Below, piece after piece: positions 1 to 64,000 of a stretch of 64,000 nt of DNA (position 1 is the first letter of the stretch; each line of letters starts with the position of its first letter). The stretch lies in NCBI GenBank assembly GCA_943788895.1, contig CALSRZ010000002.1, forward strand, positions 124,001-188,000, read 5' to 3'. The translations under genes and the position numbers were made by a program. This stretch comes from an uncultured Pseudomonadales bacterium (lineage in GTDB: Bacteria > Pseudomonadota > Gammaproteobacteria > Pseudomonadales > Porticoccaceae). The notes below the pieces were generated by a model that ran no database searches, was not told the origin of the DNA, and was given only the letters and a program-made list of their open reading frames with translations.

Positions 1-1
1 T

Positions 2-550
2 GAAAGAGCTCACCTGGCCAGCCCGGATATCAATTTAACCACCCATATTAATGATGTTGCCAATCTGATTTTATTTGAAGAGCTGGAGCAGGTTGTACTG
101 GTTGGCCATAGTTATGGTGGCATGGTGATCACCGGGGTGATGGATCGGATGCCGGAAAATATAAAACAGGTATTTTTTCTCGATGCTTTTGTTCCTGCTG
201 GTGGAATGGCGGCGGTTGACCTCTGGGGTGATTTAGCTGGGCATAAGGTTGTCGACGGGTTGGTGCATTTTTCGTGGTTGGATTCGGGCGGGCCGGTGCC
301 TGGGGATGTGCCTCAGTCTTATAAGACGCTTACTGAGCCAGTGTCGTTTGAAAATCCGTTGGCGCTGGAATTGCCGGTGACTTATGTGCCTTTTGTTGGA
401 GGGGTTGTTGAGGGGAAGGTGCGGGCTGGTTTTGATCCTTCTTGGAAGCGTGCTGTTGCTAGGGGTTGGGCTGTTACGACGCTTGAGAGTGATCATAATG
501 CGCAGCGTTCGCATCCTACTGAGTTGGCAGAGTTGTTGATGGGGTTTTGA
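2..550 (+). CDS. alpha/beta hydrolase, 3' part (5' end outside window)
   Basis: The reading frame is open from base 2, so the gene starts upstream of the window; an ATG at 122 is internal. About 182 residues are visible. The nucleophile elbow GHSYGG lies just before base 122, with Ser as the presumed nucleophile. Near the C-terminus the stretch SDHNAQRSHP carries the candidate catalytic His in the position typical of the esterase/hydroxynitrile-lyase group of small alpha/beta hydrolases. This supports a soluble cytoplasmic hydrolase of esterase type; the substrate cannot be told. The second half of the gene is rich in G and T on the coding strand, with many GGG, GTT and TTG codons, unlike most neighbours. 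It ends just before the tRNA-linked repeat array and nothing links it functionally to that array. Confidence 0.75.
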   Translation, partial: ERAHLASPDINLTTHINDVANLILFEELEQVVLVGHSYGGMVITGVMDRMPENIKQVFFLDAFVPAGGMAAVDLWGDLAGHKVVDGLVHFSWLDSGGPVPGDVPQSYKTLTEPVSFENPLALELPVTYVPFVGGVVEGKVRAGFDPSWKRAVARGWAVTTLESDHNAQRSHPTELAELLMGF

Positions 551-780
551 GTAGGGGTGCGTGATTGAGGCGAAGCCCAAATTCCGCTGGAGCGGAATTA
601 GTCGAACAAAGGTTCTCACCGGCTGTCGTTTTTTTATATATGGTGCACTCGGAAGGATTAACTCAAAACACCTTGAAGGTGTTTTAACCCCTGCGGGGCA
701 TCGCCGCGTTGCGGCTTGGTTCAAATTTTGCTGGAGCAAAATTAGTCGAAGAAGGTTCTTACCTCCGTCGTAGCCATATA

Positions 781-811
781 AAAAAACCCCACCGCATGCG
801 GTGAGGTTTTT
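781..811 (-). terminator. Rho-independent terminator inside repeat unit 641-816
   Basis: The stem CCTCACCGC/GCGGTGGGG (one mismatch) is flanked by A and T runs, so on the minus strand it reads hairpin then T run. It is the duplicated copy of the hairpin at 957-987. Flanking A and T runs mean it could work in both directions. Confidence 0.7.
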
Positions 812-956
812 GTATATGGTGCACTCGGAAGGATTAACTCAAAACACCTTGAAGGTGTTTTAACCCCTGCGGGGCATCGCCGCGTTGCGGCTCGGTTCAA
901 ATTTTGCTGGAGCAAAATTAGTCGAAGAAGGTTCTTACCTCCGTCGTAGCCATATA

Positions 957-987
957 AAAAAACCCCACCGCATGCGGTGAGGTTTTT
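957..987 (-). terminator. terminator directly after tRNA-Arg
   Basis: The hairpin lies five bases after the encoded CCA of the tRNA, in minus-strand order, and is followed by a T run. This is the natural end of the tRNA transcript. If it is leaky, RNA would continue into the next repeat unit and meet the identical hairpin at 781-811. Confidence 0.75.
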
Positions 988-992
988 GTATA

Positions 993-1069
993 TGGTGCAC
1001 TCGGAAGGATTCGAACCTTCGACCGCCCGGTTCGTAGCCGGGTACTCTATCCAGCTGAGCTACGAGTGC
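993..1069 (-). tRNA. tRNA-Arg(ACG)
   Basis: The minus strand gives a 77-nt cloverleaf with acceptor GCACTCG/CGAGTGC, D-arm AGCTCAGCTGGATAGAGT, anticodon stem CCCGG/CCGGG with loop CTACGAA (anticodon ACG), T-loop GTTCGAATCC, and encoded CCA. ACG is the Arg anticodon that TadA edits to ICG in bacteria, reading CGU, CGC and CGA. The last 19 nt are repeated in the downstream array. Confidence 0.97.
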
Positions 1070-1096
1070 TTTTAGGTCTCATTTCTGAGGTCGCGT

Positions 1097-1125
1097 ACTA
1101 TAGGTGAGCAGGGCTGTTGAGTCAA
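1097..1125 (-). promoter_or_regulatory. sigma-70 promoter of tRNA-Arg
   Basis: On the minus strand TTGACT (1125-1120) and TATAGT (1102-1097) are separated by exactly 17 bases, with a GC-rich discriminator ACGCGACC downstream, as expected for a stringently controlled stable-RNA promoter. A perfect 18-bp palindrome (1123-1140) overlaps the upstream edge of the -35 box. Confidence 0.8.
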
Positions 1126-1176
1126 CAACTGCAGTTGTTGAAAACATTGTTTTTTGGAACTTTTTTAAGGGTTTTA

Positions 1177-1662
1177 TTAACTGTAGGCAATCGGTACCTT
1201 CATGGTTTCCTTTAACTCTTCCATTACCACGTAACTGGTGGATTCCTGAACGGCGGGAAGCTTGAGAATACTGCTGCCCAATAACTCTCTGTAGGCGCTC
1301 ATATCGGCAACCCTGGCTTTTAACAGGTAGTCATAGTTGCCTGATACAAGAAAGCAGCTCTGGACGTTTTGCAGGCTCATCACCGAGTCGCGAAACTCTT
1401 CAAAGTTTTCCTGGGAGGTGTGATTGAGCCGTATCTGCACAAAAACCACTAGCCCGGCCTCCAATAGCTGGGGATTGAGCGTTGCAGTGTAACCCTCGAT
1501 ATAGCCATTTTTTTCCAGCCGTTTTACCCGCTCTATACAGGGTGTTACCGAGAGTCCTACTTCACGAGCGAGGTCGGTATAGCTGATGCGCCCATCCTTT
1601 TGCAGTATGCGCAGGATATTGCGGTCTATTTTGCTGATCTTGACTGCCTGGCTTTCTTTCAT
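1177..1662 (-). CDS. lrp: leucine-responsive regulatory protein Lrp
   Basis: A 161-residue Lrp/AsnC-family transcription factor, close in length to E. coli Lrp (164). The N-terminal winged helix-turn-helix covers about residues 13-60, including LAREVGLSVTPCIERVKRL. The C-terminal RAM effector domain (about 65-150) contains VSGNYDYLLK and the conserved ending YVVMEELKE. Overall similarity to global Lrp is much higher than to the smaller AsnC regulators. The gene is divergent from alanine dehydrogenase across 154 bp of AT-rich DNA, a classic position for a regulator of ald. It probably binds DNA as a dimer/octamer and responds to leucine or alanine; the effector here is inferred. No terminator is obvious before the tRNA-Arg promoter. 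Confidence 0.92.
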   Translation of the reverse strand: MKESQAVKISKIDRNILRILQKDGRISYTDLAREVGLSVTPCIERVKRLEKNGYIEGYTATLNPQLLEAGLVVFVQIRLNHTSQENFEEFRDSVMSLQNVQSCFLVSGNYDYLLKARVADMSAYRELLGSSILKLPAVQESTSYVVMEELKETMKVPIAYS

Positions 1663-1694
1663 AGTTATAAATTATCCTGTTTAAAGTTTAATAA

Positions 1695-1709
1695 TAGGAA
1701 AATATTCTA
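1695..1709 (+). promoter_or_regulatory. candidate Lrp box in the lrp-ald divergent region
   Basis: The 15-mer TAGGAAAATATTCTA matches the E. coli Lrp consensus YAGHAWATTWTDCTR at 13 of 15 positions (consensus from memory). It lies between the two start codons in AT-rich DNA, so autoregulation and control of ald are both plausible. Binding is inferred. Confidence 0.45.
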
Positions 1710-1816
1710 TCAAATTCCCTATTTAAATAAGAAATATTCATTATAAATCCTAAAATAACACTAATTAATAAGGTTAGCAGCTGTAATTTCATGGCTGTAA
1801 TTAAAGGAGTTGAGCT

Positions 1817-2932
1817 ATGTTAATTGGTGTTCCGAAAGAGATTAAAAACCATGAGTATCGGGTTGGCTTGACGCCATCGTCGGTGATGGAGCTGGTTGCT
1901 CGAGGTCACAGGGTAATGGTTGAAGTCGATGCCGGTGTGGCGATTGATTTCTCCAATGCTGAATATAGCGCCGCTGGTGCAGTAATCGTCAACAGCGCCG
2001 CTGAGGTATTTGCCGCAGCGGATATGATCGTCAAGGTTAAAGAGCCACAGCCGGTTGAATGTGCAATGCTCCGCAAGGGACAAATTCTCTACACCTATCT
2101 GCATCTGGCGCCAGACCCACAGCAGACTGAGCTGTTGGTTCAATCCGGGGCTGTGTGCATCGCCTATGAAACTGTAACTGATAATCAGGGGGCGCTGCCA
2201 CTGTTGGCACCTATGTCTGAAGTGGCTGGGCGTATGTCTGTACAGGCGGGGGCTTATCACTTGGAGAAGGCTCAGGGTGGTCGTGGGGTATTGCTCGGTG
2301 GTGTTCCCGGTGTTGCTCCGGCTAAGGTCTTGGTAATCGGAGGCGGTGTGGTTGGTGATAATGCGGCTGCGATGGCGGTAGGTATGGGTGCCGATGTGAC
2401 TATTCTCGATCGTTCGATTCCACGCCTTCGTCAGCTGGATGCAAAGTACGAGGGCAGGGCGCGCTGCGTTTATTCGACAGTGGCGGCTATTGAAGACTAT
2501 GCGCTGGAGGCTGATCTGGTTATTGGTGCGGTGTTAATTCCCGGTGCTGCGGCACCGAAGCTGCTCAATCGGGATATTATCAGCCGGATGAAAAAAGGCG
2601 CGGTGGTGGTGGATGTGGCGATTGATCAGGGTGGTTGCTTTGAAACATCTCATGCCACAACTCATGAGGATCCTACCTATATTGTCGATGACGTGGTGCA
2701 TTACTGCGTCGCCAATATGCCCGGCGGTGTGGCGCGGACTTCGACCATGGCGCTGAATAATGCAACATTGCCCTATGCGCTGGCATTGGCTGATGATCCG
2801 GTAAAGGCGTTATTGTCTGATAAGAACTTGCAGAATGGCCTCAATGTTCACAGCGGTAAGGTGACCTATAAGGCAGTGGCAGAGGCATTGAACTATTCCT
2901 ATGTGCCTGCTGAAGAAGTTATTGTGGCGTAA
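1817..2932 (+). CDS. ald: alanine dehydrogenase
   Basis: A 371-residue protein that reversibly converts L-alanine, NAD+ and water to pyruvate, ammonia and NADH in the cytoplasm. It starts with the family signature [20 protein letters not shown] (Arg15 for substrate). Lys75 (KVKEP) and His96 (YLHLAPD) match the substrate and catalytic residues of characterised Ald enzymes. The Rossmann loop [12 protein letters not shown] lies at about 173-184. The length is the usual 370. The start is supported by an AAAGGAG Shine-Dalgarno nine bases upstream of the ATG. It is divergent from lrp, suggesting Lrp control, and is followed by a strong terminator. It probably serves alanine catabolism, feeding pyruvate into central metabolism. 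Confidence 0.95.
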
Positions 2933-2968
2933 TCCGCGCTGCTTTGCTTTTACTAAAAGCTTTTAGTG

Positions 2969-3000
2969 AAAAAACCGCCGGTTACCCTGGCGGTTTTTTT
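2969..3000 (+). terminator. Rho-independent terminator after ald
   Basis: The stem CCGCC/GGCGG is extended by A/T pairs and followed by seven T. With A residues on the other side it can also serve the converging SYLF lipoprotein gene. Confidence 0.85.
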
Positions 3001-3027
3001 ATGCTCTGGTTTCAGTGCTCTGGCTAA

Positions 3028-3591
3028 TTAGTTGAGCTCAGTGTCTTTCCAGAACTTAGTGCCCTTGACGGTTGCCTGTAGTGCCAGACCTGATTCAGTG
3101 AGCTGATAGACGGTGATATTGTCAAAAGTGGCTTCGCCGCCCACTGCGCCACCTTTTTCACTGGCCTTGGCCGCTGCATCGGCATGCACGCCAAATGCCC
3201 AGCCTGTATCGACAAACTGGGTCAGCGCATCGCGGCTGTGGAAGACAAATATTACTCTGAAGTCTTTTGCGCCTATGCCCAGACCAACCCCGGCTTCACC
3301 CATTTTCATAAAGGTATTGGTGCCGCTCTGGTTATCGCGGACAACGCCGTGACCACCGCCAATACTGGCGAAGATAAGGTTGATATTGGCATTGCTGAAG
3401 ACGGCGTAACCTTCGGCGCTGTTGATCTGCGCTTTGACATCCGGTTTGACTTTGTAGAGATCGCTGAGCACCTGATTGCGCATATCAATGATCGCCTGGC
3501 GCTTTTCGATTGGGGTTTTACCGGCGGTATTGGTGCAGGCTGTTGAGAGAACGAAACAAATCATCGCGATGCTGATTATTACCCTGTTCAT
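3028..3591 (-). CDS. lipoprotein with SYLF (Ysc84-type) lipid-binding domain
   Basis: 187 residues with a lipoprotein signal peptide: hydrophobic segment and lipobox LSTAC, giving Cys19 as the lipidated residue. The mature protein shows SYLF/Ysc84-family features: GYAVFSN at about 62-68, the glycine-rich IGGGHGVV, KMGEAGVGLGIGAKDF, and a late KGGAVGGEATF. The length is in the usual range for bacterial SYLF lipoproteins. It is probably anchored in the outer membrane facing the periplasm and binds phospholipid; no enzymatic role is known for the family in bacteria. The gene is monocistronic, convergent with ald. Confidence 0.8.
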   Translation of the reverse strand: MNRVIISIAMICFVLSTACTNTAGKTPIEKRQAIIDMRNQVLSDLYKVKPDVKAQINSAEGYAVFSNANINLIFASIGGGHGVVRDNQSGTNTFMKMGEAGVGLGIGAKDFRVIFVFHSRDALTQFVDTGWAFGVHADAAAKASEKGGAVGGEATFDNITVYQLTESGLALQATVKGTKFWKDTELN

Positions 3592-3686
3592 AGATCTTCC
3601 TTTTGATTGTTAATCCACTTCTTGGTGGATTAGATGCCTAGTGACTTAAATGTAGCACTAAATCTCTCTGTAGAGGCTGGTCTATA

Positions 3687-4704
3687 TTATTGCGGTGCCT
3701 CCGCAACAAAGACTGCGCGAATGGGTGCCGGATGTCCCTCGACGGTTTTAGTCGGATCTTCCGGGTCTAAAAAGTCTTTGAGAGATTCAAATTTCATCCA
3801 TTCGGTCGAGCGCTGCTCTTCAATACTGGTGGTGCTGATATCAACCATACGTGGGTTTTTAAGCCCATTCTTTTTCATCCAGTTGATCAGCATATCTGCT
3901 GTCGGTAAGAACCAGACATTGGGCATCTTTGCGTAGCGATCCTGGGGAACCAGAAGCTGGTCTTCATCACCTTCAATAACCAGAGTTTCCAGGACTAACT
4001 GGCCGCCGGGCTTTAACAGCTGGCGCAGTTCGCGCAGATGGTCCATGGGCGAGCGGCGGTGATAGAGAATCCCCATAGAAAATACTGTGTCAAAGGCGGC
4101 CATATTTTCCGGCATATGCTCTATACCCAGAGGCAGCACATCGATCGGTAGCTGTTTTCCGGCAAACTGTTTGATGGCGTGCAAACTGAAAGACAAACTT
4201 GGCAGAGGGGTCGATACCGATCACCCGCTCAGCACCGGCGCCGAGCATACGCCAGCAGTGATAGCCATTGCCGCAACCGACATCGAGCACAGTGCGCCCT
4301 TTAAGCGGTGCCAGATGGGGCAAAACCCGATCCCATTTCCAGTCGGAGCGCCATTCGGTATCCAGATGCATACCAAATAAGTTGTAGGGGCCTTTGCGCC
4401 AGGGATGCAGTCCCATCAATGTGGCTTGCAGCGCCAGTCGACGACCTTTGTCCATCAAGCTGATATCACCGATCTGCACGCCATTGCTAAGGTCTATATG
4501 CAGCGGGTCGACTTCTGGTAGACGTCTGAGGGTTTCCTCCCATTCAGGCATATCGCCCCAGCGTTCACGGCGCAGTTGATGGGCGATAAGTTCCGGAAGC
4601 TGCTGTCCCCATTCACTGAGTTCAGATTCTTCGAGCCAGCAAAATAGGGGGCCGTAATCGAGGGATGGTGGGATCGATGAAGGGCATAGTGCACCTTGGC
4701 TCAA
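3687..4704 (-). CDS. cmoB: tRNA U34 carboxymethyltransferase CmoB (frame disrupted)
   Basis: CmoB uses carboxy-S-adenosylmethionine made by CmoA to convert 5-hydroxyuridine 34 to cmo5U in tRNA. Two overlapping frames (start side 4704-4090, end side 4196-3687) together encode a full-length protein of about 338 residues. The first carries HPWRKGP, DTEWRSDWKWDRV and the SAM loop LDVGCGNGYHCW at about 140-151. The second carries DTVFSMGILYHRRSP, LETLVIEGDE and EEQRSTEWM. The frames join near 4185, where one extra base after FQF explains the shift. In most gammaproteobacteria cmoB is next to cmoA; here slyX and an aldehyde dehydrogenase lie between. The N-terminal start is uncertain: the family usually starts closer to the LDYGPLF segment. 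Confidence 0.88.
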
Positions 4705-4789
4705 AATTTAAGTGGGAAATTATAAGGCATTTCCGTTATTGTTTGCTGCTCAGTAATAGGAAAAAATAAATACAGGAATGCCATAAATA

Positions 4790-5023
4790 ATGACCGACCA
4801 AACGATCGAGCCGTCACTCCAGAAAAAATTTGATCAGCTAGAAGAAAAGCTCGCCTATCTGGAAATGAGCAATGTTGAGTTAAATGATGAGATTTTTCGT
4901 CAGCAACAGGATATTGATTCATTGACCAAGCCCATCGTTCACTGCTTGAGCGTCTTGAAGCACTGCAGGATAGTGACCGCCGAGGGTGACTTGCAGCAGG
5001 GGGAGAAGCCGCCGCATTATTAG
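4790..5023 (+). CDS. slyX: SlyX family protein (internal frame excursion)
   Basis: 77 residues as read, of which the first 45 form a heptad-rich coiled coil (LEEKLAYLEMSNVELNDEIF) and the last residues are the family-typical KPPHY end. Between about 4925 and 4985 the open frame gives an atypical segment with four Cys/His residues, whereas the neighbouring frame reads AHRSLLERLEALQDSDRR, as expected for SlyX. A one-base loss and a one-base gain that compensate explain this. SlyX is a small cytoplasmic coiled-coil protein of unknown function. The start has AGGA 14-17 bases upstream of the ATG, a rather long spacing. Confidence 0.8.
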   Translation: MTDQTIEPSLQKKFDQLEEKLAYLEMSNVELNDEIFRQQQDIDSLTKPIVHCLSVLKHCRIVTAEGDLQQGEKPPHY

Positions 5024-5086
5024 TTGATCACGAAGACGATTGAACAGGTCGATCGAAAAAATAGAAAATTTATCAGGGAGGGGTCC

Positions 5087-6522
5087 ATGAATAATTTCGA
5101 TATCAGTGCTGTGGATAAAAGCGCGATAGATCATACATTTGCTTCGCAAAAGGCCTATGCGCTTAAGCTGCGCAAGTCGACCTGTGCCGAGCGCCTCGAA
5201 GTGCTGGCACGCTTTGAGAAAGTCTTTAAAGCCTCCTATGACCAAGATGTATGCCGCAGCCGCAGCAGATTTTGGCAAGCCGGAAGCGGAAGTGGATATG
5301 GGCGAGATTATGGTCGTGGTCTCCGAGCTCGCCCATATTCGTAAAAAACTTAAGAAGTGGATGAAAGCCACGCCGGTTAAAGCCTCTATGGCGATGCTCG
5401 GCACCTCGTCAAAAATTATTGTCGAGCCCAAAGGCACAAGCCTGGTTATCTCGCCCTGGAACTATCCGTTTAACCTGACCTTTGGTCCGATGATGTCGGC
5501 GATTGCCGCGGGTAATACGGTGATTCATTAAACCCTCAGAAATGACGCCTAATATGTCGAAGGTGATTGCTGAGATTGTCGCCGAGGCTTTTCGTCCTGA
5601 AGAGGTGGCGCTGTTTGAGGGTACGGCAGAGGTATCTACCTATTTGACCAGCCTGCCTTTTGATCATATCTTTTTTACCGGCAGCCCGGCGGTGGGCAAA
5701 CTGGTTATGGCCGCTGCGGCTAAAAACCTTACTTCGGTCACCCTTGAACTGGGTGGCAAGAGTCCGGTGATTGTCGATAAGAGTGCCAATATTGCCAAAG
5801 CCGCGCGCAGTATTGCCTTTGGTAAATTCAGCAATAATGGCCAGACCTGTATTGCCCCGGATTACCTGTATGTGGATAAGGCAGTAAAGGATTTATTGAT
5901 TGCCGAGTTAAAGACCTATATCGGCCACCAATACGGTTTGGGTGAAGACGCTCTGGCGAATGATGATTACTGCCAGATTGCCAATTCTGCCCACCATGGT
6001 CGCATATCTGGCCTGTTAGATGATGCCTTGGCCAACGGCGGGCAGTTGATTACTGGTGGTCAGGTCGATGATCAGCGGTGCTCTATTGCCCCGACTCTGG
6101 TCGAGGGTATGAGTGCCGATTCACGGATAATGCAGGAGGAGATATTTGGCCCGCTGCTGCCAATTCTTAGCTACACAGATTTGGATGCTGTTCTCGGTCA
6201 TATCAATAGCCAGCCAAAACCACTGGCACTGTATTTTTACAGCTCGGATAAGCGCGCAATAGATAAAGTGCTCGAGGAAACCAGCGCAGGTGGCACCTGT
6301 ATTAACCAGTCAGTGGTGCACTTTGCGCATCCTAACTTGCCGTTTGGTGGGGTTAATAACAGTGGTATTGGTATGTCGGGCGGGGAGTGGGGTTTTAAAG
6401 CTTTCTCCCATGAGCGCAGTGTTTTGGAAGATAAATGGAGCAGTATTCATTTTATGCATCCACCCTATACCCCAAAGGTAAAAAAGCTGATTAAGATGGC
6501 GGTTTCTTTTTTAGGGCGCTAG
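5087..6522 (+). CDS. class-3 aldehyde dehydrogenase, coniferyl aldehyde dehydrogenase-like (two frame disruptions)
   Basis: Three consecutive frames join into a protein of about 477 residues, the usual length for coniferyl-aldehyde-type/ALDH3 enzymes that oxidise aldehydes to acids with NAD(P)+. The first ends near 5250, the second covers VVSELAHIRKKLKKWM and the SPWNYPFNLTFGPM substrate/cofactor region, and the third starts near 5533. At the second junction one extra C splits the motif NTVI-IKPSE. The catalytic Glu is in LELGGKSPVIV and the catalytic Cys in NNGQTCIAPDY. The ALDH3 hallmark APDY after the Cys and a hydrophobic C-terminus after PPYTPKVKKLIK favour a fatty or aromatic aldehyde substrate, possibly membrane associated. 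GGGAGGGGTCC before the ATG at 5087 supports the start. It is sandwiched between slyX and cmoA. Confidence 0.85.
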
Positions 6523-6528
6523 TTAATC

Positions 6529-7284
6529 TTAAGCAGGCTTTATAGCCACCAGAGAAGCAAAATTAAAACACTGGAACCAGGGGCTTGCAGATTCAAAACC
6601 GCAGGCCTTAAGTCTGTTGATATGGCTGTCCAGAGTTTCGGGAATCAGCACATTTTCGATTGAATCGCGCTTTTGACTAATCTCCAGATCACTGTATCCC
6701 TGTGCACTTTTAAACTGGTGATGCAGTTCCGTAAGCAGTTGATTTAAAGACTCTGGCTCAAATAAAAGCTTCTCGGAAATTACCAGGCAGCCTCCGGGCA
6801 CAAGTCCCGCATAAATCTTTTCCAGCAGTGCCTGACGTTTGTCCAGAGGAATAAATTGCAGGGTAAAGTTCATTACCACCAGCGAGGCATTGCTTATCTC
6901 AATATCGCAGATATCTGCTTCAAGTAGTTGCACTGGTGTCTTCGAGCTTTGGTTGTCGAGCAGTGACTGGCAGCGTTCAAGCATCGCCGCGGAGTTATCT
7001 ACAGCGATGATGGAGACTCCGGGCTGGTCTATCTGCTGGCGAATGGCCAGTGATGAGGCGCCGAGGGAGCAGCCGAGGTCATAACAGTTGCTGTCAGGCT
7101 GAACAAAGCGCGCAGCCAGTTCACCGCAGAGATTGATAATCGTCTGGTAGCCGGGTACGGAACGCTGGATCATATCCGGAAAAACATCGACCACGGCCCG
7201 ATCAAAAACAAAGCGCGGCACATTTCCCAGCGGGCTGGCAAATAGATCGTCGCGCTTTACTGTCGATTTAGACTCGTCGTTCAT
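6529..7284 (-). CDS. cmoA: carboxy-S-adenosyl-L-methionine synthase CmoA
   Basis: 251 residues; converts SAM and prephenate to carboxy-SAM, the donor used by CmoB. Family features are DDLFASPLG near the start, FDRAVVDVFPDMIQRSVPGY (residues 27-46), the nucleotide loop YDLGCSLGASSLA at 68-80, and the methyltransferase acidic residue in IIAVDNSAAML. It lies five bases downstream of the M16C peptidase gene on the same strand, so the two are probably cotranscribed, while its usual partner cmoB is 2.5 kb away. Confidence 0.93.
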   Translation of the reverse strand: MNDESKSTVKRDDLFASPLGNVPRFVFDRAVVDVFPDMIQRSVPGYQTIINLCGELAARFVQPDSNCYDLGCSLGASSLAIRQQIDQPGVSIIAVDNSAAMLERCQSLLDNQSSKTPVQLLEADICDIEISNASLVVMNFTLQFIPLDKRQALLEKIYAGLVPGGCLVISEKLLFEPESLNQLLTELHHQFKSAQGYSDLEISQKRDSIENVLIPETLDSHINRLKACGFESASPWFQCFNFASLVAIKPA

Positions 7285-7289
7285 GGCCG

Positions 7290-10253
7290 TTAAACCGCAA
7301 TTGTTTTGAGGCCGGTTTTAGCCGCCAGATCACTGTTGGTAATTACTGCAGTCTGTGCCTTCTCTTGGCGCAGGTAAGTGCTGGCAACCCGTTTAAGGTC
7401 TTCATCAGTTACCGCGAGCACACGATTTCTAAACTGCACAATAGAGTCTTTATTGCGGCCATTGAGCTCGCCATGGAAAGCTTGCATCGCTTCGCCAGCG
7501 GGTGAGGCGGGCTTGTCGAGACTGCCAATCACACCAAGCACGGCCTCTTCGACTTTATCGGCACCCAGAGGTTTTTCCAGCAGCCAGTTAATGGAATTAT
7601 CAAAGTCTTCAAGGGTGCCGGCAATTCTCGGGTCGCGATAGGAGTAAAAGCGGAAGGCACCGGACTGGTTATCCTGAGAGGCACCGCCACCATAGGCGCC
7701 ACCCTGTTCGCGAATGGTGCGATGCAGGTAGCCATTGCGCAATACACCGCCGAGTACCGTCAATGCCGCTGAGTCAGGGTGGCTGGTAGGCACGGTGGGG
7801 TAGGCCTTGGCACAGAAGCTGACCTGGGTATTGGTTGTCCAGCAGTGATTGACTGGTGAGAGTGTCGGGTTAAAGCTGATGATATTGCCTGAGGGACTGG
7901 TATTTGAGCTACCCCCTGAGAATATCTGCTGCATGGTGCTTTTAAAGCCGCCGAGACGATCTTCTTCAGCGACCAGCAGATACTGGCGCGGCTGTTGCAA
8001 GACCAGCTGGTGAATCTCCTCTAGCTGTGCGGCAAGAGACTGCAGCCCAGCTTCGCAATCCAGACCCTGATCAAGCGTCTTGAGTAAGCTGAGGCCGGTA
8101 ACGCCGCTCCAGCGCTGACTCAGGTAGGCATTGGTCGAAAGTCCGCTGGATGCCGCGGTCATCGCCAGAGAGTGACCGCTGCCAACAATGCTTGATTCAC
8201 GGTGAGTGCGAATCTGCGAGACCAGCTCGCGCAGGCGCGGCAGTTCAGCAAAGCCGGTTTCCTGCAGAGATTCCTGCATAAGATCGCTCATAGCCTGCTG
8301 GTTGCGGGCCAGACCTTTGGCGGAAAAGCTGATATTGCCGTGAAGGGTTTCAATACTGTCTTTGTCGGAGCGCACTGAGGCTGATGCCGAGTAGGCACCA
8401 ACCACACTTGAGTGCCACAGCTGAGTCTGCTGATAATCTCTGCCACCAACACCCATTTCGGTCACGCAGGTGCTGTAGAGCGGTAGCAGATCCATCTGCG
8501 CATCGCTGAGAGCTGGCATAGGCATAATAATCTGCTGGTAGGCAAGACCATTGGTGCCGGCGCTATAGCTTGTCAGTGGGAGAGGCTGACTTTCTGTTGA
8601 GTGTTTTTCCGCATAGGCAATATCAATCGGCACATCTTCGATACCGACCTTGGGAAGAATCTCCAGGTCTTCTTCCATCTCCTGACGCTGTTTTAATTCT
8701 TTTGCAGAATCGACTATCGCCTGTTTTTCCCCGTCGCTGAGGCTGGCTTTAATCTCTGCCAAACGGACTTTTTCCGCCTGCTCTTTCTGTCGCGCCAACT
8801 CTGTATCAGGTTTCATTACCAAACGAATACGGTGCTGGTTGTTCAGCAACAGATCGCGGGCCAGTGATTTAATAAATTCTGGATCCTGGATCTGCTGTTG
8901 CAGTTTGTCGAGTACCGGATCCAGATTTAACAGTGCGATCGGATCGCCGCGATGGGTGGCGCTGGTCAGAGAGGTGAGAATTAAATTCAGTCCATAGGGA
9001 TAGCCGCCACCGGAGACTTCGCGCTGGGATAGTTCCAGCTGGTGCAGGCTGGCTGCCACCTGTTCATGGGGCAGGCCATTTTCTGCAACATCGCGCAGTA
9101 CATCGAGAATAAGTGCTTCCACAGCATCTGCATGCTCGGGGTTTGAACCCTCCACACCACAGGCAAAGCAGAGCTCTTTTTGCGAATCTTCAAGACCGCA
9201 CATTGGCGAGGGCGAGGTACCCAGATCTGTGGTTTCCAGTGCTCGCAGCATTGGCGAGCCGCTGTTGTCGAACAGTACACTCGAGAGCAGGCGCGCCTGC
9301 ATGGTCGCTTCCAGGTCAGTCGATTCACCGAGCAGCCAGGAGACAACTATATGGGTGTTATCTTCGAGGGGCTGTTGATCATCAGCGGCATAGACCTCTT
9401 CGAAATATTGCGGTTCGCTGTAACGCTGTTCATTTTCAACAGCAATATGGCAGTCGAGCTTTTCAAAGCGGCTCAGAGCATTCTCTTCAAAGGTAGCCTG
9501 ATGTTCCTCGGCGGGAATATCACCAAAGGTAATAAAAATTGCATTGCTCGGATGGTAGTTGGTCTCGTAAAAGGCTTTAAATTGCTCGTAGCTCAGATCG
9601 GGAATATCGGCCGGCTCTCCGCCACTATTGTAGTGGTAGGTGCTGGTTGGATAGAGATGCTGGGTCATGGTCTGCCAGAGGGTCGAATTAATCGAACTCA
9701 TGGCGCCTTTCATCTCATTGAAGACCACGCCCTTATAGGTCAGTTCTGAGCCTGTATCTGCGGGATCGGCAAACTCCAGACGGTGGCCTTCTTGAGCAAA
9801 GTCCAGCGGGTCGAGACGGGCAAAGAATACCGAATCAAGATAGACACTGAGCAGGTTATTAAAATCTTTTTTGTTCTGGCTGGCGAAAGGGTAGGCCGTC
9901 CAGTCGGAACTGGTAAAGGCATTCATAAAGGTATTTAGCGAGCGCCGGATCATCATAAAGAATGGGTCGCGAACCGGGTATTTTTCGCTGCCACAGAGCG
10001 CGGTATGTTCGAGAATATGCGCCACACCTGTGGAATCCATAGGCACAGTTCGCAGTGCTACCAGAAATACATTTTCCTTATTGTCTGCCGCCAGGTGGAT
10101 ATGCTGGGCACCGGTTACTCGGTGACGGTATTCCTCGTAGCGAAGTTTTAGGGAAGGTATCTCTTGTTTGCGTAACAGCTCGAAGGCCGAGTTTGGACTA
10201 TTGGTCATAGAAGGTGATTGCTCTGTGGATGTTAAAACTTTGGAAGGCAGCAT
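7290..10253 (-). CDS. M16C zinc metallopeptidase, PreP-type (insulinase family)
   Basis: 987 residues, the size of presequence-protease-type M16C enzymes. The inverted zinc motif HILEH lies at 79-83, followed by LCGSEKYPVRDPFF, and a distal Glu in VVFNEMKGAMSS. The middle carries a coiled linker rich in K/E (about residues 470-530) between the two halves of the clamshell. Near the C-terminus EQGGAYGGGAS is the conserved substrate-binding segment. No signal peptide is visible, so a cytoplasmic role in degrading short peptides is likely. An ATG 15 codons downstream (10208) is an alternative start; neither has a good Shine-Dalgarno. It is probably an operon with cmoA. Confidence 0.9.
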   Translation of the reverse strand: MLPSKVLTSTEQSPSMTNSPNSAFELLRKQEIPSLKLRYEEYRHRVTGAQHIHLAADNKENVFLVALRTVPMDSTGVAHILEHTALCGSEKYPVRDPFFMMIRRSLNTFMNAFTSSDWTAYPFASQNKKDFNNLLSVYLDSVFFARLDPLDFAQEGHRLEFADPADTGSELTYKGVVFNEMKGAMSSINSTLWQTMTQHLYPTSTYHYNSGGEPADIPDLSYEQFKAFYETNYHPSNAIFITFGDIPAEEHQATFEENALSRFEKLDCHIAVENEQRYSEPQYFEEVYAADDQQPLEDNTHIVVSWLLGESTDLEATMQARLLSSVLFDNSGSPMLRALETTDLGTSPSPMCGLEDSQKELCFACGVEGSNPEHADAVEALILDVLRDVAENGLPHEQVAASLHQLELSQREVSGGGYPYGLNLILTSLTSATHRGDPIALLNLDPVLDKLQQQIQDPEFIKSLARDLLLNNQHRIRLVMKPDTELARQKEQAEKVRLAEIKASLSDGEKQAIVDSAKELKQRQEMEEDLEILPKVGIEDVPIDIAYAEKHSTESQPLPLTSYSAGTNGLAYQQIIMPMPALSDAQMDLLPLYSTCVTEMGVGGRDYQQTQLWHSSVVGAYSASASVRSDKDSIETLHGNISFSAKGLARNQQAMSDLMQESLQETGFAELPRLRELVSQIRTHRESSIVGSGHSLAMTAASSGLSTNAYLSQRWSGVTGLSLLKTLDQGLDCEAGLQSLAAQLEEIHQLVLQQPRQYLLVAEEDRLGGFKSTMQQIFSGGSSNTSPSGNIISFNPTLSPVNHCWTTNTQVSFCAKAYPTVPTSHPDSAALTVLGGVLRNGYLHRTIREQGGAYGGGASQDNQSGAFRFYSYRDPRIAGTLEDFDNSINWLLEKPLGADKVEEAVLGVIGSLDKPASPAGEAMQAFHGELNGRNKDSIVQFRNRVLAVTDEDLKRVASTYLRQEKAQTAVITNSDLAAKTGLKTIAV

Positions 10254-10312
10254 TCTACTTGAAGAACAGGTCAGTGGAAATGCTGCTTATTTTAGATTTA
10301 AAGAACCGGTCT

Positions 10313-11317
10313 TTATGAGCGTTTAAATCTTTGACGATATTCAATTGGTGTTGTTTTTTCCCAGCGTTTAAACGCGCGGTAAAAGGTACTGGGTTCCGAG
10401 AAGCCGGTCAGGTAGACAATTTCACTGATATCTTCGTCGGTTTTCGACAGTAGCCGTCGAGCCAGAGAATGACGCAGATTATTTAGCAGCTGTTGAAAGC
10501 TGGTATCTGCAGTTTTTAGTTGGTGTCTTAGTTGGCGAGGCGTTATCTCAAGTTTTGCGGCAACAGTTTCCAGACTGGCGGTGCCGCTTTCCAGCATTGA
10601 GGCGATCAGGCTGTTCACTTCGCCAATAAAGTCTTGCTGCTCCAGCATTGCCATATGATCTTCTGCAACTTTAACATGCAGATTTAAGAGTTCAGGGGCT
10701 GAGTTTAACGAACGGTAGTCGAGAGTTTCCCTGGCAAAGTAGAGTCTGAATTCTTCGGCACCAAAGGTTACTTCGCATTGGAATATGCGCTCATATTCAG
10801 CGATATCAGTATTGGGCTGGTGCCTGAATATGATTTTTTCGGGTTTAAAGACGCCGTCGGTAATGGCCTGAAACCCTTTGATCACGCCCAGTGTAAGAGC
10901 CTCGCTAAAGTGTGAGGTAACAAACTGTCTGTCTACGAAGTAGGCAGTTAGATAGGGTTTTGGTTGTTCAACCAGTCGTGCTTGCAGTGCATCGCTCACC
11001 AGCCGCTGATAGTTGATATTTCTGCGCAGCCCATCGCCAAAGTTGGCGCTGCTGTGAAACAGATACTCAATAATTTGCCCTTTATAAATAGGCATTTTCT
11101 CGCCAACATGCAGGCCTATACTGGGATCGCCAGATAATTCAGCTGCAGCTTGCCAAAATTTCGGCTGCGCGGAAAATTGAGTACGCAGGTTGGCCGTATA
11201 AAGTCTATCTGGTTTAAGCCCCGAGCGTTTCAGTACTTCATTGGCATCAATGCCAAGATTTACTAGACCTTGGTAGGCTAGTCGTACTAAAGTTCCAGCA
11301 TCGGTTAGGTTTGCCAT
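10313..11317 (-). CDS. AraC-family transcriptional regulator (OruR/arabinose-binding-like N-domain)
   Basis: 334 residues. The N-terminal region (about 1-200) resembles the AraC-type ligand-binding domain found in regulators of fatty-acid and ornithine use (SIGLHVGEKMPIYKGQIIEY). The C-terminal 80 residues hold two helix-turn-helix motifs: LETVAAKLEITPRQLRHQL and the conserved ISEIVYLTGFSEPSTFYRAF followed by KRWEKTTPIEYR. It is divergent from a MaoC hydratase and acyl-CoA dehydrogenase pair with a 104-bp gap, so it probably controls them in response to a lipid-derived ligand. The ligand is unknown. Confidence 0.87.
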   Translation of the reverse strand: MANLTDAGTLVRLAYQGLVNLGIDANEVLKRSGLKPDRLYTANLRTQFSAQPKFWQAAAELSGDPSIGLHVGEKMPIYKGQIIEYLFHSSANFGDGLRRNINYQRLVSDALQARLVEQPKPYLTAYFVDRQFVTSHFSEALTLGVIKGFQAITDGVFKPEKIIFRHQPNTDIAEYERIFQCEVTFGAEEFRLYFARETLDYRSLNSAPELLNLHVKVAEDHMAMLEQQDFIGEVNSLIASMLESGTASLETVAAKLEITPRQLRHQLKTADTSFQQLLNNLRHSLARRLLSKTDEDISEIVYLTGFSEPSTFYRAFKRWEKTTPIEYRQRFKRS

Positions 11318-11421
11318 ATATACGTTGATATGAATAGTGTGAAGCTATTATACACGATTGACCGAAATGACATGGTTGTGTTTTTTAAGTGCCAATGACT
11401 AACAGGGATTGAGTTATCATT

Positions 11422-12318
11422 ATGGATGACATGAATAGCTTTCAAGCCACAGATACAATTGTAGTCCCCAATACCAAGCCCTCTATGCTGATTGAGAAAC
11501 TCCCCTGTCTACCCGCTTTACTGGGTAAGTTGGCATTTAAATCATCTACATACGAAGTTTCGGATTCTTTGCCATCGCTCAGAGCGCAACACAAAGATCT
11601 GCTTATTGATGCCAAGCATCTAGCCAGATACAGGGCGCTCTGTGGTTTTCAACCCGGCAGCAAAATACCTGCCACCTATTTACAGTCACTGGCAATGCCT
11701 CTGGTTCTCAATATTATGAGCAACAGCCAGTTTCCCATCCGCGCTATAGGTAAGATGCATCTTCGCAATCAGGTCTCGGTTCTTGAAAAATTCGATTTGC
11801 GGCAGCCTGTTACCCTGACTGTTTCTGTTGGTGATTCAATTCTCACCAGCCGTGGTTTGGAATGGAATATGGACTTTTCCGCTGTGGTTGATAATCAGTT
11901 GGTGTGGTCTGGTTTTTCTACATACCTATATGCCTGTGAAACAGGCATGTCGCGCCGGGAAAAGCCGAAATTGATTCGCGGTGATAATCCCCAGGATTGG
12001 CTGGTACCCAAGGGTACAGGCCGTCGCTATGGGCGTATATCGGGAGACTGCAACCCAATCCACCTTTCAAGCCTGACCGCTAAATTATTTGGCTTTAGAT
12101 CTGCAATTGCCCACGGTATGTGGAGCAAGACACGTTGTATAGCAGCACTGGAAGATTCGTTGCCCGAGTTGGGATATACGGTTGATGTCGACTTTATGCG
12201 GCCCCTCTACCTACCTTCCAAAGTTAAGTTTTATACCAGACAGCTTGAGTCAGGCCAGCATTTTACACTGTTTAATAAGCGTGGTGAAAAAGCTTATCTT
12301 ACAGGCCTAATTTCATAG
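11422..12318 (+). CDS. MaoC/hotdog-fold enoyl-CoA hydratase-like protein
   Basis: 298 residues. The second half shows the MaoC hydratase signature: RRYGRISGDCNPIHLSSLTA (about 205-224), where Asp and His are the catalytic pair, followed by FGFRSAIAHGMW. The N-terminal half looks like a degenerate hotdog domain. This double-hotdog layout is common for (R)-specific enoyl-CoA hydratases. It lies nine bases ahead of an acyl-CoA dehydrogenase on the same strand and divergent from an AraC regulator, indicating a role in acyl-CoA oxidation: the dehydrogenase makes a 2-enoyl-CoA and this protein hydrates it. The chain-length preference is unknown. Confidence 0.85.
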   Translation: MDDMNSFQATDTIVVPNTKPSMLIEKLPCLPALLGKLAFKSSTYEVSDSLPSLRAQHKDLLIDAKHLARYRALCGFQPGSKIPATYLQSLAMPLVLNIMSNSQFPIRAIGKMHLRNQVSVLEKFDLRQPVTLTVSVGDSILTSRGLEWNMDFSAVVDNQLVWSGFSTYLYACETGMSRREKPKLIRGDNPQDWLVPKGTGRRYGRISGDCNPIHLSSLTAKLFGFRSAIAHGMWSKTRCIAALEDSLPELGYTVDVDFMRPLYLPSKVKFYTRQLESGQHFTLFNKRGEKAYLTGLIS

Positions 12319-12327
12319 GTATTTTCT

Positions 12328-14139
12328 ATGCCAGATTATAAAGTTCCAGTAAATGACTATCTATTTCTGTTTAACCAGGTCCTGGATATGCAGAGCAAAT
12401 ATCAACATATTGAGGGTGGTGCTGAAGCTACCCCGGATATGCTGGAGGCGATTTTTTTCGAGGCCGCTAAATTTTCTGAAAATGAGTTGGCGCCTATCTA
12501 CCAGAGTGGTGATGAAGGCTGTACCTGGAATGACGGGGTAGTTACTACTCCGGCAGGTTTTAAAGAAGCCTATAGCAAATTTATTGAAGCTGGCTGGACT
12601 ACTCTAACGGGTGATCCCGAATTGGGCGGCCAGGGTTTACCTTCCTCCCTAAGTATTGCCGTCAATGAAATGCTGACGACGGCCAACTGGGCCTGGGCTA
12701 TGTATCCTGGTCTCAGTGAAGGCGCTATTGCTACCCTGGAGACCAGCGGCACTAAGCAACAGCAGCAGGATTATCTGGTTAAGCTGATCAGTGGTGAGTG
12801 GAGTGGCACCATGTGCCTTACGGAGCCACATTGCGGCACTGATCTGGGTCAGATGAAATCCAAAGCCACACCCAATGAGGATGGCAGTTACAAGGTTAAT
12901 GGCACCAAGATATTTATCAGTGCCGGCGAGCATGATCTGACCGAAAATATTGTTCATATAGTGCTGGCGAAGCTGCCCGATGCGCCTGCCGGCACCAAAG
13001 GCCTCTCACTGTTTATTATTCCCAAGTTCCTCCCCGCTGCAGATGGATCAGTGGGCGAGCGCAATGGCGTCAAATGTGGCTCAATCGAACACAAGATGGG
13101 TATCCACGGCAATGGTACGGCGGTACTTAACTTTGACGACGCCAAAAGCTTTTTAATCGGCAAACCTCATGAGGGCCTTGCGGCAATGTTCACCTATATG
13201 AACGTGGCGCGTATAGGTACTGCAAGTCAGGGTGCCGCAGCCGCTGAGCGTTCCTATCAGGGAGCTGCCGTCTATGCTCGCGAGCGTCTGGCGATGCGTT
13301 CTCTGTCCGGGGCTAAAAACCCCGATGGCCCAGCGGATGCGATTATTGAGCATCCAGATGTTCGCCGCATGTTACTTACCCAGCGCGTGATTGCTGAGGG
13401 TGGTCGGGCGATGGTTATCTATGCAAGCCAGTTTGCCGATCTCTACAGTAGCGGTAAAACCGCTCAGGCCCGGGAAGCTGCGGAAGCTCGTCTTGGCTTT
13501 TGCACCCCGATTCTGAAAGGTTTTATTACTGAGCTGGGTGTTGAGGCAGCAAACCACGGTGTGCAGGTTTTTGGTGGTCACGGCTATATCAAGGAGTGGG
13601 GCATGGAGCAGATTCTTCGCGACAGCCGTATTGCCACTCTCTATGAGGGCACCACCGGCATTCAGGCACTGGATCTGGTTGGCCGCAAAGTACTATTGGA
13701 CAAGTTTAAGCAGTTGAATATTTTTACCGGCGAAATGCTGAAATTTGCCGGTCAGTTTTTACCCTGGAAGGCTCAGGGTAAGAATAAAACCTTGCGCAAG
13801 CAGGCTTGGGCAGTGACCAAGTTGGCGCTTAAATGGCGTTACCTGGGGATTCGTCTGGGTATGCGTGCGAAAAAGAATCCGGACAATGCCGGTGCAGCCT
13901 CTGTGGATTTTCTGATGTTCTCCGGTTACGCCTATATGGCCTTTATGTGGTTGCAGATGAGTGCAGCGGCGAGCAGCCAGTTGCAAGCTGGTGAGGGTGA
14001 AAAAGAGTTCCTTGAGGCCAAGTTACATACAGCCAAGTTTTTCTTTGAGCGTATTCTGCCGCGCGCCGATGCCCACGCTAAAACCATGGGTGGCGATATA
14101 GACAGCGTTATGGGTATGCCAACCAGTTACTTTGAGTAA
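12328..14139 (+). CDS. acyl-CoA dehydrogenase of the 600-residue (DmdC/AidB-like C-extension) type
   Basis: 603 residues, far longer than the 380-400 of classical acyl-CoA dehydrogenases; this is the class that includes the methylmercaptopropionyl-CoA dehydrogenase DmdC and many long-chain enzymes. The FAD/substrate region MCLTEPHCGTDLGQMKSKA is at about 162-180, and the C-terminal half has ATLYEGTTGIQALDLVGRK, where the Glu of YEGT is the catalytic base. The remaining C-terminal 150 residues form the extra helical domain typical of this class. It follows the MaoC gene with nine bases between and is probably under the same AraC regulator. Substrate remains open; a role in DMSP degradation cannot be claimed from sequence alone. 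Confidence 0.9.
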   Translation: MPDYKVPVNDYLFLFNQVLDMQSKYQHIEGGAEATPDMLEAIFFEAAKFSENELAPIYQSGDEGCTWNDGVVTTPAGFKEAYSKFIEAGWTTLTGDPELGGQGLPSSLSIAVNEMLTTANWAWAMYPGLSEGAIATLETSGTKQQQQDYLVKLISGEWSGTMCLTEPHCGTDLGQMKSKATPNEDGSYKVNGTKIFISAGEHDLTENIVHIVLAKLPDAPAGTKGLSLFIIPKFLPAADGSVGERNGVKCGSIEHKMGIHGNGTAVLNFDDAKSFLIGKPHEGLAAMFTYMNVARIGTASQGAAAAERSYQGAAVYARERLAMRSLSGAKNPDGPADAIIEHPDVRRMLLTQRVIAEGGRAMVIYASQFADLYSSGKTAQAREAAEARLGFCTPILKGFITELGVEAANHGVQVFGGHGYIKEWGMEQILRDSRIATLYEGTTGIQALDLVGRKVLLDKFKQLNIFTGEMLKFAGQFLPWKAQGKNKTLRKQAWAVTKLALKWRYLGIRLGMRAKKNPDNAGAASVDFLMFSGYAYMAFMWLQMSAAASSQLQAGEGEKEFLEAKLHTAKFFFERILPRADAHAKTMGGDIDSVMGMPTSYFE

Positions 14140-14160
14140 GTATTTCTGCCCTTACCCGTT

Positions 14161-15804
14161 TTAACCATTAGCTATGCGCAAGCGCTCCCGCTTTGGATCA
14201 GCCAGGGGAATAGCCTTCAATAGCTGCTGGGTATACTCCTGCTGTGGGTCTGCCCAGAGTGCTTCCGTCTCACCGGACTCAACAATCAATCCCTTGTTCA
14301 TCACCATCACCCGATCGGAAATATAGCGAACCACCGATAAATCGTGAGAGATAAATAGCATGGTCAGATTGTGGCGCTCAACAAGTTCGAGAATTAGATC
14401 GAGAATCTGCGCCTGAATAGTTACATCCAGTGCCGATACTGGTTCATCGGCAATAATCAACTCCGGCTTGGTCGCTATAGCACGGCCAATAGCGATACGC
14501 TGGCGCTGACCACCGGAAAACTCATGGGGATATTTGCGCATCTGGCTATGGGCTAATCCCACATCATCCATCAGCTGACGCACCTGTTGATCAATATTGT
14601 TGCTGTCAGCCAGACCGTGATAGAGCAGGGGCTCTGCAAGGGTTTCATAGACCGTCATCCGTGGGTTTAGCGAGGCATAGGGATCCTGAAAGATCATCTG
14701 CATTCTGCGTCGCCAGGGCACTAACTGTTTTGGTTTGAGGTCGCCGAGGACAGTGCCATCGAATGTTACTGAGCCCGAGGTTGTAGGTGCCAGCTGTAAA
14801 ATCGAGCGCCCCAGTGTCGACTTGCCTGAGCCAGATTCCCCGACTAAGCCAAGGATCTCGCCGCGCTGTAGATCCAATGAAACGCCATCCACGGCTTTAA
14901 TCGACTGTTTGCCGTTACTCCCTTTACTGTAGTCCTCAAAGTAGGTTTTCAAATTCCGCACTGTCACCAGCGGTTTATCCTGTTCAGCGCGATTGGGCAG
15001 CAACTTGGCGCCCTCGGGAATAGCGGCGAGAAGTTTTTTGGTGTATTCATCCTCGCTGTTGTAGAAGATACGCTCTGTACCGCCGGCCTCTCTGATAGTG
15101 CCATCGCACATCACCATTACCTTATCGGCAATACCAGCGACCACACCGAGATCATGGCTGATAAAGATCACTGCCACATCTCTGGTTTTTTGCAGCTTTT
15201 TAATCAGCTCCAGAATCTGCGCCTGAATGGTGACATCAAGAGCGGTGGTGGGCTCATCGCAGATTAATAAGCGCGGCTTATTAATCAGTGCCATGGCGAT
15301 CATTACGCGCTGGCGCATACCGCCAGAGAATTCATGGGGATAGCAGTCAAAGCGCGCTTCTGGTTCGATAATACCCACTTCATCGAGCAGCTCTATCGCC
15401 AGCTTGCGGGCGGTTTTACGATCTTTGATACGCATTTTATCTGGGTGGTAAATCAGCGGTTCAATCAACTGCTCGCCGATACTGATAAAGGGGTTTAATG
15501 AGGTCATCGGATCCTGAAAAATCACCGCGATATCATTGCCGCGAATCTGGCGCATCCGAACAGAGTCGCAGGCGAATAAATCCTCGCCATCAAACAGGGC
15601 GGTGCCAGCTTCGATTACTGCCGGTGGTTTCGGCAGTAGATCCAACAAGCTGTAGCAGGTGACTGATTTGCCCGAGCCGGACTCGCCGACAATTGCCAAT
15701 GTCTCGCCGGCATCGACGCTAAAGCTGACATCGTCTACGGCTTTAACCACGCCATTTCTGGTGTGGAAATAAATCTTTAATCCATCGACCTCAAGTAGTG
15801 CCAT
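14161..15804 (-). CDS. oligopeptide ABC transporter, fused double ATP-binding subunit
   Basis: 547 residues with two complete ABC cassettes in one chain (YejF/OppDF-fusion type). Cassette 1 has Walker A GESGSGKS at 40-47 and signature FSGGMRQR; cassette 2 has a second GESGSGKS at about 325 and FSGGQRQR. Each has a Walker B ending in DEP ([24 protein letters not shown]) and an H-loop ([18 protein letters not shown]). Both contain the oligopeptide-type ending with the Fe-S-like tail reduced. It energises peptide uptake at the inner membrane. It follows the two permease genes and the binding-protein gene with spacers of five bases or less, so all four form one operon. Confidence 0.95.
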
Positions 15805-15809
15805 AGGGA

Positions 15810-16688
15810 TTAATCCTTTGAGGTTCTGGGGTCGAGGGCATCGCGCAGGCCATCGCCGAGAAAGTTAAGTGCAAACAGAGTCAGGGACAGTGCAATCCCC
15901 GGGAAGATCAGCAGCCAGGGATATTCTTCCATAGTCTCGACGCCATAGTTGATCAGCAGGCCCCAGGAACTCTGTGGCGGTTGAATACCCAGTCCGAGAA
16001 AGCTTAAAAACGCCTCGAGTAACATCACGCTGGGTATGGTCAATGTGGTGTAGACGATCACCGGGCCGAGGGTGTTGGGAATAATATGGCGGCGGATAAT
16101 TGTCCATTGGGAGAGTCCCAGGGAGTGGGCGGCTTCAACAAATTCCTGCTTGCGCAGTGCCATTACCTGACTGCGCACGATACGCGCCATGGTTAACCAT
16201 TCGACGGCGCCAATAGCCAAAAACAATAATAGGATATTTCGTCCAAAAACCACCATCAACAGCACGATAAAAATCATAAACGGCAGGGCGTACATAATAT
16301 CGACAATGCGCATCATCACCGCATCGGTTCGGCCACCAACAAAGCCGGCGACGGCCCCCCAGACTACCCCTATCAATAGGGCTACAGCTGTTGCGATAAA
16401 ACCAACTGTGAGCGATACCCGTCCACCGTACATAATCCGTGTCAGCATATCGCGACCAAAGATATCGGTTCCTAACCAGTGTTCTACTGAGGGTGAAGTT
16501 GCTCCCAAAATCAGGTTTTGCTCTTCGTAGCCGTAAGGTGCAATCCAGGGTGTCAGTAGAGAGACCACACACAGCAGGCCGAGGACGGCGAGGCCAAACA
16601 GGGCGAGGTAATTTTTGCACAGCTTGATCCACGCATCCTGCCACAATGAGGTACCTTGCTCTTCGGATTGCAGCTCTTTTATAGCCAT
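15810..16688 (-). CDS. oligopeptide ABC transporter permease, OppC type
   Basis: 292 residues with an N-terminal OppC_N segment (WQDAWIKLCKNYLALFGL) and about six membrane helices. The cytoplasmic EAA loop is EAAHSLGLSQWTIIRRHIIPN, contacting the ATPase. The C-terminus ends GDGLRDALDPRTSK, the usual end for OppC/DppC proteins. Its start codon directly adjoins the stop of the OppB-type gene (they share base 16688). It forms the heterodimeric membrane channel with that protein. Confidence 0.95.
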   Translation of the reverse strand: MAIKELQSEEQGTSLWQDAWIKLCKNYLALFGLAVLGLLCVVSLLTPWIAPYGYEEQNLILGATSPSVEHWLGTDIFGRDMLTRIMYGGRVSLTVGFIATAVALLIGVVWGAVAGFVGGRTDAVMMRIVDIMYALPFMIFIVLLMVVFGRNILLLFLAIGAVEWLTMARIVRSQVMALRKQEFVEAAHSLGLSQWTIIRRHIIPNTLGPVIVYTTLTIPSVMLLEAFLSFLGLGIQPPQSSWGLLINYGVETMEEYPWLLIFPGIALSLTLFALNFLGDGLRDALDPRTSKD

Positions 16689-17626
16689 CAGTTATTCCCT
16701 CCGGCCTGCTGCTGGCGCAATTTTGGGTTTAACCAGATGGCGAGCATATCGGATAGCAAGTTAAACAAGATAATCAGTGTCGCGAAGAAGATCGTCATAC
16801 CGAGAATCATGGTGTAGTCGCGATTAAATGCGGCCTGCACATAGAAGCGACCCAGCCCGGGGATTTGGAAAATGGTCTCGACGACAAATGAGCCACCGAG
16901 GAGTCCGGCAAAGGCCGGCCCTAAAAAAGCCACCACGGGTATCAGGCCGCCACGCAATGCGTGCTTAAAGATAATTAACCGCTCTGAGAGACCTTTGGCG
17001 CGGGCGGTACGGATATAGTCCTGAGATAAGACTTCGAGCATGCCACCTCTGGATAGGCGCGCTATATAGGCGGCATAACCAGTGCCCAGGGTGATTGAGG
17101 GCATAATTTTATCGCCGGGTATATCGCCCCAGCCGGAGACAGGCAGCCATTCCAGATGAATACCAAATACCAGAACCAGCAATGGCCCAAGTAAGAAAGA
17201 GGGCATACAGATACCGAGCATGGCCGCAGACATCGGTACATAGTCCTGCATGCTGTTGGGGCGCATTGCGGCGATAACTCCGGCGCTGATACCAATCACC
17301 AGAGCGACCAGCATGGCGTAGAGGGCAAGTTCTGCTGTGGCCGGTAAGCCAGCGGCAATCAATTCATTGACGGTGCGTCCTGAATATTTAAAGGAAGGAC
17401 CAAAATCTCCTTTTAGTACATCACCGAGATAGCTGACATACTGCTGCCACAGTGGTTGGTCGAGATTGTACTGCGCCTCAAGGGCTTTGATAACTTCTGG
17501 TGGCACGGCTTTATCCGCGGAAAAGGGACCGCCGGGTGCTGAGTGAACCAGCAGAAAGGTCGCGCTGATAACAATCAGCAATACAGGTATGGCCTGGAGT
17601 AGTCGGTTAAGGGCAAACCTCAACAT
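16688..17626 (-). CDS. oligopeptide ABC transporter permease, OppB type
   Basis: 312 residues, usual for OppB/DppB. The N-terminus MLRFALNRLLQAIPVLLIVI is the first membrane helix, followed by the conserved periplasmic region with YNLDQPLWQQYVSYLGDVLKGDFG. The EAA motif is DYIRTARAKGLSERLIIFKHAL, and the family-typical segment VVETIFQIPGLGRFYVQA follows. Its start overlaps the stop of the binding-protein gene by one base, so translation is probably coupled. Confidence 0.95.
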   Translation of the reverse strand: MLRFALNRLLQAIPVLLIVISATFLLVHSAPGGPFSADKAVPPEVIKALEAQYNLDQPLWQQYVSYLGDVLKGDFGPSFKYSGRTVNELIAAGLPATAELALYAMLVALVIGISAGVIAAMRPNSMQDYVPMSAAMLGICMPSFLLGPLLVLVFGIHLEWLPVSGWGDIPGDKIMPSITLGTGYAAYIARLSRGGMLEVLSQDYIRTARAKGLSERLIIFKHALRGGLIPVVAFLGPAFAGLLGGSFVVETIFQIPGLGRFYVQAAFNRDYTMILGMTIFFATLIILFNLLSDMLAIWLNPKLRQQQAGGNN

Positions 17627-19288
17627 TAGTTCTCTACTCCTGTATCCGCTTCAAGGTAAATTTCTTTAAATGAAGGTTGGTTGAGAATATTGTCATTAAA
17701 GTTTTTCACCGAGGTATTGACCAGATTGTTGGAGGTGTAAATATAAATTGGGATCACCGGCATATCTTCCATCAGCATCTTTTCCGCGGCTGTAAAAATA
17801 GCCAGCCGCTCGGTATGGGTTTTGGCGGTGGGGGCTTCCTCTAGAATCAACCGGTCATACTCTTCATTGCACCAGCCAGTTCTGTTGTTGCCGCCATTGC
17901 AGAGAAACATATCGAGAAAATTATTCGGGTCAACATAGTCGCCAATCCAGCCAGCGCGGGCAATTTCATAGTCGCGACCAGCTGACACTGTTGAGGTAGA
18001 CCTTCCATTCCTGGTTGAGCAGTTTGACGTCGATATTGAGGTGGGTTTTCCACATCTGCTGAATAGCGACGGCAATCTTGCGGTGACCTTCACTGGTGTT
18101 GTAGAGAATTTCTGTGGCGGGGAATCCCTCGCCATTGGGGTATCCGGCCTCAGCTAATAGTTGTTTTGCCGCCTCGGGATTAAATTCCAAATCGCTCTCT
18201 GGGAAGTATCCCATGGTGTTGGGCGGGGTCATGGCATAGGCGGGAATCTGCCCGGCTTTGAGTATGCGCTGGGTTATTTTCTCGCGGTCTATGGTCATAC
18301 CCAGCGCCCGTCTAACGCGCTTGTCCTGCAGGTGTGGAACCCGCACATTCAGGCGATAAAAGTAGGTGCCCAGATAGGGGTCAATATGCAGAGCTGGATC
18401 ATTGCGGCTCTGGTAGGTTGCAACCTTATCGGCGGGAACGGTGCCGCTGTAATGAAGCTGCCCAGCGCGAAACATACGCTCTTCGGTGATCGCGTTTTCG
18501 GTGGGATAGAAGATGATTTTATTTAAGCGGACGCTGTCGGCATCCCAGTAGTTAGGATTGCGCTCGACGACTACGCGACGATTGATTTTCCACTCCAATA
18601 ACTGAAAGGCACCGTTGCCAACCAGATTGCCCTCATAGGTCCAGCGGGTACCGCGCTCGTCTGCATCACCAAATTTTTCGATGGTGGGGCGATGGACTGG
18701 ATAGAGGCTGTAATGGTCGAGCAGTTGTAAGAAATAGGGGGTTGGGTTTTTTAGCGTCACCTGAAGTCTGTGATCATCCAGCGCTTTAACGCCAACCTGA
18801 TCAAAATCAGTGATCTCTCCCTCGTAATACTCTTTGGCGTTTTCAATGGAGAAATACATATAGGCGTAGAGGTTGCCCAACGCCGGTTGCAGGGCGCGCC
18901 ACCAGGACCAGACATAGTCATGGGCATTGTGGGGGTCACCATTTGACCAGCGGGCGTTGTCACGCAGGTAAAAGGTATAAACGCGGCCGTCTTCACTGAC
19001 GTCCCATGATTTGGCGACGCCAGGTCTGGGTTCGAGGGTTTTACTGTCCTTGAGAACCAGGCCTTCCATAAGGGCAATAATGATTTTGTGTTCAGGTACG
19101 CCGGTGGCGATATGCGGATCTAGACTTTGAGGTTCGGTGCCATTGCCCCAGTGCAGTGTTCCACTGCGGTTACCGCTTGAGACGTTGTTTTCGGAGGAAC
19201 CGCAGCCGCTGAGTAGGAGCGTTGTGAGCAGGGTTATCGCGATTGTTGAACAGAGCGTGAAGATTGAATCTGAGACCTGCCGCTTCAT
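17626..19288 (-). CDS. oligopeptide-binding lipoprotein, OppA-like (one frame disruption)
   Basis: Two frames join near 17981 into about 553 residues, the usual length for OppA. Start chosen at 19288 (MKRQVSDSIF), 10 bases after AAGGA; the frame is open further upstream but that part is not protein-like. The signal peptide ends in LLLSGC, lipidated Cys29. Family motifs are EPQSLDPHIATGVPEHKI, LEPRPGVAKSWDVSEDGRVYTF and the late LLNQEWKVYL, joined after one extra base to DYEIARAGWIGDYVDP. It binds peptides in the periplasm and delivers them to the two permeases encoded just downstream. Confidence 0.9.
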
Positions 19289-19469
19289 CGAATAAAAATC
19301 CTTAATTATTGTTGTATAAGCCCAGCGCCCAATAGGTCGGCTTGAGTCAGTGTAAACAAGCCAGCAGGCTCTGTGAAGGTCAGGCTCTGCAATGAAACAC
19401 TTCCGTCGTTGAAACCATAGACTTTTTGAGTCGGTTTTAACAGGGGTCATGTAGTTATTGTTTAAGCTG

Positions 19470-19498
19470 TTGCACTTGCAGGCCAAACCTCGGATAAT
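19470..19498 (+). promoter_or_regulatory. sigma-70 promoter of the SRP RNA
   Basis: TTGCAC at 19470-19475 and GATAAT at 19493-19498 are separated by 17 bases and followed by the GC-rich discriminator CCCGCGC, as expected for a growth-rate controlled stable RNA. The predicted transcript starts near 19505, about a dozen bases before the mature SRP RNA. Confidence 0.7.
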
Positions 19499-19516
19499 CC
19501 CGCGCTCTGTTTCAAT

Positions 19517-19628
<112 letters not shown>

Positions 19629-19667
19629 GCCATTAATTATCCTCCAGCATCTAATTCCTCTGCTTGT

Positions 19668-19759
19668 CATTCTGAACGTATGTGAAGAATCTTTTTAGTG
19701 TTGCCTCCATTAATGCCAAAGCTTCCTTATTTAATGTTCTGAACGAATGTGAAGAATCT
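19668..19759 (+). repeat. two copies of a 23-nt direct repeat
   Basis: TTCTGAACGNATGTGAAGAATCT occurs at 19670-19692 and 19737-19759 with one mismatch, 67 bases apart. Similar TTCTGAACGAAGTGAAGAATCT-type motifs occur as dispersed repeats in many bacterial genomes (from memory). It lies between the SRP RNA and a large inverted repeat. Confidence 0.6.
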
Positions 19760-19785
19760 CCCTTTGTAGTGGGGCGCCCAAAAGC

Positions 19786-19928
19786 GGCGCTACCCTTACT
19801 GGATCGTCTCCATGGTTGCAGTGGTTTCCAGCGCTCACAAAACTCGCTTCGCTCAGACAGTTGCTCGCTCAATCTGGAAACCACTGCAACCATAAGCGGA
19901 GCCTGACTGATCCAATAAGGGTAGCGCC
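19786..19928. repeat. 143-bp composite inverted repeat upstream of dnaX
   Basis: Two nested pairs of arms. Outer arms at 19786-19805 and 19909-19928 pair GGCGCTACCCTTACTGGATC with its complement except for one or two mismatches. Inner arms at 19812-19831 and 19874-19893 are a perfect 20-bp inverted repeat (ATGGTTGCAGTGGTTTCCAG). The central 42 bases contain CGCTCACAAAACTCGCTTCG and related short CGCT motifs. No transposase is present, so it may be a non-autonomous or REP-like element, or a long RNA hairpin in the dnaX leader. Confidence 0.75.
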
Positions 19929-20029
19929 ACTCTTGGGCTTTGTGCGGGGTTTGGTTATGGTTATCTATTAGAGCCTTTTATTTAGAGAGCTCATATTAAA
20001 AGCCTCTTTCCGCGCTGGGTTTATCTGCC

Positions 20030-20035
20030 TATAAT
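20030..20035 (+). promoter_or_regulatory. candidate -10 box of dnaX
   Basis: A perfect TATAAT lies 28 bases before the dnaX ATG. No good -35 is seen at 16-18 bases upstream, so the assignment is tentative. The remaining 19929-20029 is AT-rich and holds nothing else I can identify. Confidence 0.4.
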
Positions 20036-20063
20036 GGTTTTTTTATTTTGAAGACCTGTTGAA

Positions 20064-21335
20064 ATGAGTTATCAAGTACTTGCCCGCAAGTGGCGTCCGC
20101 GTATTTTTGCCGAGATGGCAGGCCAGCAACATGTGTTGCAGGCGTTGATTAACGCGCTGGATAACGACCGTCTTCACCATGCCTATCTATTTACCGGCAC
20201 CCGCGGTGTGGGTAAAACCACCATCGCTAGAATTCTCTCCAAATGTTTAAACTGCGAAACTGGTGTCAGCTCGGTTCCCTGCGGAGAGTGCTCGGCTTGT
20301 AATGAGATTAATGAAGGGCGTTTTGTCGATCTGATTGAAGTGGATGCGGCATCGCGAACCGGCGTCGATGATATGCGCGATCTGCTCGATAACGTTCAGT
20401 ACACCCCGGCTCGCGGTCGCTACAAGATCTATCTGATCGATGAGGTGCACATGCTGTCGAAAAACAGTTTTGCTGCACTGTTAAAAACGCTCGAAGAACC
20501 GCCGCCCCATGTTAAGTTTTTGTTTGCTACCACCGATCCGCAGAAGCTTCCGATTACCGTACTCTCGCGCTGCCTGCAGTTTAATCTGAAGAATCTCAGC
20601 CCCGAGAGAATTACCGAGCACTTGCAGTTTGTCCTCGGCGAAGAGAAGGTGCCTTTTGAAGAGGCGGGTATCTGGTCACTGGCTCGCGCTGCCGATGGCA
20701 GTATGCGCGATGCTCTGAGTCTGACCGATCAGGCGATTGGTCACGGCGGTGGAAAAATTAATGACGCTGATGTCAGCTCTATGCTCGGTACTATTGAGCG
20801 CAGCTATGTGATTGATATCTGTCGGGCGCTCTCTGCAGGATCAGGTCCTGATCTGTTGGCGGCGATCGCCAGAATGGCAGAGCAGTCGCCAGATTATGAT
20901 GCAGCACTGGCCGATGTGCTGTCGATCTGGCATCAGGTGGCCATAGTGCAAACTGTACCTGAAGCGCTGGATAAGGGTCTGGCCAACTACAGTGAAGTGC
21001 TGTCACTCTCCGCAGAAGTCAGTCGCGAAGATGTCCAGCTGTTCTACCAAATTTGCCTGATGGGGCGCAAAGACCTCGAACTCTCTGCCGATGCTAAATC
21101 GGGTTTTGAGATGGTGATGTTGCGCGCATTGGCATTTCGCCCGCATAACTCCCCACGCGGAGCTGCACTGGCATCCTCAGGTCAAACAGCTCCTGCGGCG
21201 CCAGTTCCTGAAACAACCAAAGCCACACCGGTTCCACCGGAGGTGGAGCCCAGCGTAAAAAAGTCTGAAACGCTAGTCGAGGAAGATAGACCGCCCTGGG
21301 AACCTCAGCTCGCAGTGCAGAGCCCCGGCCAATAA
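20064..21335 (+). CDS. dnaX: DNA polymerase III subunit gamma/tau, N-terminal and central domains
   Basis: 423 residues as read; the clamp-loader AAA+ ATPase. Walker A GTRGVGKTT is at 45-53, the zinc-binding cysteines CLNCETGVSSVPCGECSAC at 61-79, Walker B LIDEVHML near 130, and the arginine-finger region in TVLSRCLQFNLKNL. Domain III runs to about residue 370, then a Pro-rich linker begins. E. coli tau has 643 residues, so the open frame stops early: one extra base near 21330 ends it, and the KEPSA tract and domain V continue in other frames to 22112. A slippery heptamer sits at codons 398-400. It follows the SRP RNA and precedes ybaB-recR, the usual replication/recombination operon. Confidence 0.95.
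   Translation: MSYQVLARKWRPRIFAEMAGQQHVLQALINALDNDRLHHAYLFTGTRGVGKTTIARILSKCLNCETGVSSVPCGECSACNEINEGRFVDLIEVDAASRTGVDDMRDLLDNVQYTPARGRYKIYLIDEVHMLSKNSFAALLKTLEEPPPHVKFLFATTDPQKLPITVLSRCLQFNLKNLSPERITEHLQFVLGEEKVPFEEAGIWSLARAADGSMRDALSLTDQAIGHGGGKINDADVSSMLGTIERSYVIDICRALSAGSGPDLLAAIARMAEQSPDYDAALADVLSIWHQVAIVQTVPEALDKGLANYSEVLSLSAEVSREDVQLFYQICLMGRKDLELSADAKSGFEMVMLRALAFRPHNSPRGAALASSGQTAPAAPVPETTKATPVPPEVEPSVKKSETLVEEDRPPWEPQLAVQSPGQ
21239..21313 (+). promoter_or_regulatory. candidate programmed -1 frameshift signal in dnaX
   Basis: The heptamer A-AAA-AAG lies at 21257-21263 in the reading frame (codons GTA AAA AAG). A -1 slip gives AAA AAA GTC TGA, so translation stops one residue later, as in E. 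coli dnaX where slippage yields gamma. An SD-like GGAGGTGGAG lies at 21239-21248, 8 bases before the heptamer at its closest. Downstream, 21272-21282 can pair with 21303-21313 (9 of 11 positions, one wobble), starting 8 bases after the heptamer. The predicted short product has 401 residues. Confidence 0.7.
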
Positions 21336-21700
21336 AGAGCCCTTAGCGCATAAAGAGCCCTCAGCGGATAAAGAGCCTTCAGCAATAAGAGCCCTCGCAA
21401 TAAAGAGCCCTCAGCGGATAAAGAGCCTTCAGCAATAAAGAGCCCTCAGCATAAAGAGCCCTCAGCGAATAAAGAGCCCTCAGCTCCTAATGTGTGCCTC
21501 GGCTTTTTTAAACAATGAGACTCCTTCTGCACCCGCTAATAACGGTGAGCCCTCAGCGCCCAGCAACACAGAAATCCGTTCAAACCTGTTAGTGCGGAGG
21601 AGCCGTCAGCTTCTTTAATAAAGAGGAGCCCTCAGCTTCTTTTAATAAAGAGGAGCCTCAGCTTGTTTTAATAAAGAGCCCTCAGCTTCTCCAATGAAGT
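21331..21700 (+). repeat. minisatellite coding for KEPSA repeats in the dnaX linker
   Basis: About nine tight units of ATAAAGAGCCCTCAGC(G) with 16-19-base spacing occupy 21331-21490, then five or more diverged units (GAGCCCTCAGC, GAGGAGCCCTCAGC) extend to about 21700. In frame a unit of 18 bases reads (N/D/H)KEPSA, so the tract would form a Pro/charged flexible linker between DnaX domains III and V. As given, unit lengths vary by one base and break the frame several times, which may be replication slippage or assembly collapse. Confidence 0.8.
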
Positions 21701-21712
21701 CCCGGCAGTCGA

Positions 21713-22112
21713 TCCCCCTGGAAAAATTCACCCCAGAGAACTGGATCCAACTGCGCAAACAGCTAACCATCGTCGCCTCGCTCGGTGAGATCGCCAGCCA
21801 CTGCCTCTATCTGGGTCGCAGCGGCAGCGAGCTGAAGATTTCTTATCGATAGCAACCACAACAGTCTCTACGATGATGCTCACCAGCAGCAGTTTAGTGA
21901 AGCCCTCAGCGACTATTTTAAATCCCCGGTTACTGTCCAGGATTAGTCTCGGCGTTGCCGAGCAGGAAACCCCGCGAGCGGCAAACCTGCGCGAGAAGTC
22001 CGAGCGCCTTGCCGAAGCCGTAGAGACTCTAAATAATGATCCCGCCGTGGTTAAATTTAAACAGCTGTTCGATGGAGCAGTGGATGAGCGCTCAGTGCGA
22101 CCCATAGACTAA
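21713..22112 (+). pseudogene. dnaX: DnaX domain V (tau C-terminus), in three broken frames
   Basis: This stretch encodes the alpha-subunit-binding end of tau. Frame one reads PLEKFTPENWIQLRKQL and SLGEIASHCLYLGRSGSE; near 21843 it passes to LIDSNHNSLYDDAHQQQF and EALSDYFKSPVTVQ; near 21943 it passes to ISLGVAEQETPRAANLRE and ends [10 protein letters not shown]. The final DERSVRPI is the typical DnaX ending. Together with 20064-21335 the gene would encode about 680 residues. I list it as broken only because the sequence as given is; since dnaX is essential, errors in the sequence are more likely. Confidence 0.8.
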
Positions 22113-22140
22113 ACGGCCAAGTGACCGTTTTGAGGAAAGT

Positions 22141-22458
22141 ATGAATATTAATGATTTAATGAAACAGGCCCAGCAGATGCAGGGCAAAATGGCTGAGATG
22201 CAAGAGCAGGCGGCAAACGCCGAAGTAATCGGCGAGTCCGGTGCCGGTATGGTCAAAGTAGTGATGACCGGTCGTCACGATGTCCGTCAGGTGACCCTCG
22301 ATCCCTCGCTGATGCAGGAGGATAAAGAATTTCTCGAAGACTTGCTGGCCGCAGCGGTAAATGATGCGGTGCGCAAGGTCGAAGCCCAGAGCAAGGATGC
22401 CTTAGGTAAAATGACCGGTGGTATGGATTTACCGCCCGGTTTTAAAATGCCATTTTGA
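22141..22458 (+). CDS. ybaB: nucleoid-associated protein YbaB/EbfC
   Basis: 105 residues; small DNA-binding protein that forms dimers. It has the typical [17 protein letters not shown] start, the [20 protein letters not shown] core and the [16 protein letters not shown] end. It lies between dnaX and recR, the conserved order. GAGGAAAG directly before the ATG (22132-22139) is the ribosome binding site. Confidence 0.96.
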
Positions 22459-22497
22459 GAGCAACCCAAACATTAAATAATTGCGAAAGGCCAAGTT

Positions 22498-23091
22498 TTG
22501 TACGGTAATCTAATCGATCAACTTATTGACTCACTGCGCGTGCTGCCCGGTGTTGGCGCAAAGTCCGCTCAGCGCATGGCACTGCACCTGCTCGAACGAG
22601 ACCGCAGTGGTGCCTCGCGTCTCGCTGAAATGATTGTCGAGTCGGTGGACAAAGTAGGGCGCTGTGGCGAGTGCCGCACATTAACCGAGCACGAGCTTTG
22701 TGCTATCTGCAGCAATAGCAGTCGACTGCCGGAACAGATCTGTGTGGTTGAGAGCCCGGCAGACTTATATGCTATCGAACAGGCGGGTAGCTTTCGCGGA
22801 AAATACTTTGTTCTACTAGGCCATCTATCGCCAATTGATGGTATCGGCCCTGAGCAGCTGGGTATAGACCAGTTAATTGAACGGCTTAAAAGCGGCGATG
22901 TAAATGAATTGATTCTGGCCACCAACCTGACGGTTGAAGGCGAGGCAACTGCGCATTTTATTGCCGATAAAGCCAAGGCGCTGGGTGTCTCTGTGTCGCG
23001 GATTGCCTACGGTGTGCCAATGGGTGGTGAACTTGAATATGTCGATGGCGGCACTTTGAATATGGCCCTACAGAGCAGGAAATCCCTCTAG
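22498..23091 (+). CDS. recR: recombination mediator RecR
   Basis: 197 residues, the usual length. An N-terminal helix-hairpin-helix ([16 protein letters not shown], 13-28) is followed by the zinc finger Cys56, Cys59, Cys68, Cys71 and the Toprim domain starting [10 protein letters not shown] at 81. RecR works with RecO/RecF to load RecA at gaps. The start is TTG at 22498, supported by GCGAAAGG about 8 bases upstream. The stop is immediately followed by the rnd ATG (23092), implying coupling. Confidence 0.95.
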
Positions 23092-24234
23092 ATGACAGCT
23101 CCCATAACAGATCCGGTCGCCCAGCATTGGGTGGCCAGTAATGAACAGTTGGCCGCACTCTGCGAGCAGCTGCAATCAGCCAGGTCACTGGCGATTGATA
23201 CCGAATTTATGCGCACCAACACCTACTTCCCGAAATTGGCTCTAATCCAGCTCTCTGACGGTGAACAGTGCTGGTTGATCGATGTATTAGAGATCGACCA
23301 GTTTGCTCCCCTGAAAGCGTTGCTCGAAGCGCCAGGACTGGTGCTTATCTTTCACGCCCCGGGCGAAGATTTTGAAGTGCTCGACCATGCGCTGTCGATT
23401 GTGCCTAACAATATTTTTGATACCCAGGTTGCCGCTGGTCTGGCCAATATAGGTTACTCCATGGGCTATGCGCGCCTAGTGGCCCATGTGTTTGATATTG
23501 AACTGGGCAAGGAAGATACCAGATCCGACTGGATGGTTCGTCCTCTCAGCGAGCGCCAAAAGCGCTATGCGGCCGACGATGTGCTCTATCTGCACCGTCT
23601 GTATAAAATTCTTAGCGATCAGCTTGCCGAGCAACAGCGTCACAGCTGGCTTGATGAAGAGATGCTCGGTCTTCTGGAAATTGCTGCGCAGCGTAAAAAG
23701 GCCGCCGATTACTATCTGCGTGTTAAAGGTGCCTGGCGCTTGCAGGGCAGTTCTCTGGCCGTGCTAAAAAACCTCTGTGACTGGCGTGAGGCAACTGCCC
23801 GCAGTCTGGATAAGCCGCGCTCGCATATTGTTAAAGACAACGTTCTTTTAGAATTGGCCAACAGTATGCCAACCACTATGGGGCAGCTGCATGGTATTGA
23901 TGACTGGTACTCGCGCTCGGTAAAGCGTTTTGGTGAAGATGTTTTGCAGCTGATTGCCGATGTCGATCACGACGATATTCCCGATAGCCTGCCACAGCCT
24001 CTTTCTCGTGCGGTGGCCGATGTCATGAAGACTATGCGCGCTCGACTCAATGAGGTGGCTGAAGATCAGGCAATTCCCAAAGAGTTGATGTGCAATAAAA
24101 AAGAGCTGGAGTCGATTCTGCGCACTGTTGTTGCTGGCGAATGCCAGTGGCCATCCCGACTTACCGATGGCTGGCGGGTTGCTATGGTCACTCCGGCACT
24201 GCAGTCGGTTATTGAGAGCAGTGACAGCCTGTGA
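23092..24234 (+). CDS. rnd: ribonuclease D
   Basis: 380 residues; 3'-5' exoribonuclease acting in tRNA and stable-RNA maturation. DEDD exonuclease motifs are LAIDTEFMRTNTYFPKLALI (Exo I, about 34-53), FHAPGEDFEVL (Exo II) and YAADDVLYLHRLY (Exo III). Two HRDC domains follow from about residue 205. The gene starts at the base after the recR stop and ends overlapping the ycgL GTG start by four bases, so recR-rnd-ycgL-ycgN look like one transcript. Confidence 0.95.
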   Translation: MTAPITDPVAQHWVASNEQLAALCEQLQSARSLAIDTEFMRTNTYFPKLALIQLSDGEQCWLIDVLEIDQFAPLKALLEAPGLVLIFHAPGEDFEVLDHALSIVPNNIFDTQVAAGLANIGYSMGYARLVAHVFDIELGKEDTRSDWMVRPLSERQKRYAADDVLYLHRLYKILSDQLAEQQRHSWLDEEMLGLLEIAAQRKKAADYYLRVKGAWRLQGSSLAVLKNLCDWREATARSLDKPRSHIVKDNVLLELANSMPTTMGQLHGIDDWYSRSVKRFGEDVLQLIADVDHDDIPDSLPQPLSRAVADVMKTMRARLNEVAEDQAIPKELMCNKKELESILRTVVAGECQWPSRLTDGWRVAMVTPALQSVIESSDSL

Positions 24235-24485
24235 AAATACTCTGCGATATTTACAAGACTGCCAGCAAGGACGAGATGTATCTCTACCTGAATCGGAGCA
24301 AAGGTTTTAAAGCTGTTCCTGAAGCGTTGCTAAAAAGTTTTGGTGAACCGCTCTTAGTCACGACCATGGTGCTGACCGAGAGCAAAAAATTAGCCCGCGC
24401 TGATATTGTAAAGGTCATGGCGGATCTCAGTGCCGGGGGGTTTTACTCTGCAGATGCCGCCGCCAAAGTTTCCCAAAGCCAGTGA
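24231..24485 (+). CDS. ycgL: YcgL domain protein
   Basis: 84 residues of the YcgL family, small conserved gammaproteobacterial protein of unknown function. Family features are ILCDIYKTASKDEMYLYL at the start and VPEALLKSFGEP in the middle. The GTG start overlaps the end of rnd (GTGA), so translational coupling is likely. Rnd-ycgL-ycgN adjacency is common in gammaproteobacteria. Confidence 0.88.
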   Translation: MKILCDIYKTASKDEMYLYLNRSKGFKAVPEALLKSFGEPLLVTTMVLTESKKLARADIVKVMADLSAGGFYSADAAAKVSQSQ

Positions 24486-24491
24486 CAGTCA

Positions 24492-24935
24492 ATGAAATTG
24501 CAGCCCTGGTGGGAAGCTGTTTCCCTTACAGATATGAGCGACAGCCAGTGGGAGTCACTCTGCGATGGTTGTGCAAAGTGCTGCCTGGTGAAGCTGGAGG
24601 ACTATGACAGTGCCGATATCTACCATACCAATGTCAGCTGCCAGCTATTGGATACAGAGTCCTGTCGCTGTTCTGATTACCCGGGTCGCCACAAGGTTGT
24701 CGATGACTGTATAAAACTTGATCGCAATAATATTAATACACTGGCATGGTTACCTAAAAGCTGTTCTTATAGGCTTGTGGCTGCAGGGCAGCCACTGCCA
24801 GAATGGCACTATCTGCGCTCTGGCGATCGAGAGATGATTCATAGTTACGGAGCTTCACTGCGCGGTAAAGTGGTTTCCGAACTCGAGGTTCGGGAAGAGG
24901 ATATCGAAGATCATATTATTAAATGGATTGATTAA
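24492..24935 (+). CDS. ycgN: YcgN-family cysteine cluster protein
   Basis: 147 residues. The conserved cysteines sit in LCDGCAKCC (about 28-36), SCQLLDTESCRCSDYPGR and VVDDCIKL, a pattern consistent with metal or Fe-S binding in the CxxCxxCC family. The function is unknown. The start is six bases after the ycgL stop. The last codons overlap nothing, and the next gene starts three bases later. Confidence 0.9.
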   Translation: MKLQPWWEAVSLTDMSDSQWESLCDGCAKCCLVKLEDYDSADIYHTNVSCQLLDTESCRCSDYPGRHKVVDDCIKLDRNNINTLAWLPKSCSYRLVAAGQPLPEWHYLRSGDREMIHSYGASLRGKVVSELEVREEDIEDHIIKWID

Positions 24936-24937
24936 TT

Positions 24938-25369
24938 ATGTTTTCTGCTGAAGATTATTTACAGGGTTGGATCGCTTACAGCATTGGAGTCGGCTGTCTG
25001 TTGCTATTTCTGTGGCTGCTTTTACGCAAGTCGGCATGGACGACAGTTCGCCATCTTCTGTTGCTGCTCTCGGCCGCCATTCTTTTAACGCCGGTGACGG
25101 CCTATCGCGATGATAGTCATCTGGCCCCGGCATTTTTTGTCAGCCTCTATGAAGGGGTTATGGTCTCGGGGGCAGATGCCGGTTTTCAGCGCGGCCTAGC
25201 GCCCATTATTGCGGTGGCAATATTTGCGCTAATTTTTTATTTTCTGGCAAGGTTTCTATGGAAGTTTATTTCACAAAAAACCTCTTCTAGGAACAGCGCA
25301 AATAAAGCCAATTCCACGGCCAAGCCGTGCGGTGCAAGACTCAATCCAACGCAGGACTTAGTGGATTAA
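24938..25369 (+). CDS. small inner-membrane protein of unknown function
   Basis: 143 residues. Hydrophobic helices are seen at about 9-27 (WIAYSIGVGCLLLFLWLLL), 34-52 (TVRHLLLLLSAAILLTPVT) and 84-105 (APIIAVAIFALIFYFLARFLW), so three membrane segments with a polar, Ser/Asn/Lys-rich C-terminal tail. I do not recognise a named family. It follows ycgN by three bases, so it is probably translated from the same mRNA. The C-terminal 25 residues are low-complexity and precede a minisatellite, so the end may be unreliable. Confidence 0.6.
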   Translation: MFSAEDYLQGWIAYSIGVGCLLLFLWLLLRKSAWTTVRHLLLLLSAAILLTPVTAYRDDSHLAPAFFVSLYEGVMVSGADAGFQRGLAPIIAVAIFALIFYFLARFLWKFISQKTSSRNSANKANSTAKPCGARLNPTQDLVD

Positions 25370-25396
25370 TTTACCGGAGCGGGGGCTCTTTTGTAC

Positions 25397-25456
25397 GCTC
25401 TCCAGTCCGCTCTCCAGTCCGCTCTCCAGTCCGCTCTCTAGTCCGCTCTCTAGTCC
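25397..25456 (+). repeat. five tandem copies of a 12-bp unit
   Basis: GCTCTCCAGTCC is repeated at 25397, 25409 and 25421, followed by GCTCTCTAGTCC at 25433 and 25445, then degenerate remnants to about 25480. The array lies in the 235-bp gap between the membrane protein and the MoxR gene. The gap also has no clear promoter apart from AT-rich DNA near 25540-25570. Confidence 0.85.
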
Positions 25457-25604
25457 TCTCTGGCTCTCTAGTTCGCTGGCTCTTACCCCTTATTTCTTCC
25501 GCTATATGAAAACTCCGCAGTCATATTGGATTGCTCAGGGCTATTGTTTTTAGCTTATTATGGACAACTGATTGTTTTCAAAACTTAATGTGGATTTAGA
25601 GACT

Positions 25605-26451
25605 ATGAAATTTGAAGGTACAGAAAACTATGTAGCCACCGATGAGCTACAGATGGCGGTTAATGCAGCGGTAGCACTGCAGCGCCCGCTGCTGATTAAA
25701 GGTGAGCCTGGAACCGGTAAAACTCTGTTGGCAGAAGAGGTCGCCAAAGCCCTCGGCAAGCCGTTGCTAGCCTGGCATATCAAGTCCACAACCAAAGCCC
25801 AGCAGGGCCTCTACGAATACGATGCGGTATCGCGACTGCGTGACTCCCAGCTCGGCAATGAAAAAGTTAATGATATCGGCAACTATATAGATAAGGGTAA
25901 ACTCTGGCAGGCCTTTACCGCCGATGAACAGGTGGTGCTGTTAATTGATGAGATCGACAAGGCGGATATTGAATTCCCCAATGATCTTGCTGCTCGAGTT
26001 GGATCGCATGGAGTTTCATGTCTATGAAACCGGTGAGACGATCAAGGCAATCCAGCGCCCGATTGTGATTATTACCAGTAACAACGAAAAAGAGCTGCCG
26101 GATGCATTTCTGCGTCGCTGTTTCTTCCATTTTATAAGCTTCCCCGATCGCGCCACTATGCAGCGTATTGTCGATGTGCATTTCCCGGTGATTAAAAAGA
26201 CTCTGGTCGATCAGGCGCTGGATATTTTCTTTGATGTACGCAAAATTCCCGGCCTCAAGAAAAAGCCCTCAACCTCTGAGCTGGTGGACTGGTTAAAATT
26301 AATTCTCTCCGATGATATTCCCGAAGATATTCTTACCAACCGCGATCCCACCAAGGCTATCCCGCCACTCTACGGTGCTCTGCTAAAGAATGAGCAGGAT
26401 GTTCACTTACTTGAGCGGCTGGCCTTTATGACCCGTCGTGAAGCCCGCTAG
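25605..26451 (+). CDS. MoxR-family AAA+ ATPase (one frame disruption)
   Basis: Two frames join near 25988 into about 281 residues, the usual MoxR length. Walker A GEPGTGKT and Walker B VVLLIDEIDKAD are in the first part; after one extra T, LLLELDRMEFHVYETGE, the sensor region IITSNNEKELPDAFLRRC and the lid domain follow in the second. Start placed at ATG 25605 (MKFEGTENYV); a TTG at 25572 is in frame. It precedes a CoxE-type VWA protein by 21 bases. MoxR ATPases act as chaperones for metal-cofactor insertion or complex assembly together with VWA partners. Confidence 0.9.
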
Positions 26452-26472
26452 AAAGCGCCAAGCAGTTTATAA

Positions 26473-27648
26473 ATGCTGATTAATTTTTTTTATAGCCTCA
26501 AGCGCGCCAATGTTCCGGTCTCGATTAAAGAGTTACTGGATCTGCTTAGCGCTATGGAAAAAAATATCGCCTTTGGTTCACTGGATGATTTTTATCTGTT
26601 GGCGCGCACCTGTTTGGTCAAGGATGAAAAATTCTACGATCGTTTTGATCGCGCCTTTGGTGCCTACTTTAAAAATCTTGAGAATATCGACGGTATTATT
26701 GAAGCGCTAATTCCTGAAGACTGGTTGCGCAAAGAGTTTGAAAAGCATTTTACCGACGAAGAAAAAGCCAAAATCGAAAGTCTCGGTGGGCTGGAAAAGT
26801 TAATTGAAGCGTTTAAAAAGCGTCTTGAGGAACAGAAAGAGCGCCATCAGGGCGGTAATAAATGGATCGGTACCGGCGGCACCTCGCCCTTTGGTCACGG
26901 CGGTTTTAATCCCGAGGGTATTCGGGTTGGCGGCGAAGGCGGGCAGGGCAGTGCGGTCAAGGTCTGGGAAGAACGCCAGTTTGCCGATCTAGACGATTCG
27001 GTGCAGATCGGTACACGGAATATAAAAGTTGCCCTGCGGCGACTGCGCAAGTTTGCCCGCGAGGGCTCGGCGGATCAGCTGGATCTGGATGATACAGTGC
27101 GCAGCACCGCGCGCAATGCCGGTCTGCTCGATATTAAAATGGTTCCGGAGCGCCACAATGCGGTCAAGGTGCTGATCTTCTTTGATATCGGCGGCTCAAT
27201 GGATCCCTATGTGCGCCTCTGTGAAGAGCTTTTCTCCGCGGCTAAAACTGAATTTAAGCATCTCGAATATTTTTATTTCCACAACTGTCTCTACGACTAT
27301 GTGTGGAAAGACAATCAGCGCCGCCGCGACGAGCAGATATCCACCTACGATCTGCTGCATAAATACACCTCGGACTACAAAGTGATCTTTGTCGGCGATG
27401 CCTCTATGGCACCCTATGAGATTAACAGCCCCGGTGGCAGCGTCGAGTATCATAATGAAGAGCCGGGCAGCGCCTGGATGCAGAGAATGTCCCAGACCTT
27501 TGATAAATTGATCTGGCTAAATCCGGTGCAGGAGCAGTACTGGGACTACACGCCATCAATTTTAATGCTACGTGAGCTGGTTGGGGGTAAGATGTATCCA
27601 CTGACACTCGCTGGTCTGGAAAAGGCCATAAGACTTCTTGCAAAATAG
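26473..27648 (+). CDS. CoxE-like VWA domain protein
   Basis: 391 residues. The N-terminal half is helical and charged (AAA partner-binding type), followed by a Gly-rich linker (GTGGTSPFGHGGFNPEG). The VWA domain begins at about residue 230 with the MIDAS-like FDIGGSMDPYV, a variant of DxSxS. The later motif VIFVGDASMAPYEI supplies another metal ligand. MoxR plus CoxE pairs are widespread outside CO dehydrogenase clusters, and no CO dehydrogenase genes are present here, so the client is unknown. Confidence 0.88.
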   Translation: MLINFFYSLKRANVPVSIKELLDLLSAMEKNIAFGSLDDFYLLARTCLVKDEKFYDRFDRAFGAYFKNLENIDGIIEALIPEDWLRKEFEKHFTDEEKAKIESLGGLEKLIEAFKKRLEEQKERHQGGNKWIGTGGTSPFGHGGFNPEGIRVGGEGGQGSAVKVWEERQFADLDDSVQIGTRNIKVALRRLRKFAREGSADQLDLDDTVRSTARNAGLLDIKMVPERHNAVKVLIFFDIGGSMDPYVRLCEELFSAAKTEFKHLEYFYFHNCLYDYVWKDNQRRRDEQISTYDLLHKYTSDYKVIFVGDASMAPYEINSPGGSVEYHNEEPGSAWMQRMSQTFDKLIWLNPVQEQYWDYTPSILMLRELVGGKMYPLTLAGLEKAIRLLAK

Positions 27649-27747
27649 ATTGTCGAAGTCAGTGGGTCTAGACTTAGAAGAATAAGAAAAAATTAGAAAA
27701 ATAAGATCGAATAATAAACGCTTTTAAAGCACAAAATAATAAAATGG

Positions 27748-29442
27748 ATGGGTAATGCTATGCGTGTACAAGACGCTGCAGATCAGGCGCTGCAAAAAAT
27801 AGGGGTGTCGAACCAACAACCAGAACTTCCAGCGCAATCGCTGCTGCAGCTGTGGCAGCAGTCAGTCGCAGATTCCGCTGATCTACCCGCATTTACCTGT
27901 ATAGGTCAGACTCTTAGCTATGCTCAGATCGACCAGTTAGCCGATCGCGTCGCCACGCATTTTCATCAGCAGTTTAGTCTGCAGGCCGGCGATAGAATTG
28001 CTGTGCAACTGCCAAATTTACTCCAGTACCCGATTGTTGTTATCGCTGCCTGGAAGCTGGGTCTGGTTATCGTCAATACCAACCCCATGTACACCCACCG
28101 TGAGTTGGTGCATCAATTTAATGATTCCGGTGCCAAGGCGGTAGTGGTTCTGGATCGCTTCTACGACACTGTTGCCGCAGCGCTCCCTGAGACAGGCATA
28201 GAAAATGTCATGGTCACCCGGGCTATTGATCTCTTGCCCCAGCCAAAGAAAACTCTGTTGACGGTTGTCAGCAAGGCTTTGGGTAAGCGGCCGACACTGC
28301 CAAGCAGCGGTTTTGCGTCATTTTCAGAGGTTGTTTCCGATTCCGGTCAGGCTGACTATCCGCTGCACAGTCCCTCACTAGATGATATCTGCGCTCTGCA
28401 GTACACCGGCGGTACCACTGGGGTTTCCAAGGGCGTTATGCTTACTCAGAGCTCAATTATGCACAATATCGCCCAGGCTCTGGAGATGGTCAATGTCGGC
28501 GATAATTCGATTCAGAACAATACGATAGTTATGCCGCTGCCGCTCTATCATATCTATGCCTATATGCTGAGCATGGGTTTGATTCCTGCGACCCGTGGTC
28601 ACAGTCTGTTGATCCCTGATCCGCGCAATATCTCGGCATTTGTTGGCGCGATTAAGAATGTTAAGTTTGAAATGCTCTGCGGCTTAAATTCCCTTTTCGT
28701 CTCCCTGATGCAGGATAAAGGCTTTCAGAAACTCGATTTTTCAGCGCTAAATAAAACCCTGTCTGGGGGTATGGCGCTGATGGATTCTGTGGCCAATGAC
28801 TGGCAGAAGCTGACCGGCTGTGTCGTCAGTGAGGGCTATGGTATGACCGAGTCATCGCCGATTATCTCGATGAATCCAGCGGGCTTTGAAAAAATTGGCT
28901 CAGCCGGAATTCCAATTCCCGGCACTCAAATCAAAGTTGTTGACGACAGTGGCGTTGAACAGGAGGTCGGTGGTGTCGGTGAACTGGTTGTCCGTGGAGC
29001 TCAGGTCATGCGCGGCTACTGGCAGCGCGAAGAGCAAACCGCCGAGGTGGTTGTCGACGGCTGGCTGCATACAGGTGATATTGTCACTGTCGACGCGGAT
29101 GGCTATATCAAGATTGTCGACCGTCTTAAGGATATGATTATTGTCTCTGGTTTTAATGTCTACCCCAATGAGTTGGAGCAGGCGTTAACTCAGCACCCCG
29201 AGGTGCTTGAATGCGCCGCTATAGGCGTAGCCGACGAAAAGGCCGGGGAAGTGGTCAAGATGTTTGTCGTGGCCAGTGATGATGCCAGCCTGACTGAAGA
29301 GCAGGTGATTGAGTTCTGTAAGTCGACGATGGCCGGATATAAGGTGCCAAAGTTTGTTGAGTTTCGCGATGACCTGCCCAAGACCAATGTGGGTAAAGTA
29401 TTGCGCAAGGAGTTAAAGGCTCAGGAACAGGCAAAGCCCTAG
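27748..29442 (+). CDS. fadD: long-chain fatty acid-CoA ligase
   Basis: 564 residues; activates fatty acids with ATP and CoA through an acyl-adenylate. The AMP-binding signature is YTGGTTGVSKGVML (about 213-226), the A5 motif is EGYGMTESSP, A7 is LHTGDIVTVDADGYIKIVDR, and the catalytic Lys is in KTNVGKVLRKE near the C-terminus. It is close in length to E. coli FadD (561). An alternative start at 27760 (MRVQDAADQAL) is equally good. It starts the long lipid-catabolism region (27.7-40.8 kb). Confidence 0.93.
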   Translation: MGNAMRVQDAADQALQKIGVSNQQPELPAQSLLQLWQQSVADSADLPAFTCIGQTLSYAQIDQLADRVATHFHQQFSLQAGDRIAVQLPNLLQYPIVVIAAWKLGLVIVNTNPMYTHRELVHQFNDSGAKAVVVLDRFYDTVAAALPETGIENVMVTRAIDLLPQPKKTLLTVVSKALGKRPTLPSSGFASFSEVVSDSGQADYPLHSPSLDDICALQYTGGTTGVSKGVMLTQSSIMHNIAQALEMVNVGDNSIQNNTIVMPLPLYHIYAYMLSMGLIPATRGHSLLIPDPRNISAFVGAIKNVKFEMLCGLNSLFVSLMQDKGFQKLDFSALNKTLSGGMALMDSVANDWQKLTGCVVSEGYGMTESSPIISMNPAGFEKIGSAGIPIPGTQIKVVDDSGVEQEVGGVGELVVRGAQVMRGYWQREEQTAEVVVDGWLHTGDIVTVDADGYIKIVDRLKDMIIVSGFNVYPNELEQALTQHPEVLECAAIGVADEKAGEVVKMFVVASDDASLTEEQVIEFCKSTMAGYKVPKFVEFRDDLPKTNVGKVLRKELKAQEQAKP

Positions 29443-29507
29443 CGCAGAATATTGAGTTAGAGTCTCATTACTCAGGCGTAGGGCGGTTTTGCCTTTAAGG
29501 GTAGATT

Positions 29508-29807
29508 TCAGCTAAGAATTGGCCCCAGCTTCATGGCAATACCCATATCACCCTGAATCTTTAACTTTCCGGTCATAAAGGCTGAAGTGCCGTCCAGCTT
29601 GCCCTCGGCCATGGCCATAAAGTTCTCCAGGCTGATAACCATGGTGCACTGGGCTTCGACATCATCATTGCTTACCTGATTGGGTACCTGGGTGGCGTCG
29701 AGAACCAAAAAGCCATCATCGCCAAAATCAAACTTTAGGACTGAACCCAAACCACAATCTTCCCCCACCTTCTCTTTTAAACCTGCTGTAACTGCTTCCA
29801 ATGACAT
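29508..29807 (-). CDS. SCP2 sterol-carrier domain protein
   Basis: 99 residues forming a single SCP2 domain: LKFDFGDDGFLVLDATQVPN, CTMVISLENFMAMAEGKLDG and the conserved FMTGKLKIQGDMGIAMKL end. Such proteins bind fatty acyl-CoA or sterol-like lipids in a hydrophobic tunnel. It is convergent with fadD and faces the kinase/acyl-CoA dehydrogenase cluster, so a role as acyl-CoA carrier in lipid oxidation is plausible. Confidence 0.88.
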   Translation of the reverse strand: MSLEAVTAGLKEKVGEDCGLGSVLKFDFGDDGFLVLDATQVPNQVSNDDVEAQCTMVISLENFMAMAEGKLDGTSAFMTGKLKIQGDMGIAMKLGPILS

Positions 29808-30031
29808 ACGGGTATACCTCGTTTATTTTTTTATTCTTTAGTGAATTGGTTTATCTAGTGCTAAATACTCTTCCACTTTAAAAATCTGGGCTTTAAAAAT
29901 CAAGACATAATGGCTGCCAAAAGATAGTATGAATATCTTCTGTTAGCTTTTGCGCACTGGTTTGCTGCTTTTCACAGGCTAGGATTGCAGGCTAATATGG
30001 CCGTTAACGAATAATTAACAATGGATAGGCA
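29808..30031. other. divergent intergenic region SCP2 gene / phosphotransferase gene
   Basis: 224 bp, AT-rich, expected to carry back-to-back promoters. I see no clear terminator, RNA or conserved box; TTTAAAAATC-type direct repeats at 29877-29901 are the only pattern. Confidence 0.5.
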
Positions 30032-31111
30032 ATGACCTTAGACAATCCCACTATCGATGTGCGCAAGGGCGAGGAGCTCGATCCTGTGAAATTGGACAGC
30101 GTGCTTAAACAGGTTGTGCCCGAGTTAAAGGGGGAGGGAGCGCCGGTTATCAGGCAGTATGCCTCCGGTGCGTCAAATCTCACTTACCTGATCAGCTACG
30201 ACAGCCGCGAGCTGGTGTTGCGTCGCCCGCCGCCCGGGGTCAAAGCGGCCAGTGCCCATTCAATGATTCGCGAGTATCGGGTGATCAGTGCGCTGCAATC
30301 CGTTTACCCGGCTGTGCCCAAGGGAATCTATTACAGCGATGATGAGTCGCTGCTGGGTTCCGAGTTTTACCTGATGGAAAAGGTTGATGGTCTGTTGGTT
30401 AAAAGCAGTCTGCCAGCGGCGTGGAATTTTAATGATGCTGATCGTCGAGATTTTGGAAAAACCGTCTTTGATAAGTTAATCGAGCTGCACAGGGTTGACT
30501 ATGGCGCCGCTGGACTGGCTGATTTTGGCAAGCCTCAGGGCTATGCGGAGCGCCAGATACATGGCTGGAATAAGCGCTTTGCCAATGCCAAAACCCCTGA
30601 TATCTCTGGCTTTGAGGATATTCGCGAATGGCTTGTGGCGCATGTGCCTGTAGCGGCGGCGGATAATCCCGCAGCGCTGATTCACGGTGACTTCCGTATC
30701 GATAATGTGATGATAGACCCAGAGAATCCCTTTAAGGTTGTCGCAGTGATGGATTGGGAGATGGCGGCACTGGGTGATCCGTTGATGGATTTAGCCAACT
30801 CACTGGCCTACTGGGTTCACAGCGATGACCCTGCGGCGTTACAGGCGATAAAACAGCAGCCCTCGGATGCGCCGGGGATGTTGCGCCGTGAGGAGATAAT
30901 CGCTTACTACGCAGAGCAGACCGGTTTCGATACCTCAAAGTGGGATTTCTATGAGGTCTATGGTTACTGGCGGCTTATGGGTATTTTACAGCAGCTCTAC
31001 TTCCGCTATGTGAATAAGCAGACGCAGGACAAGCGTTTTGCCGGCTACGGCCAGGGCGTTGCTCATTTGGGTGAGTACTGTCGCCAGCTGATTGCAAAGT
31101 CTAGCTTTTAA
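30032..31111 (+). CDS. APH-family phosphotransferase, ACAD10/11-kinase-like
   Basis: 359 residues of the aminoglycoside phosphotransferase fold, with kinase motifs LIHGDFRIDNVMID (about 212-225; catalytic Asp and Asn) and VMDWEMAALGDPLMDLA (metal-binding DWE). The N-terminus YASGASNLTYLI and LRRPPPGVKAASAHSM is the signature of the acyl-CoA-associated subgroup, not of antibiotic kinases. It is followed by two acyl-CoA dehydrogenase genes. In mammalian ACAD10/11 and Pseudomonas LvaA/LvaC such kinases phosphorylate the 4-hydroxyl of 4-hydroxyacyl-CoA for later elimination. That role here is inferred from context. Confidence 0.85.
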   Translation: MTLDNPTIDVRKGEELDPVKLDSVLKQVVPELKGEGAPVIRQYASGASNLTYLISYDSRELVLRRPPPGVKAASAHSMIREYRVISALQSVYPAVPKGIYYSDDESLLGSEFYLMEKVDGLLVKSSLPAAWNFNDADRRDFGKTVFDKLIELHRVDYGAAGLADFGKPQGYAERQIHGWNKRFANAKTPDISGFEDIREWLVAHVPVAAADNPAALIHGDFRIDNVMIDPENPFKVVAVMDWEMAALGDPLMDLANSLAYWVHSDDPAALQAIKQQPSDAPGMLRREEIIAYYAEQTGFDTSKWDFYEVYGYWRLMGILQQLYFRYVNKQTQDKRFAGYGQGVAHLGEYCRQLIAKSSF

Positions 31112-31312
31112 ATATAATAAAAACAATTAGCTATAGATTTAACTTATAGTAGTTTAGAGTATTTGTAGCTGCGCCTCTGTGGCTTTTTACAGCTTCCTAA
31201 AAGTCTGTATTTTCAGCCAACGGTAGCGTGACTCGCCGTCCGCCTTATTTATTGACATGTTAAGTGCCACAACCTACTGTAAAGCGCATAAATTATTCAA
31301 AGGGGTGAGTGG

Positions 31313-32497
31313 GTGGATATTAATTTTTCAGCACAGGATCTCGCGTTTCGCGATGAGGTGCGGGCGTTTTTTGCCAGTGAATACGATGCCGAAGTTGCGG
31401 CGAGTCTCTCGGGCGGCCAGGGTGAAGATTACAAACAGGCGATTATCAGCTGGCAGAAAAAACTCCATGCCAAAGGCTGGATTGCGCCGGGCTGGCCACA
31501 AGAGTACGGCGGCACTGGTTGGTCTGTTACCCAGAAGTTTATCTATGAGACCGAGCGTGGTGCGGCTGGTGTTCCCGATGTAGTTCCCTTTGGTTTAAAG
31601 ATGGTGGCGCCGGTTATCTACAACTTTGGCAACGAAGAGCAGAAGGCCAGGTTTTTACCGCGTATTCTCTCCAGTGATGACTGGTGGTGTCAGGGCTATT
31701 CAGAGCCCGGTGCCGGTTCCGACCTGGCAGCCCTGAGTACAACTGCAGAGTATGCCGGCGATAACTATATTGTTAATGGCCGCAAGATCTGGACCACCTT
31801 TGCCCAGTATGCCGACTGGATCTTCTGTCTGGTGCGCACCACCAAAGATGTGCGCAAGCAGCAGGGCATAAGCTTTCTGCTGATTGATATGAATACTCCT
31901 GGGGTTTCGGTTAAGCCGATTCCAACCATCGACGGCAAGCACAGTCTCAATGAGGTGCTGTTCGATGATGCTCTGGTGCCGAGGGAAAATTTGATTGGTG
32001 AGCAGGATAAAGGCTGGACCTATGCCAAGGCGCTGCTCGCCCATGAGCGCACCGGTATGGCCGAAGTCGCCGACTCTAAGCGGATGCTGGCCAACCTTAA
32101 GCAGCGCGCTGCGGCAGAGGTCAATGGTGGTCAGCCGATGATTGCCGATCCTGTGTTCCAGATGCGTCTCTCGGATATTGAGATGGAGTTGATGGCACTG
32201 GAATACACGGAACTGCGTGTGTTTGCCTCAATGGCTTCCGGTGGAACGCCGGGGCCAGAATCCTCACTGCTAAAAATCAAAGGCACGGAAATCTCCCAGT
32301 CAATTCACGAACTGCAACTGCAGCTGGCTGCCTATTATGGCGGTGCTCTTCAGGGTGAGCTGACAAACCAGCAGCTGGGTCACGAGTTTGCCACTGAGGC
32401 ACGCAAAAGTTATATGTATGGTCGTGCGGCAACTATCTACGGTGGCTCAAATGAAGTGCAGCGCAATGTGATTGCCAAGGCTGTGTTAGGCCTTTAA
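31313..32497 (+). CDS. acyl-CoA dehydrogenase (first of a pair)
   Basis: 394 residues, FAD-dependent. Start taken as GTG 31313 (MDINFSAQDLAFRDEV). Recognised are WPQEYGGTGWSVTQ, the FAD loop QGYSEPGAGSDLAAL, and the C-terminal IYGGSNEVQRNVIAKAVLG. The usual catalytic Glu of the YEGT motif is replaced by Gly (YGGS), typical for the FadE subgroups that act on branched, cyclic or isoprenoid substrates and often form heterotetramers. The candidate alternative base is the Glu in LLAHERTGMAEV. 47 bases before a second acyl-CoA dehydrogenase. Confidence 0.92.
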   Translation: MDINFSAQDLAFRDEVRAFFASEYDAEVAASLSGGQGEDYKQAIISWQKKLHAKGWIAPGWPQEYGGTGWSVTQKFIYETERGAAGVPDVVPFGLKMVAPVIYNFGNEEQKARFLPRILSSDDWWCQGYSEPGAGSDLAALSTTAEYAGDNYIVNGRKIWTTFAQYADWIFCLVRTTKDVRKQQGISFLLIDMNTPGVSVKPIPTIDGKHSLNEVLFDDALVPRENLIGEQDKGWTYAKALLAHERTGMAEVADSKRMLANLKQRAAAEVNGGQPMIADPVFQMRLSDIEMELMALEYTELRVFASMASGGTPGPESSLLKIKGTEISQSIHELQLQLAAYYGGALQGELTNQQLGHEFATEARKSYMYGRAATIYGGSNEVQRNVIAKAVLGL

Positions 32498-32544
32498 TAG
32501 AGCTGGTAACAGGCTTAACAAAATTATTGTTGGAGATGGATTAG

Positions 32545-33708
32545 ATGAATTTTGAATTTTCCGAAGAGCAGGTAATGATTAAAGACAGCGTTGCGCGCTT
32601 TGTCCGCGACGAGTATGACTTTGATACCAGGCGTAAAATTATTCACTCAGAAGAGGGCATCAGCCGGGATTTCTGGAATATGTTTGCCGAGCTGGGTTGG
32701 CTGTCAATTCCCTTTGCCGAAGAGTACGGTGGTTTTGGCGGTTCGGTTGAAGATACAGTGGCGATGATGGAAGAGCTGGGTAAAGGCATAGTGGTCGAGC
32801 CCTATGTGTCGACCGTGGTTATCTTTGGTGGTCTGCTTGCAGCATCGACCAATGAAGCCCTAAAAGCCGACTCTATCCCTAAAATTATCGACGGCAGCTG
32901 TCTCGGCAGCTTTGCCTTTCTTGAGCGCCAGTCGCGTTTTGAGATAGCCGATATAGCCACCAGTGCGGTTGTGACAGACACAGGCTATGTTATCAATGGT
33001 GAAAAGACCGTGGTGTTTAATGGTGCCACTGCCGATAGCCTGATAGTTGCCGCGCGCACCAGTGGTGGTCAGTACGATCGCCAGGGTGTCAGCCTGTTTA
33101 TGGTTGATGCCGCCTCCCCGGGAGTCAGCATCGCAAGCTATAAAACCATGGATGGTCAGAGCGCCTCCACGATCAGCTTTAAGGATCTGCAGGTTTCAGC
33201 CAGTCAGTTGCTCGGCGCTGTGGATCAGGGTATGGATATTGTCGACCAGGTGATGCCAGACATACTGATGGCATTGAGTGCAGAGGCACTGGGTATTATG
33301 GCGACTCTCAATGCGATCACCGTTGACTACAGCAAAACCCGTCAGCAATTTGGTACACCGATTAGCTCATTCCAGGCCCTGCAGCATCGTATGGTCGATA
33401 CCTTTATGGCTTGCGAGCAGACCAAGTCGCTGCTCTACCGCGGGCTTTGTGATGCAACTGAGCTTGCAGCGAATCCTCAGTTGGGTTCTGTGGAATTGCA
33501 AAAGTCAGTGCATGCCCTAAAGGCGACAGTGGCTAAATCTGGTAAATTGATTGGTGAAGAGGCAATTCAAATCCACGGTGGTATAGGTATCACCGACGAG
33601 TTAAATATTGGTCATTATGTAAAGCGCCTGATGACCATTAATGTGACCTTTGGCGATGGTGATTTTCACCAGAAGAAATTTAACCAGCTCAGCTATTCGG
33701 CTCTCTGA
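32545..33708 (+). CDS. acyl-CoA dehydrogenase (second of a pair)
   Basis: 387 residues. It starts MNFEFSEEQVMIKDSVARF, has LSIPFAEEYGGFGG, the middle domain with LLGAVDQGMDIVDQVM, and the C-terminal helix bundle YSKTRQQFGTPISSFQALQH. The C-terminus GGIGITDELNIGHYVKRL followed by TFGDGDFHQKKF lacks the YEGT catalytic motif. TTGGAGATGG before the ATG is the ribosome binding site. Together with the preceding gene this resembles alpha/beta pairs of heteromeric acyl-CoA dehydrogenases. Confidence 0.92.
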   Translation: MNFEFSEEQVMIKDSVARFVRDEYDFDTRRKIIHSEEGISRDFWNMFAELGWLSIPFAEEYGGFGGSVEDTVAMMEELGKGIVVEPYVSTVVIFGGLLAASTNEALKADSIPKIIDGSCLGSFAFLERQSRFEIADIATSAVVTDTGYVINGEKTVVFNGATADSLIVAARTSGGQYDRQGVSLFMVDAASPGVSIASYKTMDGQSASTISFKDLQVSASQLLGAVDQGMDIVDQVMPDILMALSAEALGIMATLNAITVDYSKTRQQFGTPISSFQALQHRMVDTFMACEQTKSLLYRGLCDATELAANPQLGSVELQKSVHALKATVAKSGKLIGEEAIQIHGGIGITDELNIGHYVKRLMTINVTFGDGDFHQKKFNQLSYSAL

Positions 33709-33807
33709 ATCTTGCGGGGGCGCATTTCTTCAGGTGATAAAAATCCCGCTGGCAGGTTTTATAATCTAAGGTTTCTAAAAGAAATGTATGGGCTTTATTC
33801 AGGGAGT

Positions 33808-34692
33808 TTAATGATAAACACTGGGGCTTCCACTGGGTTGATTGGCAAATCGGCGGTATACCCACTGATATTGTTCTGGCGCTAATTGAATGCTCTTTTC
33901 TATGGCTGAGTTTAGTGCAGTCGCAGCGACTACTGAATCGTCTGTGTGTATGCCTTCAATTCTGTGGAAAACAATTTCAAAGCCTAGCCCCCTGGGTTTG
34001 CGAATAGCAGTTGCGAGCAGTACTTCGGATTGGTTGCTGTTCACTAGGGCCTGGGTTAATTTTCCGGTTAAAGCCGGTTGGCCAAAGAACGGTGCGTAAA
34101 CGCCAGCCTTTTTGGTCGGTAAGTGATCTGAAAGGATCGCCAGTACCATATTGTTGCGCATGCCTTTAAGTGCTTGCCTGACGCCACTAGCATTTGTGGC
34201 AAACATTTTGGACCCTAAGCGGCTGCGGCTTTTAAAAATAACTTTTTCAAACCAGGTTGCTTTTATAGGTTTGTACATCGCCGCAAAGGGGTAGTTTTTG
34301 GGAATGCAAAAGTTGAGTAATTCCCAGTTCCCCATATGCGGCAAAACAATTACCACGCCACGATTTTGCTGATGGGCAACTTCAAGGAGCTGAGGATTTT
34401 TAACAGTAACCCGATTAGAGAGGTAGTCTGGATTACCGAACCATACATAGGCTGATTCCAAAAACCACTTTCCGGTTTCTTTTGCATTTTGGATTAACAG
34501 TTTCTCACGTTCGGTAGCGGATTTTTCAGGAAAGCAGACTTTGAGATTGCAACGGGAAATATGCGCGCGTTTACGGTTACATGTAATAAGCAGCAAACCC
34601 AGCTGACATCCTATTGCTTGAGACCAGCGGAGTGGCAGGAGACCAAATGGTGCTATTAGGCAAGCAATAAGAAAAAACTTTAAGTTTTGCAT
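33808..34692 (-). CDS. LpxL/HtrB-family lysophospholipid/lipid A acyltransferase
   Basis: 294 residues with one N-terminal membrane helix (LKFFLIACLIAPFGLLPL). The catalytic H-X4-E motif is HMGNWE at 119-124, followed by YKPIKATWFEKVIFKSRSR and a later LSDHLPTKKAGV, all expected for lipid A late acyltransferases. It could acylate lipid A or ornithine lipids at the inner membrane. It lies alone on the minus strand between lipid-catabolism genes. Its coding sequence looks more AT-rich than neighbours, a weak hint of transfer. Confidence 0.85.
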   Translation of the reverse strand: MQNLKFFLIACLIAPFGLLPLRWSQAIGCQLGLLLITCNRKRAHISRCNLKVCFPEKSATEREKLLIQNAKETGKWFLESAYVWFGNPDYLSNRVTVKNPQLLEVAHQQNRGVVIVLPHMGNWELLNFCIPKNYPFAAMYKPIKATWFEKVIFKSRSRLGSKMFATNASGVRQALKGMRNNMVLAILSDHLPTKKAGVYAPFFGQPALTGKLTQALVNSNQSEVLLATAIRKPRGLGFEIVFHRIEGIHTDDSVVAATALNSAIEKSIQLAPEQYQWVYRRFANQPSGSPSVYH

Positions 34693-34926
34693 GAGTTCAG
34701 TAGTTCAATTATGAGCTGAAAAATGGCGGGAAAGTTATAATTTTATAGGGCCTTTTTTTCTTGAGAAGATTACACTATTTTAAGTTTTCACTCTACTGAA
34801 AGTTCGGATTGGAAGCCTCAATAACACTGGTATTCTAATGTTTTTCGTAATTTTGATAGTAAGATAAATTTACTTTTTTTATAGATATAATCGTCACGAA
34901 TTGGTTGTAAGCTTAAGGAATAGTCA
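34693..34926. other. divergent intergenic region acyltransferase / POT transporter
   Basis: 234 bp of very AT-rich DNA. A TATAAT at 34886-34891 lies 36 bases before the transporter start and may be its -10 box. TTAAGGAA at 34913-34920 is the ribosome binding site. No terminator is seen. Confidence 0.5.
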
Positions 34927-36633
34927 ATGAATGAACCAGATAATAAAACTATATTAGGGCACCCGCGTGGGCTGTTAATTTTATTTCTTACCGAAATGTG
35001 GGAGCGCTTCTCCTATTACGGTATGCGCGGTCTGTTAATTGTCTATCTCACTCAACACTTTCTGTTCTCCGATGAAAAATCCAGCCTGATCTACGGTGCC
35101 TATACGGCGCTGGTCTATGTGATGACCATTGTTGGTGGCTCTCTGGCAGATCGCTATCTCGGCGCGCGCAAGGCGGTTACCTTTGGCGCCATACTACTTA
35201 CCCTAGGGCACTTTGGTATGAGCTTTGAGGGGGAGGGTTCCAGGCAGTTGGTAACCTATGGCGACAGCCAGTACCAGATAAAGCTCGATGCCCGCGGCGG
35301 TGATGCTCGTCAACAGATTGTGACTGATCAGGGTATTTCCTATATCAACTTTACCGAAACCAGTATGAAGATTGCCGAGCCTGAGACTGTCGGTCTGCCT
35401 GCGACTATTGCGCGGGATCAATTATCGATCAGTGTCGAGCGCGAAGAGTTCTACCTGAATGTTCTCTACCTCTCTCTGGCACTGTTGATTGCCGGGGTGG
35501 GTTTTTTAAAGGCCAATATCTCCACTATTGTGGGTTCACTCTATGGCTTTGGTGATTCGCGGCGCGATTCCGGATTTACGATTTTTTATATGGGTATCAA
35601 TATTGGCGCATTTCTGGCGTCAATCTTCTGTGGTTATCTGGGTATTGTTCACGGCTGGAAATACGGCTTTGGTCTCGCCGGTGTGGGTATGTTGCTGGGG
35701 CTGATTATCTTCCTCTCCTGTCAGCATTGGTTGCAGGGTAAGGCCGAGCCACCCTCAGTTGAAAAGCTTAAAGAAAAAGTATTTCTGTTTATTAACCTGG
35801 AATGGTTCTGCTATCTGATCGGTCTGGGGATTATTGTTGTCTCTATGTTACTGGTGATGAATGAAGAGCTGGTGGGCGGCATACTGGGCCCGCTGGGTGT
35901 GCTGATGTTTGTTCTGCTAGTCAGCTATGCATTTACTCAACTTAAAGGGGATGAGCGTTCGCGAATGCTGGCGGCAATCTACTTTATATTGGCGCAGATT
36001 CCTTTCTGGGCATTATTTGAGCAGGCGGGGTCCTCGCTCAATCTGCTAACGGTTCGTCTGGTCGATCGCGAGATATTTGGCTGGTCGGTACCCGGGCCGG
36101 TCTTTCAGTCGCTCAATGCCGGATTTATCTTCCTGTTTGCACCGTTAATTGCCTGGCTGTGGATCTGGCTGGCCAAACGCAAGCTCAACCCCCCGACGGC
36201 GGTTAAGTTTTCTCTAGGTGTGGCTATGGCCGGTTTGGGCTTTTTAGTGCTGGTAGCTGGTATGAAGGGCTCCGGTGCTGTGGGTCTGACACCGGTGATA
36301 TTTATCTTTGCCGTCTACTGGGTTCACACCATGGGTGAGCTGTTAGTTTCACCGGTAGGCTTATCTGTGGTCACCAAACTCGCCCCGGTGCGGGTTGTGG
36401 GTATGACCATGGGTGCCTGGTTCCTCTATTCCGGTCTATCCAACTACCTGGCGGGGGTTATAGCGCGAACCACGGGTGCAGAGACTATTGGTGGGCAGAT
36501 GACCAATATAGCGGTCGCCAAGGCCGGATATATTCAGGTCTATACCCAGGTAGGTTATATAGCCTTAGGTATTGCACTGCTGATGCTTCTGTTATCGCCA
36601 GTTATCAGCAAGATGATGCGCGGCGCTGATTAG
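34927..36633 (+). CDS. POT (PTR2) family proton-coupled di/tripeptide transporter
   Basis: 568 residues and about 14 membrane helices; MFS fold. The POT signature is MWERFSYYGMRGLLIVYL (residues 18-35, ExxER-type proton site). FYMGINIGAFLASIFCG is the second PTR2 signature. The family is usually about 500 residues; the extra length comes from a soluble insert at about residues 97-170 between helices 3 and 4 of the N-domain, rich in acidic and polar residues. It imports di- and tripeptides with protons, complementing the oligopeptide ABC system at 14-19 kb. It begins a run of plus-strand genes. Confidence 0.92.
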   Translation: MNEPDNKTILGHPRGLLILFLTEMWERFSYYGMRGLLIVYLTQHFLFSDEKSSLIYGAYTALVYVMTIVGGSLADRYLGARKAVTFGAILLTLGHFGMSFEGEGSRQLVTYGDSQYQIKLDARGGDARQQIVTDQGISYINFTETSMKIAEPETVGLPATIARDQLSISVEREEFYLNVLYLSLALLIAGVGFLKANISTIVGSLYGFGDSRRDSGFTIFYMGINIGAFLASIFCGYLGIVHGWKYGFGLAGVGMLLGLIIFLSCQHWLQGKAEPPSVEKLKEKVFLFINLEWFCYLIGLGIIVVSMLLVMNEELVGGILGPLGVLMFVLLVSYAFTQLKGDERSRMLAAIYFILAQIPFWALFEQAGSSLNLLTVRLVDREIFGWSVPGPVFQSLNAGFIFLFAPLIAWLWIWLAKRKLNPPTAVKFSLGVAMAGLGFLVLVAGMKGSGAVGLTPVIFIFAVYWVHTMGELLVSPVGLSVVTKLAPVRVVGMTMGAWFLYSGLSNYLAGVIARTTGAETIGGQMTNIAVAKAGYIQVYTQVGYIALGIALLMLLLSPVISKMMRGAD

Positions 36634-36731
36634 AATGCGCTGACTAAAAGGTGCCAATAAAAAGGTGCTGGTCAAGAATTAAAACTGAAAATAATTACTC
36701 ATCAACAAGTTATTTAGGGAGTGTATGCAAC

Positions 36732-37193
36732 ATGCCACAGCTAATAAAAAAACAGGAAATTGATCAGTATATTGGTCATATCTGTGAGCCCACAGACTGG
36801 TTCGAAGTCACTCAGGATCAGGTCGATACCTTTGCCGACTGCACATTGGATCGACAGTTTATCCATACGGACCCAGTGGTTGCCGCCCAGACACCTTTTG
36901 GCGGCACTATTGCCCACGGATTTCTCACCCTGTCCATGCTCTCGCATTTTGCCGAGAGCTTTGGCCTGATTATCGAAGGTATCTATATGGGCGTGAACAA
37001 GGGCTTTGATAAGGTGCGCTTTGTATCGCCTGTTCCGGTTGGTAGTAAGATTCGCGGTCATGCCACTATTCTCGATATCAATGAAAAACGTCCCGGTCAG
37101 TTTGATTTTAAAATTGAAGTGACCGTTGAGATTGAAGGAGTTGAGAAACCTGCACTGGTCGCTGAATGGTTATCCGTTCAGATGGCTAAATAA
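36732..37193 (+). CDS. MaoC-family enoyl-CoA hydratase (single hotdog)
   Basis: 153 residues. Start chosen at ATG 36732, with AGGGAG 10 bases upstream; an ATG-like frame upstream to 36651 lacks such a site. The hydratase 2 motif is DCTLDRQFIHTDPVVA with the catalytic Asp/His, then FGGTIAHGFLTLSML. It is a stand-alone (R)-specific enoyl-CoA hydratase, expected to hydrate 2-enoyl-CoA. It is followed by an SDR dehydrogenase and a thiolase, so the three make the last three steps of a beta-oxidation round. Confidence 0.9.
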   Translation: MPQLIKKQEIDQYIGHICEPTDWFEVTQDQVDTFADCTLDRQFIHTDPVVAAQTPFGGTIAHGFLTLSMLSHFAESFGLIIEGIYMGVNKGFDKVRFVSPVPVGSKIRGHATILDINEKRPGQFDFKIEVTVEIEGVEKPALVAEWLSVQMAK

Positions 37194-37228
37194 AAAATAA
37201 TAATCAGTTCCAATTTACGAGGTAAGAA

Positions 37229-38140
37229 ATGAGCATTAATTTTCAAGGTCAAGTAGCAATTGTTACAGGTGCAGGAAATGGTCTGGGACGCTCCCATGCA
37301 TTGGCACTGGCAGAGCGCGGCGCAAAAGTGGTGGTTAACGATCTCGGTGGTGCCCGCGATGGCACTGGCGCCTCATCCGATGCGGCAATGGAAGTGGTCG
37401 GCCTTATCGAAGCAGCAGGCGGTGAAGCCTTTGCCCACGGTGCCAATGTTGCCAATTTCGATGAAGTACAGGATATGGTTGCTCAGGCTATGGATAAGTG
37501 GGGTCGGGTCGATATCCTGATTAACAATGCCGGCATTTTGCGCGATAAGTCATTTGCCAAAATGGATCTGGCCGATTTTAAGCTGGTGATGGATGTGCAC
37601 CTGATGGGCTCGGTAAACTGCACCAAAGCGGTCTGGGACATTATGCGTGAGCAGAATTACGGGCGTATTCTGATGACCACTTCTTCCAGTGGTATGTATG
37701 GCAACTTTGGCCAGTCCAACTATGGTGCGGCAAAGATGGCGCTGCTCGGTTTTATGAACACGCTGGTGCTTGAGGGCGGTAAAAACAATATTCATATCAA
37801 CGCTCTGGCACCGACTGCCGGTACTCGTATGACTGAAGATCTTATGCCGCCGCCGGTATTGGCCATGTTGACACCGGAATCTGTTACCGCGGGTGCGCTG
37901 GTGCTCTGTGATGAAAATGCCCCAACCAGAACTATTCTCTGTGCCGGTGCCGGTGGCTATGCCACGGCCAGCATCTTTGAGACCGACGGTATTTTTGTGC
38001 CTGCAGATAAGCAAAACCCGGATGAGATCAGAGCCAACTGGGATCAGCTAGCAGATATCTCTAATCACAAAGCCCTCGAATCCGGTGCCAAGCAGACCGA
38101 GAAGTTTGTGATGAAAGCGATGGCTGCGCTACAGGGCTAG
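37229..38140 (+). CDS. SDR 3-hydroxyacyl-CoA dehydrogenase (MFE-2 type)
   Basis: 303 residues. The NAD-binding motif is VTGAGNGLGRSHALALAERG at about 11-30, with NNAG, catalytic Ser in TSSSGMYGNFG and Tyr/Lys in SNYGAAKMAL. The insert VVNDLGGARDGTG is typical of the 3R-hydroxyacyl-CoA dehydrogenase unit of peroxisomal multifunctional enzyme 2. It fits with the upstream MaoC hydratase, which makes the (R)-hydroxyacyl-CoA. ACGAGGTAAGAA before the ATG is the ribosome binding site. Confidence 0.92.
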   Translation: MSINFQGQVAIVTGAGNGLGRSHALALAERGAKVVVNDLGGARDGTGASSDAAMEVVGLIEAAGGEAFAHGANVANFDEVQDMVAQAMDKWGRVDILINNAGILRDKSFAKMDLADFKLVMDVHLMGSVNCTKAVWDIMREQNYGRILMTTSSSGMYGNFGQSNYGAAKMALLGFMNTLVLEGGKNNIHINALAPTAGTRMTEDLMPPPVLAMLTPESVTAGALVLCDENAPTRTILCAGAGGYATASIFETDGIFVPADKQNPDEIRANWDQLADISNHKALESGAKQTEKFVMKAMAALQG

Positions 38141-38192
38141 TAGAGAGCAGAGCTAATTAGGCAAATAAATTAATTTTGTTAAGGATTTTGTT

Positions 38193-39374
38193 ATGAAAGA
38201 AGCCGTTATTGTTTCAGCCGCTCGCACCCCAATCGGTCGGGCATTTCGCGGTGCATTCAACAACCTTGAAGCACCTTCTATGACTGCTCAGGCAATCAAT
38301 GCCGCAGTAGAGCGCGCTGGCGTAGATCCGGCAGAAATTGACGACTGCATTATTGGTGCGGCAATGCAGCAGGGCACCCAGACCATGAATCTCGGTCGTC
38401 AGGCAGTGATGGCTGCAGGTCTTCCGGTCACTGTCTCTGGAATGACCGTTGATCGCCAGTGCTCCTCCGGACTGATGGCTATCTCCATTGGTGCCAACAA
38501 TATTACCAATGATGGTTCTCAGGTAATTGTTGCCGGTGGCTGTGAATCTGTCAGCCTGATCCAGAATGAGCATTTTAATGCTCACCGTCTGGTCGACCCG
38601 CTGGCCATTAAACATGCGCCACTGATCCATATGCCGATGCTGGATACCGCAGAGACAGTTGCCAAGCGTTACGGTATCTCTCGCGAAGCACAGGATGAAT
38701 ATGCCGTGACTTCTCAGGCGCGCACGGCGGCGGCTCAGGAAGCTGGGCTATTTGCCGATGAGGTTATAGCGGTGACAGCCACCAAGCTGGTTACCAATCG
38801 CGAGACCGGTGAGGTGAGCAAAGAAGAGGTGACGCTAAGCAAGGATGAGGGCAATCGACCCGGCACCAGTATTGAGAATCTCGCGGGCCTAAAGTCGGTG
38901 CGCGATGGAGGTTCAATTACAGCGGGTAACGCCTCACAGCTATCCGATGGTGCGGCGGCAGTCGTTCTGATGGACAGCACTCTGGCCTCGCAGCGCAATC
39001 TTGAGCCCCTGGGTGTCTATCGCGGAATGGCGGTGGCAGGCTGTGAGCCGGATGAGATGGGTATTGGCCCGGTGTTCGCGATTCCCAAGTTGCTGCAGCG
39101 CCATGGTTTAACTATTGATGATATTGGTCTCTGGGAGCTAAATGAGGCGTTTGCCGTGCAGGTGCTTTACTGCCGCGATAAGTTGGGTATTCCCATGGAG
39201 CGTTTAAATGTCAACGGCGGCTCTATCTCTATAGGTCACCCCTTTGGTATGAGTGGTGCGCGTATGGTTATGCATGCGTTGATGGAAGCCAAACGTCGCG
39301 GCGAGAAGTATGTGGTAATTACCATGTGTGTCGGTGGTGGTATGGGTGCTGCTGGTCTCTTTGAAGTCTTTTAG
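38193..39374 (+). CDS. acetyl-CoA acyltransferase (thiolase)
   Basis: 393 residues, the usual thiolase length. The acyl-binding Cys is in [13 protein letters not shown] (about 86-98), the His in [17 protein letters not shown], and the second Cys in [17 protein letters not shown]. It cleaves 3-ketoacyl-CoA to acetyl-CoA and a shortened acyl-CoA. It completes the MaoC-SDR-thiolase set. Downstream is a minus-strand terminator and a convergent second thiolase. Confidence 0.94.
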
Positions 39375-39397
39375 GCAAAGCTTGTAAAGAAAGCCTG

Positions 39398-39437
39398 TAA
39401 AAAAAAGGGGCCCTACATATACAATCGTAAGGCCCCT
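39398..39437 (-). terminator. terminator of the convergent thiolase gene
   Basis: Arms AGGGGCC (39406-39412 and complement at 39431-39437) enclose an 18-base loop; read on the minus strand the stem is followed by eight T. It therefore serves the gene at 39501-40790; the plus-strand thiolase has no T run here. Confidence 0.75.
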
Positions 39438-39500
39438 CCGGGGAGAGCTGATCCGTGCTCTGTACTCAATCCCCGTTTCGTAAATGTCTAAAACAGGCGG

Positions 39501-40790
39501 TTATCTTTCCAGTATAGCGGTGACTCCCTGACCGCCAGCTGCACATATGGAGATAAGACCGCGCCCCTGTCCCTTTTGTTCCAATAATTTTGCCAATGTA
39601 GCAATTATTCTTGGTCCGGTTGCTGCAAATGGATGTCCAGTGGCAACGCTGGAGCCTTTGATATTTAATTTTGCACGATCAATACTGCCCAGCGCGCCAT
39701 CCAGTCCCAGTTTGTTTTTACAGAAATCCTCGTCTTCCCAGGCTTTCATGGTACACAGTGCCTGAGCGGCAAAGGCTTCGTGAAGTTCGTAGAAATCAAA
39801 GTCCTGCAAGCTCAGGTCAGCGCGCTTGAGCATTCGCGGCACGGCGTAGGCGGGGGCCATTAATAGGCCTTCACTGTCTTCACCCTGAGAGTAAAAATCT
39901 ACCGCCGCTACTTCGCTAAACGACAGATAAGCCATAACTGGCAGATTGTGCTCAGCGGCCCAGTCTTCGCTGGCCAATAGGATTGATGCAGCGCCGTCGG
40001 TCAATGTGGTTGAGTTGGCGGCGGTCAATGTACCATTTTCTCGATCGAAAGCAGGCTTTAACTTGGCCAGTTTCTCCAGCGGTGTATCGCGCATAATGCC
40101 GTCGCGCTCGACACCGTTAAAGGGGCTGAGCAGATTATCAAAGAAACCTTCATTGTAGGCAGCAAGTAAATTCTGGTGGCTGTTCCAGGTCAGCTGATCC
40201 TGGTCTTCACGGCTAATGCCCCATTGTTTAACCATCAGCTCACAGTGCTGTCCCATCGACAGGCCGGTGCGCGGTTCTGCATTGGCGGGGAGTGAGGGGA
40301 GCATAAAACTGGGGCGGAAACGCAAGAGTATTTTTAGTCGCTCACCGGTGCTTTTGGCTTTATTGAGATCCAGAATCATACGGCGATATTTTTCATTTAG
40401 CGCAATAGGTGCGTCGCTGGCGGTATCTGTGCCGGCAGCAATGCCGACATCAATTTGTCCGAGAGCAATTTTATTGGCCACCAGAATAGCCGCTTCAAGA
40501 CCGGTGCCGCAGGCTTGCTGAATATCGTAGGCGGGAGTTTCCAGTGCCAGACCTGAGTTTAATGTCGCCTCGCGCGCCAGATTAAAGTCTCGGGAATGCT
40601 TCATTACCGCGCCAGCAGCAACTTCACCGAGACGCTGTCCCTCAAGCCCGAAGCGCTCCACTAGGCCCTGCAATGTCGCCGAGAGCATATCCATATTGCT
40701 GGCATTGCTGTAGGCGGTGTTGCTGCGCATAAAGGGGATGCGATTTCCGCCGATAATTGCGACTCTTCGTATTTGACTCATGATTATCAA
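39501..40790 (-). CDS. fadI: acetyl-CoA C-acyltransferase FadI
   Basis: 429 residues, longer than the other thiolase here and of FadI type. The reactive Cys is in DIQQACGTGLEAAI (about 87-100); the His in SSVATGHPFAATGPRI and a second Cys in ISICAAGGQGVTA close the active site. It starts MIIMSQIRRVAIIGGNRIPF; the second Met (MSQIRR, 40781) may be the true start. No fadJ partner is adjacent. It belongs to the fatty-acid oxidation block. Confidence 0.92.
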   Translation of the reverse strand: MIIMSQIRRVAIIGGNRIPFMRSNTAYSNASNMDMLSATLQGLVERFGLEGQRLGEVAAGAVMKHSRDFNLAREATLNSGLALETPAYDIQQACGTGLEAAILVANKIALGQIDVGIAAGTDTASDAPIALNEKYRRMILDLNKAKSTGERLKILLRFRPSFMLPSLPANAEPRTGLSMGQHCELMVKQWGISREDQDQLTWNSHQNLLAAYNEGFFDNLLSPFNGVERDGIMRDTPLEKLAKLKPAFDRENGTLTAANSTTLTDGAASILLASEDWAAEHNLPVMAYLSFSEVAAVDFYSQGEDSEGLLMAPAYAVPRMLKRADLSLQDFDFYELHEAFAAQALCTMKAWEDEDFCKNKLGLDGALGSIDRAKLNIKGSSVATGHPFAATGPRIIATLAKLLEQKGQGRGLISICAAGGQGVTAILER

Positions 40791-40811
40791 TCCCCTTGAT
40801 TATGGCTTTTT

Positions 40812-41840
40812 TTAGTTAGAAACGTGGAGCTCCGCATTGAGTTCCACGGCACTTTTATTGGTCAGGCATTCAACTGTGCCTGAAACTGAGTTACGTCTAA
40901 ATAATAGATCACTTTTACCGGCCAGTTCACGGGCTTTCATCTTGCCTGTGGCCTGCTTTTGATCATCGAGCATAGTGACAATGGTGCCGGCGGTAATATA
41001 TAGCCCCGACTCCAATGTGCAGCGATCACCCAGGGGGATGCCGAGACCGGCATTGGCGCCAAGCAGGCATTTCTCACCCATGGAGATAACCATATTGCCA
41101 CCACCGGAGAGGGTGCCCATAATTGAAGCGCCGCCGCCAACATCAGAGCCAGCCCCGCAGAAGACACCGGCAGAGACACGGCCTTCAATCATATTCGGGC
41201 CTTCGGTACCGGCGTTAAAGTTAATAAAGCCCTCGTGCATCACAGTGGTGCCTTCGCCCACATAGGCGCCGAGACGGACTCTTGATGTATCGGCAATACG
41301 CACACCGCTGGGCACCACGTAATCGACCATCTTCGGAAACTTGTCGACGCAGTTGACTGTTAGTGGCTGTCCGGCCATACGCGCCGCCAGCTGGCGATCA
41401 GGTAGTTCTTCGATATCAATAGCGCCTTCGCTGGTCCAGGCAACATTTTTCAGCGCGCCAAAGACACCGGTAAGATCAGTGCCGTGGGGCTTGACCAGAC
41501 GGTGAGATATTAGGTGCAGCTTCAGGTATCCCTGGGGCACAGAGGTCGGTGGCAGATCATCTGTCATCAATACGGCAACCACCGGACGCTTGGATGCGGC
41601 CAGCTGTTCAACCGATGCTGCCAGATCAGAGTAGCCGTTGTGGCTCAGTGCTGATTGCAGGGCTGCCAGTTGCTCAGTGCTCGGCTCGATCTCACCAGAC
41701 TTGATGCCGAGGCTGAGTTCGAGAATATCGCAGACTGTCTGCTCTGGATTTAGAAGTGGTGATGGGTAGAAAACTTCCAGCCATTCTCCATTGCTATTTT
41801 TAGTGCCAACACCGATTGCGAAACTGTACAAGTTGCTCAT
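40812..41840 (-). CDS. dapD: 2,3,4,5-tetrahydropyridine-2,6-dicarboxylate N-succinyltransferase
   Basis: 342 residues: the long Pseudomonas-type DapD rather than the 274-residue E. coli form. The C-terminal half is a left-handed beta-helix of hexapeptide repeats (VRLGAYVGEGTTVMHEGFIN, then GGGASIMGTLSGGGNM). It transfers succinyl from succinyl-CoA to tetrahydrodipicolinate in lysine/diaminopimelate synthesis. It is followed by yffB, nth, dapC and glnD on the same strand, an order shared with pseudomonads. Confidence 0.94.
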   Translation of the reverse strand: MSNLYSFAIGVGTKNSNGEWLEVFYPSPLLNPEQTVCDILELSLGIKSGEIEPSTEQLAALQSALSHNGYSDLAASVEQLAASKRPVVAVLMTDDLPPTSVPQGYLKLHLISHRLVKPHGTDLTGVFGALKNVAWTSEGAIDIEELPDRQLAARMAGQPLTVNCVDKFPKMVDYVVPSGVRIADTSRVRLGAYVGEGTTVMHEGFINFNAGTEGPNMIEGRVSAGVFCGAGSDVGGGASIMGTLSGGGNMVISMGEKCLLGANAGLGIPLGDRCTLESGLYITAGTIVTMLDDQKQATGKMKARELAGKSDLLFRRNSVSGTVECLTNKSAVELNAELHVSN

Positions 41841-41915
41841 GCTTTTACTCTTTTGTTAGTATTAATTATATTTAAAACAATTAGTTATAGAATTTATTTA
41901 AGGTGATTTATTGCT

Positions 41916-42263
41916 TTATTTCTTAAAAATGTTTTGGTAATTCTCGGCTTTAAAGCCGACGGTAATCCTGCCATCTATATCCAGAACCGGGCGTTTTATC
42001 ATTGCTGGATGCTCAATGAGCAGGGCGCCGACATTGTCGCGGTTGGTGCTCTCCTGAACGCTGCTATCCAGCTTGCGCCAGGTGGTACCGCGGCGATTGA
42101 GTACGGTTTCCCAGCCAGCCTGCTCAATCCACTGTTCAATGCTCGCTGGGTCTATTCCATCCCCGCGAACATCGTGAAATTTATACTCAATACCATTGTC
42201 AGTCAGCCAGTTGCGGGCTTTTTTAATGGTGTCGCAGTTTTTAATACCATAGACAGTGATCAC
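41916..42263 (-). CDS. yffB: ArsC/Spx-family protein YffB
   Basis: 115 residues with a thioredoxin fold of ArsC/Spx type. The single active-site Cys is in YGIKNCDTIKKARNWL (residue 10), and the motif IKRPVLDIDGRITVGF is the conserved Arg-Pro region. This subgroup (YffB) is found next to dapE/dapD in many proteobacteria; its substrate, perhaps a glutathionylated thiol, is not known. It lies between dapD and nth. Confidence 0.9.
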   Translation of the reverse strand: MITVYGIKNCDTIKKARNWLTDNGIEYKFHDVRGDGIDPASIEQWIEQAGWETVLNRRGTTWRKLDSSVQESTNRDNVGALLIEHPAMIKRPVLDIDGRITVGFKAENYQNIFKK

Positions 42264-42307
42264 GGATTTACCTTCCTTGTTTAAGGGGCGTTAGCATAGC
42301 AAAAGAG

Positions 42308-42961
42308 TTACGGCTTATGGGCGATAAATGGATTTTTACGCTTGGGATAGCAGGTGGTGCAGATATCGCAGACCCTGCCATCACAGCCTCGCGCGCTGCA
42401 GTGCTCACGTCCATAAAAGATTATTTGCAGGTGTAGGGCATTCCACTGGTCGCGGGGGAAGAGTTTTTTTAAATCTTTTTCGGTCTGGGCGACATTCTTG
42501 CCTTTGGTCAGTCCCCAGCGCTGGGCGAGGCGGTGAATATGGGTGTCCACCGGGAAGGCCGGGTGGCCAAAACCCTGAGACATCACCACGCTGGCGGTTT
42601 TGTGTCCGACACCGGGCAGTGCTTCCAGTGCTTTCCAGTCATCTGGTACTTCACCGCTGTGCTCTTCAACCAATATCTTTGAGAGGTTGGAGATAGCGCT
42701 AGATTTCTGCGGTGCCAGACCGCAGGGGCGAACTATTTTGTAGATGGTATCCAGCGGCACATGCTGCATATCAAAGGGGTTATCGGCTTCAGCAAACAGT
42801 GCCGGTGTTACCTGATTAACGCGGATATCTGTGCACTGTGCGCTGAGTAGTACTGCGACAAGCAGCTCAAAATGATTGCGGTGATCCAGGGGCACCGGGG
42901 TTTCCGGATACAGCTCCTGTAACCGTTTTAAGATAAATTCAGCGCGTTCCTTCTTTAGCAT
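42308..42961 (-). CDS. nth: endonuclease III, base-excision DNA glycosylase/AP lyase
   Basis: 217 residues. The helix-hairpin-helix LPGVGHKTASVVMSQ carries the catalytic Lys, and FPVDTHIHRLAQRWGL the catalytic Asp. The C-terminal cysteine loop is C188, C193, C198, C201 and C204 (spacing X4, X4, X2, X2), different from the classical C-X6-C-X2-C-X5-C of E. coli Nth that binds a [4Fe-4S] cluster. The start is 10 bases downstream of the dapC stop, so it is probably cotranscribed. Confidence 0.93.
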   Translation of the reverse strand: MLKKERAEFILKRLQELYPETPVPLDHRNHFELLVAVLLSAQCTDIRVNQVTPALFAEADNPFDMQHVPLDTIYKIVRPCGLAPQKSSAISNLSKILVEEHSGEVPDDWKALEALPGVGHKTASVVMSQGFGHPAFPVDTHIHRLAQRWGLTKGKNVAQTEKDLKKLFPRDQWNALHLQIIFYGREHCSARGCDGRVCDICTTCYPKRKNPFIAHKP

Positions 42962-42971
42962 CTCTTATCCT

Positions 42972-44180
42972 TTAGCTTTTTATACTCTCTACAAACAGCC
43001 TGATACGCTGGGCGGCTTCAATACATTCGCCAGTTTCTGCGACCAGCGCTAGACGCACGCGGTTTTCACCTGGATTGCCACTGTCAGTCTGTCGCGATAG
43101 GTACTGGCCGGGCAGCAATGTGACATTTTGCTGGGCGAATAGCTGCTGGGCAAAATCTGTATCGGCAATCGGGGTTTTTGGCCATAGATAGAAGCTTGCC
43201 TGTGGTTGCGGAAAGTCCAGCACCGGGCTGAGTATTTCGGTAACTGCGGCAAACTTCTCGCGGTACAGTCTGCGGTTTTCAACCGTGTGTGCCTCGTCGC
43301 TCCAGGCGGCTGTTGAAGCTGCCTGAACCGCTGTCGACATGGCGCAGCCATGGTAGGTGCGGTAGCGCAGGAAGGCTTTTAATATGCCGCTATCACCGGC
43401 GACAAAGCCGGAGCGCAGGCCGGGCAGGTTGGAGCGTTTCGAGAGGCTGTGGAAAACTACGCAGCGGCTGTAGTCGCTGCGGCCCATCTCGGCGCAGGCC
43501 TGTAACAGTCCTGGAGGTGGCCTGTCTTCCCGCAGGTAGACTTCGGAGTAGCACTCGTCGCTGGCAATAATAAAGTCGTATTTGTCGGCCAGGTCGATGG
43601 CCTGTTGAAATTGCTCGACACTGATCACTGCACCTGTGGGATTGCCCGGGGAGCAGAGATGTAACAGCTGACAGCGCTGCCATACCGACTCGGGAACTGC
43701 GCTCAGGTCGGCGATAAAGTTATCTTCTGCATTGCAGTTTAAATAGTGAAGTTCTGCACCGGCGAGCAGGGCGGCACCCTCATAGATCTGATAGAAAGGA
43801 TTTGGCGTGACTACGAGTGGTTTAAGGGCTTGTTGTGGGTCTATCACTGCCTGGGTAAAGGCAAACAGCGCTTCGCGGGTGCCGGTAACCGGAAGCACAT
43901 GTCGGTCGGCATCAATGCTCTGGCTGGGCAGATTAAAACGCTGTTGCAACCACTGGGCGATCGCTTCGCGCAGTGGCTGCCCACCTCTGGTGGCTGGATA
44001 GACGGCGACCTGGTCAACGTTGTCGATCAGCGCCTGTTTCACAAATGCCGGTGACTGGTGTTTGGGTTCGCCAATCGACAATGAGATAGGCTTGAGATGC
44101 TCGGGCGGGGTGATACCGGCCTTGAGTTCATTGAGCCTTTCGAATGGATAGCGATGCAGCAAGTCGAGATTGGGATTCAT
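42972..44180 (-). CDS. dapC: succinyldiaminopimelate transaminase
   Basis: 402 residues, fold-type I aminotransferase. The start MNPNLDLLHRYPFERLNELK is typical for DapC. The PLP Lys is in FHSLSKRSNLPGLRSGFVAG; LCSPGNPTGAVI and IIASDECYSEVY are the cofactor motifs. It acts in lysine and peptidoglycan precursor synthesis, following DapD. It lies between glnD and nth. Confidence 0.93.
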   Translation of the reverse strand: MNPNLDLLHRYPFERLNELKAGITPPEHLKPISLSIGEPKHQSPAFVKQALIDNVDQVAVYPATRGGQPLREAIAQWLQQRFNLPSQSIDADRHVLPVTGTREALFAFTQAVIDPQQALKPLVVTPNPFYQIYEGAALLAGAELHYLNCNAEDNFIADLSAVPESVWQRCQLLHLCSPGNPTGAVISVEQFQQAIDLADKYDFIIASDECYSEVYLREDRPPPGLLQACAEMGRSDYSRCVVFHSLSKRSNLPGLRSGFVAGDSGILKAFLRYRTYHGCAMSTAVQAASTAAWSDEAHTVENRRLYREKFAAVTEILSPVLDFPQPQASFYLWPKTPIADTDFAQQLFAQQNVTLLPGQYLSRQTDSGNPGENRVRLALVAETGECIEAAQRIRLFVESIKS

Positions 44181-44218
44181 ATTGTCTACTTTTAAGTTTG
44201 CTCTCTAAAACGTCAGCA

Positions 44219-46933
44219 TTACTGCCAGATTTTCATTTTGCGCAGTTCGTATTCTTTGCCATCTTCCTGATTGCGCTCGTCGAGCTCTGTGCAGATAGTT
44301 TCTTTTAGGGTTTTAACCAGGCCGGCATTGGTAATCGGTTTTGAATGTCTATCGGCGAGGTAAAAGATATCTTCTACGCGCTCCCCCAGGGTTGAGATCT
44401 TGGCGTTGAGTACGCGCAGTTCGAAGCGCACAAAAATTCTCGCCAGATGGGCCAGAAGTCCTGGGCGATCCGGTGTGATAATTTCCAGTACTGTGGTTTC
44501 TGTCTCGCTGTCATTGCGCAGCGAGGCAACGGTTTTCAGGGCGAAGTTTTTTAACTGTCGCGGTGTGCGGCGCTGAATATCAAAGTCGACATTCTGCGGG
44601 TTGCTAATCGCCTCGTTGAGAGTCTTGATAATTTTGCTGCTCAGGGCGCTGTTGCCGGCAACCGGCTGGTTGGATTCGTCGAGCACATAGAACACGTCGA
44701 AGGCGGTGCCGTCAGTGGCGGACTGCAGGCGTGCATCCTGAATATTGAGATTCAGTTTGTCGAGGGTGGCCGCGGTGATGGAAAAGATATTTTCGCGGTC
44801 TTTGGAATGGACAAAAATCTGTGTCGCCACGGGTATTTCAACGCCCACATCATTGAGCAGAATAACCGGCTTGTCTGGGTTTTGGTTATCAATAATCGCC
44901 TTGGTAAACAGGGCGATATCTTCAGCGCGCTCGCGCAGGAAGAACTCCTCATTGACATCTTTCCATACATTGATGGCCTGGGCGGGTTCGATATTGTCAG
45001 ACATCAGGGCACCCAGTGCTGCGGCTTTGGCATCTTTTAACCAGGCTGATTTTGCCATCGGTTCTTCGACGCCCATCTGCAGTACTCGCTTAGTTTCGAA
45101 GTAGAGGTTGTGCATCAGCGAACCTTTCCAGTCGGTCCACAGGTGCGGGTTGGTGGCATTAATATCCGCGACGGTCAGCACATAGAGATGATCGAGGTGG
45201 ATTATGTCACCAACATGGCTGGCAAAGCGGTGGATCACATCTGGATCTGAGGTGTCTTCGCGCTGCGAGATACTCGACATCAGCAGGTGGTTTTCTACCA
45301 GCCATTTAAGGAGCTTGATCTCCTGGGGTTTGAGGCCATGACGCAGGGCAAAGTCTTCAATATCCACAGAGCCGAGTATCGAGTGATCGCCACCGCGGCC
45401 CTTGGCAATATCGTGATAGAGGGCGGTGATAATAATCAGTTCTGGCTTGGGGAAGTTCTTGTAAATATGCGATGCCACCGGGAAACGCTCGGCGACTTCT
45501 GGCAACACCAGGCGACGAATATTGCGCACCACTTCGAGGGTGTGCACATCGACCGGGTAGATATGAAAGAGGTCGTGTTGCATCTGGCCGACAATCTTGC
45601 CGAACTCGGGCAGGTAGCCGCCGAGTATGCCGTAGCGATTCATGCGCTGCAGCTGTGCCGAGAGCAGGTAGGGCGCCTTTAGGATGCGCATAAATAGCGC
45701 GCGGTTTTCTTCACTGTTGCGAAACTCATCGTCAATCAGGTTGCGATGCAGGCGTATTTGGCGAATAGTCGAGGCGCGAATTCCCTGAATCTGATCGTTT
45801 TCGCCGAGGATGGCAAACAGTTCGAGCAGAGCCGATGGGTGATTGATAAATACCGAGCTGTCGGTGGTATCCAGGTAGTTGCCGCGAATCAAAAAGCGTT
45901 CATTGATCTTTTTAACAACTTTGGTTTTGTTTTTGCGATAGATGGATTCGTCGAGATACTGCAACAGAACATCGTTTAGCTCTCGGATCGACATAACCAC
46001 GCGGTAGTACTGCTGCATAAACTTTTCGACAGCCAGTCGCCCATCGCTGTCAGTGTAGCCAAACATAACTGCGAGTTTGCGCTGGTAGTCAAACAGCAGT
46101 CGCTCTTCGGGGCGCTCGGCAATCAGGTGCAGGCCGTAGCGAACTTTCCAGAGAAATTCTTCATCGCGGCGCAGGGTTGCGTACTCTTCTTCGGAGAGAA
46201 AGCCTTTGCTCACCAGATGGGAGCGGCGGTTGACCTGAAAGTGGCGTTTGGCCGTCCAGTTGATAACCTGGATATCTCGCAGGCCGCCAGGTGCCTCTTT
46301 AATATTGGGTTCAAGGTTGTACTCGGTATCCGCATGTTTGCGGTAGCGCTCTTCCTGCTCGTTGATCTTGCCGCTGTAAAAGGCGGCGGATGACCAGATT
46401 TTTCGAGGCCCGGTTTTGGTCAGCAGTTTTTCTAAAAGTTTCGGGTCCCCGCACAGTAGGCGGGTTTCCATCAGGTTGGTGGCCACGGTGATATCGCCGC
46501 GAGCCTCTTCAGCACATTGGCTGAGTGATCGGGTGCTATGACCAATTTTTAATTGAATATCCCAGAGAAAGGTCAAAAATTGCTCGATGCTGGTGCGGTA
46601 CTTCTCCGGCTTGTTGCGGCGCATCAGGATCAGCAGATCTATATCTGAGTGGGGATGGAGCTCGCCGCGGCCATAGCCGCCAACGGCAATCAGGCTGATA
46701 TCCGCATCCCATTCAAAGCGCTGCCAGGCGTGGCGCAGAATAACATCGGCAAATTGAGACTGTTCATTGACCAAATGATGAACCTCTTCACCCTCGTGGA
46801 AGCGGTTGTTGAAGTGATCCTGGGCGGCAGTCAGTGCGTTGCGGAAAACTTCAATAGGATCGCCGTTTTCAACATCGTCGAGAAAGCGCTTTTGATCGAA
46901 AAACAGCGGTGCGGTATCGGATTCTGAACTCAT
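44219..46933 (-). CDS. glnD: [protein-PII] uridylyltransferase/uridylyl-removing enzyme
   Basis: 904 residues, the usual length. The nucleotidyltransferase motif is VGGYGRGELHPHSDIDLLIL (about 84-103), the HD hydrolase core is TALYHDIAKGRGGDHS (about 505-520), and two ACT domains are at the C-terminus (SITAATLDKLNLNIQ and ITPDRPGLLAHLARIF). It senses glutamine and modifies PII proteins GlnB/GlnK. It is upstream of dapC in the same minus-strand block. Confidence 0.96.
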   Translation of the reverse strand: MSSESDTAPLFFDQKRFLDDVENGDPIEVFRNALTAAQDHFNNRFHEGEEVHHLVNEQSQFADVILRHAWQRFEWDADISLIAVGGYGRGELHPHSDIDLLILMRRNKPEKYRTSIEQFLTFLWDIQLKIGHSTRSLSQCAEEARGDITVATNLMETRLLCGDPKLLEKLLTKTGPRKIWSSAAFYSGKINEQEERYRKHADTEYNLEPNIKEAPGGLRDIQVINWTAKRHFQVNRRSHLVSKGFLSEEEYATLRRDEEFLWKVRYGLHLIAERPEERLLFDYQRKLAVMFGYTDSDGRLAVEKFMQQYYRVVMSIRELNDVLLQYLDESIYRKNKTKVVKKINERFLIRGNYLDTTDSSVFINHPSALLELFAILGENDQIQGIRASTIRQIRLHRNLIDDEFRNSEENRALFMRILKAPYLLSAQLQRMNRYGILGGYLPEFGKIVGQMQHDLFHIYPVDVHTLEVVRNIRRLVLPEVAERFPVASHIYKNFPKPELIIITALYHDIAKGRGGDHSILGSVDIEDFALRHGLKPQEIKLLKWLVENHLLMSSISQREDTSDPDVIHRFASHVGDIIHLDHLYVLTVADINATNPHLWTDWKGSLMHNLYFETKRVLQMGVEEPMAKSAWLKDAKAAALGALMSDNIEPAQAINVWKDVNEEFFLRERAEDIALFTKAIIDNQNPDKPVILLNDVGVEIPVATQIFVHSKDRENIFSITAATLDKLNLNIQDARLQSATDGTAFDVFYVLDESNQPVAGNSALSSKIIKTLNEAISNPQNVDFDIQRRTPRQLKNFALKTVASLRNDSETETTVLEIITPDRPGLLAHLARIFVRFELRVLNAKISTLGERVEDIFYLADRHSKPITNAGLVKTLKETICTELDERNQEDGKEYELRKMKIWQ

Positions 46934-46992
46934 AAATAAATTTTTTATTGCCTGTAGATTGCTAATGCTTGTAAATTATTGTCGTTGGTAAC

Positions 46993-47772
46993 TTACGCTC
47001 TTTTGTAGGGTTCTTCGCTGCGCGCGGTAAGTACTTCGCAGCCATCGCTGGTAACAACCAATGTGTGTTCCCACTGAGAGGAGAGGCGGCCATCTCTGGT
47101 TTCAACAGTCCAGCCATCGCCTTTTAGTTTGGTACTGTGCTTGCCGGCATTGACCATGGGTTCGATGGTAAAGGACATACCCTCGACAAGTTTCAGGCCA
47201 GTATCTGGCGTGCCGTAATGCAGCACCTGTGGCTCTTCATGAAACTCTAGCCCTATACCGTGACCACAGTAGTCGCGAACGACAGAGTAGTAGTTGGCCT
47301 CGGCATGCTTTTGGATACGGTGGCCAATATCACCGAGTCGCGCGCCGGGCTTAACCATATCGATGGCCAGATAGAGACATTCCTGAGAGATGTCGATAAG
47401 GCGCTGGGCGTGTGGGGCTACAGTGCCCACCGCGAACATTTTGCTGGTGTCGCCGTGCCAGCCATCTTTTATAACTGTCACGTCTATATTGATAATGTCG
47501 CCATTTTTAAGAATTTTTTTCTCTGAGGGGATGCCGTGGCAAACTACCTGATTGATTGATGTGCAGACCGATTTTGGAAAGCCGCGATAGCCAAGACAGG
47601 CGGGTATGGCTTTTTGCACATTGACTATATGGTCATGACAGATTCGATCCAGCTCTTCGGTGCTGACACCGGGCACCACATATTCACCGATTAATTCGAG
47701 TACCTCTGCGGCCAGGCGTCCGGCTTCGCGCATCTTGGCGATATCATCCGCCGATCGTAATTGTATTGTCAT
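46993..47772 (-). CDS. map: methionine aminopeptidase type I
   Basis: 259 residues from ATG 47772 (MTIQLRSADD), chosen because GATGAGG lies 7 bases upstream; an ATG four codons earlier (47784) would place the same site inside the gene. Metal and active-site residues are in VVCHGIPSEK, IDVTVIKDGWHGDTSKMF, DYCGHGIGLEFHEEPQV, FTIEPMVN and QWEHTLVV. It removes initiator Met from nascent proteins. It is divergent from rpsB, the classical arrangement. Confidence 0.96.
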   Translation of the reverse strand: MTIQLRSADDIAKMREAGRLAAEVLELIGEYVVPGVSTEELDRICHDHIVNVQKAIPACLGYRGFPKSVCTSINQVVCHGIPSEKKILKNGDIINIDVTVIKDGWHGDTSKMFAVGTVAPHAQRLIDISQECLYLAIDMVKPGARLGDIGHRIQKHAEANYYSVVRDYCGHGIGLEFHEEPQVLHYGTPDTGLKLVEGMSFTIEPMVNAGKHSTKLKGDGWTVETRDGRLSSQWEHTLVVTSDGCEVLTARSEEPYKRA

Positions 47773-48140
47773 ACTCAACCTCATCCTTTATTTGGGCGCT
47801 ATTGTACTCATCTATAGGTCAATGAGGGAGTGCCTTTGGCGGTTATTCACAAACTATCTGCAACTGTAATTGCGAATCTCGGTTTTGTTTATCCAGTCGG
47901 CCCTTAACAGCAGCGACTTTATAGGGCTTTTTACGCAGCTTTTTCTTTAATTGGACTCGTCGTTATGGTATAAAGCGCGCCGGTTACTGAGATGTCTCGG
48001 CAACCGGTAATTGAACTTAACTTTTTTTAAACGACACACACGTTCCGACACAGCGATCTGGGTGCCCGATAAGCGCGATTTATGGCTTCGAAGGTTGATC
48101 ACTGGGGTACGTGGAGGCCTAACCCCTAAAAGGAAAAATT
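47773..48140 (+). promoter_or_regulatory. map/rpsB divergent region with rpsB promoter and leader
   Basis: 368 bp. TATAAA at 47969-47974, followed by GCGCGCC, is a good stringent-type -10 for rpsB, with a weak -35 (TTTAAT-like) at 17 bases. The leader then holds a hairpin at 47980-48007 (CCGGTT/AACCGG around CTGAG/CTCGG) and a second at 48104-48126 (GGGGT/ACCCC) just before the ribosome binding site AAAAGGA. Leader-mediated control by S2 is known in E. coli rpsB; conservation here is inferred. Confidence 0.6.
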
Positions 48141-48947
48141 ATGTCTTCTGTAAGTATGCGCGAAATGTTGCAAGCTGGTGTTCACTTTGGTCACCAAACT
48201 CGCTTCTGGAATCCTAAAATGAGCCAGTTTATCTTCGGCTCACGAAATAAAGTCCACGTTATTAACCTTGAGCAAACAGTACCTGCCTTCAATGAAGCGC
48301 TGGAAATTCTGCGTGTTGAAGCTGCCAAGGGCAATCAAATTCTATTTGTCGGTACCAAGCGTGCCGCACAAAAAATCGTTAAAGAACAGGCCGAACGCTG
48401 TGGCATGCCATACGTTAGTCATCGCTGGTTGGGTGGTATGTTGACCAACTACAAGACTATCCGTGCATCTATCCGCCGCTACCGCGATCTGGAAACTCAA
48501 GAGGCCAATGGTACTTTTGAGAAGCTGACCAAGAAAGAGGCTCTGATGCGTGCGCGCATGAAGGCCAAGCTGGAAAATTCAATCGGTGGTATTAAGGATA
48601 TGAACGGCTTGCCGGATATTATCTTTGTTATCGATGTGGATCACGAGCGTATTGCGATCAACGAAGCTAACAAGCTGGGTATCCCGGTTGTTGGTATCGT
48701 CGATACTAACAGCAACCCTGATGGTGTCGACTATGTAATTCCAGGTAACGATGACTCGATCCGTGCGATCAAGCTCTACGCTGCCTCTGTTGCTGACACT
48801 ATCCTTGAAGGCAAGGCGCAGTCAGCCACTGTATCCAGCAAGGACGAGTTTGTTGAAGTCGAAGAAGAGGCTGCACCAGCAGTTGAAGCTCCGGCGGCAG
48901 AAGCTCCAGCTGCAGATGATGCTTCTAAGGAAGCTGCTGCAGAGTAA
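48141..48947 (+). CDS. rpsB: 30S ribosomal protein S2
   Basis: 268 residues. It starts [20 protein letters not shown] and has the S2 signatures [15 protein letters not shown] and [20 protein letters not shown]. The C-terminus is an Ala/Glu-rich extension (about 30 residues, repeated APAAE) beyond the conserved core. It is encoded with tsf, separated by a terminator-like hairpin. Confidence 0.98.
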
Positions 48948-48978
48948 TCGCTGGCGACACATAGTACTTAAGACTTAA

Positions 48979-49001
48979 AGGGGGCCGCTGCCCCCTTTTT
49001 T
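48979..49001 (+). terminator. terminator or attenuator between rpsB and tsf
   Basis: GGGGGC/GCCCCC hairpin followed by six T. A partial terminator between these two genes is known in E. coli; it would lower tsf expression relative to rpsB unless read through. Confidence 0.8.
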
Positions 49002-49033
49002 AAAAACAATTTTATGATTTAGAGAGGAATACA

Positions 49034-49894
49034 ATGGCACAGGTAACAGCATCTTTGGTAAAAGAGCTGCGAGATCGCACAGGTCTGGGCATGATGGAGT
49101 GCAAGCGTGCACTGAATGAGTCTGGCGCGGATATCGATAAAGCTATTGAAGAATTACGCAAATCAAGCGGTATGAAAGCTGCTAAGAAAGCAGGTCGCAC
49201 TGCAGCTGACGGCCTTGTCGCTGTTAAAGCAGAAAACGGCTACGGCATGGTTTTGGAAGTTAACAGTGAAACTGACTTCGCCGCTCGCGATGAAGGTTTT
49301 AAAGGTTTTGTAAGCACTGTTTTGGATACTGCATTTGCCGCTAAGCAAACTGATATTGTGGCACTGTTGGACGGTGATCTCGGTAAAGCTCGCGAAGCAC
49401 TGGTGCAGAAGATTGGTGAAAATATCTCACCGCGTCGCGCCTCAGGTATTGAAGCGCCAGTTGTTGGTGGCTATGTTCACAGTAATAATCGTATCGCGGT
49501 TGTTGTCGGTTTAACCGGTGGCGACGAAGCGCTGGCCAAAGATGTGGCTATGCATGTTGCAGCGGTTAACCCTGCGGTTGTCAGCTCTGATCAGATGCCC
49601 GCTGAGCTAATTCAAGCGGAGAGAGATATCTTTACAGCACAGGCTATTGAGAGTGGCAAGCCACCTGAGATCGCCGCTAAGATGGTTGAAGGTCGTGTTA
49701 GCAAGTTCCTTAAAGAGAGCAGCCTGGTTGACCAGCCTTTCGTTAAAGATCCAGACACTACTGTTGGCAATCTGGTTAAAGCTGGCGGTGCTGAAATTGT
49801 TGGCTATGTTCGTTTTGAAGTGGGTGAGGGAATCGAAGTTGAAGAAGTCGATTTCGCTGCTGAAGTAGCAGCCCAGGTTCAGAGTGCAGGCTAA
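49034..49894 (+). CDS. tsf: elongation factor Ts
   Basis: 286 residues, nucleotide exchange factor for EF-Tu. The UBA-like start has [20 protein letters not shown] and the conserved TDFAARD core (residues ~80). AGAGAGGA upstream of the ATG is the ribosome binding site. It is followed by pyrH and frr, the usual order. Confidence 0.98.
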
Positions 49895-49939
49895 GGTTTA
49901 AACTATACAGATAAAGTATAGATAAAAAGAGGACTCAAT

Positions 49940-50680
49940 ATGTCGCCGACTGGCAAAGAGAAAAAGTACAAGCGGATTCTGCTAAAACTCAGCGGTGAGG
50001 AGTTGATGGGAGAGGAGGGCTTCGGGATTGACCCCAAGGTTCTCGATCGTATGGCTCTTGAAATTGGTCAGTTGGTGGGTATTGGGGTTCAGGTTGGTTT
50101 GGTGATTGGCGGTGGTAATCTCTTCCGTGGCGCTGCGTTAAACAAAGCGGGCATGGATCGGGTTACCGGCGACCATATGGGTATGCTGGCAACAGTGATG
50201 AATGGTCTGGCCATGCGTGATGCGCTGGAGAGAACCAATATTTCCTCTCACGTGATGTCGGCAATTCCCATGAGCGGTGTGGTTGAGCACTATGATCGTC
50301 GTCGCGCTATGCGCTACCTTGGTGAAGGTGAGGTGGTGATCTTTTCTGCCGGCACTGGCAATCCATTCTTTACTACCGATTCTGCAGCCTGTCTGCGCGG
50401 TATTGAAATTGATGCCGATGTTGTTCTCAAGGCCACCAAGGTCGACGGTGTATTCAGTGCTGACCCAATGCTCGATCCGAGCGCCGAACTCTATAATCGT
50501 CTAACCTACGATGAGGTTCTGGATAAAAAACTTGGGGTTATGGATTTAACCGCCATCTGTCTGTGTCGCGAACACAATATGCCATTGCGAGTATTCCGCA
50601 TGTCCAAACAGGGCGCGCTACTCAATTTGGTGGTCGGTGGTAATGAAGGTACGTTGGTTACAGAGGGTGCTACAGAATGA
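49940..50680 (+). CDS. pyrH: UMP kinase
   Basis: 246 residues, amino-acid-kinase fold. It has the [19 protein letters not shown] start, the IGGGNLFRG nucleotide loop, and [20 protein letters not shown]. It phosphorylates UMP to UDP. AAGAGGACTC precedes the ATG. The stop overlaps the frr start by four bases (ATGA), so translation is coupled. Confidence 0.97.
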
Positions 50681-51234
50681 TTGATGAATTAAAGAAAGAA
50701 GCTGATGTGCGTATGAACAAGGCAGTTGATGCACTTGGCAACGCGTTTAACAAGATTCGCACCGGCCGTGCTCACCCGAGCCTGCTGGATGGCCTGACTG
50801 TCGATTACTATGGTGTTATCACACCGCTGGCACAGGCCGCTTCTATTGTTATCGAAGATGCGCGCACGCTCTCGGTAACGCCCTGGGAAAAGAGTCTGGT
50901 TCAAGCGATTGAAAAGGCGATTATGAAATCCGATCTGGGTTTGAATCCTTCGACCGCCGGCACTGTGATTCGCATTCCTCTGCCGCCGCTTACCGAAGAG
51001 ACTCGCAAGGTCTACGGCAAGCAGGCTAAAGCAGAAGCTGAAAACGCACGCATCTCGGTGCGTAATATCCGTCGCGATGTGCTCTCCAGCCTTAAGGGAT
51101 TGCTCAAGGATAAAGATATCAGTGAAGATGAAGAGCGCAAGGGTCAGGACGATATTCAAAAGATTACCGATAGCTTTATCGCTCGTATTGATGAGGCTCT
51201 GGCCGCCAAAGAAAAGGATCTGATGGAGATTTAA
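50677..51234 (+). CDS. frr: ribosome recycling factor
   Basis: 185 residues, the usual length. The three-helix bundle includes [17 protein letters not shown], and the family-typical [16 protein letters not shown]. With EF-G it splits post-termination ribosomes. Its ATG overlaps the pyrH stop. Confidence 0.97.
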
Positions 51235-51248
51235 TCTCCTCGGTATTG

Positions 51249-52034
51249 ATGATCATGGCCGATCCGACTGCAGAGCTCTCCACCCATCCGCTCAAGCATA
51301 TTGCCATTATTATGGATGGCAACAATCGCTGGGCGAAGGAGCGGGGACTCGGTGGTATTGGCGGTCATGAGGCTGGCGTCGAGCGTATCCGCGATATACT
51401 AAAAGCGGCCAAAGCGCGCGGTGTCAAAGTTGTCAGTCTGTTTGCCTTTAGCAGCGAGAATTGGAAACGCCCGGATCTTGAAGTTCGCGGTTTGATGTCG
51501 CTGTTTTCCTCCTACCTTAAAAAAGAAGCTAAATCACTTCGCGATGACGGTGTGCGACTTAAAGTTATCGGCAACCGAGGCCAGTTTAGCGATCGTCTTA
51601 AACGTTTAATTGAAGATGCCGAGACGATGACCGCCAGTGGCGAGTTCACTCTGGTGCTCTGTGTCGATTACGGTGGCCGCTGGGATATTGCCAGCGCCGC
51701 GCAAAAGGTTGCTTCTGAAGTTCAAACCGGACGTCTGCGGCCCTCGGATATCAATGAAGCTGTATTGAGCAAGTATATGCAGCTCGATGGTTTCCCCGAT
51801 CCCGATCTCTGTATTCGCACCGCTGGCGAACAGCGTATCAGCAACTTCTTACTCTGGCAGATGGCTTACACTGAGTTCTATTTTGCCGATTGTTACTGGC
51901 CGGACTTCGATGCGGCGGCCCTCGGTGTTGCCATTGATGAATACTATTCCAGACAGCGTCGTTTTGGATTGCGCAATACGCCCGATGCCTCCGATAACAA
52001 ACCAGCTTCTCGAGGAGAAATAAGCCGTGCTTAA
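51249..52034 (+). CDS. uppS: undecaprenyl pyrophosphate synthase
   Basis: 261 residues from ATG 51249; ATG 51255 (MADPTAEL) is also possible and no clear Shine-Dalgarno decides. The active-site Asp is in IAIIMDGNNRWAKERG, followed by GHEAGVERI and the FSSENWKRP substrate loop; the late DLCIRTAGEQRISNFLLWQ completes the fold. It makes C55-PP, the lipid carrier for peptidoglycan. The end overlaps cdsA by eight bases. Confidence 0.95.
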   Translation: MIMADPTAELSTHPLKHIAIIMDGNNRWAKERGLGGIGGHEAGVERIRDILKAAKARGVKVVSLFAFSSENWKRPDLEVRGLMSLFSSYLKKEAKSLRDDGVRLKVIGNRGQFSDRLKRLIEDAETMTASGEFTLVLCVDYGGRWDIASAAQKVASEVQTGRLRPSDINEAVLSKYMQLDGFPDPDLCIRTAGEQRISNFLLWQMAYTEFYFADCYWPDFDAAALGVAIDEYYSRQRRFGLRNTPDASDNKPASRGEISRA

Positions 52035-52857
52035 ACAGCGGGTAATCACAGCAGTTATGCTGATAGCGGGTTTCTTATTGCTGCTCTTTAATACAGATCC
52101 TCTGTGGTTTTCTACGGCTGTTGTTGCGGTAGTCCTGTTGGCGGGTTGGGAGTGGAGTAATTTAACGGGGATTAAAACTGCGCTGGGGAAATTCTTCTAT
52201 CTCACAGCTCTGCTGCTCTGTCTGGCTGGTTCTGCGCTGTGGTTAAATCTATTTGACAGTCTGGATCTGTCGAGAGGGCAGTCTTTTGCACTGTTCGCTT
52301 CAATTCTTTGGGCAATTATATTTCTCTGGGTTCAGGGCTATCCCTCGAGCGCCATCCTCTGGTCGACAAAGCCTGTGCTGGCTATTCTCGGCCTGTTGCT
52401 ATTGACCGCTACCTGGCTGGCAATTGTCTTGATTATCCACCAGCCTCAGGGGCAGTGGCTGTTGTTACTGGCTGTTGGGGTTGTTGCACTGGCGGATATA
52501 GGTGGCTATGTGGCTGGCAATTTATTCGGAAAACATAAGTTGGCGCCGGTTATCAGTCCGGGTAAAACCTGGGAGGGCTTCTTTGGCGGCCTCTGTTCTC
52601 AGTTATTGCTGATTGCTGTATTAATATTCTTTGTGCCAGTTGCCGTATCGCCCTTGGTGCTGCTCCTGTTGATTATTCCTGTCTCACTCTACTCTGTACT
52701 CGGCGATCTTTTTGAAAGTATGCTCAAGCGCCAGCAGGGCGTGAAAGATAGCAGCCAGATTCTTCCCGGACACGGTGGTGTGCTGGATCGAATCGATGGC
52801 TTGATGGCTGCACTGCCGCTGTTTATATTGCTCTACCTATTATTGAGCCCGTTCTGA
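52027..52857 (+). CDS. cdsA: phosphatidate cytidylyltransferase
   Basis: 276 residues, with about eight membrane helices. The family signature near the C-terminus is SVLGDLFESMLKRQQGVKDS followed by LPGHGGVLDRIDGL. ISPGKTWEGFFGG is the conserved loop. It makes CDP-diacylglycerol for phospholipid synthesis in the inner membrane. AGGAGAAATAAGCC precedes its GTG start; the following dxr ATG lies three bases after its stop. Confidence 0.96.
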   Translation: MLKQRVITAVMLIAGFLLLLFNTDPLWFSTAVVAVVLLAGWEWSNLTGIKTALGKFFYLTALLLCLAGSALWLNLFDSLDLSRGQSFALFASILWAIIFLWVQGYPSSAILWSTKPVLAILGLLLLTATWLAIVLIIHQPQGQWLLLLAVGVVALADIGGYVAGNLFGKHKLAPVISPGKTWEGFFGGLCSQLLLIAVLIFFVPVAVSPLVLLLLIIPVSLYSVLGDLFESMLKRQQGVKDSSQILPGHGGVLDRIDGLMAALPLFILLYLLLSPF

Positions 52858-52860
52858 TCT

Positions 52861-54042
52861 ATGCAGACTATTACCTTGCTTGGCGCAACAGGATCGATTG
52901 GTGTCAGCACTCTGGATGTTATTGCTCGTCACCCGGACAGGTATTCTGTCTTTGCCCTGACGGCTCACAGCCAGGTTGAAAAGCTTGCCGCTCAGTGCCA
53001 GCAATTTAACCCTCACTACGCGGTAGTCGGCGATCAGCAGTCTGCTTCTCAATTAAAAACTATTCTCGGCGATAGCGGCTGTGCCACAGAAGTTCTCTGG
53101 GGTCGCGATTCACTCTCTCAGGTCGCCAGTGACAGTGCGGTTGATACGGTGATGGCGGCTATTGTCGGTGCTGCCGGATTGGTGCCGACTCTGGCTGCGG
53201 TTCAGGCCGGCAAGAAAATTCTCCTGGCAAATAAAGAATCTCTGGTGATGGCCGGTGGTCTGTTTATGCAGGCTGTGGCTGATTCCGGCTCTGTATTGTT
53301 GCCTATAGACAGTGAACACAATGCAATTTTCCAATGCCTGCCGGAAGACTATAAGACCTCGACTAATAGTAGCGGTGTAAAGAAATTATTACTCTCCGCT
53401 TCCGGTGGTCCTTTCCGCGGTTGGTCAGCTGAGCAGATGGCCGCTGTGACTCCGGATCAGGCCTGTGCCCATCCCAACTGGAGTATGGGGCGCAAAATAT
53501 CCGTCGATTCAGCAACCCTGATGAATAAGGGGCTGGAGCTTATCGAGGCCTGCTGGTTATTTGCTATGCCGGCCTCTAATATTGAAGTTGTGGTTCACCC
53601 ACAGAGTATTATCCACTCGCTGGTGCAGTACGTTGATGGCTCTGTATTGGCGCAGCTTGGTAATCCGGATATGCGTACACCTATTGCTCATGCTCTGGCC
53701 TGGCCTGAGCGCATTGACGCAGGTGTTGCCGACCTGGATCTGTTTGAGATTGCCCAGTTCAATTTTGAGAAGCCCGATCTCGACTGCTTTCCCTGTCTGG
53801 GGATCGCCGCGGAAGCTGCTAAAGTTGGAAGAAACGCTCCGACAATTCTCAATGCGGCTAATGAAATCGCTGTTCAGGCCTTTCTCGATCAGCGTATCAG
53901 CTTTATGCAGATTGCCAATGTTGTCGAGCAGACATTAAATGGTCAGCAGTTGACTGAACCAGAATCACTTGCCGCAGTCCAAGAGTGCGACGAGCAGGCA
54001 CGCCTGTATAGCAGTGCCTATATCAAAAGACTGGAGAAGTAA
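52861..54042 (+). CDS. dxr: 1-deoxy-D-xylulose 5-phosphate reductoisomerase
   Basis: 393 residues; second step of the MEP isoprenoid pathway. The NADPH loop is [16 protein letters not shown] at the N-terminus; [11 protein letters not shown] and [13 protein letters not shown] are the metal and substrate motifs. It supplies isoprenoid precursors for UppS in the same run. Three bases separate it from rseP. Confidence 0.97.
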
Positions 54043-54045
54043 GTT

Positions 54046-55404
54046 ATGGATATCCTGCAGACAATCTTTTTTACCCTGATCGCTCTGGGTGTGCTGGTGA
54101 GTTTTCACGAGTACGGCCACTTCTGGGTGGCGCGTCGCTGTGGTGTCAAGGTGCTGAAATTCTCCATTGGTTTTGGTACACCTCTGCTGCGCTGGAAGGA
54201 TTCTCAGGATACTGAATTTGTTATTGCCGCTCTACCACTTGGTGGCTACGTAAAGATGGTCGATGAGCGCGAGGGCAATGTGGCTGAAGAGGATCTACCT
54301 TTCGCCTTTACCCGCAAGTCTGTCTGGCAGCGTATAGCCATAGTTGCGGCTGGTCCTGCTGCCAATTTTTTACTCGCCCTGGTAGCCTTTTGGATTGTAT
54401 TTTTATCCGGTGAGCGCGGTATTGCCCCTGTCGCTGGTCAGGTCAATGCAGGCTCTCTGGCCGCTGAGGCCGGTTTTGAAACCGGTACTGAGATTATTGC
54501 AGTCGATGGCAAGCCGACGGCAACCTGGAGCGCGGCTACCCGCCAGTTATTTGGCTATATAGGTACTAGCGGAGATATTCCCTTTACCGTCACTTATCCC
54601 GATTCAAATATCCAATATCAGCTGCTGGTGCCGGTCGACAGATGGCTGCGTGATGCCGAGGAACCCTCGCCACTTCGCGAGCTGGGAATCAATCCACCCT
54701 TTGAGCTGGAATCGCTAAATCTGGTCGCAGTTTCGGAAGAGGGTGCTGGTTACAGTGCCGGTCTGCGCGATGGCGACCGTCTGCTGGCAATTGATGATGT
54801 GGATATCCGCAGTATTGAAACCTTTGTTGAGCGTATCGCCGCCAGCCCCGGTGTTAGTGTCGGTCTGCTGGTCGAGCGCGAGTCTGGTCAGCAGCTTATC
54901 CAGGTGGTGCCGCGACTGGTCGAACGCGACGGTGAGCAGGTAGGGCAGTTGGGTGTCCAGCTCTCCTCAGTAGGCCGCTATCCAGAGGCCCTATTGCGCA
55001 CCGTTGACTATGGGCCTCTCGGCGCTATAGCGCGGGCTGCCGATGAGACTGTCGAGACTAGCGCCTTTGTCCTCGAATCGATTGGTAAATTGCTCATGGG
55101 TGAGCTTTCACCGAAGAATCTCAGCGGCCCAATTACCATTGCCAAGGTTGCCGGTGACACCGCCAAATCTGGATTCGACAATTTTATTCGCTTTATCGCT
55201 ATTCTCAGTATAATGCTCGGCGTAATGAATCTATTGCCAATACCTGTATTGGACGGTGGCCACCTTGTCTACTATCTGATTGAGATAGTCAAAGGTTCGC
55301 CAGTCTCAGACAGCGTGCAATTGGTTGGCTATAAAGTCGGGTTCTTTATGCTGATGGGGTTAATGGTATTTGCTACTTATAATGATGTTATGCGGGCTTT
55401 TTAA
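54046..55404 (+). CDS. rseP: site-2 intramembrane protease RseP
   Basis: 452 residues. The zinc motif HEYGH is at 21-25 in the first membrane helix, and the third ligand is in LLPIPVLDGGHLVYYL. Two PDZ domains occupy about residues 115-305 in the periplasm (GSLAAEAGFETGTEIIAVDG and SAGLRDGDRLLAIDDVDI). It cleaves RseA to release sigma E on envelope stress. It precedes bamA, as in most gammaproteobacteria. Confidence 0.97.
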   Translation: MDILQTIFFTLIALGVLVSFHEYGHFWVARRCGVKVLKFSIGFGTPLLRWKDSQDTEFVIAALPLGGYVKMVDEREGNVAEEDLPFAFTRKSVWQRIAIVAAGPAANFLLALVAFWIVFLSGERGIAPVAGQVNAGSLAAEAGFETGTEIIAVDGKPTATWSAATRQLFGYIGTSGDIPFTVTYPDSNIQYQLLVPVDRWLRDAEEPSPLRELGINPPFELESLNLVAVSEEGAGYSAGLRDGDRLLAIDDVDIRSIETFVERIAASPGVSVGLLVERESGQQLIQVVPRLVERDGEQVGQLGVQLSSVGRYPEALLRTVDYGPLGAIARAADETVETSAFVLESIGKLLMGELSPKNLSGPITIAKVAGDTAKSGFDNFIRFIAILSIMLGVMNLLPIPVLDGGHLVYYLIEIVKGSPVSDSVQLVGYKVGFFMLMGLMVFATYNDVMRAF

Positions 55405-55446
55405 AGTCGCTTTAAAAGATAACTAAAATTGGATTTTAATAATTAC

Positions 55447-57783
55447 ATGAAGAATTTCTTCAGTGGTATCCTTATTGCCCTTTTTGCTTTTTCGGCATCG
55501 GTCTATGCGGCAGTTTTCCAAGTTGATGATATTCGTATCGAAGGTCTGCAGAGGGTTTCGGCAGGAACGGTGTTTGCCGCTCTGCCTATTAGTGTCGGCG
55601 ATCTAGTCGATCAACCAGCTATTCGTGAGGCGACCCGTTCACTGTTCCGCACCGGCTACTTTTCCGATGTTGTGATGGCTCGGGAAAACGGGGTTTTGGT
55701 CATAGCTTTGGCTGAGCGACCGGCTGTAACGGAAATCAATCTCGACGGTAACAAAGCGATTGAAACTGACCAGCTACTCAGTGCTCTGCGCGACAATGGT
55801 CTGGCGGAAGGGCAGATTTTTCGTCAGGTGATTCTCGAGGGCATGACTCAGGAATTGCAGCGTCAATATGTCTCCCAGGGGCGCTATGGTGCTCTGGTTG
55901 AGACTGAAGTGAAACAGTTGCCGCGCAATCGCGTTGCGGTGAATATCAATATTGATGAAGGCGATGTTGCCAAGATCAGGCATATCAATATTGTCGGTAA
56001 TCAGCACTTTACTGAAGAGGAACTGCTTGAGTCCTTTGAGCAAAAAACCACTGGTTGGCTGTCCTGGTTAAGCAGTAATGACAAGTACGCCCGTGAAAAA
56101 CTTTCCGGTGATCTCGAGACTCTCGAGTCCTGGTATCTGGATCGCGGCTACCTGCAGTTTGCTATTGAGTCGACTCAGGTGTCGATCAGCCCGGAAAAAG
56201 AATCCGTGTATATCACCATCAATATCAATGAAGGAGATGTATACAGAGTCAATGAGGTGGAGTTGGCTGGCGAGATGGTGATCCCTGAATCCCATGTTCG
56301 CGCGATGATTATTCTTAAGGAGGGTATGACTTTCTCGCAGACATTAATGACCACGTCTAATGAATATATTACCCGCCGCCTGGGCAATGATGGCTATACC
56401 TTTGCCGAGGTTCAGGGCTTCCCTGAGGTCAATGAAGAAGATAAGACGGCCAAGGTAACCTTTTTAATTAAGCCCGGTATGCGCGCCTATGTTCGACGTG
56501 TCGAGTTCCGCGGCAATACCAAGACTGCTGACTCAGTGCTGCGTCGCGAGATGCGCCAGATGGAGTCGGCCTCAGCCAACAATGCACTGATTGAAATGTC
56601 GAAAGTGCGTCTCGAACGCCTTGGCTTCTTTAAAGAGGTCAATGTAGAAAATATCCCGGTTGCCGGCACCAATGACCAGATTGATGTGGTCTATACGGTT
56701 GAAGAGCAACCCTCTGGCTCAATTGGTGCCAGCGTTGGTTATGCTCAGGGCACTGGCCTGATTATCGGCGCCAATCTCAGTGAAAATAATTTCCTCGGTA
56801 CCGGCAAGAAGGTGGGTATAGGCATAAATCGCAGTACCTACCAGAGCTCATTGAATTTAAGTTATACCGAGCCCTATTTTACTACTGATGGGGTCAGTGT
56901 TGGCTACAGTCTGTTTGCCCGCGAGACCGATTACGATGAGATCAATGTTGCCAGCTTCTCAACCAATACCTATGGCGCTTCAGTAAACTGGGGTTATCCG
57001 GTCTCGGAAATTCAGCGTATTGGTTTTGGTCTTGGCTATGAAAATCTAGATCTACAAACCGGCTCTTTTGCCTCCCAGGAAATTTCCGATTTTGTCGCCG
57101 CTAACGGTTCAGATTTTGATGTGTTTAACGCTAATGTCAACTGGGTTAAGTCGACCCTAAACCGCGGTGTCTTTGCCACCAGAGGTACCTCTCAGCGCCT
57201 GGGTGTTGATATTGCGCTGCCTGGTTCAGGATTGGAATACTACAAAATCACCTATTCAGGACAGCATTTGCGAAAGCTGTATCGCGGGCTATCCCTAAAG
57301 CTGAGAACTGATCTCGGCTATGGTGAGTCCTATGGCGATACCACCCAGATGCCTTTCTTTAAGAATTTTTATGGCGGTGGCTTTGGTTCCGTACGTGGAT
57401 TTAAGCGTAATACATTGGGGCCCCAGGATACTCCCTGTGCTGATTGTGACGGAGCCTTTTTCGACGACCCGGATCCAATCGGCGGCAATGTACAGATCGA
57501 ATTTGGTGCGGAAGTGATCTTTCCTCTACCGTTTATTAAAGACCAGCGTTCAGTCCAATCTACATTCTTTTTTGATGCTGGTAATATATTCAACACCAAG
57601 TGTGGGGACGATCAGGAAATTTGCGATTCGCCAGAATTTGGCGAATTGCGTTATTCGGTTGGTGTAGGTGCAACCTGGTTAAGTGGTTTTGGTCCAATTA
57701 CGTTTAGTTTTGCCAAGCCATTTAACGCTAGTGAATCAGATGAGACTGAAGTGTTTCAGTTCTCGCTGGGCAATCAATTTTAA
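55447..57783 (+). CDS. bamA: outer membrane protein assembly factor BamA
   Basis: 778 residues from ATG 55447 (MKNFFSGILIALFAFSASVYA, signal peptide); a TTG at 55429 is in frame but would place six residues ahead of the signal. Five POTRA domains cover about residues 23-420, then the 16-stranded beta-barrel. The conserved loop VRGF is in FGSVRGFKRNTLGP, and the final Phe of FSLGNQF is the outer-membrane targeting end. It inserts beta-barrel proteins. It is followed by skp. Confidence 0.97.
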   Translation: MKNFFSGILIALFAFSASVYAAVFQVDDIRIEGLQRVSAGTVFAALPISVGDLVDQPAIREATRSLFRTGYFSDVVMARENGVLVIALAERPAVTEINLDGNKAIETDQLLSALRDNGLAEGQIFRQVILEGMTQELQRQYVSQGRYGALVETEVKQLPRNRVAVNINIDEGDVAKIRHINIVGNQHFTEEELLESFEQKTTGWLSWLSSNDKYAREKLSGDLETLESWYLDRGYLQFAIESTQVSISPEKESVYITININEGDVYRVNEVELAGEMVIPESHVRAMIILKEGMTFSQTLMTTSNEYITRRLGNDGYTFAEVQGFPEVNEEDKTAKVTFLIKPGMRAYVRRVEFRGNTKTADSVLRREMRQMESASANNALIEMSKVRLERLGFFKEVNVENIPVAGTNDQIDVVYTVEEQPSGSIGASVGYAQGTGLIIGANLSENNFLGTGKKVGIGINRSTYQSSLNLSYTEPYFTTDGVSVGYSLFARETDYDEINVASFSTNTYGASVNWGYPVSEIQRIGFGLGYENLDLQTGSFASQEISDFVAANGSDFDVFNANVNWVKSTLNRGVFATRGTSQRLGVDIALPGSGLEYYKITYSGQHLRKLYRGLSLKLRTDLGYGESYGDTTQMPFFKNFYGGGFGSVRGFKRNTLGPQDTPCADCDGAFFDDPDPIGGNVQIEFGAEVIFPLPFIKDQRSVQSTFFFDAGNIFNTKCGDDQEICDSPEFGELRYSVGVGATWLSGFGPITFSFAKPFNASESDETEVFQFSLGNQF

Positions 57784-57807
57784 TTATAAATAGTAGGGAG
57801 ATATATT

Positions 57808-58332
57808 TTGCGTAATTTGAAAGCACTCTGTTTGGTTTTGGTCGCCGCTATGGCTGCGAGTTTTTCTCTGGCTTCGACAGCTGCAGATAAAATAGCTGTG
57901 GTTGATATTGCCTCGGCAATCTTTAGTTCCAATGCCGCTCAGGAGAGTATTAAGAAGGCGCAGACCAATGCTGATTTTGTTGCCCTCAAAGCCAAGTTTG
58001 AAGGCTCTGTGGCTGATTTCCAGTCCCTGGCCAAAGAAGCTGAATCCAAGCGTCTTACCTGGTCTCAGGAGCAGCTGCAAAGTCATCAGAAGAAAATGGA
58101 ATACGTTAAGGCTGATGCCGAATTGGCCCGTCAAAAAATCCAGGGCGAGCAGAAGCAGTTAGAGCAGCAGATTATGCAGGAGCTGGGTCCTATGGCTCAG
58201 GAAGCTATTCAGGCTGTGGTTACGGAAGAGGGTGTGACTATTCTGCTGCGTGCCGAGTCGGTACTGATCGCTGGCCAGGAGAGTAATCTCACGGCCAAGG
58301 TTGCCGATCGTCTGAACAAGATGACAAAGTAA
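57808..58332 (+). CDS. skp: periplasmic chaperone Skp/OmpH
   Basis: 174 residues with a signal peptide (MRNLKALCLVLVAAMAASFS, cleavage after STA). The mature part is largely long charged helices (ESKRLTWSQEQLQSHQKKME), the tentacles of the trimer. It escorts unfolded outer membrane proteins to BamA. The start is TTG at 57808, supported by AGGGAG 8 bases upstream. Confidence 0.93.
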   Translation: MRNLKALCLVLVAAMAASFSLASTAADKIAVVDIASAIFSSNAAQESIKKAQTNADFVALKAKFEGSVADFQSLAKEAESKRLTWSQEQLQSHQKKMEYVKADAELARQKIQGEQKQLEQQIMQELGPMAQEAIQAVVTEEGVTILLRAESVLIAGQESNLTAKVADRLNKMTK

Positions 58333-58338
58333 AACCCG

Positions 58339-59373
58339 ATGAGTGAAAGCTACTCGCTGGATGAAGTCGCCGCGTTCCTCAATGCTGAGCTGCGTGGCGA
58401 TCCGCTGACGCAGATAAGTGGTTTGAATACGCTGCAAAATGCTGGCTCTGGTGAGCTGGCATTTTTGGCAAATGAGAAATACGCCAGCCAGTTGGCCAAC
58501 AGCACTGCCGAGGCGGTTATTCTCTCAGCCAGACATATCCCCAATATTGATAACTACAGTGGCGCTCTGTTGATACTGGATAACCCCTATCTGGGTTATG
58601 CGCAGATATCCAAGTGGTTTGATCCGGCACCGCAAGCGCCGGCTGGTGTTCATCCCTCGGCAATTGTCGATGTGTCGGCGCGTATTGGTGCCAATGTTTC
58701 TATTGGCGCAAATGTCGTTGTTGACGCTGATGCGGTTATCGCGGATAACTGCTGTTTGGCGCCGGGTTGCTATATAGGTTCACGCAGCCAGCTTGGTGAG
58801 GGCTCGCGGATTTCCGCCAATGTATCGATCTATCACGATGTCAGTATCGGCAGTGGGGCGGTTATCCACAGCGGTGCGGTAATTGGTGCCGATGGTTTTG
58901 GCTTTGCCCCTGATGGAGCCGGAAGCTGGCAGAAGATCTACCAGATTGGTGGTGTGGTGATTGGCGACAATGTTGAAATAGGCGCCTGTACAACCATTGA
59001 TCGTGGTGCGCTGGGTGACACCCGAATAGGCAATGGGGTGATTATTGATAATCACGTGCAGATAGCCCATAACGTCGTGGTTGGTGATAACAGTGCTATG
59101 GCTGCTTATTCGGGGATTGCCGGTAGTTCTACCCTGGGTCGAAACTGTATTTTAGCTGGCGATGCCTGTCTAGTTGGACATATTGATGTCTGTGATAATG
59201 TGCAGGTAATGGCTCGCTCGCTAGTGACCAAGTCTATTGAAAAGCCCGGCTCTTATTCATCAGGTGCCACGCCATTGATGGAAACTCGGGAGTGGCGAAA
59301 AAACGCTGTTAGAATAACGCAGCTGGACAGTATTGCTCGCAGGCTTAAAACACTGGAAAACAACAATAACTAA
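58339..59373 (+). CDS. lpxD: UDP-3-O-(3-hydroxymyristoyl)glucosamine N-acyltransferase
   Basis: 344 residues, trimeric left-handed beta-helix; third step of lipid A synthesis. The N-terminal uridine-binding domain has LANEKYASQL; the repeats include GADGFGFAPDGAGSW and IAHNVVVGDNSAMAAYSGIAG with the catalytic His. The start lies six bases after the skp stop. Confidence 0.96.
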   Translation: MSESYSLDEVAAFLNAELRGDPLTQISGLNTLQNAGSGELAFLANEKYASQLANSTAEAVILSARHIPNIDNYSGALLILDNPYLGYAQISKWFDPAPQAPAGVHPSAIVDVSARIGANVSIGANVVVDADAVIADNCCLAPGCYIGSRSQLGEGSRISANVSIYHDVSIGSGAVIHSGAVIGADGFGFAPDGAGSWQKIYQIGGVVIGDNVEIGACTTIDRGALGDTRIGNGVIIDNHVQIAHNVVVGDNSAMAAYSGIAGSSTLGRNCILAGDACLVGHIDVCDNVQVMARSLVTKSIEKPGSYSSGATPLMETREWRKNAVRITQLDSIARRLKTLENNNN

Positions 59374-59434
59374 GAGTCCCTGAAGTCATTATTTGGCTGA
59401 ACTTATAGCGTATAAGTTATGAATTCAGGGCTCT
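59373..59434 (+). other. nested hairpin between lpxD and fabZ
   Basis: Starting at the last base of the lpxD stop, AGAGTCCCTGAA (59373-59384) pairs with TTCAGGGCTCT (59424-59434) with a one-base bulge; inside it AACTTATA/TATAAGTT (59400-59407 and 59411-59418) is a perfect 8-bp hairpin. There is no T run, so it is not a usual terminator. It may be an mRNA processing or stability element. Confidence 0.6.
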
Positions 59435-59461
59435 GGATAATAAGATTAATTATATTTTCAA

Positions 59462-59917
59462 ATGGAATGCACAATGAATATTACTGAAATTATGGAAGTG
59501 TTACCGCATAGGTATCCGTTTCTTTTGGTCGATAGAGTGGTTGAGTTGGTAAAAGGTGAAAAAATTGTCGCCTATAAAAATATTACCGGTAACGAGGAAG
59601 TGTTTAATGGTCATTTCCCCGGTGCGCCAATTTTCCCCGGTGTGATGATTGTTGAAGCTCTGGCTCAGGCCTCCGGGATTCTTGGTTTTGTGACCACCGA
59701 TACAACAGCCAATGATGGTAAATTATATCTATTTGCCGGCCTCGACAAGGTGCGTTTTAAAAGCCCTGTAGTCCCTGGTGACCAGATGATGCTGGAGTCG
59801 GAAGTCGTCGCGGTAAAGCGTCATATCTGGCGTTTCCAAACTCGTGCTACAGTTAACGGCAAGCTCGTCTGTGAAGCGACCCTGCTCTGCGCCTACCAAG
59901 ATAGAGATAAAGTTTAG
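59462..59917 (+). CDS. fabZ: 3-hydroxyacyl-ACP dehydratase
   Basis: 151 residues from ATG 59462; an ATG four codons later (59474, MNITEIMEV) has a slightly better ribosome binding site. The catalytic His51 and Glu65 are in [13 protein letters not shown] and [11 protein letters not shown]. It dehydrates 3-hydroxyacyl-ACP in fatty acid synthesis, drawing from the same pool as LpxA. The stop TAG shares its G with the lpxA GTG start. Confidence 0.96.
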
Positions 59918-60684
59918 TGATTCATCCGAATGCCATAATTGATCCCTCCGCCAAGATCGGTAACAACGTGACCGTTGGCCCCTGGACTACTATTGGCCCG
60001 GATGTTGAGATTGGTGATGACTGCGATATCGCCTCTCATGTGGTTATCAAGGGCCCGACTACCATGGGCTCTGGCAATAGCATCTTTCAGTTTTCAACCA
60101 TTGGTGATGGTACCCCTGACCTTAAATACAAAGGCGAGCCGACTAAGCTGATTATTGGCGATAACAATGTTATCCGTGAAGGTGTGACAATTCATCGCGG
60201 CACTGTTCAGGATCAGGGTGAGACCGTTATTGGCAACAATAACCTGCTGATGGCCTATGCCCATGTGGGCCATGACTGCGTTATCGGCGACCATGCTATT
60301 CTGGTCAACAATGCCAGTATCTCCGGTCATGTCTATGTCGGCGACTGGGCGATTCTCTCTGGCTATGCGCTGGTTCATCAGTTTGTACATATAGGGGCTC
60401 ACTGCTTTGTCGGTCCGGCAGCCTTTGTCTATCACGATATTCCAGCGTTTATTACCGCCTTTGGCAGTCCTGCTGAACCGCGCACCATCAACCGCGAAGG
60501 ACTTAAGCGCAGAGGCTTTGATGCCGACCAGATCGCTCTGGCCAATCAGGCCTATAAGTTGCTCTACCGTCGTGGCCTGCAGCTGGATGAGTCGATTAAA
60601 GCGATTAAAAAGCTCGGTGATGATCCTCTTATCAAAATGTTTTTGACCTCTCTTGAGAATTCCACCCGCGGCATTATTCGCTAG
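59917..60684 (+). CDS. lpxA: UDP-N-acetylglucosamine acyltransferase
   Basis: 255 residues, hexapeptide-repeat beta-helix; first step of lipid A synthesis. The motif NLLMAYAHVGHDCVIGDHAI carries the catalytic His, and GNSIFQFSTIGDGTPDLKYK is the substrate loop. GTG start sharing one base with the fabZ stop. Confidence 0.97.
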   Translation: MIHPNAIIDPSAKIGNNVTVGPWTTIGPDVEIGDDCDIASHVVIKGPTTMGSGNSIFQFSTIGDGTPDLKYKGEPTKLIIGDNNVIREGVTIHRGTVQDQGETVIGNNNLLMAYAHVGHDCVIGDHAILVNNASISGHVYVGDWAILSGYALVHQFVHIGAHCFVGPAAFVYHDIPAFITAFGSPAEPRTINREGLKRRGFDADQIALANQAYKLLYRRGLQLDESIKAIKKLGDDPLIKMFLTSLENSTRGIIR

Positions 60685-60687
60685 CAT

Positions 60688-61914
60688 ATGGACAGCCAGA
60701 GCCATAGCCAGAGCCACAATAATGCCCCGGTTGATACGGATGGCAGCGCCCCGGTTTTTGCCATAATAGCCGGTGAAGCCTCTGGAGATACCCTGGGCGC
60801 AGATCTGATTCGCGCCCTTAAGCGACTTTTTCCCAACGCCAGATTCGAGGGTATAGGCGGTCCAAAAATGTCTGCCGAGGGATTTGTCTCTCACTACCAG
60901 ATGGATCGACTCTCGGTTATGGGCCTGATCGAACCCCTTAAACGTCTTCCTGAATTACTGCGAATGCGCCGTGAGATTATTCAGCGCTACAGCGACACGC
61001 CTCCCAGTGCCTTTATCGGAATAGACTCGCCGGATTTTAATCTCGGCATTGAAAAGGCACTCCACAGTGCCGGGGTAAAAACCGTTCACTATGTCAGTCC
61101 CTCGGTATGGGCCTGGCGTCAGGGTCGAATCAAAAATATTAAACGCTCGGTTGATCTAATGCTCTGCCTGCTGCCTTTTGAGAAAGCTTTTTATCTGCAG
61201 CACGAAGTTCCTGTAGCCTTTGTCGGTCACCCATTGGCTGGACAGATTCCTCAGCGGCCCGATACCAATGAGGCACGCCAAAGTCTGTCTATTGATCAGG
61301 ACAGACCACTACTAACGATTATGCCTGGCAGTCGTGGCAGCGAAGTAGAACTGATGACCGAGCTGTTTCTCGATGTTGCTGGCGAGTTACTTAAAACCCA
61401 TCCGCAACTGCAGTTTGTAATTCCCGCAGCCAATGCTGACCGCCAACTCCAGCTTGAGGCTATTTTGGCCAGTCGCCCGGAACTGCCGGTAAAATTAATC
61501 GAGCAGCAATCACTGTTGGCCATGGAAGCGGCAGATGCGGTGCTGCTGACCTCTGGCACCACGGCTCTCGAAGCCATGCTGCTAAAAAAGCCGATGGTGG
61601 TTAGCTATCGTATGGGCAATATCAGCTATAAGTTGATCAAGCCATTTATCAAAACCGCCTATGCTTCAATTCCCAATCTTCTGGCCAATAAGATGTTGGT
61701 GCCGGAGTTAATTCAGCAGGACGCGACGGTAGAAAATCTTCGCAGTGCCGTTGTTGCGGCTCTCGACAGCAGTAACCGCGATCAGCTTGTGGCTAGCTTC
61801 GACCAGCTGCATGAACAGATTAATCTGGATTCTGGTAACTGTGCGGCAGCAGCAATAGCCAGATTGATTAGTCAGTCTGAAAACTCTTCTTTGAGTGAGG
61901 AGTCCCCAGAATGA
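60688..61914 (+). CDS. lpxB: lipid-A-disaccharide synthase
   Basis: 408 residues, GT-B glycosyltransferase. The start has a short Ser/His-rich extension ([12 protein letters not shown]) before [18 protein letters not shown]. Family motifs are [23 protein letters not shown] and [12 protein letters not shown]. It joins two lipid A precursors. The stop overlaps the rnhB start by four bases. Confidence 0.96.
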
Positions 61915-62523
61915 AACCCTGGAATCCTCCATCAGGCGTTAAATTCCTCGCCGGTGTCGATGAAGTCGGGCGCGGGCCTCTCGCTGGTGATGTGGTTACT
62001 GCGGCAGTTATTCTCCCGGCTGATCATGGTATTGAAGGTCTGGCAGATTCCAAAGCCCTGTCCAGCCGACAGCGGGAAAATCTCTATAAAGATATTATTA
62101 GTCGCGCCAGCTGCTGGTGTGTTGCACGCTCTACAGTGGCTGAAATTGATCGTTTTAATATATTGCAGGCGACATTGATGGCTATGCGCCGCGCGGTGAT
62201 GGGGCTTTCTCAGCAGCCTGATTTTGTCGCCGTCGATGGCAACCGGTTGCCTCAGTGGGAGTATCAGCGGTGAGGCTGTGGTTAAGGGTGATGGCCGGGT
62301 AGAGGTTATCAGTGCCGCGTCGATTATCGCCAAAGTGGTTCGCGATGCCGAGATGAAAGCCTTTGATGAGACTTATCCCGGTTACGGGTTTGCCAAGAAT
62401 AAGGGTTATGGCACTGCCCAGCATCTCGAGGCTCTCGGGCGTTTGGGTGCAACGCCAATTCATCGTAGAACCTTTGCTCCGGTTCGCGAGCAGCTTGAGC
62501 TGACCCAGACAGCGCTTTTTTGA
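61911..62523 (+). CDS. rnhB: ribonuclease HII (one frame disruption)
   Basis: Two frames join near 62267 into about 203 residues, the usual size. The first carries the catalytic [16 protein letters not shown] (Asp, Glu) and [11 protein letters not shown]; the second [22 protein letters not shown], where the catalytic Asp sits in the [10 protein letters not shown] motif, and [11 protein letters not shown]. One extra base explains the break. It removes misincorporated ribonucleotides and RNA primers. Located between lpxB and (after a KASIII gene) dnaE. Confidence 0.9.
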
Positions 62524-62633
62524 TTAACGCGATCGCTGTTTAATCGATATAATAATCCCTATAAAGCACGAGCAAATATGAGATAGTTACAGGGACAGCG
62601 AACAATAAAAACAGCGCTGTCACCGAGGATATT
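62524..62633 (+). promoter_or_regulatory. intergenic region before the KASIII gene
   Basis: 110 bp with ATATAATAAT around 62548-62557 as a possible -10 region and a GCGATCGC palindrome at 62530-62537. A short CAGCGCTG palindrome at 62612-62619 precedes the start. A promoter is plausible but no clear -35 is seen. Confidence 0.35.
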
Positions 62634-63746
62634 ATGTTGAGATATGCACAGATAACCGGTTGGGGGAAATACGCGCCACCTCTGCTGATGACTAACGACG
62701 ATATGGCAAAGATTGTCGATACCAGTGATGAGTGGATATTTTCCCGCTCAGGTATTCGCCAGCGTCACTACAGTCATATCTCTACCGGTGATATGGCCTG
62801 GTCTGGCCGCGGAGCAAGCCCTGGCTGCCGCCGCTACCGCTGCCGATGATATCGACCTGATTGTGCTTGGCTCGACCACCCCTGAAGAGATCTGCCCGAA
62901 TACAGCCAGCTATATTAAGAATAAGCTCGGTCGCGTCAAAAGCCGCGGCCTTTGATCTCAATTCCGCCTGTACCAGCTGGTTCTATGGCTTAAATGCGGC
63001 GACAGATATGATTCGTGCTGGCTCTATCAATAAAGCGCTTGGTTATCGGTTCAGAGCGTCTCTCTCTGGCGATGGACTGGCAGAAGCGCGAGTCCTGCTT
63101 TCTGTTTGGCGATGGTGCCGGCGCAGTGCTGATTGAGGCCTCTGATCATCAGTCGGGATTGCTCGCCTCTAAAATCAGCTGTGTGCCCGACAGCCGCGAA
63201 TGCCTGCGTCTTCCCGGTTGGGGTTTGACACCCGAGCACTTCACTGAAGACTTTTTTATCTCCCTGGACTTTGAAGGTCAGGAGATATTTAAAAGCGCGG
63301 TTAAGGGAATGTCCGATGCGATTAATGATGTCCTTGAAAAAGAAAATTTGTCCGCTGAGGATATAGATCTGTTTATTCCCCATCAGGCGAATATTAGAAT
63401 TATCCAGACCCTCGCCAAACGACTGAATTTTCCAATGGAAAAAGTGGTTGTTGCGATTGATGAATATGCCAATACCTCGGCAGCTTCAATTCCTCTGGCA
63501 CTCTGTGATGCCCTTGAAGAGGGGCGGATTAAACCGGGGATGAAAATCCTCACCGCCACCTTTGGAGCCGGCCTCACCTGTGGTGCAGGGGTTATTCATT
63601 GGGGTGATAGGGTTGAACCGCTGGCTGTTTCCGATGCCGCTGTTGCCGACTACGAGGGCACAGTTTTTGATCTGATGGCCGATAGTTTTGTTCACTACGG
63701 TGTCGATGCCAAACATTTATTAAGTAAAGATTCAGCTAAAAGGTAA
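62634..63746 (+). CDS. 3-oxoacyl-ACP synthase III-like protein (three frame disruptions)
   Basis: Four frames join near 62800, 62940 and 63041, each by one extra base, into about 369 residues. In order they show [37 protein letters not shown], the acyl-accepting Cys in [19 protein letters not shown], then [13 protein letters not shown], the His in [17 protein letters not shown] and Asn in [15 protein letters not shown]. This Cys-His-Asn triad is that of FabH-type condensing enzymes. It is about 45 residues longer than E. coli FabH at the C-terminus. It would condense an acyl-CoA with malonyl-ACP; the substrate is unknown. It separates rnhB from dnaE, which are usually neighbours. Confidence 0.85.
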
Positions 63747-64000
63747 TTCCAATAACTACTCCATCTACGCCGCTATCACCGGCATCGTCTTCAGCAGCAT
63801 TTGTTCATCTCAGGCTGCACTCCGAATACTCCCTAGTTGATGGGTTGGTGCGCATAAAGCCGCTGGCGAAAAAAGTTGCCGAGCTGGGTATGCCAGCGGT
63901 GGCTCTTACCGACTTTAATAATTTCTTTGCCGCGGTAAAGTTTTACAAGGCGACTCAGGCAGCTGGTGTTAAACCGATTCTCGGTACCGATCTACTGGTT
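63746..64000 (+). CDS. dnaE: DNA polymerase III alpha subunit, 5' part
   Basis: The frame reads FVHLRLHSEYSLVDGLVR from base 63800, then AELGMPAVALTDFNNFFAAV and GVKPILGTDLLV at the window end: the PHP domain start of DnaE. The open frame begins after TAA at 63737-63739. No ATG, GTG or TTG lies in frame before FVHL; only ATT (63746) and ATA (63752) are available, so the start is unresolved and an indel here is possible. The gene continues beyond the window. Confidence 0.88.
   Translation, partial: MPITTPSTPLSPASSSAAFVHLRLHSEYSLVDGLVRIKPLAKKVAELGMPAVALTDFNNFFAAVKFYKATQAAGVKPILGTDLLV

Follow-up and report, generated by a model that had tools for sequence, protein, structure and literature searches.

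tRNA-linked repeats (TLRs) carry, as their hallmark, an 18 to 19 bp copy of the 3′ end of the RNA gene upstream, and E. coli holds 22 of these repeats in ten loci (PMC8144298). According to that paper, TLRs were first described in 1978, no function had been assigned to them before the work on rrA, rrB, and rrF, and an early claim that linked rtT to recovery from amino acid starvation was retracted (PMC8144298). The repeats rrA, rrB, and rrF are transcribed and processed, and their RNAs (RrA, RrB, and RrF) bind Hfq and CsrA; rrB sits between two terminators, T1 (87% efficient) and T2, and the 3′ end of its RNA was mapped 3 nt past the repeated 18 bp (PMC8144298). The same source treats 3′ETS-leuZ, the trailer of leuZ, as a functional tRNA-derived fragment (PMC8144298). 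Further descriptions include a tandem GA motif in RtT (PMC7657543) and an antisense RNA at the tRNA-Tyr beside tpr (PMC11623569), with side mentions in PMC2658671 and PMC4606813 and a related editorial (PMC9245011).

Here we compare with these systems an array found behind a tRNA-Arg(ACG) gene in the window, by which we mean the whole stretch of DNA analyzed (64,000 nt, from a draft genome of 6 contigs). The array belongs to this known kind of repeat, and the novel part of our account is a model in which a hairpin cassette would have split a copy of the host T-loop. In the open-license literature we found nothing describing this anatomy, and nothing that, judged by title and abstract, fitted T-loop insertions in tRNA genes.

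Results

A tandem array follows tRNA-Arg(ACG) in the window

Read on the minus strand, the locus consists of a promoter-like site, tRNA-Arg(ACG), a terminator, unit 1, a second terminator, unit 2, and a degenerate unit (Table 1). One promoter-like site was found in 400–1400, and 0.8 are expected in shuffled sequence. Two full copies of 176 nt (631–806 and 807–982, at a spacing of 176) differ at 2 of 176 positions, 636 and 717, and are thus ∼99% alike. The last 19 nt of the tRNA (993–1011) recur exactly in both copies, and a 17-nt part of this tail occurs 3 times in the window, the tRNA itself included, when up to 2 mismatches are allowed (0.02 expected from shuffles). Sequence comparison bears out the 176-bp tandem copies with an exact 19-nt tRNA-derived segment that the earlier note had described behind tRNA-Arg, and the terminator that it placed in each unit is present as a palindrome. 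Its order of parts needs turning around: the tRNA tail is indeed in every full unit, but on the minus strand a unit runs terminator, body, tail, so that the tail ends the unit. The third, degenerate copy is real, and its match extends ∼30 nt past position 571, from which the note had counted the feature.

Table 1. Features of the tRNA-Arg(ACG) array, in window coordinates
Feature	Positions	Strand	Basis
Promoter-like site of tRNA gene (TTGACT, 17 nt, TATAGT)	1097–1125	−	consensus match alone
tRNA-Arg(ACG), array host	993–1069	−	tRNA call and Rfam tRNA, 67.5 bits
Terminator palindrome T1, begins at the CCA of the tRNA	950–995	−	
Repeat unit 1 (TLR 1), body and tRNA tail copy	817–956	−	R2, 146.8 bits; in R2 seed
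Unit 1 hairpin cassette, 87 nt, between TTCGA and ATCC	835–921	−	
Tail 1, exact copy of last 19 nt of tRNA	817–835	−	
Terminator palindrome T2	774–819	−	
Repeat unit 2 (TLR 2), body and tRNA tail copy	641–780	−	R2, 145.5 bits; in R2 seed
Unit 2 hairpin cassette, 87 nt, between TTCGA and ATCC	659–745	−	
Tail 2, exact copy of last 19 nt of tRNA	641–659	−	
Degenerate third unit, without exact tRNA tail	540–640	−	76% over 45 nt; R2, E = 1e-9

We searched with two covariance models of our own. R1 was built from a sequence alignment in which RNAalifold found only 6 pairs. R2 was seeded with ten window-type units from Arg-ACG (seven), Lys, Leu-CAG, and Val tRNAs, both window copies among them, and its structure was set by hand from these units. 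In the whole 64 kb, R2 gave 3 matches, namely the two full copies and the degenerate one, and none other at E ≤ 10. Elsewhere in the window lie an ordinary small SRP RNA (19526–19622) and a t44 RNA (48017–48123).

The array is a member of the rtT/rrB-type TLRs

Like known TLRs, which lie directly 3′ of a tRNA or rRNA gene in one to five copies per locus, the window units stand directly 3′ of their tRNA, in two copies and one degenerate copy, and the 18 to 19 bp identity of the tail is 19/19 in units 1 and 2, although not in the degenerate third copy. For relatedness of the bodies, a criterion that is ours and not that of PMC8144298, we ran R2 on ten stretches of E. coli K-12 (30 kb). We obtained exactly seven matches at E ≤ 10, the four copies of rtT, lysQ, lysV, and rrB (E 1.7e-6 to 6e-4), none of which had been used in the R2 seed; all four rtT copies were placed within 1 nt of where the Rfam RtT model places them, which upholds the likeness to E. 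coli tyrT that the earlier note had proposed. The units of argV/argZ/argQ and those between the lys and val tRNAs were not matched by R2 at E ≤ 10. R1, otherwise useful in searching, had no E. coli match at E ≤ 10.

In E. coli, the Rfam model of RtT (RF00391) matched the lysV unit and, within the lys/val cluster, five stretches, but neither rrB nor the Arg units. It gave no match at E ≤ 10 in window positions 500–1180 and none at E ≤ 0.1 in the whole genome, and the window units thus fall outside Rfam RtT at its cut-off of 45 bits. The covariance search that the earlier note had called for connects the window to rtT in one direction, from the units to rtT through R2, but not from the Rfam model to the window. 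Among loci carrying RtT matches, R2 found 44 of 51 at E ≤ 0.05, with a best E of 1.8e-14. An Rfam scan of the region at a relaxed threshold returned 24 matches besides the tRNA, all below cut-offs; the best of them, Plastid-ycf2 (E 3.7e-4), lies antisense to the tRNA, and the others, PyrR (0.19) and weaker, look like chance.

Side by side, the E. coli repeats share different features with the window. The rtT repeats of tyrTV likewise lie 3′ of a tRNA, in tandem, with an 18–19 nt copy of its 3′ end, and their bodies have a left arm with GATGAGAA and TTCGAC, a GAGCG stretch, a GCCCGAAGGG hairpin (ACCCGAAGGG in some copies), and GAGTAATCC before the tail; unlike the window, tyrTV shows by eye no intrinsic terminator separating the tRNA from the unit, the AT-rich first hairpin is missing from its cassette, and the RF00391 model does not reach the window. 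At lysQ the layout is that of the window (tRNA, intrinsic terminator, unit, tRNA tail, and the same terminator again), and the T-stem and split T-loop are visible (GCAGGTTTGA ... ATCCTGC). Both lysQ and lysV are matched by R2, lysV being compared through that match alone; they differ in their Lys host, and lysQ has one unit. In argV/argZ/argQ, by contrast, the host is also Arg(ACG) and the tail is repeated after all three genes, but the body differs, being missed by R2 (E ≤ 10) and by RF00391 (at cut-off), there is by eye no terminator before the unit, and the left TTCGA junction is not clear. 3′ETS-leuZ is comparable as an RNA from a tRNA trailer, and we know of no tail copy or cassette in it. 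Finally, rrA, rrB, and rrF have the repeat of an RNA gene's 3′ end between two terminators, as in the window, and rrB is matched by R2 at E = 7.9e-6; they differ in having a 5S rRNA host and in that their transcription and binding of Hfq and CsrA have been demonstrated (PMC8144298).

We conclude that the window array is a member of the rtT/rrB-type TLRs, a known kind, and not an isolated oddity. The suggestion that it might be an independently evolved or unrecognized relative of rtT finds no support, because the E. coli family had already been described and argV/argZ/argQ are themselves followed by tail copies.

Related units follow many tRNAs in the genome and its relatives

In its own genome, R1 gave 19 matches at E ≤ 0.001. 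For 17 of them a same-strand tRNA ends no more than 700 nt upstream, where 0.1 such cases would be expected. Their hosts are 8 of the 31 tRNA genes: Arg-ACG, Arg-TCG, Lys-TTT, Leu-TAA, Leu-CAA, Ser-TGA, Ser-GCT, and Ser-GGA. One remaining match is inside a copy of tRNA-Cys that immediately precedes the intact gene, and the last (E 2.9e-5), with no tRNA nearby, is probably chance. R1 matches occurred in 29 of the 56 genomes searched, own genome included. Within the genus, the tRNA-Arg(ACG) loci of relatives carry arrays or single units that vary in copy number and sequence. Absence from relatives, which the earlier note had named as a finding that would count against the repeats, is thus not what we found, since same-kind arrays stand at the same tRNA.

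With R2 we counted 136 matches in 85 loci, loci that were picked because they had matches; for 121 of them there is a same-strand tRNA no more than 1500 nt upstream, and these tRNAs cover 16 anticodon types. Among the other 15, 5 precede an intact tRNA-Cys (one site being counted in two overlapping loci) and 10, judged by eye, are at contig ends or come after partial tRNAs. RF00391 reached E ≤ 0.1 in 13 of the 56 genomes and its cut-off in 8, six of them in this genus; eight loci from this search have Tyr (three) or Ser (five) hosts. It was found in 64 of 370 genomes of a draw from the class (E ≤ 0.001; 25 above cut-off) and in 39 of 397 genomes of a draw from the phylum (23 above cut-off), two draws that share some genomes and that both used stricter filters, which lose weak matches. 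Read from coordinates, 28 of 30 class-draw loci have an upstream tRNA for Gln (11), Ser (9), or Tyr (8), the exceptions being one locus without a tRNA and one with tRNAs on the other side; 12 loci from the phylum draw have tRNA-Tyr (10), Lys (one), and a Pro/Leu/His/Arg cluster (one).

Three relatives (loci L074, L077, and L079) have units between the tRNA-Tyr and tRNA-Gly of a Thr-Tyr-Gly-Thr operon, which is followed by an apparent EF-Tu gene. Since these units lie inside the operon and inspection by eye shows no obvious intrinsic terminator, transcription of some units can be presumed.

A pattern-free scan of all tRNAs for echoes of their tails found echoes matching 14 or more of 17 nt at 4 of 31 tRNAs in the own genome and 4 of 37 in the relative G017; the scan misses many units because their acceptor parts are worn, and it also flags tails of tRNA-Met that come without a cassette. 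At these tRNA-Met(CAT) genes (L174 in the own genome, L192 in G017), a copy of the 3′ end, identical over the 17 nt tested or more, stands ∼86 nt downstream. Two further observations concern tRNA-Arg loci. In G022 (L036, C1:2148787), a 48-nt 3′ piece of tRNA-Arg is followed by a terminator and a unit, probably marking an island inserted in the tRNA. In G018 (L031 and L202, C4:164788 and 201573), the Arg(ACG) cassette looks by eye split in its first hairpin, and the ∼37 kb between the halves would suit the insertion of a large element at this point.

A hairpin cassette is proposed to divide a copy of the host T-loop

A full unit opens with the terminator, followed by a left arm and TTCGA; next comes the cassette, made up of four hairpins, and then ATCC with the 3′ strand of the host T-stem, the 3′ strand of the acceptor stem, and CCA. 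When the window unit is read without its cassette it gives TTCGAATCC, which is the host T-loop. This suggests that the unit is the T-arm and acceptor end of the host, split at the T-loop (TTCGA^ATCC) by the cassette; the proposed entry point, after TTCGA, is position 58 in the usual numbering. Among 118 distinct aligned units, TTCGA stands in the five columns before the cassette in 86, TTCGA, TTTGA, or GTTCA stands close by in 112, and 6 have no left motif; on the right, 103 have a T-loop end of TCC or CCC type and 15 have no right motif. A pattern search that prescribed both junctions gave single cassettes of 68 to 89 nt.

We compared the right flank of each cassette with its own host, taking host tails from the own genome and G017 (E. 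coli Tyr apart). The match was 6.64 of 8 letters, against 4.78 for shuffled hosts, and 0 of 10000 shuffles were as high; in this test the T-stem letters were free and the first letters partly prescribed by the pattern, and because the tails came from two genomes, matches are understated where hosts differ elsewhere, as for Val in G018. The left arm is an inverted copy of the host T-arm for some hosts only. In the window the likeness is one seen by eye: matched in inverted orientation, the host tail scores 10 of 17 at best, which does not rise above background, since tails of other tRNAs reach up to 11; elsewhere, Arg-TCG is above background (13 versus 11) and Ser-TGA is not (13 versus 14).

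The same split appears in longer tRNA copies. At L198 in G018 (C4:594500–595700), three tandem near-complete copies of tRNA-Val(GAC) stand ahead of an intact tRNA-Val, each with a cassette at GGTTCGA^...^ATCCAC. Copies of tRNA-Cys (L173 and L152, in the own genome and G022) have a cassette at GTTCGA^, and a tRNA-Pro remnant (L154) also shows the T-loop split. ARAGORN calls the three split copies at L198 as tRNA genes, which is an annotation hazard. Inside cassettes behind two Leu tRNAs (L142 in the own genome, L206 in G033, L150 in G022) there is a second hairpin element of ∼50 nt (GCAGATTTTTGCTCCTGCAAAATCTGC...).

To compare cassettes between loci we reduced the 68 hits of the pattern search to 25 genome-by-host representatives, dropping those that exceeded 95 nt, lacked a host, were plainly false, or repeated an array already represented; a partner at the same host was missing for 4 of the 25, leaving 21. 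For 17 of these 21 the nearest cassette was at the same tRNA in another genome, and for 0 of 21 was it at another tRNA of the same genome, which argues for little recent hopping.

Stems covary but their mismatches are balanced

The RNA of a unit is predicted to fold better than shuffles (z −2.6 and −2.8). In an alignment of ten units, two-sided changes affect 17 of 30 pairs (5.9 in shuffles), and among the 118 distinct units all 28 model pairs do so, in 652 cells versus 175; these controls lean toward the hand-set structure, because it came from the same units and the alignment (A4) was fitted to the model. The closing stem is the weakest helix, with 71% of cells paired versus 89–95% for the others.

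We then counted mismatches in the interior of stems. In 83 non-redundant units (1939 Watson–Crick pairs) we found G.U 15 times and A.C 14 times. In the acceptor and T stems of 43 tRNAs the ratio was 19:0, and with the same detector it was 21:3 in hairpins from the 75-nt stretches that follow tRNAs (Fisher 0.008). The 61 window-type units alone gave 12:12 (Fisher 0.011), 26 cassettes alone gave 2:4, and the model alignment over all pairs gave 136 G.U versus 72 A.C, where a single end pair of helix 4 accounts for 66 of the 136 and the closing stem for others. Because a fold kept as RNA should favor G.U, equal numbers of G.U and A.C hint that the stems are maintained as DNA palindromes. We take this as a hint against selection on the RNA fold, and not as proof, because the counts are small, the rows are related, and the model-based count is less even.

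Discussion

Our reading of the window is that of a TLR array of the rtT/rrB kind with a T-loop cassette origin, a low level of read-through RNA, and mostly vertical inheritance, and we put its probability at about three in four. The array would have arisen from a copy of a T-arm or tRNA whose T-loop took up the cassette, and would grow and shrink by unequal recombination between direct repeats, either the tail and terminator (∼62 bp) or whole units, a process that we propose also keeps copies within an array alike. Most transcripts started at the tRNA promoter would stop at T1, with a minority reading through to stop at T2. The tail copy would then act as a cutting signal, near which the read-through RNA would be cut by RNase E or by tRNA 3′-trimming enzymes, and the product would be a low-level RNA of ∼150–180 nt tied to the output of tRNA-Arg. 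Each array would be inherited mostly vertically at its tRNA. By analogy with rrB, the units are probably expressed through a low level of read-through, the RNA being processed at the tail copy, and a small RNA from each unit is plausible on that precedent, although a terminator stands before each window unit. Such an RNA is most likely a weak trailer-type regulator or nothing at all.

Tentatively, and at somewhat below even odds, we would extend the cassette model to TLRs including rtT, which may be mini-elements targeted to the T-loop: a gene-free cassette placed after TTCGA in copies of many tRNAs across Gammaproteobacteria, kept as DNA palindromes with arms that follow the host. They would then not be a set of regulatory RNAs. 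An origin in the T-loop does not hold for every TLR, because the host of rrB is 5S rRNA, which lacks a T-loop.

The alternative that survives best is possible but, in our judgment, doubtful: the units would be passive DNA repeats with no RNA function, whose hairpins are kept as palindromes by template switching, their arms by gene conversion, and their copies by unequal crossing-over. Template switching at quasi-palindromes can maintain DNA palindromes, and the balanced stem mismatches (15:14), so different from those of tRNAs and of hairpins downstream of tRNAs, speak for this alternative, as do the 99% likeness of the window copies and the 73–91% likeness of Arg(ACG) cassettes across species to their nearest relative. 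Yet different species keep units at the same tRNA (17 of 21 nearest neighbors), and units occur within the presumably transcribed tRNA-Tyr/tRNA-Gly operon, and the mismatch counts are small and come from non-independent units, with 2:4 in the cassettes alone and an uneven ratio in the model alignment.

That the units instead encode a functional decoy or regulatory small RNA, which mimics the top half of a tRNA and titrates a tRNA-binding factor, CsrA, or Hfq, we consider unlikely. The tail is identical to the tRNA 3′ end, the predicted folds of some units (Tyr and Val) have a closing stem like that of a minihelix, folding exceeds that of shuffles, the stems covary, and RrA, RrB, and RrF provide a precedent by binding Hfq and CsrA (PMC8144298). 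However, that closing stem is the weakest helix, the predicted loops of the window units contain by eye no GGA, the E. coli TLR scores for CsrA binding given in PMC8144298 are <0.01, and G.U and A.C are near 1:1 in the stems. As for the narrower proposal in the earlier note, a decoy for CCA enzymes, RNases, or charging, nothing that we tested supports it.

An actively mobile cassette, that is, a small non-autonomous element inserting 3′ of TTCGA in T-loops, is a still poorer account, and we think it improbable. It would explain the common junction before the cassette in 112 of 118 aligned units, the head-to-tail cassettes at one junction (three after Asp at L159, several after Ser-TGA at L143), the cassette in opposite orientation, seen by eye, in a tandem array after tRNA-Phe (L190 in G017), and the related cassettes behind many tRNAs, but no cassette of the 21 had its nearest neighbor at another tRNA of the same genome, and the distribution of Y1 transposases (PF01797) does not track that of cassettes. 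At E ≤ 1e-5, PF01797 is missing from the cassette-rich genomes G000 (the own genome), G002, G010, G011, G022, and G033, and it is present in G003 and G016, which have no R1 matches, as well as in the cassette-rich G017 and G018 and in G020. We accordingly rejected a Y1 (IS200/IS605-type) transposase as the mobilizer, since its distribution does not support that role.

It is very improbable that the repeats are integration scars (att repeats) left by islands or prophages at the tRNA: tRNA genes do look like integration sites, the 48-nt tRNA-Arg piece in G022 lying 7.2 kb downstream of the intact gene, and comparable partial tails precede units at other loci, but terminator and cassette are part of the direct repeats, which keep a fixed period, cassettes behind different tRNAs are related to one another, and the 176 bp between copies is too short for an integrase gene, none of which lies between the direct repeats. 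An assembly or sequencing artifact, for which the 99% identity of the two copies and the 6-contig draft might be cited, is scarcely credible, because the copies differ at 2 positions, the one-contig genome G017 has a same-kind array at the same tRNA, and relatives, with G017 and G022 both single contigs, hold arrays that differ in sequence and number.

For the array reading that we favor, the consequences lie in three directions. The balance of G.U and A.C urges care here, as covariation alone need not prove an RNA. Gene finders can call T-loop-split tRNA copies as tRNAs, as at L198. Finally, the genus carries TLRs behind many tRNAs, and because some of these are near-complete tRNA copies that show the position of the cassette, the origin of TLRs may be readable from sequence.
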